From Thiotrichaceae bacterium (GTDB taxonomy: Bacteria; Pseudomonadota; Gammaproteobacteria; Thiotrichales; Thiotrichaceae), in contig JALXAX010000051.1 of NCBI GenBank assembly GCA_026991755.1, positions 1-64,000 of the forward strand: a stretch of 64,000 nt of DNA. The letters are read 5' to 3'. The notes below the pieces were generated by a model. It saw nothing but the letters and a program-made list of their open reading frames with translations. It searched no databases and was not told the DNA's origin. Below, in pieces: positions 1-64,000 of the stretch. Position 1 is the first letter of the stretch. Each line of letters starts with the position of its first letter. The translations under genes and the position numbers were made by a program.

Positions 1-121
1 AAACCTCCACACAAACTTATTTGCTTATCTTGTTAAACCTTTCTCACGACTGCTTTGAATCGTGTTCCTCCTGTCACCTCAACGCCGTCTTAAGCTGCGT
101 TGTTGCTGTCGGAGGATGCGC
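1..121 (-). ncRNA. rRNA operon leader (5' external spacer, partial)
   Basis: Read on the minus strand, this is the transcribed leader that would enter a 16S rRNA gene just beyond the left edge. Around positions 43-10 it carries a boxA-like GTTTAACA followed by TTTGTGTGG. The same order is seen in E. coli rrn leaders, where boxA UUUAACA is followed by CTGTGTGG. The 16S gene itself is not in the window, so the assignment rests on the leader motifs and the promoter at 122-149. Confidence 0.6.
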
Positions 122-149
122 ATTATATACATCCCTTTTTCACCGTCAA
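122..149 (-). promoter_or_regulatory. Strong sigma70 promoter of rRNA type
   Basis: On the minus strand there is TTGACG (149-144), a 16-nt spacer and a perfect TATAAT (127-122), followed immediately by a GCGC discriminator. A GC-rich discriminator next to the -10 is typical of stringently controlled rRNA P1 promoters. An A/T-rich stretch upstream (about 150-180) could act as an UP element. It fires leftward out of the window. Confidence 0.7.
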
Positions 150-150
150 C

Positions 151-1112
151 AGTTTTTTTAATTAATTTATAAAACCTTGCTCAAATCAGCAGAATAAGAG
201 CTACAAAATAGTATTTTTATATATTTAAATCAGTAAGTTAAAAATACCACTCTTCAAGGTTTTTTTATCTGCACACACGTTTAAACAGGAGCATTATTGA
301 TATACACATTCATAAATGGATTTAGAATCATGAGTAGAAGGGAATTCCATTAAAGTCTTACTTTCGTACATTAGGGTTCTCATCATCTATTACATGACCA
401 ACTTCTGGGTAAAGAGGAAGAAGCACGGCATTCCCCTGCGTCATTACAAAACAACTCGGGACAACCAGTAGATAGATACATTCACTATATTCAAACACCC
501 CCTCGAAGCAAACCCTCACACTAAGCACTCGCCTCTTTCGTTCCTCGAAAACGGGATGTTCATGAAATTGTTTTTTTTCCCTTCTACGCACCAAGAGGCG
601 AGGAATAAACCCAGGGGATTTATTAAAAGGTGGCGCTAGGTAATCTATGTTAAAGTGCCTCCTTCTATATCACTATGCTATTGATCTTTGAAACCCACCT
701 ACTGAGGACCTTAATTTATAAACTCTGCTTATCAAGCTAGTATAGCCAATACAGTTTTCATACCTCATCAATCACACATCTAGTCACTTATATAGCAATC
801 TTAATGATTTCTGTAGGTTTAGCACATAACCTACCCCATATAGTTTGACATTTGCTCTATTTACATATAAAAAGGACAGCAATATTAGCAGAGCAGAAGA
901 GACATATGTTCTTAACGATTAAATTTACTCATAGGCTATTGTAGCCACACGTCATGAAAACAAAGGCCTATTCAGCTTACCTACCAACCATCTTTGGATA
1001 CCAACCACTGATTACACCCATATTGAAACTACCCACTGCACCTGCTTTAATTGACAGTGAAACAACCTAGCATATTGCTAGACCCCGTATAAACGGGCTA
1101 CTGGAGGAAATT
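151..1112. other. Intergenic, no gene recognised
   Basis: About 960 bases between the rRNA promoter and the M23 peptidase. I see no convincing coding region. A 78-codon ORF on the minus strand lacks a ribosome site and resembles no family. TTGACA at 1051-1056 with a weak -10 (around 1071-1078) could be the promoter of the peptidase gene. Just before that gene, 1083-1097 holds a short CCCGTatAAACGGG dyad. Confidence 0.4.
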
Positions 1113-2651
1113 TTGAGTAAACATTCGACGTCCATGGATCAGAAGATTCAAAAAGATTGGGCTGACGTTATGCAACAATTCGAACTACCTGTTGATGAAA
1201 TCAATAGTAAGGACGATATCAAGGGTTTGAACAGTACTACCCCCCTTGCTTCAAAGAAACCACGCTCTAAAGCTATGCTTATTGCATCTGTTTTTGGTGG
1301 CACTCTCGCGATTGCTGTTGCAACACTGTATTCAAAAACAGAAAATGACATATCATTGGCTGTATTAAACAACCTATTGGAAAGCACTACGGCTATCAGT
1401 TCTGTCAAGACTGATACCCAAGCATTAAAACCTCAATATCTAACCTTAACAAAAGACCTTAGCTTATCGACCATTGAAACTCTTGCAGCCGACACATCTA
1501 CGGATATTGTCGCTGTAGAAGATCAACAGTGGAAGACCCATATTGTTTCTTCAAAAGATAAACTTAATACAATGCTCTCAAAACTAGGCATCGATAAGTC
1601 CACTTCTGAGGATTTGCTAAAAGTTTCCAACATTAGTAAAGAATTAAATAAAGCGACAGAAGGTTACATCCTTAGAGCTGAAAAACAAGATAACAAACTT
1701 AATCAACTGGTTGTCTACAAAATAAACTCAAAAAAGAGTTATATCATTACTAGAAATGATGACAAATATACAGGTGGCTTTGAGAACAAGGTTATTGAGA
1801 CACGTCAAACGAGAAGCACCCTATTCATTGATCACTCACTTCGCTATGACGCAAACCAAGCCAGCATACCTTCAAAAATAGTACAAAAAGTTATAAACAT
1901 ATTTGACCGCGACTTAAAGCTAACTCGCGACCTCACTAAAGGCGACCGTGTTACATTGGTTTACGAACAAATATACCACCAAGGAAATAAAATTGCAGAC
2001 GGTGAAGTACTTGCTGCTGAACTTATCCATAACTCAAGATCTCACCGTGCTATAAGATTTGTACAGGCTGATAATACGGTGGATTATTTTGACAACAAAG
2101 GTTACGACTTAAGTAACGCTTTTAAACGCCACCCAATGAATGCGGGAACTTTTAAAAGAATAAGTTCTGGTTTTGGTAAACGTCGCCACCCAATCTATAA
2201 GCGTATTCGCATGCATACAGGCGTAGATTATGCCGCAAATAGAGGTTCACCAGTTACTGTTACTGGAAATGGTATTGTTCAACATATATCCCGGAAAGGC
2301 GGGTATGGAAAAACCATTATCATTAAGCACAATGACGGATATTCTACACTTTACGGCCACCTAAGCAGATACAAGAAAGACCTTAAAAAAGGTCAGAAAG
2401 TTTATTTAGGTGATGTTATAGGCTACGTAGGCTCTACTGGAGCTTCGACTGGAAACCATCTACATTATGAAGTTCGCGTGAATGGCATACCGAAGAATCC
2501 ATTAAAAATCAAACTACCTAAGGGTCTCTCCCTAGATCTTGCTGAACGCAAGAAATTCAAGGAAGACTCACGAAATCTTGTTAGACAGCTTGATGTTTTA
2601 CAAAGGTTTGCAAATGAGAAGGTTGATATACAAAGTGGCTTTGGTGGTTAA
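1113..2651 (+). CDS. M23 family metallopeptidase (MepM/OapA-like)
   Basis: Predicted 512-residue peptidoglycan DD-endopeptidase that would trim crosslinks in the periplasm. One membrane anchor is visible at about residues 53-72 (AMLIASVFGGTLAIAVATLY), followed by a long periplasmic region with a LysM/OapA-like middle part. The C-terminal LytM domain has HTGVD and the HLHYE motif, which supply the zinc ligands, plus GYGKTIIIKHNDGYSTLYGH. I chose a TTG start because GGAGG (1103-1107) lies six bases upstream. The gene is divergent from the rRNA operon. A repeat-A copy sits between its stop and its terminator. Confidence 0.9.
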   Translation: MSKHSTSMDQKIQKDWADVMQQFELPVDEINSKDDIKGLNSTTPLASKKPRSKAMLIASVFGGTLAIAVATLYSKTENDISLAVLNNLLESTTAISSVKTDTQALKPQYLTLTKDLSLSTIETLAADTSTDIVAVEDQQWKTHIVSSKDKLNTMLSKLGIDKSTSEDLLKVSNISKELNKATEGYILRAEKQDNKLNQLVVYKINSKKSYIITRNDDKYTGGFENKVIETRQTRSTLFIDHSLRYDANQASIPSKIVQKVINIFDRDLKLTRDLTKGDRVTLVYEQIYHQGNKIADGEVLAAELIHNSRSHRAIRFVQADNTVDYFDNKGYDLSNAFKRHPMNAGTFKRISSGFGKRRHPIYKRIRMHTGVDYAANRGSPVTVTGNGIVQHISRKGGYGKTIIIKHNDGYSTLYGHLSRYKKDLKKGQKVYLGDVIGYVGSTGASTGNHLHYEVRVNGIPKNPLKIKLPKGLSLDLAERKKFKEDSRNLVRQLDVLQRFANEKVDIQSGFGG

Positions 2652-2661
2652 ATCCTAATAG

Positions 2662-2822
2662 AGAGACCTTTGCACGAAAGGATGGCGAGAGAAAAATGAG
2701 CGTAATTTTCTCTATTTTTGCTAAAAAAGAGGGTAATAGCCGAGCTATTAGCCGAATTTTTAGCAGAAATAGAGGAAATTCAAGCCATTTTTATCCGTTA
2801 TATCTTTCGTGCAAAGGTCTCT
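2662..2822. repeat. Repeat family A, copy 1 (MITE-like long inverted repeat)
   Basis: A 161-bp palindromic element with perfect 19-bp terminal inverted repeats, AGAGACCTTTGCACGAAAG and its complement. Nested inner arms (CTCTATTTTTGCT and AGCAGAAATAGAG) lead to a central hairpin TAATAGCCGAGCTATTA (2734-2750), so the whole element can fold as one long hairpin. It carries no transposase. Related copies occur at 34989, 38471 and 63004, with remnants elsewhere in the window. It lies between the M23 stop codon and its terminator. Confidence 0.9.
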
Positions 2823-2839
2823 AATAAACATTCTAAGAA

Positions 2840-2866
2840 AAAGGCTGATTTTCATCAGCCTTTTTT
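2840..2866 (+). terminator. Rho-independent terminator of the M23 gene
   Basis: AAAGGCTGAT, a 4-nt loop, ATCAGCC and a run of six T. It is probably the native terminator of the peptidase gene, now pushed away from the stop codon by the inserted repeat. Confidence 0.8.
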
Positions 2867-3017
2867 ATTGTCTCTAATATTTATTACGCTTCAAGTAGAA
2901 TGATTTTGAGAAAATCAACTCTTGTATACTACTTTTATCTTTACTTTCAGTAGCTTATATACCATGCTCAATAAAAACACTGCCCCACCACCCACCTTAT
3001 TTCACTAGAATTAATAC

Positions 3018-3047
3018 TTGACTTATTAAGCCTGAAACGCTGTAATA
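3018..3047 (+). promoter_or_regulatory. Promoter of tRNA-Phe
   Basis: TTGACT (3018-3023), an 18-nt spacer and GTAATA (3042-3047), then a CGCC discriminator about ten bases before the tRNA 5' end. Position and GC-rich discriminator fit a stable-RNA promoter. Confidence 0.55.
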
Positions 3048-3056
3048 CGCCTCCTT

Positions 3057-3132
3057 GGCCGGATAGCTCAGTCGGTAGAGCAGCGGATTGAAAATCCGCG
3101 TGTCGGTGGTTCGATTCCACCTCCGGCCACCA
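3057..3132 (+). tRNA. tRNA-Phe (anticodon GAA)
   Basis: A complete 76-nt cloverleaf. The acceptor stem GGCCGGA pairs with TCCGGCC, followed by A and an encoded CCA. The D arm is AGCTCAGTCGGTAGAGC, the anticodon loop is TTGAAAA with GAA, and the T arm is GTGGTTCGATTCCAC. Its 3' end is the integration site of the adjacent mobile element, which restores the tRNA sequence. Confidence 0.97.
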
Positions 3133-3133
3133 A
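3118..3133 (+). other. attL (tRNA-Phe 3' end)
   Basis: CACCTCCGGCCACCAA, covering the end of the T arm through the CCA end of the tRNA plus one base. It matches the right-end copy at 16329-16343 except for one missing G. Confidence 0.75.
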
Positions 3134-3164
3134 ATACTAGTTTCAGTAAGTCCTGAAACGTCCC

Positions 3165-3191
3165 AAAGCCCGCACTACAGCGGGCTTTTTT
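3165..3191 (+). terminator. Terminator just inside the left end of the element
   Basis: AAAGCCCGC, a short loop, GCGGGCTTTTTT. It now terminates tRNA-Phe transcription. A different hairpin beyond the right end (16353-16380) is probably the original tRNA terminator, so this one was likely brought in by the element. Confidence 0.8.
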
Positions 3192-3232
3192 GTGCCTGAC
3201 ATATCCTTACGAATCCCAATGAATCCCACTGC

Positions 3233-3298
3233 TACCCTCAAATAAAAGGGTATGTTTCAGGGTATTTCTACTATCCTATTTATAGATACCCTCAAATA
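3233..3298 (+). promoter_or_regulatory. Candidate integrase arm-type sites
   Basis: Two 12-bp direct repeats TACCCTCAAATA (3233-3244, 3287-3298) with AAAAGGGTATGTTTCAG in opposite orientation between them. A related AAAAGGGTATATGTTGAA lies near the right end (from 16257). Repeats clustered near both ends of an integrative element are expected for the N-terminal arm-binding domain of P4-type integrases. Function is inferred. Confidence 0.45.
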
Positions 3299-3321
3299 CA
3301 GGCAATGAAAGGTGGTTTTAG

Positions 3322-4566
3322 ATGAAAAGGCGGTTAAACGACACGATAGCTAGGAATGCAAAACCAAATGATAACGGCAAACCAAAAAAATATACGGATG
3401 GTGGGGGGCTTTACCTGCTAGTAAACCAAAAAAGCAAGTATTGGCGTTACAACTACAAATTCAATAATAAGTTTAAAACGCTGGCTTTAGGTGTCTATCC
3501 TGATATTAGTCTCAAAGAAGCACGTACAGCACATGAGGAAGCTAGAGAGCTGTTATCACGGGATATTGATCCAAGTGCATACAGGAAAATACAGAAAGCC
3601 ACAAAAGCACATTTAGAAAATGACACCTTTGAAGCAATAGGCCGCGAATGGTTCGACTTATGGAAAGATGAACATACAGAAGGGCATATGAGCAAAATCA
3701 TTGCCAGACTTGAAAATGATGTATTTCCTTGGTTGGGTGAACGGCCTATGGTTGATATAGAACCACCTGAGATTCTAATGATACTTCGACGGGTTGAATC
3801 AAGGGGCGCATTAGAAACAGCTCATAGAGTAAGGCAAGTTATAGGGCAAGTGTTCAGGTATGCCGTATCAACAGGAAGGGCGCAACGTGACCAGACAGCC
3901 GATTTAAGAGGGGCATTGAAGCCTTATAGACAAAAACACTTTGCAGCTCTCACTGATCCTAAAGATATAGGCCGCTTACTACGCGCTATTGATGACTATT
4001 CAGGATCATTGGTTGTTCAATGCGCCTTCAAGCTTTCCCCCTTAGTTATGCTTAGGCCTACTGAACTAAGCGGTGCTGAATGGAAAGAGATAGATATAGA
4101 CAATGCAACATGGACTATACCCATAGCAAGAATGAAGGCAAAGCGAGCCGATAAGGAAGAAAATGCAACATCCCATATTGTTCCGTTATCAAGACAAGCT
4201 ATAGAAGTACTCAACGAAATTAGACCTCTTACAGGTAGGTTTGAACATGTGTTTACAGGTGCAAGAAATCGTAGAAAGCCTATGAACTCTGCCACTATAA
4301 ATGCGGCCTTGCGTAGATTGGGCTATGCAGAAACCATGAAAGCCCATTCATTCAGGGCTATGGCTTCATCCTTGCTAAACCAAATGGGATTCAATCCTGA
4401 TGCAATAGAGCGACAATTGGCACATAAAGACAGTAATGAAGTAAGGGCGGCTTACAACAGGGCGCAATATTTAGAAGAGCGTAGGGAGATGTTGCAAAGC
4501 TGGGCTGACTACCTTGATAACCTGAAAAACGGTGCTGATGTGATACCTATTAGAGTCAATCAATGA
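3322..4566 (+). CDS. Tyrosine recombinase/integrase, P4 type (DUF4102)
   Basis: 414 residues, a typical length for prophage/island integrases. The N-terminal DUF4102 arm-binding domain is seen in KKYTDGGGLYLLVNQKSKYW. The catalytic domain shows R245 (LRPTEL), H342-x-x-R345 (HSFR), H368 (LAH) and the tyrosine nucleophile Y378 (AAYNRAQYLEERR). It lies next to tRNA-Phe and should catalyse insertion and excision there. It is followed by a terminator and a second integrase rather than by an operon partner. The upstream sequence GAAAGGTGG supplies the ribosome site. Confidence 0.95.
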   Translation: MKRRLNDTIARNAKPNDNGKPKKYTDGGGLYLLVNQKSKYWRYNYKFNNKFKTLALGVYPDISLKEARTAHEEARELLSRDIDPSAYRKIQKATKAHLENDTFEAIGREWFDLWKDEHTEGHMSKIIARLENDVFPWLGERPMVDIEPPEILMILRRVESRGALETAHRVRQVIGQVFRYAVSTGRAQRDQTADLRGALKPYRQKHFAALTDPKDIGRLLRAIDDYSGSLVVQCAFKLSPLVMLRPTELSGAEWKEIDIDNATWTIPIARMKAKRADKEENATSHIVPLSRQAIEVLNEIRPLTGRFEHVFTGARNRRKPMNSATINAALRRLGYAETMKAHSFRAMASSLLNQMGFNPDAIERQLAHKDSNEVRAAYNRAQYLEERREMLQSWADYLDNLKNGADVIPIRVNQ

Positions 4567-4609
4567 TTAAAACGTTACTACTGTAAATCATTACGATAGC
4601 AAAAATACA

Positions 4610-4643
4610 GGCGCGATATATACCCATATACCGCGCCTTTTTT
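4610..4643 (+). terminator. Terminator after integrase 1
   Basis: GGCGCG-a-TATAT, loop, ATATA-c-CGCGCC, then TTTTTT. It is followed by GTGCCTGA, exactly as the terminator at 3165-3191 is. This repeated context suggests that the two integrase modules were stacked from related elements. Confidence 0.8.
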
Positions 4644-4796
4644 GTGCCTGAAATTAGCCCGTAATAGGTGGGGGTATTTTTCAGGTTTCAAGAAATTCAG
4701 CATTTCTCTAAAAGGGGGTAGGAATACCAGTGGTTGATTATTTTTCATATTCTTGTTTAGAATGTTAGATAAACATAAAAACAAGGGCTTACAAAT

Positions 4797-5990
4797 ATGT
4801 TAAACACTACGTTTATTGAATCGCTAGAGGGGCTAGAACGACCTAAAAAATATTTTGATGGTCAGGGTATGTATTTATACTTACAGCCGTCAGGGGCTAA
4901 ATACTGGCGTTTAAAATATCGCTACGAAGGACGCGAAAAAACTTATTCAATCGGCACATACCCGCGTATCTCACTAGAACATGCCAGGCAGAAAACCGAT
5001 GAAGCAAAACAGCAATTGATACAAGGCATTGATCCAAGCGAGTTTAAACAGAATCAAGGTTTTGAAAACGTAGCGCGGGAATGGTGGGAAAACGAAAGGG
5101 ACGGTTGGAAGCATAGTCACGCTCACATAGTCATAGACTCACTAGAAAAAGATGTATTTCCTTACTTGGGTACAAGAAACATAAGCGCAATAAGACCACC
5201 TGAACTACTAACCGTTATCAGGCGAATAGAAAAGCGTGAAGCTTATAGAGTGGCTGAGAAAGTACTACAGCGTGTCAGGTCGGTTTTTCGCTATGCCATA
5301 CAGACGGGTAGGGCTAACCACAACCCAGCAACAGAATTACAGGGCGTTATAAAAACGCAAAAAGTCCAGCATAGACGGGCATTAGAAAGCAGTGAGCTAC
5401 CGCTATTTATCCAAACCGTAAAAAACTATGCTGGCTTACCTTCAACCCGATACGCCATCTTGCTGATGTTGCTTACCTTCGTTCGTACCGATGAACTTAG
5501 AAAAGCGACTTGGGATGAATTTGACCTAGAAAAAGCCACTTGGAGGCTATCGGCTGAACGCACCAAAAAAGAAACCGTGCATATCATCCCGTTGAGCCAA
5601 CAGGCTATAGAGCTGTTAAAAGAGATACCAAGCTACAAGCAGGGTAGTGGTTACTTATTTGAAGGCAGAAACAAAGGAAAACCCATATCTAGCAAAACCA
5701 TGATTCATGCACTTTATAGAATGGGCTACAAAACCAAAGCAACGATTCACGGCTTTAGAAGTGTAGCCAGTACCATACTCAATGAATCGGGTGAATTTTC
5801 CGTTGATGTGATTGAACGACAACTAGCACACGTTGAAGGCAATGCAGTAAGACGGGCATATAACCATGCTCAATACCTGCCAGAAAGAACTAACATGATG
5901 CAATGGTGGGGGGATTATCTGGATGAAGTCCAAGGGGGCAAAAGTGAGGGAATAGTTGGAAAATTAAAAGGCTTTTTCTATCGTGGATAG
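4797..5990 (+). CDS. Second P4-type tyrosine integrase
   Basis: 397 residues, homologous to but clearly diverged from the integrase upstream. DUF4102 N-terminus KKYFDGQGMYLYLQPSGAKYW. Catalytic set R230 (FVRTDEL), H318-R321 (HGFR), H345 (LAH) and Y355 (RAYNHAQYL) are all intact, so it is potentially active. No copy of the tRNA 3' end is visible between the two integrase genes. It could have a separate target, act as a directionality or backup enzyme, or be left from an earlier element. I cannot tell which integrase moves the present element. Confidence 0.93.
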   Translation: MLNTTFIESLEGLERPKKYFDGQGMYLYLQPSGAKYWRLKYRYEGREKTYSIGTYPRISLEHARQKTDEAKQQLIQGIDPSEFKQNQGFENVAREWWENERDGWKHSHAHIVIDSLEKDVFPYLGTRNISAIRPPELLTVIRRIEKREAYRVAEKVLQRVRSVFRYAIQTGRANHNPATELQGVIKTQKVQHRRALESSELPLFIQTVKNYAGLPSTRYAILLMLLTFVRTDELRKATWDEFDLEKATWRLSAERTKKETVHIIPLSQQAIELLKEIPSYKQGSGYLFEGRNKGKPISSKTMIHALYRMGYKTKATIHGFRSVASTILNESGEFSVDVIERQLAHVEGNAVRRAYNHAQYLPERTNMMQWWGDYLDEVQGGKSEGIVGKLKGFFYRG

Positions 5991-6039
5991 ACTATGATAA
6001 AATACATACTTTAAAATATACATATTTCGGATGCTGTTT

Positions 6040-6288
6040 ATGCAAATCACATCAAAAGAACTTAGAATACAGGCAAAAAATGCACTAGAAGCCGTAAGGC
6101 GTGGTGAAGAGGTAGAAATAACCTATCATGGAAAGGTGGTAGCTCTCCTTGTTGCGCCTGATTATGCCGTTGATGAGCAATCACAAGACGAGGCGTTGCC
6201 TGGCTTTGGTATGTGGGCTGATAGGAAGGATATGGAAGACTCTGTTGAATATGTGCGTAACTTGAGAAAACCAAGGTATACACTCTAA
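6040..6288 (+). CDS. Antitoxin, Phd/YefM-like (partner of VapC)
   Basis: About 82 residues. The N-terminus MQITSKELRIQAKNALEAVR and then VEITYHGKVVALL matches the Phd/YefM fold pattern (DNA-binding dimer, short strand pair). An in-frame ATG three codons upstream (6031) is also possible. It would bind and neutralise the PIN toxin through its C-terminal tail and repress its own promoter in the AT-rich stretch before the gene. The stop overlaps the toxin start by one base (TAATG), indicating translational coupling. Confidence 0.8.
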   Translation: MQITSKELRIQAKNALEAVRRGEEVEITYHGKVVALLVAPDYAVDEQSQDEALPGFGMWADRKDMEDSVEYVRNLRKPRYTL

Positions 6289-6662
6289 TGTTAGTAGATA
6301 CCTGCGTATTGATAGATCATTTCAAGGGTAATGTTTCTGTGTCAGAGTTCCTTAAAAGTAATACAGGTAATCTCTCAATATCTACTGTAACGGATATGGA
6401 AATGGCACAAGGTTTGAGGGATAAAAAGGAGTTGCGAACATATGAAAAGCTACTCCGTTCCTTGAGTATTAATATCATAGAAATTGATGAAGAAACTTCA
6501 TTAAAGGCTAGATTATGGGTTAGAACTTATGGTCTATCTCACAACCTGTGCCTTGCTGATTCACTCATAGCGGCAACGGCATACACTGCTAATTTAACGG
6601 TAGTCACTTTCAATATCAAAGATTTTAGGTTTCTTGATCTTGAACTGTTATCACCTGAGTAA
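6288..6662 (+). CDS. vapC: PIN-domain toxin, VapC-like
   Basis: 124 residues, the normal VapC length. PIN-domain acidic residues are visible at VDTCVLIDH (Asp3), in the middle segment (TDMEMAQG), at LADSLIAATA and in the TFNIKDFRFL end. Expected to be a Mg2+-dependent endoribonuclease that attacks tRNA or other structured RNA when the antitoxin is lost. Coupled to the antitoxin before it, it probably stabilises the integrative element against loss. Confidence 0.88.
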   Translation: MLVDTCVLIDHFKGNVSVSEFLKSNTGNLSISTVTDMEMAQGLRDKKELRTYEKLLRSLSINIIEIDEETSLKARLWVRTYGLSHNLCLADSLIAATAYTANLTVVTFNIKDFRFLDLELLSPE

Positions 6663-6846
6663 TTAATCATGGCGCAACAATACAACAGTGTGTGGGAAAC
6701 TATGATCTGTATGTGTACTTGCTCCCTAGTTCCGCGCTTCCCCCTCCACGCCTTCGCAAATTGTTTTGTTACTTTTATTGCAATGCATGAAGTGAGCTTG
6801 AAGGCTTAGCGCTGGTATGTACCGATATATCAGGCAATTATTAAAA

Positions 6847-6876
6847 TCATGCGGATTCATGCGCGCTCATGCACTT
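6847..6876 (+). repeat. Three tandem decamers (TCATGCnnnn)
   Basis: TCATGCGGAT, TCATGCGCGC and TCATGCACTT follow each other without a gap, one per helical turn. The third contains TGCAC, the complement of the GTGCA core of the decamers at 7151-7180. This looks like an iteron or operator array in the noncoding control region of the element. Confidence 0.6.
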
Positions 6877-6878
6877 GC

Positions 6879-7001
6879 TTAAAATATTCCTGCTTGAAAG
6901 GCTGGAACAATTATTAGGTAGATAAAAGCAAGTACAGCACCAAAAATAAGCCACTTAATGGTAGAGAAAATAAAATTAAACATAGGCTGAGAGGGTAGCA
7001 T
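6879..7001 (-). CDS. Small membrane protein (40 aa), hypothetical
   Basis: An ORF of 40 residues, MLPSQPMFNFIFSTIKWLIF at the N-terminus. It has one continuous hydrophobic segment (about residues 9-33), so probably a single membrane span. AAGAGG precedes the ATG at rather short spacing. It is the only coding-like stretch in the 860-base gap after vapC and runs opposite to all neighbours. No family recognised. Real expression is uncertain. Confidence 0.35.
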   Translation of the reverse strand: MLPSQPMFNFIFSTIKWLIFGAVLAFIYLIIVPAFQAGIF

Positions 7002-7150
7002 TAACCTCTTATCAAACCCACAAAACGCACTCCACTCCCCGCCTAACCGAAAAATAGGGTGGTTTAAATTGTGCAGTGAATCAAGTGCATCAAAACCCTG
7101 AACAATGGCTCTATAAGGGCTGGAAAGGTTAAAACCTTAAAATATCAATA

Positions 7151-7180
7151 GTGCACTTTCGTGCATTATCGTGCATTTTT
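7151..7180 (+). repeat. Three tandem decamers (GTGCAYTNTC)
   Basis: GTGCACTTTC, GTGCATTATC and GTGCATTTTT directly abut with a 10-bp period. More GTGCA cores are scattered nearby (7071, 7085). The helical phasing suggests cooperative binding of one protein, either a replication initiator or a repressor. Confidence 0.6.
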
Positions 7181-7191
7181 GATTTATTAAG

Positions 7192-7240
7192 ATAATAGCG
7201 GCGCTACTAGGTGTACCCATAAAATAATAGCGGTGCTATT
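7192..7240 (+). promoter_or_regulatory. Pair of dyad operators ATAATAGCGGYGCTA
   Basis: ATAATAGCGGCGCTACT (7192) and ATAATAGCGGTGCTATT (7224) are spaced 32 bp apart, about three helical turns. Each contains a dyad; the second is a perfect AATAGC-GGT-GCTATT. They are probably operators for an element-encoded regulator acting on the leftmost promoter of this region. Confidence 0.5.
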
Positions 7241-7456
7241 AATCCATAAAAGAGGTCAATACTCGCACTCCTTCACGCTTTCGGTTCTCTCGCATTAATC
7301 AATATTTTGAAATGGATTATGAAGCTTAAAAACGGCTGTAAACCAAGTGGTATAAGGCTATTGATGGGATTAGTGGGAAAAGTAGCGTTTCATTCTGTTT
7401 CACGTTTGTTCACAAAATGAAGTCTTGAAAACAGGTGCTAGAATTACACCCATAAA

Positions 7457-7488
7457 AAAAGGGAAAGCTGATACGGGCTTTCCCTTTT
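7457..7488 (+). terminator. Terminator-like hairpin before the 303-aa gene
   Basis: AAAAGGGAAAGC, 7-nt loop, GCTTTCCCTTTT. It lies 38 bases before the next start codon, so it may work as a leader attenuator or insulate that gene from upstream transcription. Confidence 0.6.
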
Positions 7489-7525
7489 GGATACCTAAGG
7501 TTGATACACAGTAGGAGGTGTAAGT

Positions 7526-8437
7526 ATGCCAGATGAAGGCAAGCCCAGCAAACAAGAGATTGAATGGGTAAGTGAACTAGATAAAGATGATGTCTTTGTC
7601 GTGCATGAAAAGGGGCGGGTAACAGGAGGAGAATACAAATTATTGATGAAGTTTCCAGAATGGCATAGGTCGTTTTTCTATTCCTTACAGCACCGTTGTT
7701 CTTTAGGAATGTCTTTGACTCAGTTAAAGGTAGGACTTAAAGGTTCTGAGCGTTATGAGAATGAGGTTACTTTATTTGAAAATTATGAATTTGATAGGGG
7801 GGAGGGTTTGCGTCCTATTATGGAAATTAGGCGAATATCAGAAATGATTTTTCCTCTTGTGTGGTATAGCAATCAGAGACGAAGGGTAGAGGATGAATTG
7901 ATAAGCTGTATCGAATACGAAGGTATGAGTGCAAGGGGTGTTGATAGGTGGGATGCGGATATAGTTTGTGCTGAATTTGAATTAGATAGCCTATCTATGA
8001 TCGAGCGTGAACAAAGACGGGAAAGGTATGCCTCTGTATCTGTTCATATTGATGATGTAGAGAAAATGATAAGTGTGGGGGCTATTGGTTGGAGGGTTGC
8101 TAAATATCTAATAATTTGGCGGTATTACTTGGATGAAAGGGCTACGAAAGCAAACAAAATAACAGTTCCTAGTGTGCAAAATAATGTTCAGGTGTTAGAA
8201 GATAAGAAATCAAAGATGCGTGAAGAAACAATAGAAAGGCACGAGGCATGGTTTCAATGTGCATGTGACATTATTGATAATTGGGATACTTATAAAAATA
8301 AATATATTGATAAGCAACTATCAGCTAATAAAGTTTGTGAGAAAGTAGCGGAAAAAATGAGTGTTGGTGCTGATGGTGTAAAAAAAGCAATATCACAACG
8401 TATTGGTTTATATATAAAAGAGTTAAGAAAAAAATAA
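7526..8437 (+). CDS. Hypothetical protein (303 aa)
   Basis: I do not recognise this protein. It is soluble-looking, charged, without signal peptide or membrane span. The C-terminal 90 residues are rich in Lys/Glu and end in KELRKK. The segment KQLSANKVCEKVAEKMSVGADGVKKAI could form helix-turn-helix-like helices. GGAGG lies well placed before the ATG, following the terminator-like hairpin at 7457-7488. Codon use and AT content look like the rest of the element. Its place after the operator region makes a regulatory or replication role possible, but this is inference. Confidence 0.7.
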   Translation: MPDEGKPSKQEIEWVSELDKDDVFVVHEKGRVTGGEYKLLMKFPEWHRSFFYSLQHRCSLGMSLTQLKVGLKGSERYENEVTLFENYEFDRGEGLRPIMEIRRISEMIFPLVWYSNQRRRVEDELISCIEYEGMSARGVDRWDADIVCAEFELDSLSMIEREQRRERYASVSVHIDDVEKMISVGAIGWRVAKYLIIWRYYLDERATKANKITVPSVQNNVQVLEDKKSKMREETIERHEAWFQCACDIIDNWDTYKNKYIDKQLSANKVCEKVAEKMSVGADGVKKAISQRIGLYIKELRKK

Positions 8438-8513
8438 TAAGTTAAGAATTTCCCAACTTTCTCAACTCTAGTTGTATATGGTTATTAAGTCATTCATTTA
8501 AGGGCTTAACACC

Positions 8514-8747
8514 ATGCAACACAAACCACCAAAGAAAGAAAAATTATACTGTCGTAGCTGGGCGGCTGATTATTTAGGTGTGACTTCTAACACGCTGAAA
8601 AGCTACCCAATACCCTTTATTCAATATAGCCGTTTCGGTTATGCCCTCTATAAGCTCGCAGACCTGAGAGCATTTAAGGAAAAATCAATTCATAACCTAC
8701 CAAAACAATCCGAAAGAGAAGGAGGCATTCATGAAATCGCCACCTAA
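8514..8747 (+). CDS. Small HTH protein, excisionase/AlpA-like
   Basis: 77 residues. The core WAADYLGVTSNTLKSYP followed by PFIQYSRFGYALYKLADLRAF follows the winged helix-turn-helix pattern of MerR/AlpA-type excisionases: helix-turn-helix, a strand with G-Y, then 'DLRAF'. Such proteins in P4-type islands act as recombination directionality factors or activate the integrase gene. A second AlpA-like protein is encoded at 10155. Moderate confidence in the fold, low in the exact role. Confidence 0.65.
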   Translation: MQHKPPKKEKLYCRSWAADYLGVTSNTLKSYPIPFIQYSRFGYALYKLADLRAFKEKSIHNLPKQSEREGGIHEIAT

Positions 8748-8782
8748 CCCATAAACCCACCAATTTACGCAACACATAAAAA

Positions 8783-8845
8783 AGCCCCAAGTATTGAGCT
8801 AAATACTTGAGGCTGGGGCTAACGGTTTAAATCCCTTAAACCGTT
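8783..8845 (+). repeat. Two adjacent strong hairpins
   Basis: First hairpin: AGCCCCAAGTATT ... AATACTTgaggctGGGGCT (8783-8820). Second: AACGGTTTAA-atccc-TTAAACCGTT (8821-8845), a perfect 10-bp stem. Neither ends in a T-run, so they are not typical terminators. Adjacent hairpins in the noncoding region of a rolling-circle replicon are candidates for a single- or double-strand origin. Confidence 0.6.
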
Positions 8846-8943
8846 GTGTTGTAACCAATAAACGACAAAATCAAAAGGTGTTCAACATGAACAAGAATAG
8901 CATATTGCCTAAAAAAAGTGGAAGTTCCACTAATCAAAAGGTC

Positions 8944-8973
8944 TTGACAGACAAAACAAATCTAGCGTATTTT
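8944..8973 (+). promoter_or_regulatory. Sigma70-like promoter in the RNA-rich region
   Basis: TTGACA (8944-8949), 18-nt spacer, TATTTT (8968-8973). Transcription from about 8980 would run through three hairpins and stop at the terminator 9033-9058, giving an RNA of about 80 nt. Confidence 0.5.
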
Positions 8974-8979
8974 AATTGG

Positions 8980-9058
8980 ACTGATGCAAAAAACATCGGT
9001 CGGGATTATCACCCCGCAAAACCAAGGCGCATAAGTCGCCATTTAAGCGACTTTTTTT
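8980..9058 (+). ncRNA. Putative small regulatory RNA (about 79 nt)
   Basis: Predicted from promoter 8944-8973 and terminator 9033-9058. It would contain CTGATG-caaaaaa-CATCGG (8981-8999), then CGGG-ATTATCAC-CCCG (9001-9016), then the terminator hairpin AAGTCGC/GCGACTT. The ATTATCAC loop is identical to the loop of a second hairpin at 9183-9202, and both are complementary to GTGATAA at 9157-9163. It could be a free copy-control-type RNA or an attenuated leader of the replication operon. No expression evidence. Confidence 0.4.
9033..9058 (+). terminator. Rho-independent terminator
   Basis: AAGTCGC, loop catttaa, GCGACTT followed by five further T. It stands 179 bases before the first gene of the replication polycistron. 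Confidence 0.75.
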
Positions 9059-9091
9059 GTGCATGTAGTAAACTGGTACATTGTGCCATTA

Positions 9092-9202
9092 TGACGGACT
9101 GTATAGGGGAACTCTTAGCTTTGGCTTTGAGTTCGCCGCGTCCCTTGGTTGCGGTTGTGATAACCCTATGCAAGTCCGTCACCTTTCGATTATCACCGAA
9201 AG
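9092..9202 (+). ncRNA. Structured 5' leader of the replication polycistron
   Basis: A closing stem TGACGGACT...TATAGGG (9092-9108) pairs with CCCTATGC-AGTCCGTCA (9164-9181). It encloses GAACTC/GAGTTC (9109-9114, 9129-9134) and CCGC/GCGG (9136-9139, 9151-9154), a three-way-junction layout. It is followed by the CTTTCG-ATTATCAC-CGAAAG hairpin (9183-9202). The strong AAGGAGG of the next gene begins 20 bases later. No known riboswitch or T-box pattern is recognised. It may be a regulatory leader or part of a replication origin in DNA form. Confidence 0.5.
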
Positions 9203-9236
9203 CGACAGACTCCAATCTAACCAAGGAGGCTGTATA

Positions 9237-9674
9237 ATGAGCCATAGTAAAAATCAATCTGGCATTTCGTCCAGCATTCAGGGTATCCACTCTGAAAAAC
9301 AATCCCAACTATTTGAAAATATCGCCCTAGCGTCCGTTCCGTATCATCTTGATATTGATAACGACCTTAACAATCAAAGCCTTGTTGATGCTCAATATTG
9401 CATCCTCTCGAATATTCAAGGTCAACTTGAAGTCTTTCAAGTCCTTGCTGACTCATTACCTGCTAAAGAAGAAATACAGATACAAGCAGGTTCTCTGTCT
9501 GCTTTTGCAGAAACTATTGCCCGTCAAGTAGCCACTATGGAGGTGGTTACAGATGGGCTGTCTAGTGTTATCTCACAGCTTAAACGAGATCATGAAAAAC
9601 AATGTGAAGCGTATGAATTACAGCTTTCCGTGTTGCGTGATACTTGCGAAACATTGCGAGGTGATCGGTCATGA
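9237..9674 (+). CDS. Hypothetical protein (145 aa), first gene of replication polycistron
   Basis: No family recognised. It is an acidic, Gln/Ser-rich soluble protein with a predicted coiled-coil-like C-terminal half (VISQLKRDHEKQCEAYELQL). The reading frame is open 52 codons further upstream, but that part crosses the structured leader. I chose the ATG at 9237 because AAGGAGG (9223-9229) stands at ideal distance. The stop overlaps the next start by four bases (ATGA). Confidence 0.75.
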   Translation: MSHSKNQSGISSSIQGIHSEKQSQLFENIALASVPYHLDIDNDLNNQSLVDAQYCILSNIQGQLEVFQVLADSLPAKEEIQIQAGSLSAFAETIARQVATMEVVTDGLSSVISQLKRDHEKQCEAYELQLSVLRDTCETLRGDRS

Positions 9675-9904
9675 GTGCTTTAGCAGTTGCCCCTATTAAG
9701 TCACAACCACGCAAACAAGCTGTTAAGCGTTCTTATATCCCTCCTGTACCTGCAAAAGGTGATATTGAGGCTTGTACTAAATACGCCCGTTATCTTGCTG
9801 ACAAGAGCGATAAGCCACGGCATGAAGTATTGGCGGTGGTATGGGTTCGCTTTCTTAATTGGTCGTTCCTTTCTGATGGCAAGTATCAGGGGGCTACCTC
9901 ATGA
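9671..9904 (+). CDS. Hypothetical protein (77 aa)
   Basis: A basic N-terminus with a Pro-rich stretch (YIPPVPAKGD) and then a helical part, EACTKYARYLADKSDKPRHE. Not recognised. ATGA-type overlaps with both neighbours show translational coupling in the polycistron. Confidence 0.65.
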   Translation: MSALAVAPIKSQPRKQAVKRSYIPPVPAKGDIEACTKYARYLADKSDKPRHEVLAVVWVRFLNWSFLSDGKYQGATS

Positions 9905-10158
9905 AAATACAGCTCAATATCAGCGACATCATCAAAGGCACGGATGCAGACGGCAAAGCTCATAAGCGCGTTTACTGGTTAATGATGGCTCAAATCATGC
10001 CTGTTTTCTTACGTGAATTACTCAAGCATGTTTCTGGTAACAAAATGCAAGCGTCAAAGCTGGCAGGGCTTGACCGTGGCACGTTGGATAGGCGGCTTAA
10101 ACAGTACGGTGTCAGCGTTGAAAAGAAGGTAGTCACACATAAAGGGGGTGCGTCATGA
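9901..10158 (+). CDS. Fis-type helix-turn-helix protein (85 aa)
   Basis: The C-terminal segment NKMQASKLAGLDRGTLDRRL matches the Fis/NtrC DNA-binding helix-turn-helix (typical form: N-x-x-x-A-A-x-x-L-G-x-x-R-x-T-L-x-x-K-L). The N-terminal half is a short helical dimerisation-like part. Length is close to Fis (98 aa). It probably binds element DNA as a regulator or architectural replication factor. Its start overlaps the previous stop (ATGA). Confidence 0.75.
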   Translation: MKIQLNISDIIKGTDADGKAHKRVYWLMMAQIMPVFLRELLKHVSGNKMQASKLAGLDRGTLDRRLKQYGVSVEKKVVTHKGGAS

Positions 10159-10352
10159 GTGATAATAATGACCGCTTTTTACGCCTTCCTGATGTGCTGG
10201 ATCGTACCGCCTTATCTCGTTCGGTGGTTTATCGTTTGGTTCAGCAGGATGCATTTCCTAAACAGATAAAAATAGGTGCTACGGCTGTGTGGTCGGAGCG
10301 TGATGTTAATCAGTGGATGGAGGATATTAAAGCGGGGGTGCATCATGGGTAG
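10155..10352 (+). CDS. AlpA family transcriptional regulator/excisionase
   Basis: 65 residues, matching AlpA: FLRLPDVLDRTALSRSVVYR (winged HTH), then FPKQIKIGATAVWSERDVNQW. AlpA proteins activate integrase expression or act as excisionase in P4-type elements. It overlaps its neighbours by four (upstream) and eight (downstream) bases, so it is produced together with the replication genes rather than with the integrases. Confidence 0.88.
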   Translation: MSDNNDRFLRLPDVLDRTALSRSVVYRLVQQDAFPKQIKIGATAVWSERDVNQWMEDIKAGVHHG

Positions 10353-10620
10353 CCCTCAAGAGCATACAGCGCCTAACCGCTTTGCATTAGCTAGTCAGGA
10401 ATGGGCTAATTATAAATTCTTTCGTGATCATTTTGAGCGTTCCAGAAGGCTTGCTATTAAGCGTCAGGCACGGTATGAGCTGTTAAAAGCAATGTTTGAA
10501 CGCGAGTATCAAGATTCTGAAAATTACGTTCATGGGCTTGATGATGTGATTGCTGGTTATGAAAAGCAGATGAATCAGTCGGCTTCTAAAATGTTGGAAA
10601 GTATGGGGGTTTTATCATGA
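10345..10620 (+). CDS. Hypothetical protein (91 aa)
   Basis: Helical, charged, soluble; not recognised. I chose the ATG at 10345 (GGGGGTG upstream) rather than the longer frame, because this overlaps the AlpA stop by only eight bases, as elsewhere in this polycistron. WANYKFFRDHFERSRRLAIK suggests a basic, nucleic-acid-contacting helix, but that is only an impression. Confidence 0.65.
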   Translation: MGSPQEHTAPNRFALASQEWANYKFFRDHFERSRRLAIKRQARYELLKAMFEREYQDSENYVHGLDDVIAGYEKQMNQSASKMLESMGVLS

Positions 10621-10814
10621 AAAACTCTTATCAAATTTTCATTAATGGTGTGTGGCAGTTTGGTATCAAAGGGCTAAAGTTTGCACGGCTTACCGCCAAA
10701 GATTTAGCCATTTATAAGCAACAGCCTGTAGATATTTATAAGCGTACAGGGCGCACTGAGTCCTCTGATGTATTTGTTGAAACGGTAGAGCCATTGAGCT
10801 TTGGGGGTGAGTGA
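10617..10814 (+). CDS. Hypothetical protein (65 aa)
   Basis: A small protein beginning MKNSYQIFINGVWQFGIKGL, mixed strands and helices, unrecognised. Coupled by an ATGA overlap to the upstream gene; its stop (TGA at 10812-10814) shares the base A with the next ATG. Confidence 0.6.
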   Translation: MKNSYQIFINGVWQFGIKGLKFARLTAKDLAIYKQQPVDIYKRTGRTESSDVFVETVEPLSFGGE

Positions 10815-10978
10815 TGAAGATTAAGCATACCCTTGAGCTAACACAACAGGAAAAGAACGCACTGTATGACTTGGTTAGTAAGGAAGTTCAGACAATTGTT
10901 GACCCTTACCAACCCTATCCAGATGTTGTTATTAAATTCTGGTTGCCATTGCTTGAAAAGCTTGGTGGTGAATCATGA
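10814..10978 (+). CDS. Hypothetical protein (54 aa)
   Basis: A short gene that fits exactly between its neighbours: MKIKHTLELTQQEKNALYDL and so on to GGES. It has GGGGGTGAG before the start and an ATGA overlap with the following gene. Unrecognised; soluble. The continuous overlap pattern is the main reason to accept it. Confidence 0.6.
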   Translation: MKIKHTLELTQQEKNALYDLVSKEVQTIVDPYQPYPDVVIKFWLPLLEKLGGES

Positions 10979-11235
10979 GAATGAAAAAGAAGCCATTCCC
11001 TACAAAAAATCGTATCAAGCTTGATCAAGGAAAGATTAATACATATCTGGATGCTATTCCCTGCAAATATCGTTTACAGGTCATACGTGCCTATAACAAG
11101 CGGTTTCTATTGGGTGCTACCCAAGATCATAAAGGTGATTGGTGGGAACTAGAAAGCTCAAGACAGAATGCAAACGAATACTTAGAAGCGGTTGCCTTTA
11201 AAGCGCAGTCTATGGGGGTGAATCATGCATATTGA
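10975..11235 (+). CDS. Hypothetical basic protein (86 aa)
   Basis: Very basic N-terminus (MRMKKKPFPTKNRIKLDQGK) and a segment YLDAIPCKYRLQVIRAYNKR. Unrecognised. Size, charge and position directly before the Rep gene would suit an ssDNA-binding or replication accessory protein, but no family signature supports that. It overlaps the rep start by 11 bases. Confidence 0.6.
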   Translation: MRMKKKPFPTKNRIKLDQGKINTYLDAIPCKYRLQVIRAYNKRFLLGATQDHKGDWWELESSRQNANEYLEAVAFKAQSMGVNHAY

Positions 11236-12286
11236 TACCATTTCCCTTACTGGCAAGGTTGCCGATATTCACTATAAAAACCTTTTAAAGAAAAGAAGTG
11301 TTTTACATGAATTAAGTTTAACCAGTGAAGTTGATGCAGGGGATTTTAAGTTCATATCGAATGATGAAGATTATGAAATAGAGCGCTTTTTCTCTGATTA
11401 CTTTGATCATGTATTCGGTTGCACATTAGAGCCATCTATAACGCATAAGAACGGCTTTGATAGTGCGTTTCATATCATGCATCCCAAGTACAAAATACCG
11501 CTGGGTTTCTTTGCTTATGGCGGTGACTTCATGCGGGATAGTTACCAGATTTATATTAATGGTTTGGGGTGTTCAGCGTTATCCAGCCAGATGAAAAAGC
11601 TACATAGTACGGCTGTCTTTTTTAATATGAAGATTACCCGCTGTGACATAGCACAAGACTTTTTCAATGGTGAATATACCGTTAAAGAAGCTATACAAGA
11701 TTACCGTGGGGGCTTATTCAAAGCATCCAGAAAAGGCAATGCCCCCAAGTCTAAGCATATTGATGATATGGGTTCAGGTGAAGGCTCAACGCTTTATGTG
11801 GGTACGCTCAAGTCAGGACGTGAAACGGTTGTATACGAAAAAGGAAAACAGCTAAAGAGCGCTAATTATCCTGATTGGGTGCGGGTAGAGCTGAGACTGT
11901 CAAAGCATGACAGAGAATTACCATTAGATTTAATACTTAACTTCACAAGTTACTACGTGAATGAATTACCTGTACTGGCAAAGATCACTAAAGACTTAAA
12001 TTTAGAAACTCATGAAACAAGTTCCCTACGGGCAAAGAAAGAGAAAGCACTGGGCGATATAAGCCACTTAATAGAATACGCAAGCTTAGGGTACGGAAAG
12101 CTTTTAAACGTGCTTAGGGCTATCGGTGCGAGTCCTGAAAGCATTCTAAACAAGATTGTTGTAGATGGCGCACCTAGTCGAATGAAAGATACAGAACTGG
12201 GGTTAGCTTGCAATGGCTACGCTGAACAATCATTGATGACAAAGTTAAATATCTGGATGAATGAGGGTGATTTAGTACCGATTTAG
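11225..12286 (+). CDS. Replication initiation protein, Rep_trans family
   Basis: 353 residues. The centre shows the Rep_trans (PF02486) pattern: KITRCDIAQDFFNG (acidic pair near residue 141), STLYVGTLKSGRETVVYEKG (about 187-207, with Tyr in VYEKGKQ) and WVRVELRLS. This family includes rolling-circle initiators of filamentous phages (RstA-like), small plasmids and Tn916 Orf20. It nicks the plus-strand origin and attaches through a tyrosine. It is the ninth and last gene of the overlapping polycistron. The origin is probably in the hairpin-rich region before 9237 or in the decamer region. Confidence 0.85.
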   Translation: MHIDTISLTGKVADIHYKNLLKKRSVLHELSLTSEVDAGDFKFISNDEDYEIERFFSDYFDHVFGCTLEPSITHKNGFDSAFHIMHPKYKIPLGFFAYGGDFMRDSYQIYINGLGCSALSSQMKKLHSTAVFFNMKITRCDIAQDFFNGEYTVKEAIQDYRGGLFKASRKGNAPKSKHIDDMGSGEGSTLYVGTLKSGRETVVYEKGKQLKSANYPDWVRVELRLSKHDRELPLDLILNFTSYYVNELPVLAKITKDLNLETHETSSLRAKKEKALGDISHLIEYASLGYGKLLNVLRAIGASPESILNKIVVDGAPSRMKDTELGLACNGYAEQSLMTKLNIWMNEGDLVPI

Positions 12287-12304
12287 AGAGAAAACGGGAT
12301 TCAT

Positions 12305-12329
12305 ACCCCCCGTTAGTAATACGGGGGGT
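12305..12329 (+). other. Strong hairpin after rep
   Basis: ACCCCCCGT, 7-nt loop TAGTAAT, ACGGGGGGT. There is no T-run, so it is more likely an mRNA 3'-end stabiliser, an attenuation site or an origin/packaging hairpin than an intrinsic terminator. Confidence 0.6.
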
Positions 12330-12439
12330 GAATAATAGCTAAGTACTTGAATTTATTACAAACGGAAAAAATAGACAGGAATTTAAGAAATGAAAAACAA
12401 AGAGAATAAAGAATCAGAAACTAAAAAGGAGATAAAAAC

Positions 12440-12514
12440 ATGAAAGCAGTACTTACCGTATGGATTGTATTCATGCTTTGGGTCATTTTTGTGATGGCTT
12501 TACCAACAGCATAG
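12440..12514 (+). CDS. Membrane micro-protein (24 aa)
   Basis: MKAVLTVWIVFMLWVIFVMA followed by LPTA. It is almost entirely one membrane span. A strong AAGGAGA ribosome site stands eight bases upstream. It is shorter than usual coat proteins but like minor coat proteins pVII/pIX of Ff phages (about 32 aa) in being a single hydrophobic helix. That comparison is inference. A 17-codon frame (12390-12443) overlaps its start and may be a coupled leader. Confidence 0.5.
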   Translation: MKAVLTVWIVFMLWVIFVMALPTA

Positions 12515-12531
12515 AGAATATTAATAAATGC

Positions 12532-12590
12532 CCTGCATGGTGTTGGTATCACCATGCAGGACTTCAACACTAACGACTAAAACGGAGTCG
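12532..12590 (+). promoter_or_regulatory. Two-hairpin translational leader, copy 1
   Basis: Hairpin 1: CCTGCATGGTG, 7-nt loop, CACCATGCAGG (12532-12560). Hairpin 2: CGACT, 7-nt loop AAAACGG, AGTCG (12574-12590), then AAA and ATG. The purine-rich ribosome site lies in the loop and 3' arm of hairpin 2. A copy with compensatory stem changes precedes the gene at 13134, so the structure rather than the sequence is conserved. Confidence 0.7.
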
Positions 12591-12593
12591 AAA

Positions 12594-12809
12594 ATGAGCA
12601 AGAAAAAGAGTAACAAAAAATTACAAAATAAAGTAGTTAAGAAAAACACTCATGCAGTAATCAAGGTGCTAGTGCTTATAGCTCTAGGTTCAGCTACTAC
12701 GTTCTTTCTAACAGGCTGTAGCTATCATCCTGAGTGTGACCAAACGCATAACGGGCGCGGTAATACCCCTGCTTCGTGTCGTGGTGTTGTTTATAGAGGT
12801 GAGAGCTAA
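12594..12809 (+). CDS. Small Lys-rich membrane protein with lipobox-like site (71 aa)
   Basis: N-terminus MSKKKSNKKLQNKVVKKN is very basic. It is followed by a hydrophobic stretch, VIKVLVLIALGSATTFFLTGC, which ends in a lipobox-like L-T-G-C, then a short Cys-containing tail (SYHPECDQTHNGRG). Either a lipoprotein or a type II anchored protein. The ATG at 12594 follows the hairpin leader; the longer frame upstream would translate through hairpin 1. The stop shares one base with the next ATG. Confidence 0.65.
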   Translation: MSKKKSNKKLQNKVVKKNTHAVIKVLVLIALGSATTFFLTGCSYHPECDQTHNGRGNTPASCRGVVYRGES

Positions 12810-13060
12810 TGACGATGTTAAAGGCTGTTCTATGGGGTGTGTGGTTATCTATTCTAGTCACTATCGCACTAGGGGCAAAGCTTAACGCCAATGAGCTAGA
12901 GAGCCGTTATCTAACAGATGATGAACTATTAGAGCTGAATGATATGGATGACTATCTGGATGAACTGGAAGCGCAATACCCTACCGATAATAAGCAAATT
13001 ACGGTGTGTTGGAGCGAGTCACAACAGCGACTAGTACCTGTATACATGGGCTGTCACTAA
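12809..13060 (+). CDS. Small exported acidic protein (83 aa)
   Basis: The hydrophobic N-terminal segment LKAVLWGVWLSILVTIALGA is a signal peptide or anchor. An acidic stretch follows (ELESRYLTDDELLELNDMDD), and two Cys in the last 20 residues could form a disulfide. It is coupled to the preceding gene (TAATG). No family recognised. A signal-peptide-bearing small protein after rep is where filamentous phages keep coat proteins, but the sequence itself does not prove this. Confidence 0.6.
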   Translation: MTMLKAVLWGVWLSILVTIALGAKLNANELESRYLTDDELLELNDMDDYLDELEAQYPTDNKQITVCWSESQQRLVPVYMGCH

Positions 13061-13072
13061 AAATAATAAATG

Positions 13073-13130
13073 CCTTGTAAGGTGCTAGCAACACCTTACA
13101 AGGCTTACATAAACGATATAAGAGGTATCG
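13073..13130 (+). promoter_or_regulatory. Two-hairpin translational leader, copy 2
   Basis: Hairpin 1: CCTTGTAAGGTG, loop CTAGCAA, CACCTTACAAGG (13073-13103). Hairpin 2: CGATA, loop TAAGAGG, TATCG (13114-13130), then AAA-ATG. Loop lengths (7 and 7), the AATAAATGCC lead-in and the distance to the start codon equal those of copy 1, while stem bases differ in a pairing-preserving way. Confidence 0.7.
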
Positions 13131-13133
13131 AAA

Positions 13134-13415
13134 ATGCAACACGATAATACACAACAAAAACAAGAATACACAAGGGCCGATTTAATCAAGCTTACCTACT
13201 TCATAGCCTCGTGCTTTGGGTTGGTCTACTGGTTTCTATTTCTGGTGCTTCATCCATTGATGCACTTATCAACACAACTCCAATTAATGACCGTCCCCTA
13301 TTCCGTGGTCGGGCTTGCCTTGCTGATGGTGGCGCGGGATTCGTTTCGATCAGGTCGCTATCTCTTTTCTTTTCATTTTTACATGGGCTTGCTAATCGCT
13401 GGCTCACTAGCATAA
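13134..13415 (+). CDS. Integral membrane protein (93 aa)
   Basis: A hydrophilic N-terminus of about 18 residues (MQHDNTQQKQEYTRADLIKL) and about three hydrophobic segments (YFIASCFGLVYWFLFLVL; MTVPYSVVGLALLMVA; FHFYMGLLIAGSLA). The size resembles the pVI-type minor proteins of filamentous phages, but there is no diagnostic motif. It ends 11 bases before the next start. Confidence 0.6.
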   Translation: MQHDNTQQKQEYTRADLIKLTYFIASCFGLVYWFLFLVLHPLMHLSTQLQLMTVPYSVVGLALLMVARDSFRSGRYLFSFHFYMGLLIAGSLA

Positions 13416-13426
13416 GGGGAATTATC

Positions 13427-15199
13427 ATGGGTTCAATAACAATAGCAATGGTTGTGGTGATGCTTCTCTCAATCATGTTGGTGGTCGTCAAAGGTTTTGC
13501 CAGTAAAGAAGCAACCAAAGCCTCAATCAAAGAAATCATAGAGGACTTAACACCTAACCAGATACTAGACGAATATAAACGACAGCTAACTACGTTGAAA
13601 GTATGTGCCTTAGGCGGTGGCTTGCTTACGCTTATGTATGCTATGCAATTTTTCAGCGGTGGCGAAATTAATCCACTTACATGGGCTTTCGGTCAATGGT
13701 TCGCGGTGGCGGTTGGTGGTGTGGTTGTCTTTGCTATTACAGCAACACAATACAACCTTTACCAAGATGTATCAGGCGCTAAAACAGCCGTGTTTATCAT
13801 CATAGGGATTTTAGTCTTTGTGTTTATCTCTGAGATAGCATCGACAGCAGAAAGGGAAAGCCAACTAGTTAAAACGCGCTCAAGCCAATCCCCTGCTATG
13901 CAGGTAGCGCTATCAGCGGTCAACTCGAATACCTCTAGCTTGCAAGGTGCTACTGGCTATGAAAGCTTACTAGCCAATGCTCAAGCCAAAAAAGCAGAAC
14001 ATGAAATAGAACTAAAACGATGCAAGCGCCATGCTAACAAAGGCGCTAAACGTGTAGAGCATTGCCGTAACTATGAGAATAAAAAAATAGCGCATTATCA
14101 GGCTATGGTGAATCAATACAGTCAATCGGCTAACCAGCGTCATAGTACCCTTGCTAATGCGACAACAGCGCTTATTGATAAAGTGCAGGTGCTACAGCAA
14201 GACGAAAATCAACACGCCTCTATTATCAAGTTTTTTAAGCAATTTGGTATTACTGCTACAAGCGCAATGATGTTTGTAGCTTTCATCTTGGTTAATGCAT
14301 TCGAGCTAGGCTTCCATTATTCAGGTTCAAGAGTCGGTCATTTAAAATCCGCGCTGGCTCAAATTGGTTATGACTTGCAAAGCAATACCAATAGCTTTGA
14401 GATCCAGAAATCAAAAATGGATCTGCTAAAGCTTCGTGATGCAAGACAAACCAAAGAAGAAATGGAACGATTAAAAGAAGAAATTAGAGCGCTATCAGGA
14501 AAGGCTAAAGCTAGTCCCTCACCTGCTACAGCGCAACCAAAGCAAAAACCCGACTTGAATCATCAAGGATATGGTTTTAATAATAAGGGTGCTTATTGGG
14601 GTGCTGGTGTTGGTTTGGGTTTAGATGTCCCATTAGGTGAAACGGGATTAAGTTTAACACCTGCTATCGGTACAGGATTCATAAAGCCTTTTAAGTCTGA
14701 GACAAAAACACCTCTAAACACTGAAAATCATCAACCGCAAACAATGGGATTTATTGATACCAATAACCGCCCTACTCCGAGCAAAAAGAGTGCTAAAAAA
14801 AGCACTATGGAGCGTCAAAAAAGCATGATTAATGATGATGGTATGGTTTCAATAGAAAAGCCTTTAAAATCAACAAGTACACGGATGATTAATGATAATA
14901 AAGTATCCGTGTATAAACACGCGTGTAATAACACGGATAAAAACCATGCTCTAAATAAGAAACTTAACAGTCATCCAAAGTCCAAAAAGATAAGGTTTGA
15001 TACCTCAACAAATGCAAAGAAAGGTGATGAAGTTCATTGTCCTGAATGCGGTAATCCATTTACTAAGAAAACCTATAATCATGTTTTTTGTAAACCTAAG
15101 TGTAGATTCGATTATCACAATGAAGCTGATGATTCAGGTAAGAGAATTGAGATAAAAGAAGCCGTTCAACGGAAACGTAAAAGGAGAGCTAAAGCATAA
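13427..15199 (+). CDS. Large membrane protein with coiled coil and C-terminal zinc-finger-like motif (590 aa)
   Basis: Not assigned to a family. Membrane spans: one at the N-terminus (SITIAMVVVMLLSIMLVVV), two around residues 64-105, one near 120-135 (TAVFIIIGILVFVFISEIAS) and one near 280-300 (TSAMMFVAFILVNAFELGFH). A Lys/Glu-rich coiled coil lies between, and another follows. A Gly-rich segment (GAYWGAGVGLGLDVPLG) precedes a basic tail with CPECG...FCKPKC, a Cys4 zinc-ribbon pattern. Neither a Walker A motif nor a Zot/pI domain is found, so this is not the usual filamentous-phage assembly ATPase. The ATG at 13427 has TAAGGGGA upstream; the longer frame overlaps the preceding gene. Confidence 0.7.
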   Translation: MGSITIAMVVVMLLSIMLVVVKGFASKEATKASIKEIIEDLTPNQILDEYKRQLTTLKVCALGGGLLTLMYAMQFFSGGEINPLTWAFGQWFAVAVGGVVVFAITATQYNLYQDVSGAKTAVFIIIGILVFVFISEIASTAERESQLVKTRSSQSPAMQVALSAVNSNTSSLQGATGYESLLANAQAKKAEHEIELKRCKRHANKGAKRVEHCRNYENKKIAHYQAMVNQYSQSANQRHSTLANATTALIDKVQVLQQDENQHASIIKFFKQFGITATSAMMFVAFILVNAFELGFHYSGSRVGHLKSALAQIGYDLQSNTNSFEIQKSKMDLLKLRDARQTKEEMERLKEEIRALSGKAKASPSPATAQPKQKPDLNHQGYGFNNKGAYWGAGVGLGLDVPLGETGLSLTPAIGTGFIKPFKSETKTPLNTENHQPQTMGFIDTNNRPTPSKKSAKKSTMERQKSMINDDGMVSIEKPLKSTSTRMINDNKVSVYKHACNNTDKNHALNKKLNSHPKSKKIRFDTSTNAKKGDEVHCPECGNPFTKKTYNHVFCKPKCRFDYHNEADDSGKRIEIKEAVQRKRKRRAKA

Positions 15200-15312
15200 A
15201 TGACAATCAATCCCTTGCTCTTTGGAGTAGGGGAGCAACTATGCCATTTACCTGCAAAACCTAAACCATCTAAAAACTACCGCTGAATTGTAGCGTAGCC
15301 GTAACTGATGAC

Positions 15313-15341
15313 AGCCTTACTTTTAGGAGTAGGGCTTTTTT
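15313..15341 (+). terminator. Terminator of the late block
   Basis: AGCC-t-TACT, loop, AGTA-g-GGCT followed by TTTTT. A related hairpin without a T-run (TTGCTC...GAGCAA) lies about 100 bases upstream. It ends the gene block that began after rep. Confidence 0.7.
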
Positions 15342-15543
15342 GTTTGTGGAGTCTTAAACACGTTTCACGCTCCACAAATAAGTTGCTAAATAAGATTATC
15401 AATAAAGTATACCCGTGTGATAAAAATATCAGTTTTTGAGAATGGCCACACAATGACGTTTAGAATTATCATTAGAGTGGTAGCGCTTGATAGAGTGGGA
15501 ATTATCGCAGGGTCTACCTCATTGATAAAAGTTTGAATAAGCA

Positions 15544-15672
15544 CTTCTAAATAGAGTACACCTTTGTTAGAAGATCGGAAAAATCAATAATCATGTACTT
15601 ATAGTTCTAAATAGGGTTGATTTTTAATTTATATAAGATATTATAACAGTACCTAGAAGCTATTTAGAAGAT
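15544..15672 (+). promoter_or_regulatory. Putative res region of the serine recombinase
   Basis: Three related sites stand directly upstream of the resolvase gene. Site one is CTTCTAA...TTAGAAG (15544-15573), a dyad of about 30 bp like a resolvase crossover site. Then come TTCTAAATAGG (15605) and CTAGAAGCTATTTAGAAGA (15653). This site-plus-gene layout matches Tn3-type res-tnpR. It should resolve multimers of the circular form. Confidence 0.55.
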
Positions 15673-15690
15673 TTAACAAGGGGAATAAAA

Positions 15691-16242
15691 ATGTCAATTA
15701 TCGGGTATGCAAGGGTTTCAACACTAGATCAAGATCACACTACACAGATTGAAAGATTAGAGTCTGCAAAGTGTAAAAAGATATTTTCAGAAAAGCAAAG
15801 CGGTACAACCAAGAAAAACAGAACAGCACTAGCTGAGTGTATCGGCTACATGAGGGAAGGGGATACCCTAGCAATTACTAAGATTGACCGCTTAGCACGT
15901 TCAGCGCGTGACCTTCACAATATGGTGCATGAGTTAGAGAGGAAAGGTATTAGCTTGCTGGTACTGGATCAACAAATAGATACTCGCACATCAACGGGAA
16001 AAGCATTTTTAGGAATGTTGGCTACATTTGCTGAATTTGAAACTAATATTAGAAAAGAGAGGCAACTAGAGGGCATAGCTAAAGCTAAACAAAAGGGTGT
16101 ATATAAAGGGCGAAAGGCTACAGCTAAAGCAAAAAAACCTGCAATGTTGGAGCTATTGGCGCAAGGTATGAGTAAGCCTAAAATAGCAAATGAACTTGGG
16201 GTGAGTGTTGCGAGTGTTTATAATGTTTTAAAGGCTTCTTAA
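15691..16242 (+). CDS. Serine recombinase, resolvase/invertase family
   Basis: 183 residues with the full small-resolvase layout. The catalytic domain has Ser10 in IGYARVST, DRLARSARDL, and TGKAFLGMLATFAEFE, followed by the long E helix. A C-terminal HTH (MSKPKIANELGVSVASVYNVL) binds the res half sites. It lies last before attR, with GGGG at ribosome-site distance. It probably resolves dimers of the circular element and so helps maintain it. Confidence 0.93.
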   Translation: MSIIGYARVSTLDQDHTTQIERLESAKCKKIFSEKQSGTTKKNRTALAECIGYMREGDTLAITKIDRLARSARDLHNMVHELERKGISLLVLDQQIDTRTSTGKAFLGMLATFAEFETNIRKERQLEGIAKAKQKGVYKGRKATAKAKKPAMLELLAQGMSKPKIANELGVSVASVYNVLKAS

Positions 16243-16328
16243 ATAAACGGGTACTGAAAAGGGTATATGTTGAAAATGCATCAATTATATATTATTAATA
16301 ATAGCTATATAGAATACTTATAGCAAAG

Positions 16329-16343
16329 CACCTCCGCCACCAA
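16329..16343 (+). other. attR (degenerate copy of the tRNA-Phe end)
   Basis: CACCTCCGCCACCAA, which equals the tRNA 3' end except that one G of CCGGCC is lost. It marks the right boundary of the element. Once outside the functional tRNA this copy is free to drift, which suggests an old or no longer excising insertion. Confidence 0.75.
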
Positions 16344-16352
16344 GATCAAATT

Positions 16353-16380
16353 AAAAAACCCGCTTCTAGCGGGTTTTTTT
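16353..16380 (+). terminator. Probable original tRNA-Phe terminator
   Basis: AAAAAACCCGC, loop ttcta, GCGGGTTTTTTT, ten bases after attR. Without the element it would directly follow the tRNA. It is a near-symmetric hairpin and also serves the convergent M23 gene on the other strand. Confidence 0.8.
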
Positions 16381-16405
16381 ATGTCCGCTATTAACGATAG
16401 CCTTT

Positions 16406-17119
16406 CTAAGGATTCCCATTAAGGAGTCTCTGATAAGCATCCACTAATGATGTATACGGTGGAACAAAAACTTTAGCAGAACGCCCATCATGAAACTTGA
16501 TCGTTTGTTTCATATCAAAATGTAAATGAATAGATGTTTTTGTATTCCCCATATTGTCTGAGACCAGCCCTATTCGTTGTCCACGCTTTACTTTTTGTCC
16601 ACTTCGCACTTGAAGTGTCGGTGAGTCCAGATGCAAGTAGCGATATATTCTGCCCGATGTTCCTCTTAAATAAACTGTGTAACTCCCGATAGAAGTAATT
16701 ATGCCATCTTCTACAGCAACGACCTTATACCGCTTTTTTGCACAGGAAGATGATCTTATATCAACTCCTTGATGTCCTTCACCTGCTGGACATAATGGCA
16801 TCCCCCAGCCACGTACTTCACAATAATTATCATGCCACGGATAACTATAATTCCTTGTATCACACAAACTTCCTTTCGCACCATGCAAACCTCCTACACC
16901 ATAAACCTGTGAGTTAATATAGGCTGGCGCAGACTCTAGAGGGAAGCGAATATCTGGAGCATAGATATATTGATCTCCTACTCTACCAGCACCACTTCCT
17001 GAGGGTACTAGCTTTCCTGCGGGGGCATATGAAAAGCTTGCCTGCTCTGATGCATCATGAAACGGGTTTGAACAAGACGACAAAAACAACAAGATGACAA
17101 TACTGGAAACTTTATTCAT
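16406..17119 (-). CDS. M23 peptidase lipoprotein
   Basis: 237 residues. The signal peptide ends in a lipobox (FLSSC, Cys16), so the protein is tethered to a membrane. The C-terminal LytM domain has HQGVD and HLHFD zinc-ligand motifs, and GIITSIGSYTVYLRG is the usual central strand pair. It may be a peptidoglycan endopeptidase or, if a ligand is altered, an amidase activator. It overlaps the upstream exported protein by four bases (ATGA), so the two are co-translated and probably work together in the envelope. Confidence 0.85.
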   Translation of the reverse strand: MNKVSSIVILLFLSSCSNPFHDASEQASFSYAPAGKLVPSGSGAGRVGDQYIYAPDIRFPLESAPAYINSQVYGVGGLHGAKGSLCDTRNYSYPWHDNYCEVRGWGMPLCPAGEGHQGVDIRSSSCAKKRYKVVAVEDGIITSIGSYTVYLRGTSGRIYRYLHLDSPTLQVRSGQKVKRGQRIGLVSDNMGNTKTSIHLHFDMKQTIKFHDGRSAKVFVPPYTSLVDAYQRLLNGNP

Positions 17120-17646
17120 GAACGTCCGCCCACTATTATTAGCTCCTTATATAACTTCTCCAGAAAACCTTTTTGCAAACATCGAGAATCACTATCAGGC
17201 TTATCACACTCAAGCACCATTGAATAATTCGCCCCATGACGATTAAAATCCGTACTCATCATGCCTTCAGACCGAGAATAAACAATCTCTTGGTTACTCA
17301 GTTGCGCTTCAGTTAACAGAGAATTATCTTTGATAGTTTGCTGGAAAGTTCTATCGCCTGTAACAACAAAGGACGCTCCCTTCAATGGCAAAGTAATACT
17401 ATAAAAGTGCTTATCAGCAACAACAATCATTGTCTCATTGTATGTTTGTGAAGAAGGCAAATAGACAGGCAACGTCACACTACTAACCCCTTGAGTAAGC
17501 ACACGAGGGAATGGACTTCTACGCGCAGCAAATTGCCCACTAGAGTTATCGATCTCCGACCAATTGATATCTAGCACACCCGATTCAGCAGCCAAATGAG
17601 AAACCGTACTTACGTACAAAAGCATTGAAAGAAATAATAAACGCAT
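17116..17646 (-). CDS. Exported protein of unknown function (176 aa)
   Basis: A cleavable signal peptide (MRLLFLSMLLYVSTVSHLAA) and a beta-rich mature part with two Cys near the end (LECDKPDSDSRCL). No family recognised. Its coupling to the M23 lipoprotein suggests a partner or inhibitor of that enzyme; this is inference from the overlap only. Confidence 0.7.
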   Translation of the reverse strand: MRLLFLSMLLYVSTVSHLAAESGVLDINWSEIDNSSGQFAARRSPFPRVLTQGVSSVTLPVYLPSSQTYNETMIVVADKHFYSITLPLKGASFVVTGDRTFQQTIKDNSLLTEAQLSNQEIVYSRSEGMMSTDFNRHGANYSMVLECDKPDSDSRCLQKGFLEKLYKELIIVGGRS

Positions 17647-17702
17647 ACAAGACTCCTTTTTGTATTATTGAAATCACTGTACTCAGTGAGAATACCTTCT
17701 AT

Positions 17703-18248
17703 TTAATACTGCCGTTTAAGCAACACATAGACGGCTCCCGTACCACCATCCTTAGGTAGTGTTGAATGATAAGCCAACACTCTGCCATGTAGTTGTAGCC
17801 AGTGATCCACTTTACGTTTTAACACAGATGATTTATTTTCCGATCGATTGCCTTTACCATGAATAATCCTGATGCAACTACTTTCTAACTGCTCCACAGA
17901 GTGCAAGTACCCAAGCAAAGCTTCTTTAGCCTGCTTTGCGTTCATCCCATGTAGGTCTAACTCATCAGTAATACGATAATGACCAGCACGTAGTTTACGA
18001 AATACTTTCTTTTGAACACCCGCAACACGGTAACTCAATACATCGCCTGCTAGAACATTTACAGGCTCATACTCATCTGAAATAAAATCACGCACATCTT
18101 GTTGCTTATCATTAGTGGTTTTTAGCGGTATAGCCCGAGGCTTTGGGGTATCATGTAAGACCCTATCATGATGAATTCGTTCAACGCCCTTCATGGCATC
18201 TTGGAATACATTATTTTGTTGTGATGGTTTGGTTGTTTTTTTACACAT
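17703..18248 (-). CDS. Smr domain protein (SmrA-like endonuclease)
   Basis: 181 residues. The C-terminal Smr domain has LDLHGM and the HGKG motif (IRIIHGKGNRS), then GGTGAVYVLLK. In E. coli SmrA-type proteins this domain nicks DNA or RNA. The N-terminal half is a charged linker with VLAGDVLSYRVAGVQKKVFR, seen in YdaL/SmrA relatives. It starts ten bases before the diverging surE frame. Confidence 0.88.
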   Translation of the reverse strand: MCKKTTKPSQQNNVFQDAMKGVERIHHDRVLHDTPKPRAIPLKTTNDKQQDVRDFISDEYEPVNVLAGDVLSYRVAGVQKKVFRKLRAGHYRITDELDLHGMNAKQAKEALLGYLHSVEQLESSCIRIIHGKGNRSENKSSVLKRKVDHWLQLHGRVLAYHSTLPKDGGTGAVYVLLKRQY

Positions 18249-18284
18249 GACACTTAAGTGGGACTTAATAAACCCTGTATATTT

Positions 18285-19037
18285 ATGAAAATATTACTAA
18301 GCAATGACGATGGTTACAGCGCACTCGGCTTACAATCACTTAGAACAGCACTCAATGAGTTTGCCACGGTTGTTACGGTTGCGCCAGAAATTAACCGAAG
18401 TGGCGCAAGTAACTCACTGACACTTGAAAACCCATTACGCTTAAATCACCGTGGAAATAACCTTTATAGTGTCAATGGCACCCCCACGGATTGTGTTCAT
18501 CTAGCACTAACAGGCTTGCTAGATTACGACCCTGATATCGTTGTATCAGGCATTAATGCAGGAGCTAACATGGGTGATGACGTACTCTATTCAGGTACCG
18601 TTGCAGCTGCAATGGAAGGTCGATTTCTTGGCCTGCCTGCCATCGCTATTTCTAGCTGCTCGTTTGAGCTGAAGCACGTACAGTCTGCAGTGAAAGCTAT
18701 CCAATTACTGTTTAAACACATGTCCGACTTCCCCGACAAGGAAGATACCATTCTCAATGTCAATGTACCGAGTCTTCCATGGGATGAAATTAAAGGATTC
18801 AAGACAACTCGGCTCGGTAAACGGCACAAAGCCGAGCCCGTTATCAACGCAAAAGACCCGCGAGGAACACCGATTTATTGGGTTGGCCCTCCAGGAGAAG
18901 AACAAGATGCTGGTGAAGGCACTGATTTTTATGCTATACACCAAGGGTATATTTCAGTAACTCCTATACATACAGATTTAACACGCTATCAAGCTATCAA
19001 CGCAACTTCAGACTGGCTCAAGAATATCCATGAGTAA
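18285..19037 (+). CDS. surE: 5'/3'-nucleotidase SurE
   Basis: 250 residues. [16 protein letters not shown] at the N-terminus carries the metal-binding Asp pair (NDDG), and [20 protein letters not shown] is the second signature. I trimmed nine codons from the longest frame, because SurE proteins start at MxILxxNDDG. It dephosphorylates nucleoside monophosphates in stationary phase or stress. Overlaps pcm by eight bases, the conserved surE-pcm pair. Confidence 0.95.
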
Positions 19038-19686
19038 ACTTAATATTGATGGGATAGGAATGACATCCCAACGTGCGCGGGATCGCCTTATTGACGTGCT
19101 CATGCAAAAGGGCATTAAAGATAAAGAAGTTTTACGCGTACTCAGAAAACTTCCTCGACATCTTTTTATGGACGAGGCTCTAGCAAGCCGATCATATGAA
19201 AATACTGCTCTACCTATTGGACACGGTCAAACCATCTCCCAGCCGTATATTGTCGCTAGAATGACCGAGTTACTCATTGAGAAAGGCACACCTACCAAAG
19301 TCTTAGAAGTGGGCACAGGCTCTGGCTATCAAGCGGCTACACTAGGTGCATTAGTTAAAGAATTACACACCGTTGAAATCATCGAACCTCTTTACCGAAG
19401 TTCTCGCGACCTATTATATTCACTTGGCTTCAGAAATATTCGTACGCATTTAAGTGATGGTAGTTGGGGGTGGAAAGCCAATGCACCTTATGATGCAATA
19501 ATCGTAACTGCTGCTCCTAACGAGATACCCTCTACACTCTTAGATCAACTCGCTATCAATGGCCGCATGGTTATCCCTGTTGGAAAACAAAAAGGCGCAC
19601 AATCACTGCAAGTTATTACTAGGGAATCTACCGACAGCTTTAAGACTGAGGAGCATGAAGCTGTTCAGTTTGTTCCATTGGTATAG
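19030..19686 (+). CDS. pcm: Protein-L-isoaspartate O-methyltransferase
   Basis: 218 residues. SAM motif I is [16 protein letters not shown], preceded by the family hallmark [18 protein letters not shown]. It methylates isoaspartyl residues of aged proteins using SAM, starting their repair. Co-translated with surE as in most gammaproteobacteria. Confidence 0.96.
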
Positions 19687-19737
19687 AAAGTTTAGAGGGT
19701 GTAATATCATCACTAATCAATTATTGAGCGACATACT

Positions 19738-20178
19738 ATGACTTTAAAACCCTCCCATATTATTATAGCAATAGCCGTTTTAAGCCTTTCTAGCTGCACT
19801 GTTTACCTGCCCCCTAAAGATGATACTGTTCCATCTGCTGAACCCCTTGTTATACCCAGTAAAAATACAGTGACGGACTCAAAGAATAAAAACCAGGTAA
19901 AAACCCCAGCAACAAGCTCTAAAACAAAAACAACAGTACCTGAAATTAAAGCGACCAATGAAGCAGACAGTAAAAGTAAAACCACTGTAGAAAATAAAGC
20001 CGCTACCCCTCCCAAAACATCAAACCAAGGGCAAACATTTTATATAGTCAAACCCAAAGATACTGTGTTTGCTGTTATGAGAAATACGGGAGTTCACTGG
20101 AAAAAAATCATCCAGCTAAATAACCTAAAAGCTCCAAAATATACAATCTTTCCAGGACAAAGCTTACGTATCAAATAA
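19738..20178 (+). CDS. LysM lipoprotein (NlpD-like, without M23 domain)
   Basis: 146 residues. The signal peptide ends in a lipobox (SLSSC, Cys19). A Lys/Thr/Pro-rich linker follows, then one LysM domain (FYIVKPKDTVFAVMRNTG ... IIQLNNLKAPKYTIFPGQSL). Position after pcm is where nlpD normally sits, but the LytM domain that activates amidases is missing and no rpoS follows. It may be a shortened NlpD or a different cell-wall-binding lipoprotein. Confidence 0.8.
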   Translation: MTLKPSHIIIAIAVLSLSSCTVYLPPKDDTVPSAEPLVIPSKNTVTDSKNKNQVKTPATSSKTKTTVPEIKATNEADSKSKTTVENKAATPPKTSNQGQTFYIVKPKDTVFAVMRNTGVHWKKIIQLNNLKAPKYTIFPGQSLRIK

Positions 20179-20230
20179 CCTTACCCAACGTAAATATGGG
20201 CAAGTAAGCCGCGATTAACAACAAAGGAAT

Positions 20231-20350
20231 AACCTAAATTCCTCAGTTAACCGCTTCCAGTATTAAATAAACTACTGATAGTAATAAAGTAAGCCGCTTT
20301 ATCTATCTTCACTTATAGAGTGAAGGCGCTACAGCCTATAGAGCAACCCT
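20231..20350. repeat. Repeat family D, truncated copy
   Basis: Nearly identical to 35723-35840, beginning AACCTAAATTCCTCAGTTAA and ending GAGCAACCCT, with an inner hairpin CTTCAC/GTGAAG. The right arm present in the other copy is missing here. It lies between the convergent LysM lipoprotein and TlpA-like genes. The rest of the gap (20351-20439) shows nothing recognisable. Confidence 0.75.
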
Positions 20351-20439
20351 GCTGAAGCTTCTAAGTTTCGCTAAAGCTCAGCTAAACCACAGAAATTCCG
20401 ATCGGACTTAGTCAGAGCCTCCTTAGCCGACCACTATCA

Positions 20440-20997
20440 CTAAAGATCAAAGATATCTTCAGACTCTTTCACTTTCGTTGGACCATTAGAGGCATGCTGT
20501 TGCATTAATTGCTCTACAGCCTCCAGATCAACAATACCTACAACTCTCGCAGCTACATGACCTTTAGGCGTTACTATATAGGTTGTAGGAATACCCATTA
20601 ATACGCCAAATGCCGTTATGGTGCTTTCCTGCACGGGTGCAATCAAGTATTCCATCATATTTTCTTCAGCAAACTCTGTTAAATCCTTAACATTAGTACC
20701 ACCTGCATCCATACCCAGGATTACTGCATCTGCTTTATGTTTATCCGAAAACCTTACTAAGTCGGGGATTTCCTCTATGCAAGGAGGACAATAGGTACCC
20801 CAATAATTGACTAAAACCCACTTTCCGCGATAATCAGAGAATTGGTGTGTTTTCCCTTTTATATCACTAAAAGAGAAGTTCTCAACGGGTTCGGAGTCTG
20901 CACTAGCTGACAAGGAAAGAAGCAAGGCGCCACCCACTAACAGCACTTTTAGTGCTTTGGTAAAAAAATTATTATTAAAAGTATTTTGCAGTTTCAT
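20440..20997 (-). CDS. TlpA-like thiol-disulfide oxidoreductase
   Basis: 185 residues with an N-terminal signal or anchor (VLLVGGALLLSLSASA) and a thioredoxin-fold domain. The active site is WGTYCPPCIEEIP (CPPC) and the cis-Pro loop is GIPTTYIV. Acts in the periplasm on thiols, like TlpA/ResA in cytochrome c maturation or oxidative repair; substrate unknown. I chose the ATG at 20997, because AAAGGA is spaced five bases from it; an ATG two codons earlier overlaps that ribosome site. Confidence 0.88.
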   Translation of the reverse strand: MKLQNTFNNNFFTKALKVLLVGGALLLSLSASADSEPVENFSFSDIKGKTHQFSDYRGKWVLVNYWGTYCPPCIEEIPDLVRFSDKHKADAVILGMDAGGTNVKDLTEFAEENMMEYLIAPVQESTITAFGVLMGIPTTYIVTPKGHVAARVVGIVDLEAVEQLMQQHASNGPTKVKESEDIFDL

Positions 20998-21056
20998 AGA
21001 CATCCTTTAGTTATTAGCTCTAGAATACATCTTTCAATATATCAGGAGAGAGTCGC

Positions 21057-22365
<1,309 letters not shown>

Positions 22366-22426
22366 TTATTCATTTATATTTGAAAACATTTAGATTTTTA
22401 GCCTATACTCGCTTAGACAGACTGAT

Positions 22427-23737
22427 ATGAAAACGAAGTTCCAAATTACAGCCAAACACTATTGGCATACAACAAGGTCAGTTACACTACTCCTCATTTA
22501 TCAAAATGTGGCGTATTCGGGGGTATCTGACCATCTCGCTAGAGAAACAATAATAAAACACATTGAGGGCAACACCGTGGCTAACATTTCGCAGTACTCC
22601 AACCTAACATATATCATTGAACTTATTGCTTTAGGTTTAGTTGCAGCGGCTTTACTTGCCGTCACCTTTTCTATTTACGTTCGCATCAAATCGGGTAAAA
22701 AAGAACAAAAGAAAATATTATCATTGCGACGTTCAGCCGAACATGACAAAAAAATATTTGATGAAACCATTGCTGAAATAAATAATATTGGTAAAAAGAT
22801 TCAAACAGAAGCCGCTGAAACTCAGCAACAACTCAATCAGGTAAACGAAACGGTTAAAACAGCTGAGAAACAGGCTGAAAATATTACCTCTCTTGAATTA
22901 GATATGAAACAGCTTGTTGATGGTACAACAGAGCGAATGGCTCATATACAGCAACATTGGGAGCAACAACTTAAAGACACCACTGATACTATTAGTCAAA
23001 TCAATGGACACCTTGAAAACAGCTTAGGGAAAACGGCCGAACAAAGCAAACAAGCGGAAAGCCTACTAAGCAACCTATCTAATATCCAAAGCAGCAACCA
23101 ATTTACTCGAGAAACCGTACCAGTAGTAAATGCTGACAACACAGCAATTAATGCGGAAATTAAAGAAACTCTAGACTTAACACTCAAAGAATCAAAAGAC
23201 CTTCTTATTCAAATAAAGGATTATCAGGAACAAGCAAAAGCCGCATTTACATCATTTACTAGTACATTAGGTAGCTTTGAATCACAAGCTCATGAGCAGT
23301 TTGACGATATTTTTAACACTGCTGATATCGCTCGACAAGAACTTAATGCCAACCTCGACGAAAGCCGTGAATACATGAAAATTTTCCGCAAGGAAGAACC
23401 ACAGCAAGAGAACTTGGTTCTAGAGGGTATCGATAAACTACCCGCTAATAGTGATAAAAACCGTGATGAAGGTAGTGAAAAAAATGAAACAGTGGCTCCT
23501 GAATCCAATAATTCAGAAATGAAAGAGAAAAACGTTGAACCACCTAAAATAGAAATCTCTCAACGTAATATAAAAGAACGCAAGGGAAGACCCATTATCA
23601 ACATGCATGATGCTGAAGACCTCACAGATCCTTCATTAATCAAAAGTTACGGTAAAACGCCTATTGAGAATCCCGACTATGAAGAAGATAAAAACCTTGT
23701 CTCTTTATTTTCTAAGTTTCGTCATCACGGCTCCTAG
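22427..23737 (+). CDS. Membrane-anchored coiled-coil protein (436 aa)
   Basis: No family recognised. One membrane span at about residues 64-87 (ELIALGLVAAALLAVTFSIYV), then a long Gln/Glu/Ala-rich coiled coil (about 90-330) reminiscent of methyl-accepting or RmuC-like helices, and an acidic, disordered C-terminus. No methyltransferase, nuclease or HAMP signature is clear. The first 60 residues may be periplasmic. Structural or scaffolding role possible. Confidence 0.7.
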   Translation: MKTKFQITAKHYWHTTRSVTLLLIYQNVAYSGVSDHLARETIIKHIEGNTVANISQYSNLTYIIELIALGLVAAALLAVTFSIYVRIKSGKKEQKKILSLRRSAEHDKKIFDETIAEINNIGKKIQTEAAETQQQLNQVNETVKTAEKQAENITSLELDMKQLVDGTTERMAHIQQHWEQQLKDTTDTISQINGHLENSLGKTAEQSKQAESLLSNLSNIQSSNQFTRETVPVVNADNTAINAEIKETLDLTLKESKDLLIQIKDYQEQAKAAFTSFTSTLGSFESQAHEQFDDIFNTADIARQELNANLDESREYMKIFRKEEPQQENLVLEGIDKLPANSDKNRDEGSEKNETVAPESNNSEMKEKNVEPPKIEISQRNIKERKGRPIINMHDAEDLTDPSLIKSYGKTPIENPDYEEDKNLVSLFSKFRHHGS

Positions 23738-23848
23738 ATATTTTAATATCGACCTATGCTCTTCAAGTCGGTTATCAAACGGTTAATCAACACGCCCTCC
23801 ATGCCTAATATTTGCTACTATTAGGTTTTAATTTTTTAAAAATCAATC

Positions 23849-24784
23849 ATGAATGTAATTCTCGCAAACCCCCGAGGCTTCTGTGCTGGCGTTGATCGCG
23901 CCATCGAGATTGTCGATCGTGCACTTGAACAATTTGGTGCTCCTATTTATGTGCGTCATGAAGTGGTTCATAACCGATTTGTAGTCAACAATCTTCGTGA
24001 CAAAGGCGCTGTGTTTGTTAAGGAACTTGATGAAATCCCCGATGATAAAATCGTGATTTTCAGTGCTCATGGCGTCTCTAAACTTGTGCAAGACAATGCA
24101 AAAGAACGCGGATTAAAAGTATTTGATGCTACCTGCCCGCTTGTTACCAAAGTACATCTAGAAGTACTTCGGCATAGCCGAGACGGCTTAGATACTATTT
24201 TGATTGGGCACAAAGGACATCCTGAGGTGGAAGGCACCATGGGCCAATACGACACTTCTCATGGTGGCCGTATTTATCGAGTTGACTCTGTCAAAGAAGT
24301 TGAAGAGCTAAAAATAAACCATCCCGAGAAGGTTGCCTTTGTCACACAAACCACACTTTCTGTCGATGATACATCTGTCGTTATTGATGCTTTACGCGAA
24401 CGTTTTCCTAGTATCATTGGCCCTAAGAAAGATGATATTTGTTATGCCACACAAAACCGCCAAGATGCGCTGAAGTGGCTAGCTGACTCCAGTGATATCG
24501 TCTTAGTTGTTGGCTCTCCCAATAGCTCAAACTCCAATCGATTAAAAGAAATTGCACTTAAGCGCGGAAAAGAAGCTTATCTCATTGATGGTGCCGAAGA
24601 TATCCAACCTGAATGGTTTAAGGGAGTAGAAAATATAGGGCTTACCGCAGGAGCATCTGCACCCGAAGTATTAGTTGGTGCAGTGATAAATCGTCTTAAG
24701 GAGCTAGGCGCAAACATATCGGATGATGATCAAGGCATTGTCGAAAATGTATCCTTTGTGCTTCCTAAAGAACTACGTGCTTAA
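23849..24784 (+). CDS. ispH: 4-hydroxy-3-methylbut-2-enyl diphosphate reductase
   Basis: 311 residues; last step of the MEP isoprenoid pathway, making IPP and DMAPP with a [4Fe-4S] cluster. Cluster Cys are visible in [12 protein letters not shown] (Cys12), [11 protein letters not shown] and [11 protein letters not shown]. Substrate residues lie in [11 protein letters not shown] and [11 protein letters not shown]. The pathway is also represented here by dxs, ispA and ispB. Confidence 0.97.
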
Positions 24785-24792
24785 TAATTGAT

Positions 24793-25677
24793 ATGTCAAT
24801 TGACTGGTCTCTCATCAGTACCGCTATCAATAAGACAACAGGGGATTCAATCACTCTCAAAAATCCTCAGTCGGTTAGTGGTGGATGTATTAATGAAGCA
24901 TGGAAAGTTGAAGACCAACAGCAACGAACTTGGTTTGTAAAACTCAATAAACCCAGTAGAACGCTCATGTTTGAAGCTGAACTACTGGGTCTTCAAGCAA
25001 TAAGAGACTCTCAAAGCATCTTAGCCCCCAAACCCCTTTGCGCAGGTAAAACACAACAATATTCCTTTATAGTTATGGAATACCTACCGCTAAAGGGAAG
25101 CCCTAATGCTGCTGACACAGGCACAAACCTCGCAAAGATGCACCAACATATCCAAACCACTTTTGGCTGGCATATGGACAACACCATAGGCTCTACTCCT
25201 CAAATTAATACACCAAAGAATGACTGGATAAGTTTCTGGAAAGAGCAGCGCTTATTGTTTCAACTAGATCTTGCCTTAAACAAGGGTTTCCCTCACCACA
25301 GTTACGATGCTGGTTTGGCGTTAGCTGAACAGCTAGAGCACTTCTTCACAACCTACCGCCCTATAGCTTCATTACTTCATGGTGATCTTTGGGGTGGAAA
25401 TTGTAGCGCTAACGATAAAGGACAACCTGTTATCTACGACCCTGCCGTCTACTTTGGTGATCATGAAACAGACTTAGCAATGACAGAGCTATTTGGTGGT
25501 TTTGGTTCACGCTTTATGGATAGCTATAATGACACTTTTACTATTGATGATGGCTATAACACGCGTAAAACCTTATACAGCCTGTACCATATTCTTAACC
25601 ACTACCACCTCTTTGGTGGTAGCTACGGCTCACAAGCTGCAAGGATGATAGATTCATTACTTAGCGAACTGCGATGA
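24793..25677 (+). CDS. Fructosamine kinase family protein
   Basis: 294 residues, aminoglycoside-phosphotransferase-like fold. The catalytic loop is LLHGDLWGGNC, and YDPAVYFGDHETDLAMTELF is the family motif. Phosphorylates ketosamines or ribulosamines on glycated proteins, so they fall apart (deglycation). It lies eight bases after ispH and its end overlaps the converging methyltransferase gene by 17 bases. Confidence 0.93.
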   Translation: MSIDWSLISTAINKTTGDSITLKNPQSVSGGCINEAWKVEDQQQRTWFVKLNKPSRTLMFEAELLGLQAIRDSQSILAPKPLCAGKTQQYSFIVMEYLPLKGSPNAADTGTNLAKMHQHIQTTFGWHMDNTIGSTPQINTPKNDWISFWKEQRLLFQLDLALNKGFPHHSYDAGLALAEQLEHFFTTYRPIASLLHGDLWGGNCSANDKGQPVIYDPAVYFGDHETDLAMTELFGGFGSRFMDSYNDTFTIDDGYNTRKTLYSLYHILNHYHLFGGSYGSQAARMIDSLLSELR

Positions 25678-26233
25678 TCTCAGCTTGATTTCGAATACCT
25701 TTGCTTGTATCACCCATCAGCCCTTCTTCGTGATAGTGCAATATATCCATATCTTTACAGAAATGAAGCAACTCTCCTTTTTCTAACAAAAAACCTTCAT
25801 TCCTAGGGCCAATTTCTTCAACCTTTTCTTTTACCCATGTTTGATAAAACAATATACCACCTGTCTTTAAATGCTGAATAATTTCGGGCATTAATGATCG
25901 ATTCAAAAAATGACTTACTACGATGACATCATACTGATTGTCATCTAGACCCTTTGTTTCAACATCCCTAACCATTCCCATGATATCTAGCTTCAGCCGC
26001 TCAGAGTGATTATTAACGGTATCGATAGCAACTTCTGATATATCAATAGCCTCAACCGTTAAGCCACGCTCTGCCATATAAAAAGCATTACCTGCCTGCC
26101 CACAGGCTAAGTCGAGCGCCAACCCTTCTTGCGGTAATAAATATCCATACTCACGTAATACCCTACAAGCTTTTATTTCTTTTGTGTTAACTTGATACGT
26201 GTGATTCCATTTAATAGCTGTTTTGTTATTCAT
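25661..26233 (-). CDS. Class I SAM-dependent methyltransferase (TehB-like)
   Basis: 190 residues. Motif I is ALDLACGQAGNAFYMAERG, followed by VEAIDISEVAID and the acidic VIVVSHFLNR loop. The N-terminus KWNHTYQ resembles TehB-type small-molecule methyltransferases. The longer frame to 26299 reads into a repeat-A remnant (peptide YLSYLSC), so I start at MNNKTAIKWNH. Confidence 0.85.
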   Translation of the reverse strand: MNNKTAIKWNHTYQVNTKEIKACRVLREYGYLLPQEGLALDLACGQAGNAFYMAERGLTVEAIDISEVAIDTVNNHSERLKLDIMGMVRDVETKGLDDNQYDVIVVSHFLNRSLMPEIIQHLKTGGILFYQTWVKEKVEEIGPRNEGFLLEKGELLHFCKDMDILHYHEEGLMGDTSKGIRNQAEIIAVR

Positions 26234-26249
26234 AGCGTAACTACTAGTT

Positions 26250-26285
26250 ATTAGGCCATTGCACGAAAGATACGACAGATAAAAT
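26250..26285. repeat. Remnant of repeat family A (one end)
   Basis: GGCCATTGCACGAAAGATAC corresponds to the inverted terminal sequence and the adjoining ATATGACGGAT of family A. Only one end is left. It forms the upstream edge of the methyltransferase gene and created a false N-terminal extension there. Confidence 0.6.
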
Positions 26286-26465
26286 AGATTAACTCCCATT
26301 TTTTCTAAACTGCCAATAGCTCAGCTGTACCTCTTTCTTTGGCCATTCTTTCTCGTGTAAAGCCTCAGTTTAAAAGACTTATATATATAACGGGTTATTA
26401 AATTATAACCACTACAATGCTATGCTCTCGTCATATACACGTAAATTAAAATAACAGGAATTATA

Positions 26466-26807
26466 ATGGAAATCGAAGTAGATGGTAAAACAGTTGAACT
26501 TTCAGAAGCGGGTTGGTTAATGAACCTTGATGAGTGGACTGAAGATATTGCAGTAAAAATCGCTTCAGAAGTAGAAGGTATTGATGAGCTTACTGAAGAG
26601 CATTGGGATATTATTAACTTATCTCGTGAAGCATTTTACGAGAATGGCCAAGTTGCCGAGCCTCGTAAGTTCATGAAAATGATGAAAGCAAAGTTTGGAA
26701 AAGACAGAAGTACGAACAAGTACATCTTTAAGTTCTTCCCAAAAGGTGGCCTAATCAAGTCAGCTAATAAAATCGGTGGACTACCTCGCCCTAAAGGCTG
26801 TAGCTAA
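26466..26807 (+). CDS. tusE: TusE/DsrC family sulfur-relay protein
   Basis: 113 residues. W/H-rich DsrC core (LTEEHWDIINLSREAFYENG) and a flexible C-terminal arm ending GLPRPKGCS. The penultimate Cys112 is present. The second Cys that true DsrC proteins have about eleven residues before it is replaced by Asn101. This is the TusE-like state, so it most likely carries persulfide to TusA/MnmA for tRNA 2-thiolation rather than serving dissimilatory sulfite reductase. No tusBCD genes are next to it. Confidence 0.88.
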   Translation: MEIEVDGKTVELSEAGWLMNLDEWTEDIAVKIASEVEGIDELTEEHWDIINLSREAFYENGQVAEPRKFMKMMKAKFGKDRSTNKYIFKFFPKGGLIKSANKIGGLPRPKGCS

Positions 26808-26817
26808 TCTACTGACT

Positions 26818-26981
26818 AGGAGGCTGTCCGAGAATAGGAAGCGTAGCGAAAATCACAGGAGTATCATAAGGTGAGATTATTGGAAGAGGCAAATAGCCGT
26901 AGCTATTTAACGATTTCAATAACCTCAGATTATGATACTCATGGGGTTTGCAGTAGCTTTTTAGTTCTTGGTCAGCCTCCT
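26818..26981. repeat. Repeat family B, copy 1
   Basis: A 164-bp palindromic element with ends AGGAGGCTG.../...CAGCCTCCT, inner arms (ATTGGAAGAGG etc.) and a central hairpin AAATAGCCGTAGCTATTT (26891-26908). The central 16 bases are identical to those of repeat C copy 2. No coding capacity. It lies downstream of the TusE-like gene. Confidence 0.85.
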
Positions 26982-26985
26982 AACA

Positions 26986-27014
26986 CCTTGTCTTTTATTT
27001 ACTGAAAGACAAGG
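26986..27014. terminator. Convergent hairpin between tusE-like and ribF
   Basis: CCTTGTCTTT, 9-nt loop, AAAGACAAGG, a perfect 10-bp stem between converging genes. It may be a bidirectional terminator, though the T-run after the stem is weak. Confidence 0.45.
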
Positions 27015-27040
27015 TAGTTCATACTAGCTGTTAACATCTA

Positions 27041-27973
27041 TTAGCCCAATAACGCTTTTGCTCTTTCACTGTCTTGTGTAATCTGAGCCATCAAATCATC
27101 AAAACTATCAAACTTCTTTTCTGCTCGTAAAAACTCAACAAGCTCGATACAGACGTGCTTTCCATATACCTGCTCGTCAAAATCAAACACATACGTTTCC
27201 AAGCGTGTCTCCGTTCCAGATACTGTCGGTCTATTGCCAATATTAGCGACACCTTTTAAGGCTTCACCACCCAAACCATAAATTCTTACCGCATAAGCTC
27301 CTCTTGCTGCGACAATATCTTCTGGCAATGACAAGTTCAGCGTCGGAAACCCTATCGTGCGACCTCGTTTATCACCATGTTTCACCTTACCCGATAATTG
27401 ATAGCTATCGACTAGCAATGGATTTGCCTTAGAGAGTTCGCCTTTAGCAAGGTACTCTCGTATACGCGTACTACTAATCCTCTTCCCATCTTGCACAATG
27501 GTAGCTGTATTAGAAACCTCCATACCATATTGCACACCCACTTCGCAGAGCATTTGATAATCACCACGACGTTGCTTACCAAAACGGAAGTCATCACCAA
27601 TCACAAGATGCTTTATATTAAGTCGCTCTAATAAAATATCTTTAATAAAGCTTTCTGGCTCCATTTCGCTTAAAGCCGTGGAAAAATCAAGGCATACGAA
27701 CTCATCAATGCCTAAGTTTTCCAAAATACGAGCTTTATCCCTATAAGGGTAGATTCGACCAGGCAAGGGCTTTGCAAGCTTTACACTAAAGAACTCCGTC
27801 GGTAGAGGCTCGAAGCTGATAACCGTAGTAGGATAATTTGACTGCTCAGCTAATGCTTTTATTTGAGCAATTATTTTCCGATGACCTTTATGCAAGCCAT
27901 CAAAGTTACCAATAGTGGCTACACAGGGGAGGTGTTGTGACTGTGATAGCACTGTTCCACGGATTAATTTCAT
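27041..27973 (-). CDS. ribF: Bifunctional riboflavin kinase/FAD synthetase
   Basis: 310 residues. The N-terminal FAD synthetase nucleotidyltransferase part has IGNFDGLHKGHR and ISSTRIREYL. The C-terminal kinase has HGDKRGRTIGFPTLNL. Converts riboflavin to FMN and FAD. No FMN riboswitch precedes it here. trmL lies two bases upstream in the same direction. Confidence 0.96.
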   Translation of the reverse strand: MKLIRGTVLSQSQHLPCVATIGNFDGLHKGHRKIIAQIKALAEQSNYPTTVISFEPLPTEFFSVKLAKPLPGRIYPYRDKARILENLGIDEFVCLDFSTALSEMEPESFIKDILLERLNIKHLVIGDDFRFGKQRRGDYQMLCEVGVQYGMEVSNTATIVQDGKRISSTRIREYLAKGELSKANPLLVDSYQLSGKVKHGDKRGRTIGFPTLNLSLPEDIVAARGAYAVRIYGLGGEALKGVANIGNRPTVSGTETRLETYVFDFDEQVYGKHVCIELVEFLRAEKKFDSFDDLMAQITQDSERAKALLG

Positions 27974-27975
27974 AC

Positions 27976-28443
27976 TTAGCCCAAACTCGGATAATCATGC
28001 TGCCTAAGCGCCTCGTATACCATAATCGCAGCGGTATTTGAAAGATTTAAGCTTCGTGAGTTGGGCATAATGGGAATACGCACTTTATGATCATCATCTA
28101 ATGAGTCTAAAACTTCATCTGGCAAGCCCCTAGACTCAGGACCAAATAGAAAAATATCATCTTTTTTATAGTCTATTTGTGCATGGGAACGTGTGCCTTT
28201 AATGGTGAGCGCATAGATATTATCAACCACATCCAACGAATTAAGAAAGGCTTTATAGTTTTCATGTTCCTGGATCACAGCGATATCACGATAATCCATG
28301 CCAGCGCGACGTAAACGCTTTTCATCAAGAGAAAAGCTAAGTGGATGAATCAAGTGCAAACTACTGTTTGTATTGACACACAGGCGCATGATGTTGCCAG
28401 TATTAGGGGGGATTTCGGGTTCGAAAAGTGCGATATGAAACAT
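27976..28443 (-). CDS. trmL: tRNA (cytidine(34)-2'-O)-methyltransferase
   Basis: 155 residues, SPOUT fold with the trefoil-knot motifs PEIPPNTGNIMRLC, FGPESRGLP and IPIMPNSRSLNLSNTAAI. Methylates the wobble ribose of tRNA-Leu. Forms an operon with ribF. Confidence 0.95.
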   Translation of the reverse strand: MFHIALFEPEIPPNTGNIMRLCVNTNSSLHLIHPLSFSLDEKRLRRAGMDYRDIAVIQEHENYKAFLNSLDVVDNIYALTIKGTRSHAQIDYKKDDIFLFGPESRGLPDEVLDSLDDDHKVRIPIMPNSRSLNLSNTAAIMVYEALRQHDYPSLG

Positions 28444-28487
28444 AATGCACAGTGTATTGAATTTTTTTCAGATTGTCAGTTTCTTAT

Positions 28488-28569
28488 GAGACCTTTGTAT
28501 GATTTGCATGAATAGATGATGAGAGAGAATTACGTTCATTTTTACGAGTCATATCTTTCATGTAAGGCC
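28488..28569. repeat. Internally deleted copy of repeat family A
   Basis: GAGACCTTTGTATGA at the left and TATCTTTCATGTAAGGCC at the right, with only about 50 bases between them instead of 120. The central hairpin is lost. Confidence 0.65.
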
Positions 28570-28583
28570 AGTTATCAACAGGA

Positions 28584-29129
28584 CTATTTGATAATTGAAT
28601 TACGTAAAATATGAAATGAAACAGTATCACTATTTAGCAAGACATCTCCGTTATTATTTCGCACCACTGCAAACATACTATGAGTGCCTCGGTCTAAAGT
28701 ACTCAAACTCGCACTAAGTGCTTTACTATTTTCGACTAACTTTTTCCCATCAACATAGATGAAAATACTATCGCCACTTTTTAATGCAGGGGATAACTGA
28801 AAAGCCACTGTCACATTACCATCATTAGCTCGAATTGCTTCATCATCTTTTGGGTAAGCTACTGTGAAAGCCTCATAGCCAATCGCCTCTTCTTGCTTAG
28901 TTTCTTCCTTTTTTACTTCTATTTCTTTTGGTGAAAAAGAAGGATCTTTAAAGCCTGGGACGATAGTAAGTTCTTTGGTTTTTATTTCTTTAGCCTTATT
29001 GTGCTCGGGAGGATTGTCCCCATAAACCGTTTTACCATTTGCATCTTTCCATGAGTAAATCTTGGCATTACTAATTGAAAATACAGTGGAAAGAAGTGTG
29101 ATACTCAATAGTAGTATTACATTACGCAT
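28584..29129 (-). CDS. DUF4124 exported protein
   Basis: 181 residues. A signal peptide (about residues 1-22) is followed by the DUF4124 motif IYSWKDANGKTVYGDNPPEH. The C-terminal half resembles an immunoglobulin-like fold (VAFQLSPALKSGDSIFIYVDG). Periplasmic, function unknown; common in gammaproteobacteria. Confidence 0.85.
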   Translation of the reverse strand: MRNVILLLSITLLSTVFSISNAKIYSWKDANGKTVYGDNPPEHNKAKEIKTKELTIVPGFKDPSFSPKEIEVKKEETKQEEAIGYEAFTVAYPKDDEAIRANDGNVTVAFQLSPALKSGDSIFIYVDGKKLVENSKALSASLSTLDRGTHSMFAVVRNNNGDVLLNSDTVSFHILRNSIIK

Positions 29130-29283
29130 GACGATGACCTTAATTGTCCTGACACTAGACGCTTAACACTAGCACTTATTATAATGAAATGAGAAAACAA
29201 TCAGATAAAAGCCCCCTAACAGCGCAACGGAAGTTAAGAAAAAGGAAACAGAAGAAATAGGTCTGGATATTAAATCTAAAAGC

Positions 29284-29398
29284 AACTGCTCAGAATGCCC
29301 TCTACTTTGTTCAAGAGCAGGGCGAAAGCGAGCAGTTTATAGGGCATAAGTGCGCACTTTCAACGCAGCTATTGAGCAATAGTAGAGGGTAAGCTGAG
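29284..29398. repeat. Long imperfect inverted repeat (single copy)
   Basis: Nested arms AACTGCTCAG, CCCTCTACT and TTCAA on the left pair with TTGAG, AGTAGAGGG and CTGAGTAGTT on the right. It could fold into one long hairpin of about 110 nt downstream of ispB. It is not one of families A-D in sequence but has the same architecture. The rest of 29130-29418 holds nothing I recognise. Confidence 0.6.
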
Positions 29399-29418
29399 TA
29401 GTTACATCTAAAAATAGA

Positions 29419-30390
29419 CTAATAGGTACGACTAGTAGTGAAACGCGCTAGCTCTTCTAGAGCTGTTTTAAATTCATTATCTTCGAGACAAGCTAGACTT
29501 TCTATCGCCATATTCACTTCTAGCTCAGCCTTTTCACGAGTATAGCTTAAGGAATCAGTAGCGCTAATAATCTGCAAAATTGACGCTAAGTTATCCTCAC
29601 TACCTGGCTCTTCAATAGCCTTGCGAATAAGAGTCGCATCATCTCCAGAACTACGCTGTAAAGCAACAATAAGCGGCAAGGTCGGCTTACCTTCTGCTAG
29701 ATCATCACCAATATTCTTACCCATTTCTTCGGCAGAAGCACTGTAGTCTAAAATATCATCCACTAACTGAAAGGCTGTGCCTAAGTGTGTTCCATAACTC
29801 GCTATGGATGCTTGTTCTTCTTCAGGCAATCCAGCTAATACCGCTCCAATTAAACAGGCGGCTTCAAACAGTTTTGCTGTTTTAGAGTAAATAACTTCTA
29901 AATAACGTGCTTCACTGGTATCTGCATCATTACAATTCAGCAGCTGTAGCACTTCACCTTCCGCGATGGTATTTGTCGTATTAGCCAGAATCTCCATGAC
30001 GCGCATTTCACCAACATCAACCATCATTTCAAAAGAACGGGAATATAGAAAATCCCCTACTAGGACAGCTGCCTGATTACCCCAAACATTATTAGCAGTT
30101 TCTTTGCCTCGTCGTAAGTCAGACTCATCTACGACATCATCATGCAACAGCGTTGCAGTGTGAATAAACTCAACGATGGCTGCCACATCCACATGATGCT
30201 CACCTTTATAACCACAGGCACGTGCAACCAACAAGGCAAGCAAAGGGCGTAAACGTTTGCCGCCACTATTAATGATATAGGCACTAAGCTGATTAACGAG
30301 AACAACTTCTGACTGTAATCTTCGTTGAATTAACGAGTTAACAGCCTCCATGTCACTTGAAGCCAGCTTATAAATTGAATTGAAATCCAT
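29419..30390 (-). CDS. ispB: Octaprenyl diphosphate synthase
   Basis: 323 residues. First Asp-rich motif LLHDDVVDESDLRRG, second DDILDYSASAEEMGKNIGDD; GGKRLRPLL and YKGEH are typical. Elongates FPP to the ubiquinone side chain. It carries no large residue upstream of the first DDxxD that would mark a short-chain enzyme. Confidence 0.95.
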   Translation of the reverse strand: MDFNSIYKLASSDMEAVNSLIQRRLQSEVVLVNQLSAYIINSGGKRLRPLLALLVARACGYKGEHHVDVAAIVEFIHTATLLHDDVVDESDLRRGKETANNVWGNQAAVLVGDFLYSRSFEMMVDVGEMRVMEILANTTNTIAEGEVLQLLNCNDADTSEARYLEVIYSKTAKLFEAACLIGAVLAGLPEEEQASIASYGTHLGTAFQLVDDILDYSASAEEMGKNIGDDLAEGKPTLPLIVALQRSSGDDATLIRKAIEEPGSEDNLASILQIISATDSLSYTREKAELEVNMAIESLACLEDNEFKTALEELARFTTSRTY

Positions 30391-30591
30391 GAATGATAAG
30401 TCGTGGAGCTATAGGTAGTTGAAAGATAGATGCATGCTAGGTAGATGCTTGGATGGTGTCAAGCGATAACCTGCATGAACACTCTTTTAATAGTGGAATT
30501 ATCATAATAAAACATAATAAAAGACCATCAAAATAATTTCTAACGTTAGACAACACACAAGTGTACGCGTCAAATTGACCATTAGAGGCAA

Positions 30592-31659
30592 CTACAATAG
30601 TTTAATTTTCTTTTCTAGCAAGGTACGCTTACCTCGCTTAATTTTAACATCAATGATATCACCCACTTTTTTATCCCATAAGGCAATTTTAATATCTTCT
30701 AAAGCTTGAATTCTCGCACCATTAATAGCAACAATCTGGTCATCTTTTTTCAAGCCAGCTTTATGTGACTCCAACACTTTTGAAATTTTTATTGTGTTAT
30801 GTTGCATCACCATCTGAACACCTATTTTCCCTGATGCGGGTAGCTTGGCATGTTTGTTTTGTTGCAGCACATAGTCCACTTGGGTTTTGTGACCTTCAGG
30901 CTTTTGGTTGACTATGATGCTTGATGAGTAATTCAACCTTGCAGGTATCGCTTGGCGGATAACATGCCCTGACCCCGCTAGTAAGACAATGTTCTTAACC
31001 TTCCCTACATGAATTGCTTTATTAGCGTTCTCAGCCATGCTGGCATCCCACGCTAACTGCACATCTACAAAGTTATCTATGCCTTTACTATTTCCGTGTG
31101 CATGCTGTTGAAATATCTTAAGCAATCTTTCTCTATAAGCTTTAGTTGCTGTTATTTTTTTGGGTAATTGCTTTCTATCATTGGCATTTAGACCTTTGAT
31201 GCCATTTTTACTAATCTTTCGGGTCAACTCAATAGGTGCATTCAAAGCAAGTAAAGGAATATGGTGAGCTTTTGCGTAATGAAAAATATCGTGATATAAG
31301 CGAAAGTCATATCTCCAGCGCTTATACCAGTGAGTTTGCTTTAGCATTTGCTCATCGGTAAGTTTACCTGCTACATACTTATCTAAAATACCTTGGAAGG
31401 GGCTTTGCACAAACTCCACTCCTATTCCCATGTTAGGCCAATGTGGATGCAGTGCTTTTATTACCGCTAATTGTGTTTGATGGTCAGCATATGAGGTATG
31501 ACTTTCACCTACTAATACGATCTGCAGAGGTATTAGCTCAGGCAGGATTGTGGGCAAACGTGCTTTTTGAGTGGGAAATACTTTAGAAAGCGAGCTACAA
31601 CCACTCAGAGCTGTAGCTAGCAGCAGTACAATGACAAAGTAACGACTAATAATAGTCAT
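30592..31659 (-). CDS. ChaN-like lipoprotein with C-terminal PDZ domain
   Basis: 355 residues. Lipobox ALSGC, then the ChaN/TraB-PrgY (Tiki) domain with VLVGESHTSYADHQTQL and LAGSGHV. A PDZ domain lies at the C-terminus (VLESHKAGLKKDDQIVAING). ChaN binds haem and is regulated by iron in enterobacteria; the PDZ part suggests a protease or peptide-binding role. I start at ATG 31659, which has GGTAGAG upstream, giving a 14-base overlap with the aminotransferase gene. Confidence 0.85.
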   Translation of the reverse strand: MTIISRYFVIVLLLATALSGCSSLSKVFPTQKARLPTILPELIPLQIVLVGESHTSYADHQTQLAVIKALHPHWPNMGIGVEFVQSPFQGILDKYVAGKLTDEQMLKQTHWYKRWRYDFRLYHDIFHYAKAHHIPLLALNAPIELTRKISKNGIKGLNANDRKQLPKKITATKAYRERLLKIFQQHAHGNSKGIDNFVDVQLAWDASMAENANKAIHVGKVKNIVLLAGSGHVIRQAIPARLNYSSSIIVNQKPEGHKTQVDYVLQQNKHAKLPASGKIGVQMVMQHNTIKISKVLESHKAGLKKDDQIVAINGARIQALEDIKIALWDKKVGDIIDVKIKRGKRTLLEKKIKLL

Positions 31660-32932
31660 TAATAGCTCTACCAATTCGCTCTAGCGTATCTGTAAATACG
31701 GCATCATCTTCTTGTAGCAAGGTCATTCGGAAACCAGTGAGATCACTACCAAAACCTGTTAACGGCACCACACAAATACCTTCAGCCCCCATTAGTTCAT
31801 ACGCAAACTGGAAATCAGCCTTCATCGCTGCCGCCTCTTCTAAGCGATTAAGTTCTAGACGAATATCTTTATTCTTTGAGACTAATGTTGAATAAGGTAA
31901 ATCCAGTAGCTCAACAACCAAGTAAAATACGCCTTTAGGTTTATTAACACGGACATGCGACATGCCTGTAAAAAAAGCATCGGCTTCATCTGCACGACGT
32001 TGGTATTTCGCTATTCGTGCTTCTAACATAGCTGGATATTTTTCGTGGCCATACAAAGCAGGTAATATTTTTTGAGGTAGCGCGGTTGAACAAACCTCTA
32101 ACATTTTTGCCAATAGAATAACGTGGATATAGTCATTAAAACCTTCATCCTTATCGGCATTATAGACTTCGATCCACCCACAGCGAGAGCCAGGCCAAGG
32201 GATATCCTTACTGATACCTTTCATGCTAATACCGGGTACATCTCCGATAATTTCGTAGAGCAATGTCGTTTTAACATCCTGGAAGGTCATGTGATGATAG
32301 ATTTCATCAAAAATCAAAAAGCAGTCATACTTTTTAGCAATGGCGACTATCTTTTCTAATGTCTCACGCTGGTAAACGCTACCTGTTGGGTTATTAGGAT
32401 TAATAACCAGAATTGCAACTATTTGCTCGTTATAGTGAACATGGTTTTCGATTTCTTCAACATTAGGCTCCCAATTATTTTCAGGATCTAACGAGTAGGA
32501 AATAAATTGACAACCTGCGTGCATCGCCTCTGCGGTGGCATGTGAAGGATAGGTTGGAGAAGGCACTAGCACGCGTGCTTCTTTCGGCAGGTTATTGAGA
32601 ATCTTGTTAATCGCTTCACCCAAACCATTAAAAAACAAAATATCATCTAACGTGCATACTTTGTCGCTAGAGAAGTTTTCTAATACATATTTACGGGCGT
32701 TTATATCCCCCCTTGAGTCAGTATAACCGTAGGTGGTGGTGTCTGAAATATGATGAGCGAGGATGTCTTTCATCCAGCCTGGAATTTCTTCACCTGATGC
32801 GACAGGGTCGCCGATGTTCTCCCATATCATTCTAAAATTAGCTAGCTTTTCAAACTTTTTACCAATTTCAACGACTTCTCGAATAGGATATCGAAGAAGG
32901 CTATGTTCGGTGCGTAATAGGTTTTGTCTCAC
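31646..32932 (-). CDS. PLP-dependent aminotransferase, class I
   Basis: 428 residues, fold type I. NPNNPTGSVY, DEIYHHM and the PLP-lysine segment MKGISKDIPWPGSRCGW are visible. Related to AlaA/aspartate-type aminotransferases; exact substrate not deducible. The following ChaN-like gene overlaps its end. Confidence 0.85.
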   Translation of the reverse strand: MRQNLLRTEHSLLRYPIREVVEIGKKFEKLANFRMIWENIGDPVASGEEIPGWMKDILAHHISDTTTYGYTDSRGDINARKYVLENFSSDKVCTLDDILFFNGLGEAINKILNNLPKEARVLVPSPTYPSHATAEAMHAGCQFISYSLDPENNWEPNVEEIENHVHYNEQIVAILVINPNNPTGSVYQRETLEKIVAIAKKYDCFLIFDEIYHHMTFQDVKTTLLYEIIGDVPGISMKGISKDIPWPGSRCGWIEVYNADKDEGFNDYIHVILLAKMLEVCSTALPQKILPALYGHEKYPAMLEARIAKYQRRADEADAFFTGMSHVRVNKPKGVFYLVVELLDLPYSTLVSKNKDIRLELNRLEEAAAMKADFQFAYELMGAEGICVVPLTGFGSDLTGFRMTLLQEDDAVFTDTLERIGRAINDYY

Positions 32933-33050
32933 AGTGACTCTTGATGACTTTTCTGGAAAAGGCTGATGATAACAAACTCAACCCCATCCAGAAAGTTTAT
33001 GCGCCGGACGAATCTAATAACACGTCCCTGTGATAGCGAAATGATATTTA

Positions 33051-33073
33051 GAGACCTTTGCATGAAAGGTCTC
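33051..33073. repeat. Collapsed (solo) repeat A
   Basis: GAGACCTTT-gcatg-AAAGGTCTC. Both ends of family A are joined with the 120-bp interior removed, as expected after deletion between the terminal repeats. It lies just after the typA stop codon. Confidence 0.7.
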
Positions 33074-33078
33074 ACTTA

Positions 33079-34905
33079 TTATGAAGGAGCTTTCGTAGTT
33101 CTAGATGCTCTCTTTCGATCAGTCTCTTTTAAGAAGCGCTTGCGAATACGAATATTCTCTGGTGTTACTTCTACTAGCTCATCGTCATCTATAAACTCTA
33201 GCGCTTGCTCAAGCGTCATACGAATAGGCTTAGTCAGGACAAGGTTCTCATCGGTACCCGCTGCACGTATGTTAGTTAACTGCTTTGCTTTTAAAGGGTT
33301 AACAACCAAATCATTATCACGACTATGGATACCTACTACCATGCCCTCATAAATCTCTTCACCATGGCCTAAGAACAACTTACCGCGCTCTTGCAGGTTA
33401 AACAATGCATAAGCCAATGCTTTACCTTGTCCGTTAGAGATCAATACACCGCTATTACGCTGACCAATATCACCTTCTTTGTATTCACCATAATGATCAA
33501 AGCTGTGGTATTTCAGGCCTGTACCTGAGGTAGCTGTCATGAACTCAGTCTGGAAACCGATTAAACCACGTGAAGGAATGATGTATTCAAGACGTACACG
33601 ACCTTTCCCATCTGGTTCCATATTCTTAAGCTGACCACGACGATCACCCAATTTTTCCATGATCGTACCTTGATGATCTGACTCAATATCAATGGTCAAA
33701 TCTTCGTAAGGCTCCTGCTTTTCACCATCAACTTCTTTGATGATAACTTCAGGACGTGATACCGCAAGCTCGAAACCTTCACGACGCATGGTTTCAATAA
33801 GTATGCCAAGGTGTAGTTCACCACGACCCGACACTCTAAATTTGTCTTTGTCTTCCATCTGTTCAACACGTAACGCTACATTGTGTAACAGCTCTTCATC
33901 GAGACGGTCTTTGATATTTCGTGAAGTAATAAATTTACCTTCTTTACCTGCAAAAGGTGAGCTATTCACTTGGAACGTCATTGTTACCGTCGGCTCATCA
34001 ACCGACAGTGCAGGCAGTGCTTCGATATGATTGGGATCACACAAAGTATCTGAGATATACAGCTCATCCATTCCTGTGAAAGTAATAATATCGCCCGCTT
34101 GTGCTTCAGGGACTTCAACACGTTCGAGGCCATGGAAGCCATGTATCTGTAACACACGCCCACTTCTTACCTTGCCCTCAACATCAATCACTTTAACGGT
34201 AGAGTTTTTAGAAACTCGACCTTTCTTGATTCGGCCAATACCAATTAAACCTACATACGAGTTGTAATCCAGTGAGCTGACCTGTAGTTGGAAAGGTGCA
34301 TCTGGGTCAACATCAGGATGTGACACATTTTCAACAATCGAATGGAAAAGAGGATCCATATTCCCTTCACGAACATCCGATTCTAATCCTGCATAGCCGT
34401 TAAGTGCTGATGCGTATACCACTGGGAAGTCCAACTGCTCATCTGTAGCGCCTAGCTTGTCGAATAAATCGAAAGTCTGGTCTAAAGCACGATCAGGATC
34501 GGCACCATTACGGTCAACTTTGTTGATAACTACGATAGGCTTAAAACCCATATCGAATGCTTTTTGTGTTACAAAACGTGTTTGAGGCATAGGGCCGTCA
34601 ACTGCATCTACGATAAGCAATACACTATCAACCATTGATAATACTCGCTCAACCTCACCACCGAAGTCAGCGTGACCTGGCGTGTCTACAATGTTGATAC
34701 GGTAATCGTTCCACGTGATGGCAGTATTTTTAGCCAAAATTGTGATGCCACGCTCTTTCTCTAACTCGTTAGAATCCATCATGCGCTCACCGTGATCAGC
34801 ACGATCGCCTAGTGTTCCTGATTGCTTTAACAACTCATCAACCAGTGTGGTTTTACCATGGTCAACGTGGGCAATGATGGCAATATTTCTTAGATTTTCG
34901 ATCAC
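33079..34905 (-). CDS. typA: Ribosome-associated GTPase TypA/BipA
   Basis: 608 residues. G1 [11 protein letters not shown]2 with RGITI, G3 [12 protein letters not shown]4 NKVDRNGA. Domain II and the EF-G-like domains III/V follow ([33 protein letters not shown]). Translational GTPase with roles in ribosome assembly and cold stress. Confidence 0.97.
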
Positions 34906-34988
34906 AATTTTGTACTCGTAATTTTTTGGATGCGCGATTATACTCCCTATGAGTATATTAGTACATTGTTATATTTATACATAGCCTT

Positions 34989-35202
34989 AGAGACCTTTGC
35001 ATGAAAGGATGGCGAGAGAAAAATGAGCGTAATTTCATCTATTTCTACTAAAAAAGAGGGTAATAGCCGAACTATTGGCCGAATTTTTAGTAGAAATAGA
35101 GGGAATTCAAGCCATTTTTTAGTGAGCTTGCCGTTTTATCAAAACGGTCAACTCAATTATTAAGCTTGCTATATCCGTCATATCTTTCATGCAAAGGTCT
35201 CT
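34989..35202. repeat. Repeat family A, copy 2 (with internal insertion)
   Basis: 214 bp; ends AGAGACCTTTGCATGAAAG and its complement, flanked by TTA on both sides. Relative to copy 1 it has about 55 extra bases in the right arm, containing CCGTTTT-atc-AAAACGG. It ends 21 bases before the globin start, so it supplies the upstream region of that gene. Confidence 0.85.
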
Positions 35203-35222
35203 TAACAAAATCAGAGGAAATC

Positions 35223-35612
35223 ATGACTGCAAACACATCACATTTTGATAAAGTGGGTGGCGACCAAGGTGTACGTAAGTTGGTTGATAGGTTCTATGAT
35301 CTGATGAACGAACGCGAGGATGTGCAAGTACTTCGCAACCTGCATGCTAAGAGCTTGAAAGCATCAAGAGACAAGTTGTATCTATTCCTTTCTGGTTGGC
35401 TAGGCGGGCCTGACTTATATATACAAAAATTCGGACATCCACGGCTACGACAGCGCCATTTACCATTCAAAATTACTTCTTCAGAACGTGATCAATGGGT
35501 GAGCTGTATGAACCAAGCACTAGATGAACAGGTTGATGATACGATGCTTAGAGACAGTTTAAAGCAGTCGTTCTTCAAAGTAGCTGACCATATGAGAAAT
35601 ACTCAGGACTAA
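35223..35612 (+). CDS. Group 2 truncated haemoglobin (YjbI-like)
   Basis: 129 residues. VGGDQGVRKLVDRFYDLM and LYLFLSGWLGGPDLYIQKFG are characteristic of group II trHbs. The proximal His is in GHPRLRQRHLPF. Oxygen/NO binding or detoxification is likely. I start at MTANTSHFDK, with AGAGGAAA upstream; the longer frame begins inside repeat A. Confidence 0.93.
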   Translation: MTANTSHFDKVGGDQGVRKLVDRFYDLMNEREDVQVLRNLHAKSLKASRDKLYLFLSGWLGGPDLYIQKFGHPRLRQRHLPFKITSSERDQWVSCMNQALDEQVDDTMLRDSLKQSFFKVADHMRNTQD

Positions 35613-35722
35613 CCAGACTGGCTTAAATCTAGCCAAGAGAATAAACCTTGACTAGATGCTTTAGGAACCTCTGAACAAATCAGGTATCGTTTTTCTGAGG
35701 CTATAATTCGTTTTTTAGGTTA

Positions 35723-35965
35723 AACCTAAATTCCTCAGTTAACCGCTTCCAGTATTAAATAAACTACTGATAGTATTAAAGTAAGAAGCTTTATCTATCT
35801 TCACTTATAGAGTGAAGGCGCTACAGCTTATAGAGCAACCCTCTTCGGCTGACTGGCTATGTAAAAAAACTCATTAAGGATCAACCATTAATTCCTTTTT
35901 TTACTACGCTATTCAGCCGAAGAGAATCACTCTATAGGCTGTCTAACTGAGGATTTTAGGTTAAA
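35723..35965. repeat. Repeat family D, full copy
   Basis: About 243 bp with ends AACCTAAATTCCTCAGTTAA and TAACTGAGGATTTTAGGTT, inner arms ACAGCTTATAGAG/CTCTATAGGCTGT and CTCTTCGGCTGA/TCAGCCGAAGAG. Its right tip supplies the stop codon of the next (minus-strand) gene. Together with the truncated copy at 20231 it defines the family. Confidence 0.8.
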
Positions 35966-36365
35966 TCGCTTCCATCATCAAGCCATCAATATCTACAACA
36001 GCGTCATTTTGAGCTTCTAGAATATAGTCAGAAAAAATTTTAGCATCCACTTTCTCATCTAAAGAGAAAAACTCACCCGATATAACATTATTTCTTTGCT
36101 TACATGATAGAAAAACGATTAACCCCTCAACACTATTTGCCAACAGCTTTTGTGCTTTCTTACCTTGAAAAACATCCCATACGCTCACATGGTCGTCAGC
36201 TGCAAGAAGATTTATCTCTTCCGCGATAACGTCGCAGTCTGTTTTATTTTGAAATTCTATAGTGAATTTGGAATTATTATTAGTCGCTCTATTATAGGCA
36301 TACTTATTATTTATTATTTTCATTTTCAAGCCCTTTACTTGTTGCCAAGATATACCATTCATCAT
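35961..36365 (-). CDS. Hypothetical protein (up to 134 aa)
   Basis: Unrecognised; soluble, with a Lys/Asn-rich start and an acidic end (LEAQNDAVVDIDGLMMEAI). Starts at MMNGIS, or at MKIINNKYAY 14 codons later, are both possible. Its stop codon lies inside the end of repeat D, so the C-terminus may have been altered by that insertion. More AT-rich than its neighbours. Confidence 0.5.
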   Translation of the reverse strand: MMNGISWQQVKGLKMKIINNKYAYNRATNNNSKFTIEFQNKTDCDVIAEEINLLAADDHVSVWDVFQGKKAQKLLANSVEGLIVFLSCKQRNNVISGEFFSLDEKVDAKIFSDYILEAQNDAVVDIDGLMMEAI

Positions 36366-36390
36366 GAAGGCAGGCTTAACTTATTTATTA

Positions 36391-36879
36391 TTAATCTTCA
36401 TTTTTAATAGGCTTGAGCCGTTGTAGAGCCTCACCTTCGAGTATATAAGCTTGCCCAAACCCCATCACAAACCGCCCCTCTTTCGGCACCAGTTTAAACA
36501 AAATGAAGTCGGGTAAATCTCGCAATAAATTGATAATATTCCCAAACTTCTTAGCCATTAGATCTAGTAGGTTTTGGTAGTATTGATCTTCTCTCAGCAC
36601 CTCTTCAACAGAACATGTATATGTCAGCCTAGTTCTGGCAAAAATTTGTCGAGTATTTTTTTCATCTTCTGAAAGCATGATAGTAACAGTAGGGTGAGTG
36701 AGCAGATCTTCAGTATGACTAGCAAGCTGGCTAACAAAGATATAGTAGGCTCCGTTCTCATCAAGTAGGAAAGGCGCATAGCTTAGATTGGGTGAGCCAT
36801 CAGGCCTGATGCTAGCCATATGGAGTGTAGCAACATCATCAATCAACTGTAATAAAACATCTTCAGGAGATTTACTCAT
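36391..36879 (-). CDS. HugZ-like / pyridoxamine-phosphate-oxidase-fold protein
   Basis: 162 residues with a split-barrel flavin/haem-binding fold. LHMASIRPDGSPNLSYAPFL, VSQLASHTEDLL and the end FVMGFGQAYILEG match the HugZ family. HugZ degrades or binds haem. It has no iron-uptake neighbours here, so the role is tentative. Confidence 0.8.
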   Translation of the reverse strand: MSKSPEDVLLQLIDDVATLHMASIRPDGSPNLSYAPFLLDENGAYYIFVSQLASHTEDLLTHPTVTIMLSEDEKNTRQIFARTRLTYTCSVEEVLREDQYYQNLLDLMAKKFGNIINLLRDLPDFILFKLVPKEGRFVMGFGQAYILEGEALQRLKPIKNED

Positions 36880-36925
36880 CGTAACTTCCTTTGTTAATTG
36901 ATATTTTTAGTGCAAAGATCTCTAC

Positions 36926-37930
36926 TTAAAATTCTGCTTTCAACTGTCTAGAGAGTAGCTCTCTTACCGCATCCTGAGGAGGAAGCTCTTTATACAGTAT
37001 ACAATGAACTTGCTGACAAATAGGCATCTCTACACCTGCTTGCTCAGCGAGTAAATGAATCGAGTGTGATGACTTTAACCCTTCTACTGCCTGACCAATC
37101 TCTTCAACCGCAGCATGAATACTCTTACCTTGCCCCAGCGCCAAACCTAAACGTCTATTTCGGGATTGATTATCCGTACAGGTGAGCACTAAATCTCCGA
37201 CACCCGCCAACCCCATTAAAGTTTCGTCTTCCGCTCCGAGCTTTTTACCCAAACGTCTAATTTCTGCTAACCCTCGGGTAATGAGTGCTGCCCTTGCATT
37301 TGCGCCATAGCCCAAGCCATCAGAGATTCCTGCTGCTATGGCTAATACATTCTTTACCGCACCACCTAATTCGACCCCCATGACATCATGACTGGTATAA
37401 ACGCGAAAGTTACCCCCTTGAAAAGCACGAGCAATCACCGTTGCCAGCTCATCATCATTTGCAGCAACCGTCATTGCTGTAGGTAAGCCTTTGGCAACTT
37501 CTAAAGCAAAGGTAGGTCCTGATACGACAGCGTAAGAGCGATCAGCAAGCTCTTCATTAACAATTTGATGCAAGAGCTTACCTGTACCTACTTCGACACC
37601 CTTAGTAGCCCAGCATATTTTATGCTCATCAGGTAATAAAGGTTTTATCTGTAACAGTAGATCACGAAAGCCATGTGAGGGCACGACGATAAGTTGGTAA
37701 CTAGAGTGATTAACCATTTCCTCAAGGCTTGAGGTACAGCGTAAGTTTGCAGGGAATTTTATGTTCGGCAAATAGCGTGTATTTTCGCCATCATGTACTA
37801 ATTGATTAATGTGCTCAGGCAACCTGCCCCAGAGCAAAACATCAATCCCATTTCGCGCCAATTGTAATGCTAGTGCAGTGCCCCATGAGCCTGCACCATA
37901 AACTGAAATTCTGGTTAGGCGCGATGCCAA
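36926..37930 (-). CDS. gpsA: Glycerol-3-phosphate dehydrogenase [NAD(P)+]
   Basis: 334 residues. The N-terminal NAD(P)-binding motif GAGSWGTALALQLA, then VVSGPTFALEVAKGLPTA with ELGGAVKNVLAIAAGI holding the catalytic Lys. Makes sn-glycerol-3-phosphate for phospholipids. Three bases after secB in the conserved grxC-secB-gpsA order. Confidence 0.96.
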   Translation of the reverse strand: MASRLTRISVYGAGSWGTALALQLARNGIDVLLWGRLPEHINQLVHDGENTRYLPNIKFPANLRCTSSLEEMVNHSSYQLIVVPSHGFRDLLLQIKPLLPDEHKICWATKGVEVGTGKLLHQIVNEELADRSYAVVSGPTFALEVAKGLPTAMTVAANDDELATVIARAFQGGNFRVYTSHDVMGVELGGAVKNVLAIAAGISDGLGYGANARAALITRGLAEIRRLGKKLGAEDETLMGLAGVGDLVLTCTDNQSRNRRLGLALGQGKSIHAAVEEIGQAVEGLKSSHSIHLLAEQAGVEMPICQQVHCILYKELPPQDAVRELLSRQLKAEF

Positions 37931-37933
37931 GTC

Positions 37934-38419
37934 TTAAGCCTCGCTCGTTTCAGGCGTTTGCTGCTGACTAGCTTCTTCTAGTCTCTGTGCATAAAGAGCA
38001 TCAAAGTTGATAGGAGATAAGTGCATCTCAGGGAAACTACCTTTGGAAACCAAATTAGCGACTGCTTCACGTGCATAAGGGAATAGGACTGAAGGACAAT
38101 AGGCTGACAATAAATGATTCATCTCATCCTGACCATAGCCAGTAATTTCAAATACACCTGCCTGAGAGACTTCTACCAAAAAAGCCACCTTGTCGTTACT
38201 ATTGACGGTAACCGTTAGCTGAAGTACCACTTCATAGTAGTTTTCACCCGCAGGAGTTACTTCTGTGTTCATCTGCAAGTTAGTTTCAGGATTCCATTCT
38301 TCAGCATAAACCGCTGGTGTATTAGGCGACTCAAAAGACACGTCTTTAATGTAAATACGCTGAATTAAGAAACGTTGTTCTGCTTCTTCTGTGCTAGCTT
38401 GTTTTTGTTCTTCTGTCAT
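37934..38419 (-). CDS. secB: Protein-export chaperone SecB
   Basis: 161 residues. FLIQRIYIKDVSFESPNTPA and the acidic SecA-contact region, YCPSVLFPYAREAVANLVSKGSFPEMHLSPINFDALY as split motifs, are typical. Holds preproteins unfolded for SecA. A repeat-A copy is inserted between it and grxC. Confidence 0.95.
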   Translation of the reverse strand: MTEEQKQASTEEAEQRFLIQRIYIKDVSFESPNTPAVYAEEWNPETNLQMNTEVTPAGENYYEVVLQLTVTVNSNDKVAFLVEVSQAGVFEITGYGQDEMNHLLSAYCPSVLFPYAREAVANLVSKGSFPEMHLSPINFDALYAQRLEEASQQQTPETSEA

Positions 38420-38470
38420 AGCTTTTTAGTTCCTATATCTATTTTAGATGAGATCTTATTGCCATATTTT

Positions 38471-38628
38471 GAGACCTTTGCACGAAAGGATGGCGAGAGA
38501 AAAATGAGCGTAATTTTCTCTATTTTTGCTAAAAAGGAGGGTAATAGCCGAGCTATTGGCCGAATTTTTAGCAGAAATAGAGGAAATTCAAGCCATTTTA
38601 ATCCGTCATATCTTTCGTGCAAGGTCTC
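38471..38628. repeat. Repeat family A, copy 3 (inside an operon)
   Basis: 158 bp, almost identical to copy 1; the right end has lost one A (GCAAGGTCTC). It lies between grxC and secB, genes usually adjacent and co-transcribed. A further partial end, TGTGCAATGGTCTCT, follows at 38633. Confidence 0.88.
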
Positions 38629-38655
38629 ATTCTGTGCAATGGTCTCTATAAATTA

Positions 38656-38925
38656 CTAGTTTTCACTTTCGTTGAGCAACAATGTATCTAGTTCGCCTTT
38701 ACGATTCAAAGCAGCTAAATCATCATAGCCCCCTACATGAGTCTTACCTATAAAGATTTGTGGAACACTGTCACGTCGTGAACGGCGTTCCATTTCTTTA
38801 CGAAGTTTTTTATCAGAATCTACACGCAACTCTTCGTAGGCTATGCCTTTGCTTTTAAGTAATTTCTTTGCACGTATACAATATGGGCAAAAGAGTGTTC
38901 CATACATTACAACATTAGCAGCCAT
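38656..38925 (-). CDS. grxC: Glutaredoxin 3
   Basis: 89 residues. The active site CPYC (YGTLFCPYCIRAKKLL) and the glutathione-site motif SVPQIFIGKTHVGGYDDL match GrxC. Reduces protein disulfides with glutathione. Second gene of the rhodanese-grxC-secB-gpsA cluster. Confidence 0.96.
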   Translation of the reverse strand: MAANVVMYGTLFCPYCIRAKKLLKSKGIAYEELRVDSDKKLRKEMERRSRRDSVPQIFIGKTHVGGYDDLAALNRKGELDTLLLNESEN

Positions 38926-38955
38926 AGCATTGCCCTTTAGTTTAAGCTCATTAGG

Positions 38956-39381
38956 TTATTTCTTTGATAGCGGTAGATTTGCAGATTCCCAAGCAATAAC
39001 ACCACCCACTAGGTTCGATACGTCCTCAAAACCATTCTTGCTTAATATATTACAAGCGTGGGCTGAACGGCTTCCACTGCGACAGTAAACCAAAACAGGA
39101 TTGTCTTTATACTTTGAGAATTCAGTTAAACGGGAATTAATTTCAGAAACAGGCACATGAATAGAGCCGTTTATAACACCACCTTCAAGTTCTTTATCTT
39201 CCCTCACATCGAGAGAAAGCACTTTGTCATCATTAAGTAGGCGAACCGCTTCATTGACACCTAATTGCTTATATTTACGATTTAATCTATCAAACTCTGA
39301 TTTTATGATAAACCCTAAAACACCGATAAACCCAAAAACAAGCAAAGGGTGTGCACGTGCGAATTCTATGTATTCAGCCAT
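38956..39381 (-). CDS. Membrane-anchored rhodanese-like protein (YibN-like)
   Basis: 141 residues. An N-terminal membrane span (LLVFGFIGVLGFII) is followed by one rhodanese domain with active loop VYCRSGSRSAH (Cys at the thiolate position) and VREDKELEGGVINGSIHVP. It is YibN-like, the usual neighbour of grxC-secB. Sulfurtransferase or inner-membrane function. Confidence 0.92.
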   Translation of the reverse strand: MAEYIEFARAHPLLVFGFIGVLGFIIKSEFDRLNRKYKQLGVNEAVRLLNDDKVLSLDVREDKELEGGVINGSIHVPVSEINSRLTEFSKYKDNPVLVYCRSGSRSAHACNILSKNGFEDVSNLVGGVIAWESANLPLSKK

Positions 39382-39549
39382 GAACTAAAATCCATTTAAT
39401 ATTAAAACCGTTAAGATATACAGGCTAGAACAGTCCGTAAACCCCAAAACGAACTTAATTTGTAATATTTACTTTAGAAACACTTTTTCTAGCGAACTTT
39501 TATGCAGAAAAACGAATAGGCTGACGATTGTAAGCCTATATGATTTAAA

Positions 39550-39906
39550 CTATAGAGGAGTTGCAGGACAAAATACTTCTTGCATCATGCCTACTAATTT
39601 CAAAATACGTCTATCTCCTACACTGTAGAAAACGCGATTTGCATCTTTACGTGATGACAGAACGCCTTTGTCACGCAAGATAGCAAGATGCTGTGAAATA
39701 TTGCTTTGAGATGTACCCACAATATCAACAATTTCTTGCACACTTACTTCTTGATCACCAAGCACACAGAGAATCTTCAAACGCAAGGGATGAGAAATAG
39801 CTTTTAATGATCGTGATGCACGTTCTACATCTTCATCTTTAGCTAAAAGCTGTGAAGTAGCAGAACAAGCTGTTTCCCCTATATTAGAATATTCCATATT
39901 AGCCAT
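39550..39906 (-). CDS. ArsR family regulator, persulfide-sensor-like (SqrR/BigR type)
   Basis: 118 residues, winged HTH with VQEIVDIVGTSQSNISQHLA as recognition part and AISHPLRLKILCVL before it. Cys47 (KILC) and Cys113 (QEVFC) are 66 residues apart. That is the spacing and location of the sensing pair in SqrR (Cys41/Cys107) and BigR (Cys42/Cys108), which form a polysulfide bridge in response to persulfides. An extra Cys14 is present. Metal-site motifs of ArsR/SmtB (CVC, DxHxxxHxxE) are not seen. Probably controls sulfur genes nearby and itself. Confidence 0.8.
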   Translation of the reverse strand: MANMEYSNIGETACSATSQLLAKDEDVERASRSLKAISHPLRLKILCVLGDQEVSVQEIVDIVGTSQSNISQHLAILRDKGVLSSRKDANRVFYSVGDRRILKLVGMMQEVFCPATPL

Positions 39907-39922
39907 GCGCGATAATTCCTAG

Positions 39923-39957
39923 TTATATTAGTATACCTGCATAATATAATATACTTA
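39923..39957 (-). promoter_or_regulatory. Candidate autoregulatory operator of the ArsR gene
   Basis: AT-rich repeats TATATTAGTATAC and ATATAATATAC, 17-50 bases upstream of the start codon, overlapping a likely promoter. ArsR proteins bind AT-rich dyads of this kind. Not proven. Confidence 0.35.
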
Positions 39958-40021
39958 CCTAGTAATGTCACTCTTTAACTTTGGCTGGATTTCTTTCTGG
40001 GTACTCTAATTGAGATAGATT

Positions 40022-40181
40022 AAGAAGCTCTGATTAAGTCGGTGGAATTTATCGACAGATGAAATTGTTCAGTTTTTGCTTAAAAATGGACTAATAGTCG
40101 CTCTATTAGGGAGATTTTTAAGCAAAAACTGGGCAATTTCAGCGTCGATAAAATCGCTCATGACTTGATCAGATTCCTTAA
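40022..40181. repeat. Repeat family C, diverged copy
   Basis: 160 bp with ends AAGAAGCTCTGATTAAGTC and GACTTGATCAGATTCCTT. Arms CAGTTTTTGCTTAAAAAT and ATTTTTAAGCAAAAACTG enclose the centre CTAATAGTCGCTCTATTAG, a rearranged form of the AATAGCCG hairpin of other copies. It lies between ArsR and the LysM protein gene. Confidence 0.75.
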
Positions 40182-40200
40182 GTAGTGCTCAAAATACTGA

Positions 40201-40929
40201 CTACTTAGGCACTTTCAGCTTTTGACCCACCACAACAATGTTGGGGTTAGAGATAATGTCTTTATTAGCCTCGTATAAACGAACATAGTGATTACCGCTA
40301 CCATATACTCGTAGCGCTATTCGATACAAGGAATCACCTTTCTGCACAACTACCGTATCAGGTAAAGCTGGGTTATTAACTTTGTTATCTCCTAGCTCTC
40401 CCGTAGATGCAGACTTAACAGATGAAGAGAACTCCTCAGCCTCTTTCTGCTGTGCCTTTACATAAGAGCTTTCTGGCTCTTTTTCTGTTGAAGCGCCTGA
40501 ACCAATTAACTTATCCAGTGACTGTGAAGCTTTCTTCACCTTGTCAGTATCTTCTTCTGTCTCTGCTATATCCTGCATTGCTGCACTCACCGCCGAGCGA
40601 AGGTCATCCATTTTTACACCATCTAATAAAGCAGAAGTCACTAATCCTTCAAGTTTAGCTTCAGTCTCTTTTTCATCTTCAGCAGTATTACCACCCAGTA
40701 TCCCTGATAACTTCTTCGCAACAGACTCCGATAAATCATCAACATTAGCAGTCTCTGTTACCTCGGGCTCTTTTTCATTCGGCCTATCTGATGCTACTTC
40801 TTTCATACTAGTTTCACTAGCTTCTGCAGTCAAAGCATCTAGTAACTTATCTGAATTATCACTTTCAGCTAATGCCAGACTGCTAAACATGATGGTACAA
40901 AGGCTTACTGCAATTACTTTTTTATTCAT
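40201..40929 (-). CDS. Periplasmic LysM protein (last gene of the GTPase operon)
   Basis: 242 residues. The signal peptide (MNKKVIAVSLCTIMFSSLALA) is followed by a long Glu/Ser/Lys-rich helical, probably disordered middle, then one C-terminal LysM domain (TVVVQKGDSLYRIALRVYG ... IVVVGQKLKVPK). Binds peptidoglycan and may anchor the system to the wall. Last of six genes reading leftward; 26 bases after the rhodanese gene. Confidence 0.85.
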   Translation of the reverse strand: MNKKVIAVSLCTIMFSSLALAESDNSDKLLDALTAEASETSMKEVASDRPNEKEPEVTETANVDDLSESVAKKLSGILGGNTAEDEKETEAKLEGLVTSALLDGVKMDDLRSAVSAAMQDIAETEEDTDKVKKASQSLDKLIGSGASTEKEPESSYVKAQQKEAEEFSSSVKSASTGELGDNKVNNPALPDTVVVQKGDSLYRIALRVYGSGNHYVRLYEANKDIISNPNIVVVGQKLKVPK

Positions 40930-40955
40930 TTTTATTTCTCCGCCCTAAGGATGTT

Positions 40956-41615
40956 TTAAGGTGTAACTGTTGTCAATCCTAACTGCAACCATGATTGCAT
41001 ACCTGCACGATACCAAAATAACTTTTCTTCAGGATAACCAATTTTGGAAAGGTTCCTAAGAGCCTTAGGTGATTGCCCACACCATGATCCATTACAAAAA
41101 AGCAATAAGCGACGGGCGTTACTAAAATCCCATTGACCTTCTTTCTCAGTTGCGCCTAATAGCTTCAGTATTTTTATCGTATGCTTACTCTCCAATCCCT
41201 TACTTAAAACAGTGAATGGAATATTGACTGAACCTGGGATAGTCCCTTTTTCGAACCAAGCAGGCATTCTTGCATCAACCAACAAGCCTTTATTATTTTT
41301 AACATCATTATCTAAGAATTTGAGTAACTCTAATTCACCAACCGTTTTAATACCTGGCGATAATTCAATAGGGTTAATACAAAACGGAGGGCACTCACGT
41401 GACGTTTTTGCAAAGCTATTGGTTAGCTTATGACTAGTATCTTGGTTACGCTCAATACGAACTGTTTTTCCGTTATGTTGAACATCAACATAAGGTATAT
41501 CAGCTGTTATTTTTACTTTGTTTTCTGCTTGTGAAACAGCAGGCACCAAAGATAGTGCAATAGTTAACACAGCCCCCAAACTCATCCAATAGGTATTTTT
41601 TTTATAATTTCTCAT
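40956..41615 (-). CDS. Periplasmic rhodanese-like protein with CPPFC motif
   Basis: 219 residues. A signal peptide of about 30 residues ends near VSQAEN. The rhodanese domain's active loop is LLFCNGSWCGQSP, with Cys at the catalytic site. An additional CPPFC motif lies near residue 75. Expected to handle sulfane sulfur or act as a redox sensor in the periplasm. I chose ATG 41615 (GAGGAA upstream). Sits in the GTPase-Roadblock operon, which links that system to sulfur chemistry; this link is inferred. Confidence 0.85.
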   Translation of the reverse strand: MRNYKKNTYWMSLGAVLTIALSLVPAVSQAENKVKITADIPYVDVQHNGKTVRIERNQDTSHKLTNSFAKTSRECPPFCINPIELSPGIKTVGELELLKFLDNDVKNNKGLLVDARMPAWFEKGTIPGSVNIPFTVLSKGLESKHTIKILKLLGATEKEGQWDFSNARRLLLFCNGSWCGQSPKALRNLSKIGYPEEKLFWYRAGMQSWLQLGLTTVTP

Positions 41616-41663
41616 GTCTTCCTCGCTCTGCCTCTGAATAAAGCTACTCACAGGCTCAATTAA

Positions 41664-41966
41664 TTACTCAGGAGCCTCTACAGACTTCTTCATCTCTTTT
41701 TCAACAGCTTGTTGAATTTCATCTTGCACTGAATCCGCAATAACGCCTTGAATTGAACTTTTCAAATCAAACAAATTACTGCTATCTGTTTCACTTTTTC
41801 CATTTTCAACAGGAGTAGTCGCCAGCTCTTCCTTTACTTCTACTTCGGCTGACGAATCAGCCGACCCTCTCAGCATGGTTGCATCCGATGCATGTGACGA
41901 ATAAAACCAATATCCACCAATAGCAAGCAATATGAACATAGCACCTAGCAGAAACACTTTATTCAT
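41664..41966 (-). CDS. Small membrane-anchored protein (100 aa)
   Basis: N-terminal span MNKVFLLGAMFILLAIGGYW, then an acidic, Ser/Glu-rich periplasmic part and a C-terminal helix (IQGVIADSVQDEIQQAVEKE). No family recognised. ATG at 41966 follows GAGAGG at good distance. Lies 13 bases after the receptor gene, 48 before the rhodanese start. Confidence 0.75.
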   Translation of the reverse strand: MNKVFLLGAMFILLAIGGYWFYSSHASDATMLRGSADSSAEVEVKEELATTPVENGKSETDSSNLFDLKSSIQGVIADSVQDEIQQAVEKEMKKSVEAPE

Positions 41967-41979
41967 GATCAACAACCTC

Positions 41980-43161
41980 TCACCTAGATCTCTTCATTAA
42001 TATTCTCATAGACTTTCTCAACAACTCTATTGAATGAGCCACATCAGCGACCTCATCTTTAGTATCAACTTCAATAGAAGTATCCATATCTCCTTGGCTT
42101 AGCTTTAACACGCTATCTTTTAAACTAACTAATGGGCGAGTTATTGAGTTTGAAAAGGTAATTGCCAACATTAAGGCTAATAATAATGCGGCCAGCCCTA
42201 TAGCAAGAAAAACGAGCAGATAGTCTTGAAGTGGCTGAAATAAAGCACTCTTAGATACAACACTAAAAAGGGTTCCTAAAGAATGTTCTTTTTCTTGGAC
42301 GGCAATGGGGTTGTAAACTAAAATATCATCAGCTGTTTCTATATAATCCAGCTTCTTTACTGCTTTCATCTGCTCAACTAGATCAGCCTTCTCTTTGAAA
42401 AGATTAGCCCCTGTATCCAAGTCATTTTTACCACCCCATCTCTTTTTCTCATCAGGGTGATAATAATAAAACCCCTGCTGATCAACAAAGAGAAGCTCCT
42501 CACCTGACGCACCCTGCTCTTTAATGATATCGATGATTTTATTTGCATCGACATTTAGAACTGCAACTCCTAATAGATCATCATTTTTATCATACACAGG
42601 GGTTGAATAACGAATAGTTGGTAAGTAAGGTTGAACAACTTCTCCTTTTTCTCTGTTTAAATCTAAACGAGAAATAAACAACTCACCCTTTTCAAGTTCA
42701 AGTGCATTGTTAAAGTAGTAGCGTGATGCTTTATTCTGTAAATGGGTGTCAGAGACATTTTGAGAATGCCCGTTTACCCTATCAATTCTTACAACTTCTT
42801 GCCCTTCTGCATCAATAAACCTCACTTGCGTATATATTTTTTTCTGCTCAGAAAACTTTTGCAAACTTGATCTTAAGTTACTCAGCAACAAACGCTGCGT
42901 TCGACTACCTGCTGGCTCTGAAGAGGACAAGAACAAGTGCAATGCGTTAGAATCACGTAAAAAGAAAAGATCACTTCCCACACCATCTAACAGGTTTTCA
43001 ATACGCTCTTGAATCAAGCTAACCTTATTAACATGAGAAGCTAGTACATTTTCTTTAAGCACTTTCGAGGTCGAGTACAAGCTATAACCTCCGATGAGAA
43101 CCACAGGCACAAGTGTTACAATAATCAGTACTAACAGTAGCTTATTTCTTATTTTATTCAT
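41980..43161 (-). CDS. Cache-HAMP receptor without output domain
   Basis: 393 residues. Membrane span 1 at about 8-28, a periplasmic double-Cache-like region (for example VRFIDAEGQEVVRIDRVNG, LLFVDQQGFYYYHPDE), span 2 near 310-338 and a HAMP domain (ITRPLVSLKDSVLKLSQGDM ... DEVADVAHSIELL). The protein ends right after HAMP, so it lacks kinase, GGDEF or chemotaxis output. The signal must pass to another protein, most likely the Roadblock/GTPase pair encoded upstream in the operon. Confidence 0.88.
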   Translation of the reverse strand: MNKIRNKLLLVLIIVTLVPVVLIGGYSLYSTSKVLKENVLASHVNKVSLIQERIENLLDGVGSDLFFLRDSNALHLFLSSSEPAGSRTQRLLLSNLRSSLQKFSEQKKIYTQVRFIDAEGQEVVRIDRVNGHSQNVSDTHLQNKASRYYFNNALELEKGELFISRLDLNREKGEVVQPYLPTIRYSTPVYDKNDDLLGVAVLNVDANKIIDIIKEQGASGEELLFVDQQGFYYYHPDEKKRWGGKNDLDTGANLFKEKADLVEQMKAVKKLDYIETADDILVYNPIAVQEKEHSLGTLFSVVSKSALFQPLQDYLLVFLAIGLAALLLALMLAITFSNSITRPLVSLKDSVLKLSQGDMDTSIEVDTKDEVADVAHSIELLRKSMRILMKRSR

Positions 43162-43230
43162 TCTTTTCCTTTTTTTTCCGTACCTAATATACAGCCGTAC
43201 TAATTATTTCTTAGTTAACTGCTTACCTGA

Positions 43231-43875
43231 CTATCCCACAATCAACTTAATCTGTTCGGCAAATTTTTCTCGTTCACCATCTGAATCCAGCTCAGCCTGA
43301 ATCAAAGAGACTAAGTGCTCTAGATTTTCTTCGTTTTGTACATGTTTTTGCTTCCATTGGTCACTACAGTCTTCTACAACAAAACGGGCAGCAGGCCCCA
43401 AGAAAGAAGTAAGTACCGCTGAGTATTGATCTAAAATTTTCTGCATGGAACCATTTGTCGGCACGACCAAAGCCGTACCTGTTGTAGACTCTAATGCTAA
43501 AGCCTGTGCTTCTTTTAACGCCGCCTCTTTTTTCTCTTCATCCAAAATATGTCTAATTTTTTCTGAAGCAGACTTTATTCCCATATGGATAAGAGGAAAG
43601 TTAATCTTTTTCTCTGTCAACAGAAGCGCAAAATAGGAGTCATGTAAACGAAAGGCAGCAAGATATTGGCTTGCTACAGAGAAATACATTTCGTTATGTG
43701 TTTTTTCTATGGATTCAAGCGCACTAAAAACCTGTTCAACCATTTCCGCTGTTTGCATCATTGATTCATTCTTATCTTCAGGAAAGGATGAGGCTAACTG
43801 TTCTCCATCTTTATAAAGAAAGGCATAATTGACTCCTCTTAACCTGCTGATATTTGTAATTACTTGCTCTAACAT
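43231..43875 (-). CDS. Roadblock/LC7-like protein (214 aa)
   Basis: The N-terminal part ISRLRGVNYAFLYKDGEQLA ... AAFRLHDSYFALLLTEK has the Roadblock/LC7 pattern: a strand with G-V and D/G-x-x-L-A-S. The C-terminal part (about residues 140-214: ILDQYSAVLTSFLGPAARFV) is a helical domain often found next to such proteins. Roadblock proteins act as GTPase-activating or scaffold partners of small GTPases (MglB with MglA, CvnB with CvnD). Lies between GTPase and receptor genes. Confidence 0.75.
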   Translation of the reverse strand: MLEQVITNISRLRGVNYAFLYKDGEQLASSFPEDKNESMMQTAEMVEQVFSALESIEKTHNEMYFSVASQYLAAFRLHDSYFALLLTEKKINFPLIHMGIKSASEKIRHILDEEKKEAALKEAQALALESTTGTALVVPTNGSMQKILDQYSAVLTSFLGPAARFVVEDCSDQWKQKHVQNEENLEHLVSLIQAELDSDGEREKFAEQIKLIVG

Positions 43876-43912
43876 GGTTTTAAATTACTCTGATGAATCT
43901 TATGACGGTTGA

Positions 43913-44923
43913 TTATATCCATTGCAACATATCTTCAATTTGCTGACTCAACGCAGGAACGGATGTTTTATGTAATGAAGCTACGCCTAATGAATGCTCA
44001 TCTTCTACAAAAACGGTCAGGTTATCGTCATCTGTTGCTCTAAGCATAATGCGATGTATTTCACCTAAATTAGCCACATCTTGAATAGCTGGCGTAATAC
44101 CCGATAAGAAAGCAATAAACTCATTTAAGTTTTCATCAAGAATAGTGGAATCGATGACTTCACCCATATCATTCGACAAAGAGACGCCTGTCACCCCATT
44201 AATCTTTGCTACTGCTGCCATTGATTTTTCAGTCAGCATGATTTTAGAACCCGATGCAGGAGCCACTGCCTCAACAGCGGGACTAGGTGTAGTTGACTCT
44301 TTCTTCTCTAACTCCGATGACTTCTCATTTTTGAGACTTGCAGTAAGAGGGAGGCTGCCTCCATGATCAGCGTTGGTTACACTAGCGCTGCTATTAGCTT
44401 TAGCTTGCTTCTGTTTTATCAGGCTGTTCACTAACCGATGAATATGCTCTTTATTTCGGGCATCAACCATCATCACATCAGCATCAATATTCAGCTCTTT
44501 AAGCCAAGTTTGATAATTTTCTATACTTGGTTCGCTTTTTATATCGGAGCGAGTAATACCTATAACAAAAGGCACTTCATCAACAAGGTCACGAAAATGA
44601 CTGGTGTAGTACTTTAAATCTCTAAAAGGATAATTCCGACAATTATCAAGCAAGAGTACTAAACCATGCGCTCCCTCTGAAATAATCTCCCACATAAAAT
44701 CAAAACGCTCTTGACCAGGCGTTCCATATACATGAGCCACATCTTCGTTATTAAGCTTGATAACACCGTAATCTAGAGCAACGGTTGTAGTTTGCTTTCT
44801 CTGGCTTGTTGTCAAGTCAGAGACAGGCGCATCCGTCTTTAGCGCTTTTTGATCCGTTAAGGAATTAATCGCAGTAGTTTTTCCAGCACCCACAGGGCCA
44901 GTAATAATTATTTTATATCTCAA
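43913..44923 (-). CDS. Small GTPase (COG2229/CvnD type) fused to a Roadblock/LC7 domain
   Basis: 336 residues from the TTG at 44923 (AGGA upstream; LRYKIIITGPVGAGKTT is the expected family start; a TTG at 44986 is also in frame). P-loop GPVGAGKT (9-16), switch II YGTPGQERFDFMW as in COG2229/CvnD proteins, then GLVLLLDNCRNYPF and an ITRSD in place of canonical NKxD. A Lys/Ser-rich linker leads to a C-terminal Roadblock-like domain (about 229-336: VAKINGVTGVSLSNDMGEVI). Having GTPase and Roadblock in one chain is unusual. First gene of the operon. Confidence 0.85.
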   Translation of the reverse strand: MRYKIIITGPVGAGKTTAINSLTDQKALKTDAPVSDLTTSQRKQTTTVALDYGVIKLNNEDVAHVYGTPGQERFDFMWEIISEGAHGLVLLLDNCRNYPFRDLKYYTSHFRDLVDEVPFVIGITRSDIKSEPSIENYQTWLKELNIDADVMMVDARNKEHIHRLVNSLIKQKQAKANSSASVTNADHGGSLPLTASLKNEKSSELEKKESTTPSPAVEAVAPASGSKIMLTEKSMAAVAKINGVTGVSLSNDMGEVIDSTILDENLNEFIAFLSGITPAIQDVANLGEIHRIMLRATDDDNLTVFVEDEHSLGVASLHKTSVPALSQQIEDMLQWI

Positions 44924-45300
44924 AACGTTGGATATTCCTATGATGATAGCCACTCTAACTGTACATAGTTCAACTTTGTAAGCCAATATTTGAACCTATT
45001 ATTGAACAGTATGTGCTAATTTATTCTAGTTTATGGGAATAGCTGAAAGCTTCACCCTATTAGCAATAATATCGAGTATTAATACTCTCTATGCTATAGC
45101 AAGATCCCCTTTTGATCAAAATTATACCTACGAAATGCTTTTAACCAAGAAACTCAGATAGATAAACACAATTTGAGATAAGCGTAGGAATTTTGCCGAT
45201 CAAGACAAGTGCTTAAATAAACAACATATAGATTAATAATTAGACAAATGGAATATTCATCCAAATGAATTCGGATAATAAATAGGGCTAATAAACAAGC
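44924..45300. other. Intergenic, nothing recognised
   Basis: About 375 AT-rich bases between the GTPase operon start and the yidD stop. It should hold the GTPase operon promoter. No repeat, RNA gene or ORF with a ribosome site was found. Confidence 0.4.
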
Positions 45301-45531
45301 TTATCTTGATTCTTTTTGCACTTCGGGGACTGGATCAAAGCCACCCTCACTCCATGGATGGCAACGTGAGATGCGACGTATAGAAAAGTATGCCCCTTTA
45401 ATCGCACCATGAGCTTTGATGGCATCGTGACTATAGCAAGAACAGCTCGGATAAAAACGACAGTTACTACCCAACATGGGGCTTAATACCAGTTGATAGC
45501 CCCTAATTAAAAATAGTAATATGTGTTTCAT
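45301..45531 (-). CDS. yidD: Membrane protein insertion efficiency factor YidD
   Basis: 76 residues. [23 protein letters not shown] and [20 protein letters not shown] are diagnostic. Helps YidC-dependent membrane insertion. I start at [12 protein letters not shown]; the longer frame overlaps hisI. Here it is away from the usual rnpA-yidC cluster. Confidence 0.93.
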
Positions 45532-45538
45532 ATTGACG

Positions 45539-45928
45539 TTACTTATACAGTAGCTCTGGATCAATCAATGGCTCGGCATCAACCATCACTTCATCGCCCT
45601 TTACCACATTAAAAAAACAATTTCGGCGACCTGTATGACAAGCAGGGCCAGTCTGATCTACTTTGACTAATAACGTATCTTTATCACAATCAAAGCGCAA
45701 CTCTTTGAGCATTTGCACTTGTCCTGATGACTCTCCCTTACGCCAATAGGCTTGCCTTGAGCGCGACCAATAGCAGACTCTTCCTGTCTCCAGTGTTTCA
45801 GCAATAGATTGACGATTCATCCATGCCATCATCAGCACTTCCCCCGTATCATGCTGTTGCGCAATCGCAGGGATCAGTCCATCATTATTATAGGCTAAAT
45901 TATCAAGGGTTTCAGAGAGACTAGTCAT
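45539..45928 (-). CDS. hisI: Phosphoribosyl-AMP cyclohydrolase
   Basis: 129 residues. [37 protein letters not shown] and the Zn-binding [22 protein letters not shown] with CFFN are all present. Third step of histidine synthesis as a stand-alone HisI without a HisE domain. Confidence 0.96.
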
Positions 45929-45931
45929 CCG

Positions 45932-46297
45932 TTAGATAACCTGCCCTTCTGCTTTACGCACATAACCTGCATCATCACATTTCTGTAGATATTCTGCCCA
46001 GTTACTTTCTTGATTATCACCTAACTTACGCAAATAACCCCAATCGTATAAACCACTATCATGATTATCATCAAAGACCAACTTAATCGCATAGTTTCCT
46101 ACAGGCTCTATCGCTGTGATATTGATGTTTTCTTTCCCTAACTGCAAGGTTTCTTGTCCTGGGCCATGCCCCTGAACTTCTGCTGAGGGTGAAGACACGC
46201 GTAAATATTCACAGGATAGCTGATGCACTTCATCGTCTGGCCATGTCAACTCAAGTATGCGGGACTTTTGATTTAATGTAATGTTAATCGGGGTCAT
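45932..46297 (-). CDS. DUF971 protein (gamma-butyrobetaine hydroxylase-like N-domain)
   Basis: 121 residues. LELTWPDDEVHQLSCEYLRV and the end VFDDNHDSGLYDWGYLRKL are DUF971. It often lies next to hslUV, as here. Function unknown; possibly in iron-sulfur protein handling. Confidence 0.92.
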   Translation of the reverse strand: MTPINITLNQKSRILELTWPDDEVHQLSCEYLRVSSPSAEVQGHGPGQETLQLGKENINITAIEPVGNYAIKLVFDDNHDSGLYDWGYLRKLGDNQESNWAEYLQKCDDAGYVRKAEGQVI

Positions 46298-46329
46298 TCT
46301 GTTTTCCTTAATTTATGTACGAAGTATGA

Positions 46330-47664
46330 CTAGAGAATGTATCGACTAAGATCTTCATCCTCTGCCAACTGTCCCATTTTATCGTTAACTTGTGTTGCAT
46401 CAATGACCACTTCTGAAGGACCATTAGGTGACTCGAATAACGTTTCTTCTAATAGATGTTCCATCACCGTGTGCAAGCGACGAGCACCAATATTTTCAGT
46501 GGTTTCGTTCACTTTAAAAGCCGTCTCAGCAATTTGCTGAACGCCTTCTTGAGTAAACTCTAGCGTTACACCTTCCGTGGCTAACAAGCCAACATATTGC
46601 TCAGTAAGCGAAGCATCAGGCTCTACCAATATTCGTGCAAAATCATTAGCGGTTAACGCGGTCATTTCCACACGAATAGGCAAGCGACCTTGCAACTCAG
46701 GGATCAAGTCTGAAGGCTTAGATACATGGAATGCACCTGATGTAATAAATAAAACATGGTCTGTTTTCACCATGCCGTATTTAGTGCTCACCGTACACCC
46801 TTCAATAAGTGGCAATAAATCACGCTGAACACCTTCTCGCGAAACATCACCACCACCGTTAGCTTGACCTTTACGAACGACTTTGTCTATTTCATCTATA
46901 AAAACTATGCCATTTTGCTCAACATTAGATAACGCTTGTACTTTTAAGTCATCTTCATTGATCAGCTTATGAGCCTCTTCTTCCGTGAGGATTTTAAAGG
47001 CCTCTTTAATGGTAAGCTTGCGCTTTTTCTTATCTTTCTTACCCATGTTCTGGAACATGCCTTGTAGCTGGTTCGCCATATCTTCCATACCAGGTGGCGT
47101 CATTATTTCCACACTAGTTGGCCCCATGGCTATATCAATTTCAATTTCCTTATCATCCAGATCGCCTTCACGCAATTTCTTACGGAATTTTTGTCGTGCT
47201 ACCCCTTCCTCAGGCTTGTCCGTCGCATCCACATCAGTATTACTTGCTCTGGCGGGGGGCAATAAGATATCGAGAATTCTATCTTCCGCAGCATCTTCTG
47301 CACGGTTTTGCACTTTCTTAACTTCAGTTTCTCGCGTCATTTTGACTGACATATCGACAAGATCACGAATAATAGAATCCACTTCTTTGCCAACATAACC
47401 CACTTCTGTAAATTTAGTCGCTTCTACTTTTACAAAAGGTGCTTGAGCCAGTTTTGCTAATCGACGAGCAATTTCGGTCTTTCCAACACCTGTTGGGCCA
47501 ATCATCAAAATATTTTTCGGTGTTACCTCTTGGCGTAAGACTTCATCTAACTGCTGTCTACGCCAGCGATTTCTTAGTGCAATAGCTACGGCACGTTTAG
47601 CCTTATCTTGGCCAATTACATGCTTATCAAGTTCATGAACAATTTCACTCGGTGTCATCGACAT
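46330..47664 (-). CDS. hslU: HslU ATPase subunit of the HslUV protease
   Basis: 444 residues, AAA+. Walker [16 protein letters not shown], Walker B VFIDEIDK, pore motif YVGKEVDS, the I-domain between them, and a C-terminus ending LSRYIL that docks into HslV. Two bases after hslV. Confidence 0.97.
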
Positions 47665-47666
47665 GC

Positions 47667-48200
47667 TTATAGCTCCTCTATCGTGAGATTATTATTAGTA
47701 TAGATACAAATATCGCCTGCAATACCCAAGCTTTTTTCAACAATCTCTCTTGCTGATAGTTCGGTATTATCCAGTAATGCACGTGCCGCCGATTGTGCAA
47801 AAGGCCCACCTGAGCCTATAGCTATGAGGTTATCCTCTGGCTCAATCACATCACCATTACCCGTAATGATCAAAGAGGTCTCTTTATCGGCAACGGCTAA
47901 CAATGCTTCTAATCGACGTAACACACGGTCTGTTCGCCAATCTTTTGCCATTTCTACTGCTGAGCGCACAAGGTTGCCGTTATATTCTTGTAATTTACCC
48001 TCAAACCTTTCAAACAGCGTAAAAGCATCAGCCGTACCACCTGCAAAGCCTGCTATAACTTGATCATCATGTAATCTACGCACCTTACGTGCGTTACCTT
48101 TCATGACCGTATTACCCATCGTGACTTGCCCATCACCACCAATAACGACCTGATTTCCACGACGCACCGAAAGTATGGTTGTACCTCTATATTGCTCCAC
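47667..48200 (-). CDS. hslV: HslV peptidase subunit
   Basis: 177 residues, proteasome-like Ntn hydrolase. MEQYRG must be removed to expose the catalytic threonine of [29 protein letters not shown] and [15 protein letters not shown] follow. Forms the protease with HslU encoded next to it. Confidence 0.97.
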
Positions 48201-48287
48201 TCATGACTCCGTATAAATATGATGAAGGTGATATTCTCGAATACTTCAATGTAGGGGGTTGTTAGCTTCATTTCAAGTCAATATATT

Positions 48288-48452
48288 AAAGGCATCTCTA
48301 TTAATTCTGGTCGGAGTTGCTGTGAGATAGAATTTGTTAGATTTTTGATAGAAAAGTTAGCAATAGCCGTAGCTATTGGTCACTTTTATAGCAAAAATAT
48401 AGCAGATTCTAGCCTCAGCAAAACGAACCATGAATTAATAGAGGTGCCCTTA
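48288..48452. repeat. Repeat family C, copy 2
   Basis: 165 bp, ends AAAGGCATCTCTATTAATTC and GAATTAATAGAGGTGCCCTT. Arms around TTTTTGATAGAAAAGT and ACTTTTATAGCAAAAAT enclose CAATAGCCGTAGCTATTGG (48361-48379). Between the divergent hslV and tonB-like genes. The remainder of 48201-48612 should carry their promoters but none is clear. Confidence 0.85.
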
Positions 48453-48612
48453 AGCTTTATTCATCCATATCATTAACCCCGCCCCCGAGATTGACACTTT
48501 AATTTAAGACATTAGTCCATATATCAGTTGCAGAATTTTTTTACTATTGCCTATGGTAAACTAAACTTTTGCTAACAGGATTGCTTGGTAAAGCGCACTA
48601 AACAGAAACGTA

Positions 48613-49497
48613 ATGAGTACTTTCACAGAACCACTTCGTACCACCAGCTCACTTGCTAAAACTATGCCATATGCTGCTTTCATGCATGCCTTGGTTATTT
48701 TTGGCATTGGTTATGGTATCCAATCAACTAGCTCGTTTAAGAACGCGACGTTACTTGATATATCTATCGTCAATACGCATTCCGATAAAGCACCAGAAGA
48801 AGCAGACTTCATCGCTCAAGCTAATCAAGAGGCTAGTGGAACAACCGATATAAAGAATCGTCCTCGTAGCATGATGGCTTCTGAAAACTTGCTTACGCCC
48901 GATGAAATATCACCATTAGAATCTACAAAATCCACCCCTAACAAACCTCCTGTATTACAACCATTGCTCTTAACGACTAAAGGGGAAACTTTCAAACGCA
49001 TCCCGAAACTGGAAGAGCAACCTGACACACAAGAACAAACGGATAATGCAGATGAAGTCATTGATGAGACACGTGAGGAAGCAAGGCTGGCAGCCGAATT
49101 AGCAAAAGATGAAGCCAATTATTCTAAAATGCCTAAAACTCGCTTCTTAAACTCAACCAATGCTAAAAGCTCGGTTGAAGCAATGTATATTGATGCATGG
49201 GCAAAAAAGATTGAACGTATTGGCACTACTAACTTCCCACAAGAAGCGATCAGGCTACGCAAAAACGGCAAGCTCATTATTAATGTGACCATCAACCAAA
49301 AAGGCAGGGTCGTTTCCGCACCTGAAATACAAACATCCTCTGGCTCACGCATCCTAGATAATGCAGCGCTACGCATTATTAAAATAGCGGCTCCTTATGA
49401 TGTGTTACCTAAAAAGGTTCGCGAGCAATATGATCAATTACAAATAACACGCACCTTTATTTTTGACACGGGCTATCACGACTTACGAACCGAGTAG
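48613..49497 (+). CDS. TonB family energy transducer
   Basis: 294 residues. An N-terminal anchor (MHALVIFGIGYGIQS), a Pro/Glu-rich spacer and a C-terminal TonB domain (IDAWAKKIERIGTTNFPQEA ... GKLIINVTINQKGRVVSAPE). Transfers proton-motive force to outer-membrane receptors. No exbBD nearby. Its place before algH-ruvX-pyrR-pyrB is the same as in Pseudomonas. Confidence 0.9.
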   Translation: MSTFTEPLRTTSSLAKTMPYAAFMHALVIFGIGYGIQSTSSFKNATLLDISIVNTHSDKAPEEADFIAQANQEASGTTDIKNRPRSMMASENLLTPDEISPLESTKSTPNKPPVLQPLLLTTKGETFKRIPKLEEQPDTQEQTDNADEVIDETREEARLAAELAKDEANYSKMPKTRFLNSTNAKSSVEAMYIDAWAKKIERIGTTNFPQEAIRLRKNGKLIINVTINQKGRVVSAPEIQTSSGSRILDNAALRIIKIAAPYDVLPKKVREQYDQLQITRTFIFDTGYHDLRTE

Positions 49498-49562
49498 TTA
49501 ATACTTAGGAAATAAGCTCGAAATACAGTAGTCTTAACCTATAAAGACAATAGAGTATTGCC

Positions 49563-50132
49563 ATGCAACAAGAAGACCTTCAATTACAAAACCAGCTACT
49601 AATAGCGATGCCAGGCATGGGCGACCCTCGCTTTGAGCATGCTGTAATTCTTGTTGCTCGCCACACACCCGAGGGCTGCTTTGGCGTTACTATCAACCAA
49701 CCTTCCGAGACAACATTGGGCGACTTATTTAATCACCTGAAAATCACATCCAATATAGGCTCAGAACTGGCATCAAAACCCATGTTACAAGGTGGCCCTG
49801 TACAACCTGAACAAGGTTTTGTCGTACACGATTCTGATCACATATGGGAAAACACATTACACATTTCTGATGACTTAGCGATTACCGCATCGAAAGATAT
49901 TTTAGCCGACATTGCTATTGATGAAGGCCCTGATAACTTTTTGCTGACACTGGGTTGTGCCAGTTGGTCTGCGGGTCAGATTGAAAGTGAAATGTTAGAT
50001 AATGCATGGCTTTCTTGCCCCACTGAATCTTCTATCCTCTTTGATACACCCTATCCGCTACGCTGGCAAAACTCATCCCAGTTACTTGGGATTGATGTCC
50101 GCATGATGTCTAACACCATCGGTCACGCCTAA
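49563..50132 (+). CDS. YqgE/AlgH family protein
   Basis: 189 residues. The N-terminus NQLLIAMPGMGDPRFEHAVI and FGVTINQPSETTLGDLF, LQGGPVQPEQGFVVH are diagnostic. Function unclear; named for an effect on alginate in Pseudomonas. Precedes ruvX in the conserved order. Confidence 0.95.
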   Translation: MQQEDLQLQNQLLIAMPGMGDPRFEHAVILVARHTPEGCFGVTINQPSETTLGDLFNHLKITSNIGSELASKPMLQGGPVQPEQGFVVHDSDHIWENTLHISDDLAITASKDILADIAIDEGPDNFLLTLGCASWSAGQIESEMLDNAWLSCPTESSILFDTPYPLRWQNSSQLLGIDVRMMSNTIGHA

Positions 50133-50152
50133 AACATCATGACGGTAAGATA

Positions 50153-50572
50153 ATGACTGTTTTAGCTTTCGATTTTGGACTTGCACGTACAGGAGTGGCT
50201 ATTGGCAATACCATAACGGGTGTTGTAACCCCACTTTGCACACTGATTAGCATAAACACCAAACCAGATTGGAATAGCATCTCTAAGCTTATCGAAGAAT
50301 GGCGACCACAAACACTGGTTGTAGGCATGCCTTATTTACTTGATGGTACCCATAGTGAAATGACAGAAAAAGCGGCAAAATTCAGCCGACAGTTAGAAGG
50401 TCGCTACTCACTCCCTGTCGACACTATTAACGAACAACTAAGCTCAATGGAAGCCGAGCAGCGTCTCAAGCAATCACGTCAAGCAGGCCGAAAAAAGAAA
50501 ATTAAGAAAGAGGAAATTGACCAGCTCGCGGCGGCCATTATCCTTGAATCATGGATAATGAAAAATGCATAG
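50153..50572 (+). CDS. ruvX: Holliday junction resolvase-like RuvX (YqgF)
   Basis: 139 residues, RNase H-like fold. VLAFDFGLARTGVAIGN has the first catalytic Asp; VVGMPYLLDGTHSEMTEKA and INEQLSSMEAEQRL follow. Implicated in 16S rRNA 5' maturation and recombination. Overlaps pyrR by eight bases. Confidence 0.95.
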   Translation: MTVLAFDFGLARTGVAIGNTITGVVTPLCTLISINTKPDWNSISKLIEEWRPQTLVVGMPYLLDGTHSEMTEKAAKFSRQLEGRYSLPVDTINEQLSSMEAEQRLKQSRQAGRKKKIKKEEIDQLAAAIILESWIMKNA

Positions 50573-51104
50573 CAAAACCGATACCCACCAAGACTCAAAC
50601 ACAGACTATAATATAGAGCAGATTATCAAGACTATGGCGGATGATTTGACAACCTATTTAAAGGCTAGAGACATTGAAGATCCGTTAATTGTGGGCATTC
50701 ATACAGCAGGAGTTTGGCTGGCTAAAATGCTGCATCAACAGCTAAATCTACCTGATGAAATGGGTGAACTTAATATTAACTTCTACCGTGATGACTTTAG
50801 CCGAAATGGATTACATCCGCAGATTTTACCTTCAAGCCTCCCGTTTACTGTTGAAGATCGTCATATTATTCTTGTTGATGATGTTCTCTTCACAGGCCGA
50901 ACTATTCGTGCAGCCATGAATGAACTATATGATTATGGTCGCCCAGCCAGTATAGTATTAGCCATTCTTTTTGAACGTGAAGGCAGAGAGCTACCTATTG
51001 CCGCTGATATTAGTGGTATTAAAGAAAATTTATCGCACAATCAGTATATTAAACTCACAGGCCCAGACAACATGGAGCTAAGCATCATAACAAAACATGA
51101 CTAA
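50565..51104 (+). CDS. pyrR: PyrR-like uracil phosphoribosyltransferase/regulator
   Basis: 179 residues, type I phosphoribosyltransferase. The PRPP loop is [34 protein letters not shown]-like strand is present. In Gram-negative bacteria PyrR may only have UPRTase or vestigial activity. Overlaps pyrB by eight bases, so translation is coupled. Confidence 0.92.
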
Positions 51105-52095
51105 ATCGGACTTACTTCCAGGCCCTTTGCCCAACAGTTTACAATTAACCAAAGACGGCAAACTCAAACACCTTCTCAGTATAGAAGGCATCCCCCCACT
51201 GTTGCTCGAAGAAATCCTTGATCGAGCAGAACAATTTGTATCCCTACCCGATAAAGCGCAAAACAAAGCCCCCTTATTACGCGGTAAAACCGTAGTTAAT
51301 CTCTTTTTTGAGAACTCCACTCGAACGCGAACAACTTTTGAGCTAGCAGCCAAGCGCCTATCGGCCGACCTGATTAATCTCGATATTCGAACATCTGCCA
51401 CCACTAAGGGTGAAAGCTTGCTGGATACGATCCGCAACTTAGAGGCAATGAACGTTAATATGTTTGTGGTACGTCATCAGCATAGTGGCACCGCTCATTT
51501 TATTGCGCGTTACTGTGCTCCGCATATCAGCGTACTCAATGCAGGTGATGGACATCATGCTCATCCCACTCAAGCATTATTAGATATGTTGACTATTCGA
51601 CAACATAAACATGCATTCCCTCCTCTTAAGGTCGCTATCGTTGGCGATATACTTCACTCACGCGTGGCACGCTCACAGATACACGCTTTGACCACTTTAT
51701 GCACAGGCGAGGTACGAGTAATAGCACCAAGAACATTGATGCCTGTCGGTATTGAAAAGATGGGTGTCAACGTATTCCACGATCTTAATGAAGGCTTAGA
51801 TGATGTAGATGTTGTCATCATGCTTAGGTTGCAACACGAACGCATGCAAAATGCACTATTGCCTTCAGCTCATGAATTTTACAAGCGTTATGGACTCACC
51901 GAAGAAAGCCTACGCTCTGCCAAGCCTGATGCTATCGTTATGCATCCCGGTCCTGCCAACCGAGGCGTCGAAATTGACACCAAAGTAGCGGATGGCCCTC
52001 AATCTGTCATATTACAGCAAGTCACTAACGGGATAGCCGTGCGGATGGCCGTTATGTCTATGGTGATGGGCGCACAATCGGGATACTCTCAATGA
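51097..52095 (+). CDS. pyrB: Aspartate carbamoyltransferase catalytic subunit
   Basis: 332 residues. Carbamoyl phosphate site [19 protein letters not shown], and [29 protein letters not shown] and [12 protein letters not shown]. First committed pyrimidine step. The N-terminus is longer than in E. coli, as in Pseudomonas-type ATCases that assemble with a pseudo-dihydroorotase. Overlaps the next gene by four bases. Confidence 0.96.
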
Positions 52096-53384
52096 GTAAA
52101 AAAACAGCCATTATCAATGCTCAAATCGTTGACCCTGATTCAGGCCGTAATGAGCTTGGCAACCTCTATATTAATGGGAAAATAATCGCGCATATTGGCA
52201 CAACACCGCCAGATGGCTTTACAGCAGACCAAACCATTGACGCAACTGATCAGATCTTGCTACCGGGTGTGATTGATCTTTCTACTTATCTACGCGAACC
52301 CGGACAAGAATTTAAAGCCACCATTGAGAGCGAAAGCTATGCAGCGGTGAGTGCAGGTATTACACAGCTTTATTATATGCCTGAACCTGAAACTTGCATT
52401 GACAACATGCCTTTAGCTAATCTCGTATTAAAAAGAGGCAAGGCAGAGAAAAAGGCTCGAATTAATGCTATTGGAGCCATCACACAAGGCTTAAAAGGCG
52501 AACAACTCACCAACATGGGCGGATTAAAGTATGCAGGCTGTGCTGCCGTCACTAATCAACGCCAAGCATTTGCCAATACCAACACCCTGCGCATGGCGAT
52601 GGACTACTCAGCTACTTTTGACCTACCTTTGTTTTTACACCCCATCGATCATGCCCTGATGGGAAAAGGTTGCGTGCACCAAGGAGCCATCTCAACCAGA
52701 GTGGGACTACCAGGGATACCCTCAACCGCAGAAACAACGGCTGTCGCGCAAATTATTACCCTTGCTGAAGAACTCAATGTTTCCGTACATCTTTGTCGTT
52801 TATCCGCTTCTGGCAGTGTTGAGCTTGTCAGGACAGCTAAACAAAAGGGCTTACCTGTCACCGCTGATGTAGCAGCTCACCAATTATTCCTTACTGACTT
52901 TGACATCAGCTGTTTCGATCCTCTTTGCCATGTTCAACCACCCTTTAGAAGCCAGCGCGACTTGGACGCACTTCGCAATGGTGTGGCTGACGGAACTATT
53001 GATGCTATTTGCTCAGACCATCAACCCCATGAAATTGATGCAAAACTCGCACCCTTCCAGCAAACAGAACCGGGGATCTCCGCATTAGAAACACTACTGC
53101 CTTTGACGATGAGATTAGTTGAAGAAGGCGCTATGCCACTTGAAACCGCTATTGCTAGCATAACGTCAAGAGCAGCCAAGACCATTAGGGACAGGCAAGG
53201 CAAGCTACAAGTTGGCTTGCAGGCAGACTTTACGCTATATGACCCCAATGATTTATGGCGATTGAGCACAGAAAAAATGCTAAGTCAGGGTAAGAACACA
53301 CCTTTTGCAGGCTGGAGCTTCAGCGGACGTAGCTCTAGAACGTTTGTTAAAGGTGAATGTGTTTTCATCAGAAATGACGACTAG
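52092..53384 (+). CDS. Dihydroorotase-like protein, probably non-catalytic (PyrC'/PyrX)
   Basis: 430 residues, amidohydrolase fold with the family segment [18 protein letters not shown]. The metal-binding HxH that an active enzyme has there (DxHxH) is replaced by Ser64 and Tyr66. [13 protein letters not shown] is kept. This is the pattern of the inactive pyrC' partner that holds Pseudomonas-type ATCase together. The four-base overlap with pyrB fits co-assembly. A separate active dihydroorotase must be encoded elsewhere. Confidence 0.88.
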
Positions 53385-53604
53385 TTTTTACTAAAAAGAT
53401 GGGATGGGGCACCGGATGTATCACATGCTCTTAATGCATAGACACACCCTGCCCATCTATGATTTACGAGGCACCGGGTTTAGTGGCTGGATTACATATC
53501 AGTTAGCGTGCAAATTACTTGGATTAATTTGAAAACTTACAGCCGTGCTATGTATTTACTATCTTCCTAACCTATTTATCTCCAATCTGAACTACACTTG
53601 AGAG

Positions 53605-53694
53605 GTTAATCTTGAAGGAAACAGGAGGCGCAGACGGGTTTGCGCAGCTGTTTAACAAGACACAGCTTAAACTGTGCCTCCTAATAAGATTAAC
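53605..53694. repeat. Long inverted repeat (single copy)
   Basis: GTTAATCTT and AGGAGGC on the left, GCCTCCT and AAGATTAAC on the right, with AGCTGT/ACAGCT near the centre. It folds to a hairpin of about 90 nt between the pseudo-dihydroorotase and RDD genes. A smaller AGATGGG/CCCATCT hairpin lies at 53399-53457. The rest of 53385-53791 shows nothing else. Confidence 0.65.
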
Positions 53695-53791
53695 GAAGTG
53701 GCTGTTGCGACTTTAACGTAGCCGTTTTCACTTGCTATCTTAACGTCACAACTTTTCATTTGGCTCTGCCTTATTTCAGAATGTCGCACAG

Positions 53792-54424
53792 ATGACCTAC
53801 AAATACCAAAAATGCCCTTCCTGTTATGAGCTAAGTATTGCCGATGAGCAGTCCTGCTTGTTTTGCGATAACGATTTAAGTGCTGTTGACTATCATCCTT
53901 GGCGACGGTTTTTTGCACGTTCTTTTGATATGGCTTTTATTTTTATTCTTTGGGCACTAACCATCTTTTTATTTTTTCTTGCTATTGAACCTTCTGCTGA
54001 GACATTAGACTTTATTAGTAAAAATACGGCTTTTTTCAACCATCCTATGCTTAGCTTACCGCTTAGTGCACTTATTTTTATCTCTTATGAAACACTTTTT
54101 CTTGCTATTTTTGGTAATACACCCGGGAAGAAACTGTTCCGAATTAAACTCATTCATGCTGAGAGCAACAAGCCTAGCTTAAAAACAGCCTTTAATAGGA
54201 CGTTTATGATGTACCTGGTCGGCATGGGGTTTCTTATTCCAGTTGTCAATTTATATGCGTTGTATTTAGCTCGTAAACGTTTAGTTTTAACGGGAAATAC
54301 GTTATGGGACACCCGTAGCAATTTCCATGTGTCTTTTAAAGGCTGGAGTTGGCAGTACCTTATCTGGGTGTATTTTTTATATAGTGTTGTATTTCTGCTA
54401 TTTGCAGCGATTATGAGTGGATAA
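53792..54424 (+). CDS. RDD family membrane protein with N-terminal zinc ribbon
   Basis: 210 residues. The first 30 contain two Cys pairs (KCPSCYEL ... SCLFCDNDL), a zinc-ribbon pattern. The RDD domain with three or four spans follows: RRFFARSFDMAF, FGNTPGKKLFRIKL. RDD proteins are proposed ion/solute transporters. Seven bases before the next membrane protein, so probably an operon pair. Confidence 0.82.
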   Translation: MTYKYQKCPSCYELSIADEQSCLFCDNDLSAVDYHPWRRFFARSFDMAFIFILWALTIFLFFLAIEPSAETLDFISKNTAFFNHPMLSLPLSALIFISYETLFLAIFGNTPGKKLFRIKLIHAESNKPSLKTAFNRTFMMYLVGMGFLIPVVNLYALYLARKRLVLTGNTLWDTRSNFHVSFKGWSWQYLIWVYFLYSVVFLLFAAIMSG

Positions 54425-54430
54425 CTTAAT

Positions 54431-56083
54431 ATGAATGCTTCTTGCTTCGCCACTGGTGTCAACAGCTATATGCTGGAATACGAGACTTCACTTGCTTCCT
54501 CTATTGCTGATAGTTTCTTTATTAGTGCGGCGGTTGGCGTCCTGTTTGCGCCAGTCTTTTTAATGATATACCAAGCATTTGTAAAAATGCTTATGATGAT
54601 AAACGATCCTCAAGCGAAGGACTTTGAAGTTACGCAAAGAGCTATCCCCCAACCCCTATTATCCAGACATAACAACGCATCTATTATTGAAGAGATGCTC
54701 AAACGACAACATTATTTTTTCTGGGTTTTTATTAGCTCTATTCTGCTCTTTTCCTTTCTCTTAGCGCTTTGCATACACTTTATTATTGGTATTGATCCTG
54801 ATGAGATTTCGACAATATTTACGGGGGGCAACCCTATTGCGGAGTTTATGTTGATGAATCTATTTGTCCTATTAATGACGCTACCCTTACTTAATCAATT
54901 CATTCCCACGGGTTTATACCGACAAACAACAGGAATAATTTTTAGTTTAGCCGGGCTTGGCCTTGGAGTTGCTTATCTCTATTCCGAAAACTTTACCGAT
55001 CCTGTTGCCTTACTTGAAAATATAGGTGTGGTTCTTTTTGTTATTTTAATGTTTGTTGGCTTTGCTATGCAAAAAGTCAGAAATATCGCAGTACTTATTG
55101 TTCTGGTAACACTACCCTTTTTACTCATTCTTCAAGGAACCTTTTTAATCGTCGAGATAGTGGACTCTTGTGTGTCTATGGACTATATATCAGAAGATCT
55201 GCAATCCCTTCTTTTCCTTGTTGGCATTCCACTTATTGTTTTTTTCTTCTGGGCTGTTTGGCGTATGATTCTTTGGTCAATTGGCAAATTGGTAGAGGCT
55301 TATAATAGAAAGTTATTTAGTGATTTTCAGTTACAAACTGTACTTTGGTTAGTATTAATTGCCTATATTTTTAGTGCTGGACTAGGGAAAGATACAGGTG
55401 AAAATGAAGCAACACATTACTCTATTTATCCCGCATTAATTTTGCTGTTCTGTGTGAGCTTGTTCGGGTTCTTAATGCACCGTGTAGCACCTTGGGACGC
55501 ACCTAAAAAGCTACTATACTTGCGTGTATTCGATACCAGCAAAAACAGTGAACGCTTGTTCAATTTTGTCTCCAGATATTGGCGACATATCGGCCCTATC
55601 AATATGATTGGCGGACCCGATTTTGCGCTTATGAATTTAGATATCAATGAAGCCTATTATTTACTTTTCAAACGTAAACAAATTCATGAGTTGTTTATCG
55701 ATGAGCCTGCTGCTTTAGTAGATCGGCTACAACACATGAGTTATAAGCCCAGTTCTGATCGGCAATACTTTGTGAATGAGTTTTTTTGTACGGATAATAT
55801 GTGGAAGGAAGCCGTTACGCGCCTGCTTGAACAAGCAGATCATGTGTTGCTTGATTTACGGGGCTTCAATAATGAACGCATGGGAGCTGCGTTTGAATTA
55901 CAGTTGCTGAGCAAGATGGATTTATTGCAATATACAACGGTTGTTGTTGATAGCCAAACAGATTGGAGCGCTATTAAACAAGCGCTGGATACTAGGGAGA
56001 GTACGCTGCTTGAAGATCAGGTTATTTCACTGAATTCCAGGAAGATGGATAAGCAGGTGCTATTGCATCTTGCTACTACCTAA
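54431..56083 (+). CDS. Multi-span membrane protein with unknown C-terminal cytoplasmic domain
   Basis: 550 residues; about nine membrane spans between residues 29 and 355, then a soluble domain of about 190 residues. That domain begins LYLRVFDTSKNSERLFNFVS, continues with IGPINMIGGPDFALMNLDIN and ends with a Rossmann-like ADHVLLDLRGFNNERMGAAFELQ. The latter recalls nucleotide- or TIR-like folds, but I cannot name the family. Probably works with the RDD protein encoded seven bases before. Confidence 0.7.
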   Translation: MNASCFATGVNSYMLEYETSLASSIADSFFISAAVGVLFAPVFLMIYQAFVKMLMMINDPQAKDFEVTQRAIPQPLLSRHNNASIIEEMLKRQHYFFWVFISSILLFSFLLALCIHFIIGIDPDEISTIFTGGNPIAEFMLMNLFVLLMTLPLLNQFIPTGLYRQTTGIIFSLAGLGLGVAYLYSENFTDPVALLENIGVVLFVILMFVGFAMQKVRNIAVLIVLVTLPFLLILQGTFLIVEIVDSCVSMDYISEDLQSLLFLVGIPLIVFFFWAVWRMILWSIGKLVEAYNRKLFSDFQLQTVLWLVLIAYIFSAGLGKDTGENEATHYSIYPALILLFCVSLFGFLMHRVAPWDAPKKLLYLRVFDTSKNSERLFNFVSRYWRHIGPINMIGGPDFALMNLDINEAYYLLFKRKQIHELFIDEPAALVDRLQHMSYKPSSDRQYFVNEFFCTDNMWKEAVTRLLEQADHVLLDLRGFNNERMGAAFELQLLSKMDLLQYTTVVVDSQTDWSAIKQALDTRESTLLEDQVISLNSRKMDKQVLLHLATT

Positions 56084-56136
56084 GGGAAAGCTCTATTAAG
56101 CAAAGAAGTTCACATGGTCTTACACTGATTTTGTTT

Positions 56137-56170
56137 AATGAGACAATCACACAAAAGCGATTGCCTCATT
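56137..56170. terminator. Bidirectional terminator-like hairpin
   Basis: AATGAG-a-CAATC, loop, GATTG-c-CTCATT between the converging membrane-protein and DoxX genes. It has one mismatch and is AT-flanked on both sides. Confidence 0.6.
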
Positions 56171-56184
56171 ATATCAAACTGATA

Positions 56185-56826
56185 TTAGTCAGTTGTAGTA
56201 TCTACATCGAATGGGTCTTCATCATGGTCATGATGATGGTTCGCTTCAGACTCTTGACGTAAGATTTTCTTAAAATAGCTATGGTGAATCCACCAATCTA
56301 AGCTAAAGAAGCGACCAGCTCCCATAAAGAACAAAGCTAATGTCATTAAGAATAGAACTAACGCAGCTTCTACTCCTGAATTAGCCGTAGTCATATAACC
56401 ATGGGACATAAGCAACTCTTTACCCGTCTCAACAAGACCGCCACTGAAGTTTGTCGCAGCTAGCCCCATTAAAATGAGAATACCCATTAAGGGTAATGAA
56501 ATCCACCTGACTGCAAAACCGATGATTAGTAAAACAGCAGCGGCAACTTCAATACCACCTATGACGCCGTTCATGATGCTAGGAGCAGGAATAGAGAATA
56601 AACCTTGAGCACTACTAAGCGCTTCAACACCTTTTTGATAACCCGCACCATCTATCCATGTTAGTGGGTTCCACCAAATAACATCACTACCTGTAAATAA
56701 ACCTAGTCGCGCTTGACCTGCTACCCAAAAAATAGGTGCTAGAAAAAAACGGAAAAGTAACGGTGGTAAAAAATCTAGTCCTCTTAGCCATCCGAAGCTA
56801 AAAAAGCCATGTAGAAATTTAGTCAT
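56185..56826 (-). CDS. DoxX family membrane protein
   Basis: 213 residues, four spans. FFLAPIFWVAGQARLGLFTG, NGVIGGIEVAAAVLLIIGFA and LALFFMGAGRFFSLD match DoxX. The His/Asp-rich tail (NHHHDHDEDPFD) could bind metal. DoxX-like proteins are linked to quinone or thiosulfate redox chemistry. ATG chosen at 56826 with GGAG upstream rather than the longer frame. Confidence 0.85.
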   Translation of the reverse strand: MTKFLHGFFSFGWLRGLDFLPPLLFRFFLAPIFWVAGQARLGLFTGSDVIWWNPLTWIDGAGYQKGVEALSSAQGLFSIPAPSIMNGVIGGIEVAAAVLLIIGFAVRWISLPLMGILILMGLAATNFSGGLVETGKELLMSHGYMTTANSGVEAALVLFLMTLALFFMGAGRFFSLDWWIHHSYFKKILRQESEANHHHDHDEDPFDVDTTTD

Positions 56827-56954
56827 TAGGGTCTCCTTGGGGTTATTCCTTTTGTGTAGATGCATTGTGGTTATTTCTATACTGGAATGCAACTACATTT
56901 TAAGAGGTTTTATTGAAAATCTTGTCAAATGTTTTAATTAGTTATCGTCTAACA

Positions 56955-58862
56955 TCAACTTGAAAACGATGATGAAGGAATAGGAGTCAACATATTCACA
57001 GAAAAGCGACCTCCATCGTAACCATTAACCTGCTTAACAATTTGTTCAGCTGACAAACCAGACTCTTCAAGCTGATCTTCACGTTCAGCATGAGCTATAT
57101 ACTCATCAGGCAAGCCTAGATTAAGCACCGCCACATCACTAACGCTTTTCATAATGAATTCGTTAACGGCTGAACCTGCACCGCCCTGAATAGCATTATC
57201 TTCAACCGTCACTAGCAACAGGTGCTGTTGACTAAGCTGTAAAATCATATTCTCATCTAATGGTTTTACAAATCGCATATTAATAAGGGTTGCACCCAAC
57301 ACCGTTGCCGCTACCTCACATTCTTTGCGTAGTGAACCAAACATGAGCAAGGCAATATTATTACCTTGCAATAGCTGTGCTGATTTGCCTATTTCTAAAG
57401 CCTGCATTCGTCTTTCAGGTAAAACACCAACGCCTTTACCTCGGGGGTATCTAACCGCAGAAGGGCCATCATATTGAAAGGCGGTATAGAGCATTTGGCG
57501 ACACTCATTCTCATCAGCAGGCGCCATTATGACCATATTAGGTACACATCTCATGTAAGATAAATCGTAATTTCCTGAATGGGTAGAGCCATCAGCACCT
57601 ACTAAGCCAGCACGATCAATTGCAAAGACTACGGGTAAATTTTGAATAGCTACATCATGAACGAGTTGATCATAAGCGCGCTGTAAGAATGTTGAGTAAA
57701 TAGCAACAACTGGCTTACACCCGTCACAAGCCATACCTGCTGCCAAAGTCACAGCATGCTGCTCAGCTATAGCTACATCGTAATACCGCTCAGGGTATTG
57801 CTTAGAAAATGCGACCAACCCCGAGCCTTCACACATTGCAGGAGTAATGGCAACTAGACGATCATCTTGTTCAGCCATATCACATAACCACTGGCTGAAA
57901 ACCTGTGTATAAGTCGGTGTGTTCGTAGCTAGTTTTGGGGCTGCAACTATGCCTTTATCAAGGTGAAAAGGTGAGACGCCATGATAAACACAGGGGTCAT
58001 CTTCTGCTGGCGCATAGCCTTTTCCTTTTTTCGTGACAACATGCAAAAACCTTGGCCCTTTTTGCTGCTTAAGGTTTTCCATGATATTGACTAGCTCAAC
58101 CACATCATGGCCATCAATAGGACCATAATAGCGAAAGCCCATTTCTTCGAACATGGTGCCAGGCATCACCATGCCTTTCACATGCTCTTCACTCTTCTGA
58201 GTAAATCGCTTTACCGAAGGGGTTGAAGATAATAGCTTTTTGCCGCTTTCTCGGATACGAGAATAGAACTGACCCGAAAGTAGGCGTGTTAAATATTTGC
58301 TCAGTGCGCCCACGTTGGGAGATATAGACATATCATTGTCATTAAGGATAACCAGCATATCTGCTTCCAGATCACCCGCATGATTTAGCGCCTCATACGC
58401 CATACCTGCTGTCATAGCGCCATCACCAATAACCGCAATACTTTCCTGATCCCTACCTTGATACTTTGCGGCTAAAGCCATCCCTAAAGCAGCACTTATT
58501 GAAGTGCTTGAATGACCCGTACCAAAAGCATCATAGTGACTTTCTTCACGCTTTGGGAAACCTGAGATACCGCCTTTTTTGCGAATTCCCGACAGTTTCT
58601 CACGGCGACCCGTTAGTATTTTATGAATGTAGGCCTGATGCCCAACATCCCATACCAGCTTGTCATCAGGTGTATTAAAGGCATAATGCAATGCAACAGT
58701 TAGCTCTACCGTGCCAAGACTTGCAGATAAGTGACCACCTGATTGCGACACGGAGTCTAATAAAAATTCTCGAAGTTCATTGCATAAGGCAGGAAGCTCT
58801 GAAAGCTCCAATTGACGAATATCAGTGGGCGTATTTATCTGGTTTAACACGTAATTTATCAT
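56955..58862 (-). CDS. dxs: 1-deoxy-D-xylulose-5-phosphate synthase
   Basis: 635 residues, TPP enzyme. [19 protein letters not shown] binds TPP/Mg; [24 protein letters not shown] and [15 protein letters not shown] follow. First MEP-pathway step. Follows ispA as in many proteobacteria, but a repeat-A remnant lies between. Confidence 0.97.
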
Positions 58863-58876
58863 TCATTATTATAAGT

Positions 58877-58906
58877 GAGACTTTCATCCTTTCGTGCAAA
58901 GGCCTC
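58877..58906. repeat. Collapsed repeat A between ispA and dxs
   Basis: GAGACTTTCATCCTTTCGTG then CAAAGGCCTC. The two ends of the element are almost fused, as at 33051. Lies 15 bases upstream of the dxs start, near its ribosome site. Confidence 0.6.
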
Positions 58907-58954
58907 AGGTGAAGAGATACTGCTCTCATATCTCCTAAATATACAACTTTAAAT

Positions 58955-59854
58955 CTATTTAAGACGGTTCACAATAAAATCTGCAATATTGCGCAACTTA
59001 TCCGCGCCATGATCAAAGTCGTCTAACTGAGCTACTGCCTCCGCATGGAGATCAATCGCTTTTTGCCTAGCATTCTTCATTCCAAGTATAGCAGGATATG
59101 TGGCTTTATTAGAGGCAACATCTGCCCCTTGTGTTTTCCCTAGCGTTTCTGTATCACTTTCAATATCTAAAATATCATCACGCACCTGAAATGCCAAACC
59201 GACACATTTTGCATAGTGGTCTAGTTGTTGTACCTGTACTTCTGAGCAATTATCGCTGCATTCTATCGCCATCAACACACAAGCCCGGATAAGTGCACCC
59301 GTTTTATGGATATGCATATTCTCAAGTTCAAGTTGCGTAAGGCTTTTCCCTGTTGCGGCTAAATCAATAGCTTGCCCTCCTGCCATTCCTCTGGAGCCAG
59401 ATGCATGTGTCAGTATTTGTATCAGGTTAAGGCGCTGCTGGGCTGATAGCACCGACTCAAGCGCCGTATCATGCGCCAACAAATGAGAAGACAGTGCTTG
59501 TAATGCATCACCCGCCAAAATTGCCGTGGCTTCATCATAGGCTTTATGACACGTCGGCTTACTACGACGCAAATCATCATCATCCATCGCGGGCAGATCA
59601 TCATGAATCAATGAATAAACATGGATAAGTTCAACCGCAGCAGCAGGAATATCAAGCACTTTTCTATCAACACCCAGTGCTTCACCCGTTGCATATACCA
59701 ACAGCGGACGAATCCTTTTACCGCCATCCAACACACTATAACGCATAGATTCATGCAGATGCTGAGGATTTAACGTAGCTTTCGGCAAGACAGCATCTAA
59801 TACTTTTTCAATTCTTTGCTGATAATACTGTAACTGTGATCCTAATTTAGGCAT
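58955..59854 (-). CDS. ispA: (2E,6E)-farnesyl diphosphate synthase
   Basis: 299 residues. First Asp-rich motif DDLPAMDDDDLRRSKPTCH, second DDILDIESDTETLGKTQGAD. The MDDDDLRRG-type insert is typical of bacterial FPP synthases. I start at MPKLGSQLQYY, which gives an eight-base overlap with xseB. Confidence 0.95.
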   Translation of the reverse strand: MPKLGSQLQYYQQRIEKVLDAVLPKATLNPQHLHESMRYSVLDGGKRIRPLLVYATGEALGVDRKVLDIPAAAVELIHVYSLIHDDLPAMDDDDLRRSKPTCHKAYDEATAILAGDALQALSSHLLAHDTALESVLSAQQRLNLIQILTHASGSRGMAGGQAIDLAATGKSLTQLELENMHIHKTGALIRACVLMAIECSDNCSEVQVQQLDHYAKCVGLAFQVRDDILDIESDTETLGKTQGADVASNKATYPAILGMKNARQKAIDLHAEAVAQLDDFDHGADKLRNIADFIVNRLK

Positions 59855-60074
59855 CGCTTTCGAAATCCATTTCACCATCAGCGGTCAGTACTTTGACTTC
59901 CTGCTCAGCTCGATTTAATGCCTGCTGACAAATTCTCGTAAGCTTTACGCCCTGCTCAAACTTCTGCAATGACTCTTCTAGCGTAAGTGTATCCTTCTCC
60001 ATGCTATCGACCAAACCTTCAAGCTCTTTCATAGCATCCTCAAAGGTTGGGGTTTTATCCTTTTTCTTACTCAT
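59847..60074 (-). CDS. xseB: Exodeoxyribonuclease VII small subunit
   Basis: 75 residues. FEDAMKELEGLVDSMEKDTL and LEESLQKFEQGVKLTRICQ are diagnostic. Works with XseA, encoded elsewhere. Start at MSKKKDKTPTF. Heads the xseB-ispA-dxs cluster. Confidence 0.95.
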   Translation of the reverse strand: MSKKKDKTPTFEDAMKELEGLVDSMEKDTLTLEESLQKFEQGVKLTRICQQALNRAEQEVKVLTADGEMDFESDA

Positions 60075-60410
60075 TTGAGTACTCATAAGCATCTAAAGCT
60101 TAAATTCTCGGATGTCTACCCACAAAAAGCAAGCTCTTATGTAAGTTGTGGTACAACTAAGGAAACTAATTGAGTCTGATCAAACTTGATAGAACTTCCT
60201 TACTAAAGCGTTAAACTAAAGTGCCAAAGTTATCTAAAGAAACTACAGATTCGTCTCATAGGACGCATATACGCTGTTTAATTATAGCGACCTTCTCTTG
60301 ATTTAATTGACGATTATCAGCAAGCTTTCATACTTACTTGTCATCTATATTCTAATATCATAATATTCACACCATTCAAAATTAATGTACATTAAATAAA
60401 TAGGTGAAAC
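60075..60410. other. Intergenic, nothing recognised
   Basis: About 335 bases between the divergent xseB and a possible micro-protein gene. No repeat or RNA signature was found; it should hold the xseB promoter. Confidence 0.35.
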
Positions 60411-60509
60411 ATGTTAGATTTCGGTTTTAAAGTTCCCATGACCCTTGTGGTAGGATTGATTATTTGGGCTTGGCTTTCATTTCTTTCTTCAGTCTTTATT
60501 GCTGCTTAA
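60411..60509 (+). CDS. Membrane micro-protein (32 aa)
   Basis: MLDFGFKVPMTLVVGLIIWA continued by WLSFLSSVFIAA: one hydrophobic span over most of its length. AGGTGA precedes the ATG. Lies 100 bases before rpsT on the same strand. Unrecognised; small single-span proteins of this kind often go unannotated. Confidence 0.5.
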   Translation: MLDFGFKVPMTLVVGLIIWAWLSFLSSVFIAA

Positions 60510-60609
60510 AATAAACATTGAGAAGATATTCTAATTAGGTATTGAAATGCCCCTTAATAAGAGGCATAATTCGCGCCTATTTTTTTACCGAAGTCTGTAG
60601 GAGATTTTC

Positions 60610-60870
60610 GTGCCAAATATTAAACAGGCCAAGAAACGCGTTCGCCAAGCTGAAGCTAGTAGAATGCTAAACAAACACCACCGCTCATCAATGCGTACAA
60701 CTGTTAAAAAAGTTGAAGCCGCAATCGCTGAAGGCGATAAAGATGCTGCAACTACTGCTTTGAAAGAAGCATCATCTGCATTAGACAGCATGGTTAGCAA
60801 AGGCATTCTTCATAAGAACAATGCTGCTCGCAAGAAGAGCCGTTTGAACGGACATATTCGCGCACTTTAA
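60610..60870 (+). CDS. rpsT: 30S ribosomal protein S20
   Basis: 86 residues, basic three-helix protein: MPNIKQAKKRVRQAEASRML ... ALDSMVSKGILHKNNAARKK. A GTG start after TAGGAG; non-AUG starts are known for rpsT and part of its weak-initiation autoregulation in E. coli. Confidence 0.97.
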   Translation: MPNIKQAKKRVRQAEASRMLNKHHRSSMRTTVKKVEAAIAEGDKDAATTALKEASSALDSMVSKGILHKNNAARKKSRLNGHIRAL

Positions 60871-60902
60871 AACTGCTCGAACGAATACATTGCATGCTAG
60901 TT

Positions 60903-60927
60903 AAGGCCGACATTTGATCGGCCTTTT
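60903..60927 (+). terminator. rpsT terminator
   Basis: AAGGCCGA, loop, TCGGCCTTTT, 33 bases after the stop codon. Confidence 0.8.
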
Positions 60928-60960
60928 CTGTTTGTGCTGTTTTCCCCTTTCCGCCCATGC

Positions 60961-61127
60961 CTAGGAGGCTGTCCGAGAACTAGAAGCGTAGTGAAAATCA
61001 CAGGAGCATTATAACCTGGGCTTATTGAATGAGGCGAATAGTTGTTCTATTTAACAATTTCAATAAGGTTAGATTATGATATTCATGAGATTTGCAGTAG
61101 CTTCTTAGCTCTCGGACAAGCTCCTAG
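60961..61127. repeat. Repeat family B, copy 2
   Basis: 167 bp with ends CTAGGAGGCTGTCCGAGA and CTCGGACAAGCTCCTAG. The centre GAATAGTTGTTCTATTT is a degraded form of the AATAGCCG hairpin. It fills the region immediately upstream of prfC. Confidence 0.85.
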
Positions 61128-61151
61128 TGCATCTATAACCAAGCCACCATC

Positions 61152-62744
61152 ATGTCGACCTACCATGAAGAAGTCTCTCGCAGACGTACATTCGCGATCA
61201 TCTCTCACCCTGATGCGGGTAAAACCACCATTACAGAGAAACTGTTACTCTTTGGTCGTGCCATCACGCAATCAGGAACCGTAAAAGGTAGGAAATCATC
61301 CCGACATGCAACGTCTGACTGGATGGAACTGGAAAAAGAAAGAGGCATTTCTGTTACCTCTTCTGTGATGCAATTCCCCTATAAAGATTGCATCATCAAC
61401 TTACTCGACACACCAGGCCACGAGGACTTCTCAGAAGATACTTATCGCACCTTAACCGCTGTTGACTCTGCATTAATGGTGATTGATGTAGCAAAAGGCG
61501 TAGAAGCCCGAACCATAAAACTCATGGAAGTCTGTCGCCTGCGCGACACCCCCATTATGACGTTCATCAATAAACTAGACCGTGAAGGTCGTGATCCGAT
61601 TGAATTGCTTGATGAAGTTGAAACGGTTCTAAATATCAATTGCGCACCTATCACATGGCCGATTGGCATGGGTAAACGCCTAAAAGGTGTTTATCATATT
61701 TATAAAGACAGCATCCACCTTTACGATGCTAATCACGATGGCGGCATTCAGCATGGAGAGGTCATAGAAGGCCTAGATAATTCTCGTCTAGACGAACTGT
61801 TAGGTGATCAAGCCGAAGAACTACGTGATGAAATAGAACTCGTTAAAGGCGCTAGTAATGAGTTTAATAAAGAAGAGTATCTAGCAGGAAAACTAACCCC
61901 TGTCTTCTTTGGCTCTGCTATGAATAACTTTGGTGTTGCCGAGCTACTAGATGACTTTGCAACCTATGCTCCCGCACCACAGCCTCGTAATACCACATCA
62001 CGCGAAGTCTCTGCGGAAGAAGAGAAATACTCAGGCTTTATTTTTAAGATTCAAGCCAATATGGATCCTAAACATCGTGATCGTATAGCTTTCATGCGTA
62101 TTTGCTCAGGCACTTTTAACAAAGGTATGAAGCTAACTCAAACACGTACCTCAAAAGAATTAAAGATACCTGATGCGCTCACCTTCATGGCTTCAGAACG
62201 AGGACATATCAGTGATGCCTACGCAGGTGATATTATTGGCATTCATAATCACGGCACTATTCGAATTGGCGATACCTTTACTCAAGGAGAAGAGCTGTAC
62301 TTCACAGGTATTCCTAACTTTGCACCCGAATTATTTCGCCGTGCAAGGCTGAAAGACCCATTGAAAAATAAACAATTGCTCAAAGGCTTGATGCAACTCT
62401 GTGAAGAGGGTGCAACACAACTATTTCGCCCTTTAAACAATAATGATTTAATTTTAGGAGCCGTAGGAATATTACAGTTTGATGTGGTTGCCCACCGACT
62501 AAAAGCAGAATACAACGTGGAATGCCTGTTTGAAGCGGTCAATGTACAAACCGCACGCTGGATTGCCTGTGATGATGAAGTCATGCTTGCACAATTTAAA
62601 ACTAAAGCAGCCAATAACCTAGCGCTTGATCATGCTGGTGAACTGAGTTACATCGCACCTACACGAGTCAATCTACAACTTGCTGAAGAAAAATGGCCTG
62701 ACATCGAATTCCAATCAACTCGTGAACATGGAATTTATGATTAG
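61152..62744 (+). CDS. prfC: Peptide chain release factor 3
   Basis: 530 residues, translational GTPase. G1 [33 protein letters not shown]3 [15 protein letters not shown]4 [10 protein letters not shown]. It recycles RF1/RF2 from the ribosome. Repeat B lies 24 bases before the start. Confidence 0.97.
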
Positions 62745-63003
62745 TTAGTATGATGGTATAAGGAGACCCATGCCCTTCACCTTTAGAAGACCACTTCGTC
62801 TAATTTACCGTTAAACCTCGCCCCCATTTCCCACTGCCAGCGCTATTCGTTCGGATAACCACACACTTCATCTGACTTTACCTACTAAAAAAGCCTCCGT
62901 TAATTTATATTTTTAACTAGCAAAATAGTAAATTACGATTATATTTTAACCATATACGAGTATTTTTTTGACTTATCAAAGATACCTAACTATAGAATAT
63001 AAA

Positions 63004-63162
63004 GAGACTTTTGCATGAAAGTATGGCGAGAGAAAAAAGATCATCATTTTTCAGATCTTGTCTAAAAAGGAGGGTAATAGCCGAGCTATTGGCTGAATTT
63101 TTAGAAAAAATAGGGGAAATTCAAGCCTTTTTTCTCTCGCCATACTTTCGTACAAAGGTTTC
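63004..63162. repeat. Repeat family A, copy 4 (extended perfect arms)
   Basis: 159 bp. The inverted arms extend inward through GAAAGTATGGCGAGAGAAAA and its complement, giving about 40 paired bases, where other copies have diverged right arms. Centre TAATAGCCGAGCTATTGG. The first half of the 62745-63232 gap has no gene apart from a 14-codon frame. Confidence 0.88.
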
Positions 63163-63232
63163 ATAGAGTACTTTTTAAACTTTAATCCACAGATAATACC
63201 AATAATAAGCTGTGTACAAACGGGCATTTCAT

Positions 63233-63649
63233 ATGAGAAATACTACAAAGCTAGCAATCTTAAGTGCTAACACGCTATTGTTATTCGCAAATGCTACACT
63301 GGCCGATTCAGTTGCAAGCAACTCCGGAAAAGATAATTTTTATCATGATATTAATGGCCGTAAAGCCGTACAAGCAGGCCAAGCTGTAGCTCAAAATCAG
63401 CAATATATTACTGGCAAGGACGGTAAAATCACTATTAAACTAAAAGACTGTCCTGATATAAACATGACTCAATATCAAGTTGTTACCATTGTACCTAACT
63501 CTAAGGTATGCCCTGCTGCAAAAGACTTGACCCAGAAAGCTGGCACAGGTGGTGGCTCTACAACCTATCACTACCCTGCTTTTCTTCCCTTGGTGGCAGG
63601 ATTAGCCGCTGGCGCATTGCTTCAAGACAGCCTTAAAGCTAGCCCCTAA
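63233..63649 (+). CDS. Small secreted protein (138 aa), hypothetical
   Basis: The signal peptide MRNTTKLAILSANTLLLFAN ends near TLADS. The mature part has two Cys (KDCPD and KVCPA) likely forming a disulfide. A C-terminal hydrophobic, Gly/Ala-rich segment (FLPLVAGLAAGALLQ) follows. No family recognised. ATG at 63233 chosen over a GTG seven codons earlier. Confidence 0.65.
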   Translation: MRNTTKLAILSANTLLLFANATLADSVASNSGKDNFYHDINGRKAVQAGQAVAQNQQYITGKDGKITIKLKDCPDINMTQYQVVTIVPNSKVCPAAKDLTQKAGTGGGSTTYHYPAFLPLVAGLAAGALLQDSLKASP

Positions 63650-63820
63650 CAACGTAGCTGTTAGCTTGGCTTCATAGTATTAGAGCTCATTATTACTAGA
63701 GCATAGTTTCTATGCGCGCCTTAAAACTAATTTCCCGATAAATCTTCAACTTAGATTTATCAGCGGAGAAAACAGCTTATTATCTGATCTTCAACCCAAT
63801 TTCACACTTGCTGCTACGCA

Positions 63821-63862
63821 ACTGAAGTCGCATTCCGAATAAACAGGAAGTGCGACTTCAGT
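63821..63862. terminator. Strong hairpin downstream of the secreted-protein gene
   Basis: ACTGAAGTCGCA, about 18 nt between, TGCGACTTCAGT followed by CGTTT. It could terminate the preceding gene although it lies 170 bases away. Confidence 0.5.
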
Positions 63863-63875
63863 CGTTTCAGCACAT

Positions 63876-64000
63876 TTAAGGAATCTCTGATTAAGTCTGG
63901 TCGGAATTTCTGAGTGACAGAAGTTGTTAGGTTTTTGATAGAAAAGTTAGCTGTAGCTATTGGTAACTTGTATAGTGAAAATCTGACAGATTCTAGCCTC
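63876..64000. repeat. Repeat family C, copy 3 (cut by window end)
   Basis: Starts AAGGAATCTCTGATTAAGTC and runs to the last base. Sequence follows copy 2 (TTTTTGATAGAAAAGTTAG; ACAGATTCTAGCCTC), with a partly deleted centre GCTGTAGCTATTGG. Confidence 0.8.

Follow-up and report, generated by a model that had tools for sequence, protein, structure and literature searches.

HAMP receptors normally have their output in the same polypeptide chain. Roadblock proteins of the MglA and conservon systems act as GAP, GEF or scaffold (MglB/RomY, PMC9481161; CvnB/MfpD, PMC13343842). Conservons or AGPS (CvnA-D; MfpB/C/D; PMC13343842, PMC4316618) combine a membrane sensor, a Roadblock protein and an MglA-type GTPase in one operon, and so does the locus described here, which is located in a window of 64,000 nucleotides from a Thiotrichaceae bacterium (the window denotes this whole stretch of analysed DNA). 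Further features shared with conservons are the unusual G5 motif DAR and the missing G4 lysine of the GTPase, as well as the second Roadblock protein (RB2), which by its fold match is the Roadblock counterpart of CvnB. In contrast to conservons, the window receptor ends after HAMP and is no kinase-like CvnA sensor, the CvnC family is absent among the six proteins of the window, the GTPase is fused to a Roadblock domain (RB1), RB2 carries a C-terminal domain termed LGPxA, and the hosts are gammaproteobacteria. The pairing with a sensor known from conservons, to which the first-pass annotation had referred, is a fair analogy in which the kinase-like sensor and CvnC are missing. MglA/MglB systems likewise place a Roadblock protein beside a small MglA-type GTPase, which in the window is fused to RB1.

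Organization and conservation of the operon

Six co-directional genes are encoded on the minus strand (44923-40201), separated by intergenic gaps of 37, 69, 13, 48, and 26 bases. Their order is GTPase-RB1 fusion, RB2, dCache-HAMP receptor, small membrane protein, rhodanese, and LysM protein (Table 1). This confirmed the co-directional six-gene block of the first-pass annotation, with gaps of 13 to 69 bases. Pfam searches with the six proteins identified a small-GTPase domain, dCache/HK_sensor and HAMP, rhodanese, and LysM. No kinase gene was seen adjoining the operon, and a promoter/terminator scan yielded a number of sites not above that in shuffled sequence.

Table 1. Coordinates of the genes, domains and proposed functional elements of the operon in the window
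Feature	Positions	Strand	Basis
G domain of GTPase-Roadblock fusion, residues 1-172	44408..44923	-	Pfam; P-loop/G3/G4/G5 motifs
RB1, C-terminus of fusion, about residues 230-336	43916..44236	-	Robl_LC7 in relatives; element order of model; stand-alone in 12 loci
RB2 Roadblock domain, residues 1-131	43483..43875	-	Model pLDDT 91; matches to MglB and Asgard Roadblock
RB2 C-terminal LGPxA domain, about residues 142-214, proposed receptor docking	43234..43452	-	Homology to kinase/cyclase C-termini
Output-less receptor: TM, dCache/HK_sensor (about 35-292), TM, HAMP (336-387), end	41980..43161	-	Pfam, relatives
Receptor HAMP tail, residues 376-393, HSIELLRKSMRILMKRSR, proposed docking element	41983..42036	-	Conservation
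Small protein: N-terminal TM, periplasmic amphipathic tail	41664..41966	-	Pfam/sequence; differs among relatives
Exported rhodanese, CPPFC and CNGxWC invariant	40956..41615	-	Pfam, relatives
Exported LysM protein, frequent partner of rhodanese	40201..40929	-	Pfam, neighbourhoods

The complete block, with unchanged gene order, recurs in nine other loci with several differing genomic settings, which far exceeds chance, and a partial block in 26 further loci. Carriers are mostly Thiotrichaceae. These 36 loci, including the window, are related by descent and derive from draft genomes. RB1 directly precedes RB2 in all of them, fused to the GTPase in 24 and stand-alone in 12. In 27 of the loci, whose flanks vary, the gene after RB2 encodes a receptor. 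On an RB1-RB2 tree, RB1 must have switched between the fused and the stand-alone state three times, and receptor presence must have changed four times. Within the family, 24 of 63 genomes contained a receptor relative, among them G060 with a different kind of protein of 766 aa, and 25 of 63 contained RB2; a phylum-wide sample of 398 genomes yielded RB2 in the window's own genome only. There are two outliers, for both of which misbinning is possible. The first, L005 in a Methylococcaceae MAG, has the complete block of six; in the second, L008 in a betaproteobacterial MAG, only the fusion and RB2 are present, next to an FtsZ-family gene.

Of the 36 loci, 18 combine receptor and GTPase, 9 contain the receptor only, 6 the GTPase only, and 3 neither of them (two of these near a contig edge). 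Four genomes (G019, G020, G024, and G025) possess a GTPase operon without a receptor and a second operon comprising RB1, RB2, and two receptors without a GTPase. This complementary split points to the Roadblock pair as the target of the receptor, with the GTPase as a further layer. A strict link between receptor and GTPase was contradicted by these neighbourhoods, with nine GTPase-less receptor loci and four split genomes, a separation that the first-pass annotation had itself named as counter-evidence. Receptor and Roadblock pair as a unit without an adjacent kinase were supported.

The GTPase-RB1 fusion and RB2

The G domain of the fusion contains the P-loop GPVGAGKT, the G3 motif YGTPGQ (lacking Asp), the G4 motif TRSD (lacking Lys), and the G5 motif DAR, compared to G4 NxFD and G5 DAR in Group 2 MglA-type GTPases (motifs from PMC4316618). 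It shares 55% identity with a stand-alone GTPase encoded in the same genome. In a tree calculated without Rag sequences, fused G domains form one group beside bacterial stand-alone GTPases.

A polarity or motility switch similar to MglA/MglB, in which the receptor would give the positional cue and the LysM protein the anchorage in the wall, is conceivable from this relationship, because the stand-alone GTPase is encoded in an operon with a FimV/HubP-like polar protein; the FtsZ-family gene in L008 points in the same direction. However, motility and pilus genes are not among the recurrent neighbours of the window-type operon, and we regard such a switch as unlikely.

RB1 of the window protein matched the Pfam family Robl_LC7 only weakly (E-value 0.026) and did not pass Pfam on its own. 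Robl_LC7 matches 11 of 15 aligned RB1 members (best 2e-4), and the RB1 part of the predicted fusion model shows the Roadblock order of elements. Profile comparison of RB1 and RB2 gave a probability of 27%. For the RB2 protein of the window no Pfam family was matched. In its AlphaFold2 model (pLDDT 91), the elements are arranged as helix-2 strands-helix-3 strands-helix; the model contains no G domain and matches an Asgard Roadblock protein (6e-7) and MglB (3e-6). Since Pfam alone is too weak, the Roadblock assignments are based on relatives and folds. Relatives in the case of RB1 and fold matches in the case of RB2 corroborated the earlier prediction of a GTPase-Roadblock fusion accompanied by a second Roadblock protein.

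Output-less receptors with a conserved HAMP tail

The window receptor stops a few residues past HAMP. Its orthologues also end after HAMP in open frames of about 400 aa, and the missing output thus represents a conserved state rather than decay, in agreement with the output-less Cache-HAMP receptor postulated initially. A decayed histidine kinase in a declining operon might be suspected because the sensor domain resembles those of histidine kinases (PF21623). Length and tail are, however, kept across many species at 35-72% identity, which makes decay highly improbable, and this explanation was rejected. Conservation within the window-type receptor is highest in its last 17 residues.

Variant operons encode a second output-less receptor composed of TM, a Tll0287-like heme domain with CxxCH, TM, and HAMP. 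An example is found at L053:8172-9047 (TM-Tll0287-TM-HAMP, no output). The sensor domains of dCache and Tll0287 heme receptors belong to different Pfam families, and their tails form helices of one kind (IEL..R[RK]S[ML]). HAMP has been lost from the dCache receptor of operon L071, where a heme receptor with HAMP comes next. Four HAMP genes were detected in the window's genome at the threshold used; the other three run on into a kinase-like output, as judged by sequence.

LGPxA as a proposed link between output-less receptors and different effectors

LGPxA comprises the C-terminal 75 residues or so of RB2 around an invariant GPxA; no named Pfam family exists at this position. The RB2 profile unexpectedly matched kinases and cyclases adjoining heme receptors, and the matched part was the RB2 C-terminus. 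Comparison of LGPxA of RB2 with the kinase/cyclase C-termini by hhalign gave a probability of 97.7% and an E-value of 1.6e-12 (control 1.8%). LGPxA is mostly present in tandem in the kinases and as a single copy in the small cyclases of L198 and L201. Relative to the kinases, the RB2 domain carries an 8-residue insertion. Judged by these sequence comparisons, the new element described here is the LGPxA domain at the RB2 C-terminus, common to receptor-linked Ser/Thr kinases and class III cyclases of other Gammaproteobacteria.

The association of LGPxA with output-less HAMP receptors is mutual. Searching 274 gammaproteobacterial genomes for heme-receptor relatives resulted in 17 loci, 16 of which contain an LGPxA effector next door; in the remaining one (L203) the receptor is truncated by the end of a short stretch of sequence. 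Conversely, a search of 229 genomes for LGPxA yielded 20 positive genomes with 21 loci. An output-less HAMP receptor, either of the heme type or of the window-like dCache type, is adjacent in 20 of these, counting L244, where the receptor frame is broken into fragments. The exception begins 145 bases from a contig end. Effectors with LGPxA were Ser/Thr kinases, class III cyclases, a DUF4388-like protein, and an ACT-like protein, the latter two assigned by Pfam matches below the cut-off. Of the 119 kinases counted in 13 genomes, LGPxA is present in only 14, each of which adjoins an output-less HAMP receptor.

RB2 without LGPxA was found in L008, L107, and L108 (the last near a contig end), and none of them has a receptor beside it. 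In five of the six receptor-less loci with GTPase-RB1 and RB2, RB2 still possesses LGPxA. For one of these five, in genome G030, no window-type receptor was found in the genome. No further LGPxA besides that of RB2 was found in the window's genome.

From this pattern we infer LGPxA to be the coupling between output-less HAMP receptors and interchangeable effectors, which in the window would be a Roadblock/GTPase switch. LGPxA may instead be an oligomerisation or recruitment domain that only clusters effectors, with the receptor directly touching the Roadblock surface or the kinase domain. Its frequent tandem arrangement in kinases would fit this. Nevertheless, LGPxA is the sole part found to be common to kinases, cyclases, and RB2, and it is confined to proteins adjoining output-less receptors, so that a purely clustering function appears rather doubtful. 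Still less probable is a partner elsewhere, i.e. a distinct kinase or chemosensory protein, which would reduce the operon to a set of co-regulated envelope genes. HAMP kinases do exist elsewhere in the genome, and receptor and GTPase are separable, but the order RB1-RB2-receptor is retained in 27 loci despite varied flanks, and LGPxA ties RB2 to the output-less HAMP receptor type.

Rhodanese and LysM genes

The rhodanese, which has two invariant cysteine pairs, is encoded in 18 of the 36 loci. All 18 contain the GTPase, whereas none of the 12 GTPase-less loci has a rhodanese gene (hypergeometric p about 1.5e-5, uncorrected for shared descent). This holds even where the receptor is gone. Because the rhodanese follows the GTPase more than the receptor, a role on the output side at the envelope is tentatively preferred to the role as input suggested previously. 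A sulfur input was likewise not supported by the presence of rhodanese and LysM; this pair also exists without the other genes of the block.

Proposed signalling mechanism

The operon probably encodes a transmembrane signalling unit whose sensor and output reside on different proteins, with the signal passing from the HAMP tail via LGPxA of RB2 and the Roadblock pair to the GTPase. Binding of a ligand by the periplasmic dCache domain would shift the conformation of HAMP. The HAMP tail (IELLRKSMxILMKR) would be read by LGPxA at the RB2 C-terminus, presumably through direct contact, and RB2 may pair with RB1 via its Roadblock domain. As RB1, the putative partner of RB2, is fused to the GTPase, the receptor state would set the control of GTP hydrolysis or nucleotide exchange by the Roadblock pair. 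The resulting GTP/GDP state would be the output, probably acting on envelope functions together with rhodanese and LysM protein. LGPxA would generally pass the receptor state to whatever domain it is attached to. The first-pass annotation had assumed signalling from the receptor HAMP directly to the Roadblock/GTPase pair. The connection of the receptor to the Roadblock pair is retained (27 of 36 loci); the GTPase turned out to be optional, and the likely contact, LGPxA, had been overlooked.

Comparison with known systems

Searches of the open-licence literature on partners of output-less HAMP receptors and on Roadblock in Thiothrix found no earlier description of this system. The initial impression of novelty was borne out to the extent that the arrangement looks undescribed in this literature.

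Two different Roadblock proteins for one Ras-like GTPase are also known from MglA/MglB/RomY (PMC9481161), and RB2 folds like MglB. Unlike this system, the window encodes a GTPase-Roadblock fusion and a membrane receptor, and no counterpart of Frz, RomR, or RomX was seen. Group 3 MglA (PMC4316618), as present at L020 in the same genome, shares up to 55% identity with the window G domain and has a Roadblock gene nearby at L020. It differs from the window in being a stand-alone GTPase with no receptor and with a receiver/wHTH-like partner to which that study assigns no function. The survey in PMC4316618 set aside GTPases of more than 240 aa.

The second receptor of the variant operons resembles the NO sensor of Pseudomonas azotoformans, an output-less protein of the type sCache_heme (DUF3365/Tll0287)-HAMP (PMC12889525), in its CxxCH motif and in lacking an output. 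The relevant passages of that paper name no partner, and the words 'operon' and 'protein kinase' are absent from its text. We propose LGPxA effectors as partners of this heme-Cache-HAMP receptor type. A shared docking domain would explain signalling by HAMP receptors without an output of their own, would suggest possible partners of the recently described heme-Cache NO sensors, and would show a route of outside signals into a Roadblock/GTPase switch. A single receptor tail and a single domain of about 75 residues would suffice to test the idea.

Rag/Ragulator and the Asgard Rag-like proteins (PMC10933270; PDB 8yl2, 6jwp) share with the window a G domain followed by a C-terminal Roadblock domain, a further Roadblock partner, and a membrane scaffold. 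A structural search with the fusion model returned the Rag-type structures 8yl2 and 6jwp as the top two matches; full-length alignments were poor in rmsd because the domain arrangement differs. In contrast to Rag, the window combines a bacterial G domain with a HAMP receptor and, as RB2 contains no G domain, lacks a second GTPase. True kinship to Rag GTPases was not supported by G-domain similarity, and the resemblance is taken as convergent since the G domain is 55% identical to the stand-alone GTPase of the same genome. Docking through LGPxA would provide a convergent parallel to Rag signalling. We see about an even chance that a general plug-in scheme exists, in which output-less sensor-HAMP receptors drive exchangeable effectors of the cytosol, namely Ser/Thr kinases, class III cyclases, DUF4388-like proteins, and Roadblock/GTPase switches, via common LGPxA docking. 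The window would represent the GTPase version of this scheme, a bacterial counterpart of scaffolded Rag-type signalling.

Gene arrangements related to the block

Closely 3' of the LysM gene, the window carries a long, perfect inverted repeat (arms AGTTTTTGCTTAAAAAT) which exceeds chance expectation and could be a terminator or else a repeat of mobile type. Rhodanese genes paired with a LysM-type gene were also found at loci without a GTPase, Roadblock, or window-type receptor gene (L175, L176, L177, L184, and L185), and at L177 an ExeA-like AAA protein is encoded upstream of the pair.

In a betaproteobacterial MAG, an FtsZ-family gene (Pfam PF00091, PF12327) lies immediately ahead of the genes for the GTPase-RB1 fusion and for a shortened RB2 that lacks LGPxA, the proposed receptor-docking domain. 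Fusion partners of LGPxA also include an ACT-like domain and short uncharacterised proteins at three loci, where, as in the window, the receptors are of the Cache-HAMP type without output; the LGPxA protein of L247 is weakly DUF4388-like. At two loci differing LGPxA proteins flank a single heme-HAMP receptor, as if two effectors were assigned to one receptor. In five genomes an exported protein of ~750 aa, for which no Pfam family was found, is divergently transcribed and adjoins the GTPase-less variant operon.

Positions of the features in the window and in compared loci (L)
Feature	Position
Inverted repeat	window:40071-40130
FtsZ-family gene, fusion, RB2	L008:6365-9361
ACT-like-LGPxA fusion	L244:526-1032
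Short LGPxA fusions	L245:4118-5926, L246:5255-7213, L247:5155-6981
Heme-HAMP receptor, two LGPxA proteins	L199:371-3856, L202:3-3547
Exported protein	L053:3555-5840, L055:1-2026, L057:4823-7078, L059:4868-7201, L063:3637-5904
MglA-type GTPase locus	L020:5559-10899

On contig C128 of the window genome, the gene for a stand-alone MglA-type GTPase is accompanied by a genuine Robl_LC7 gene and by one that is FimV/HubP-like, a set similar to Group 3 MglA systems (PMC4316618).
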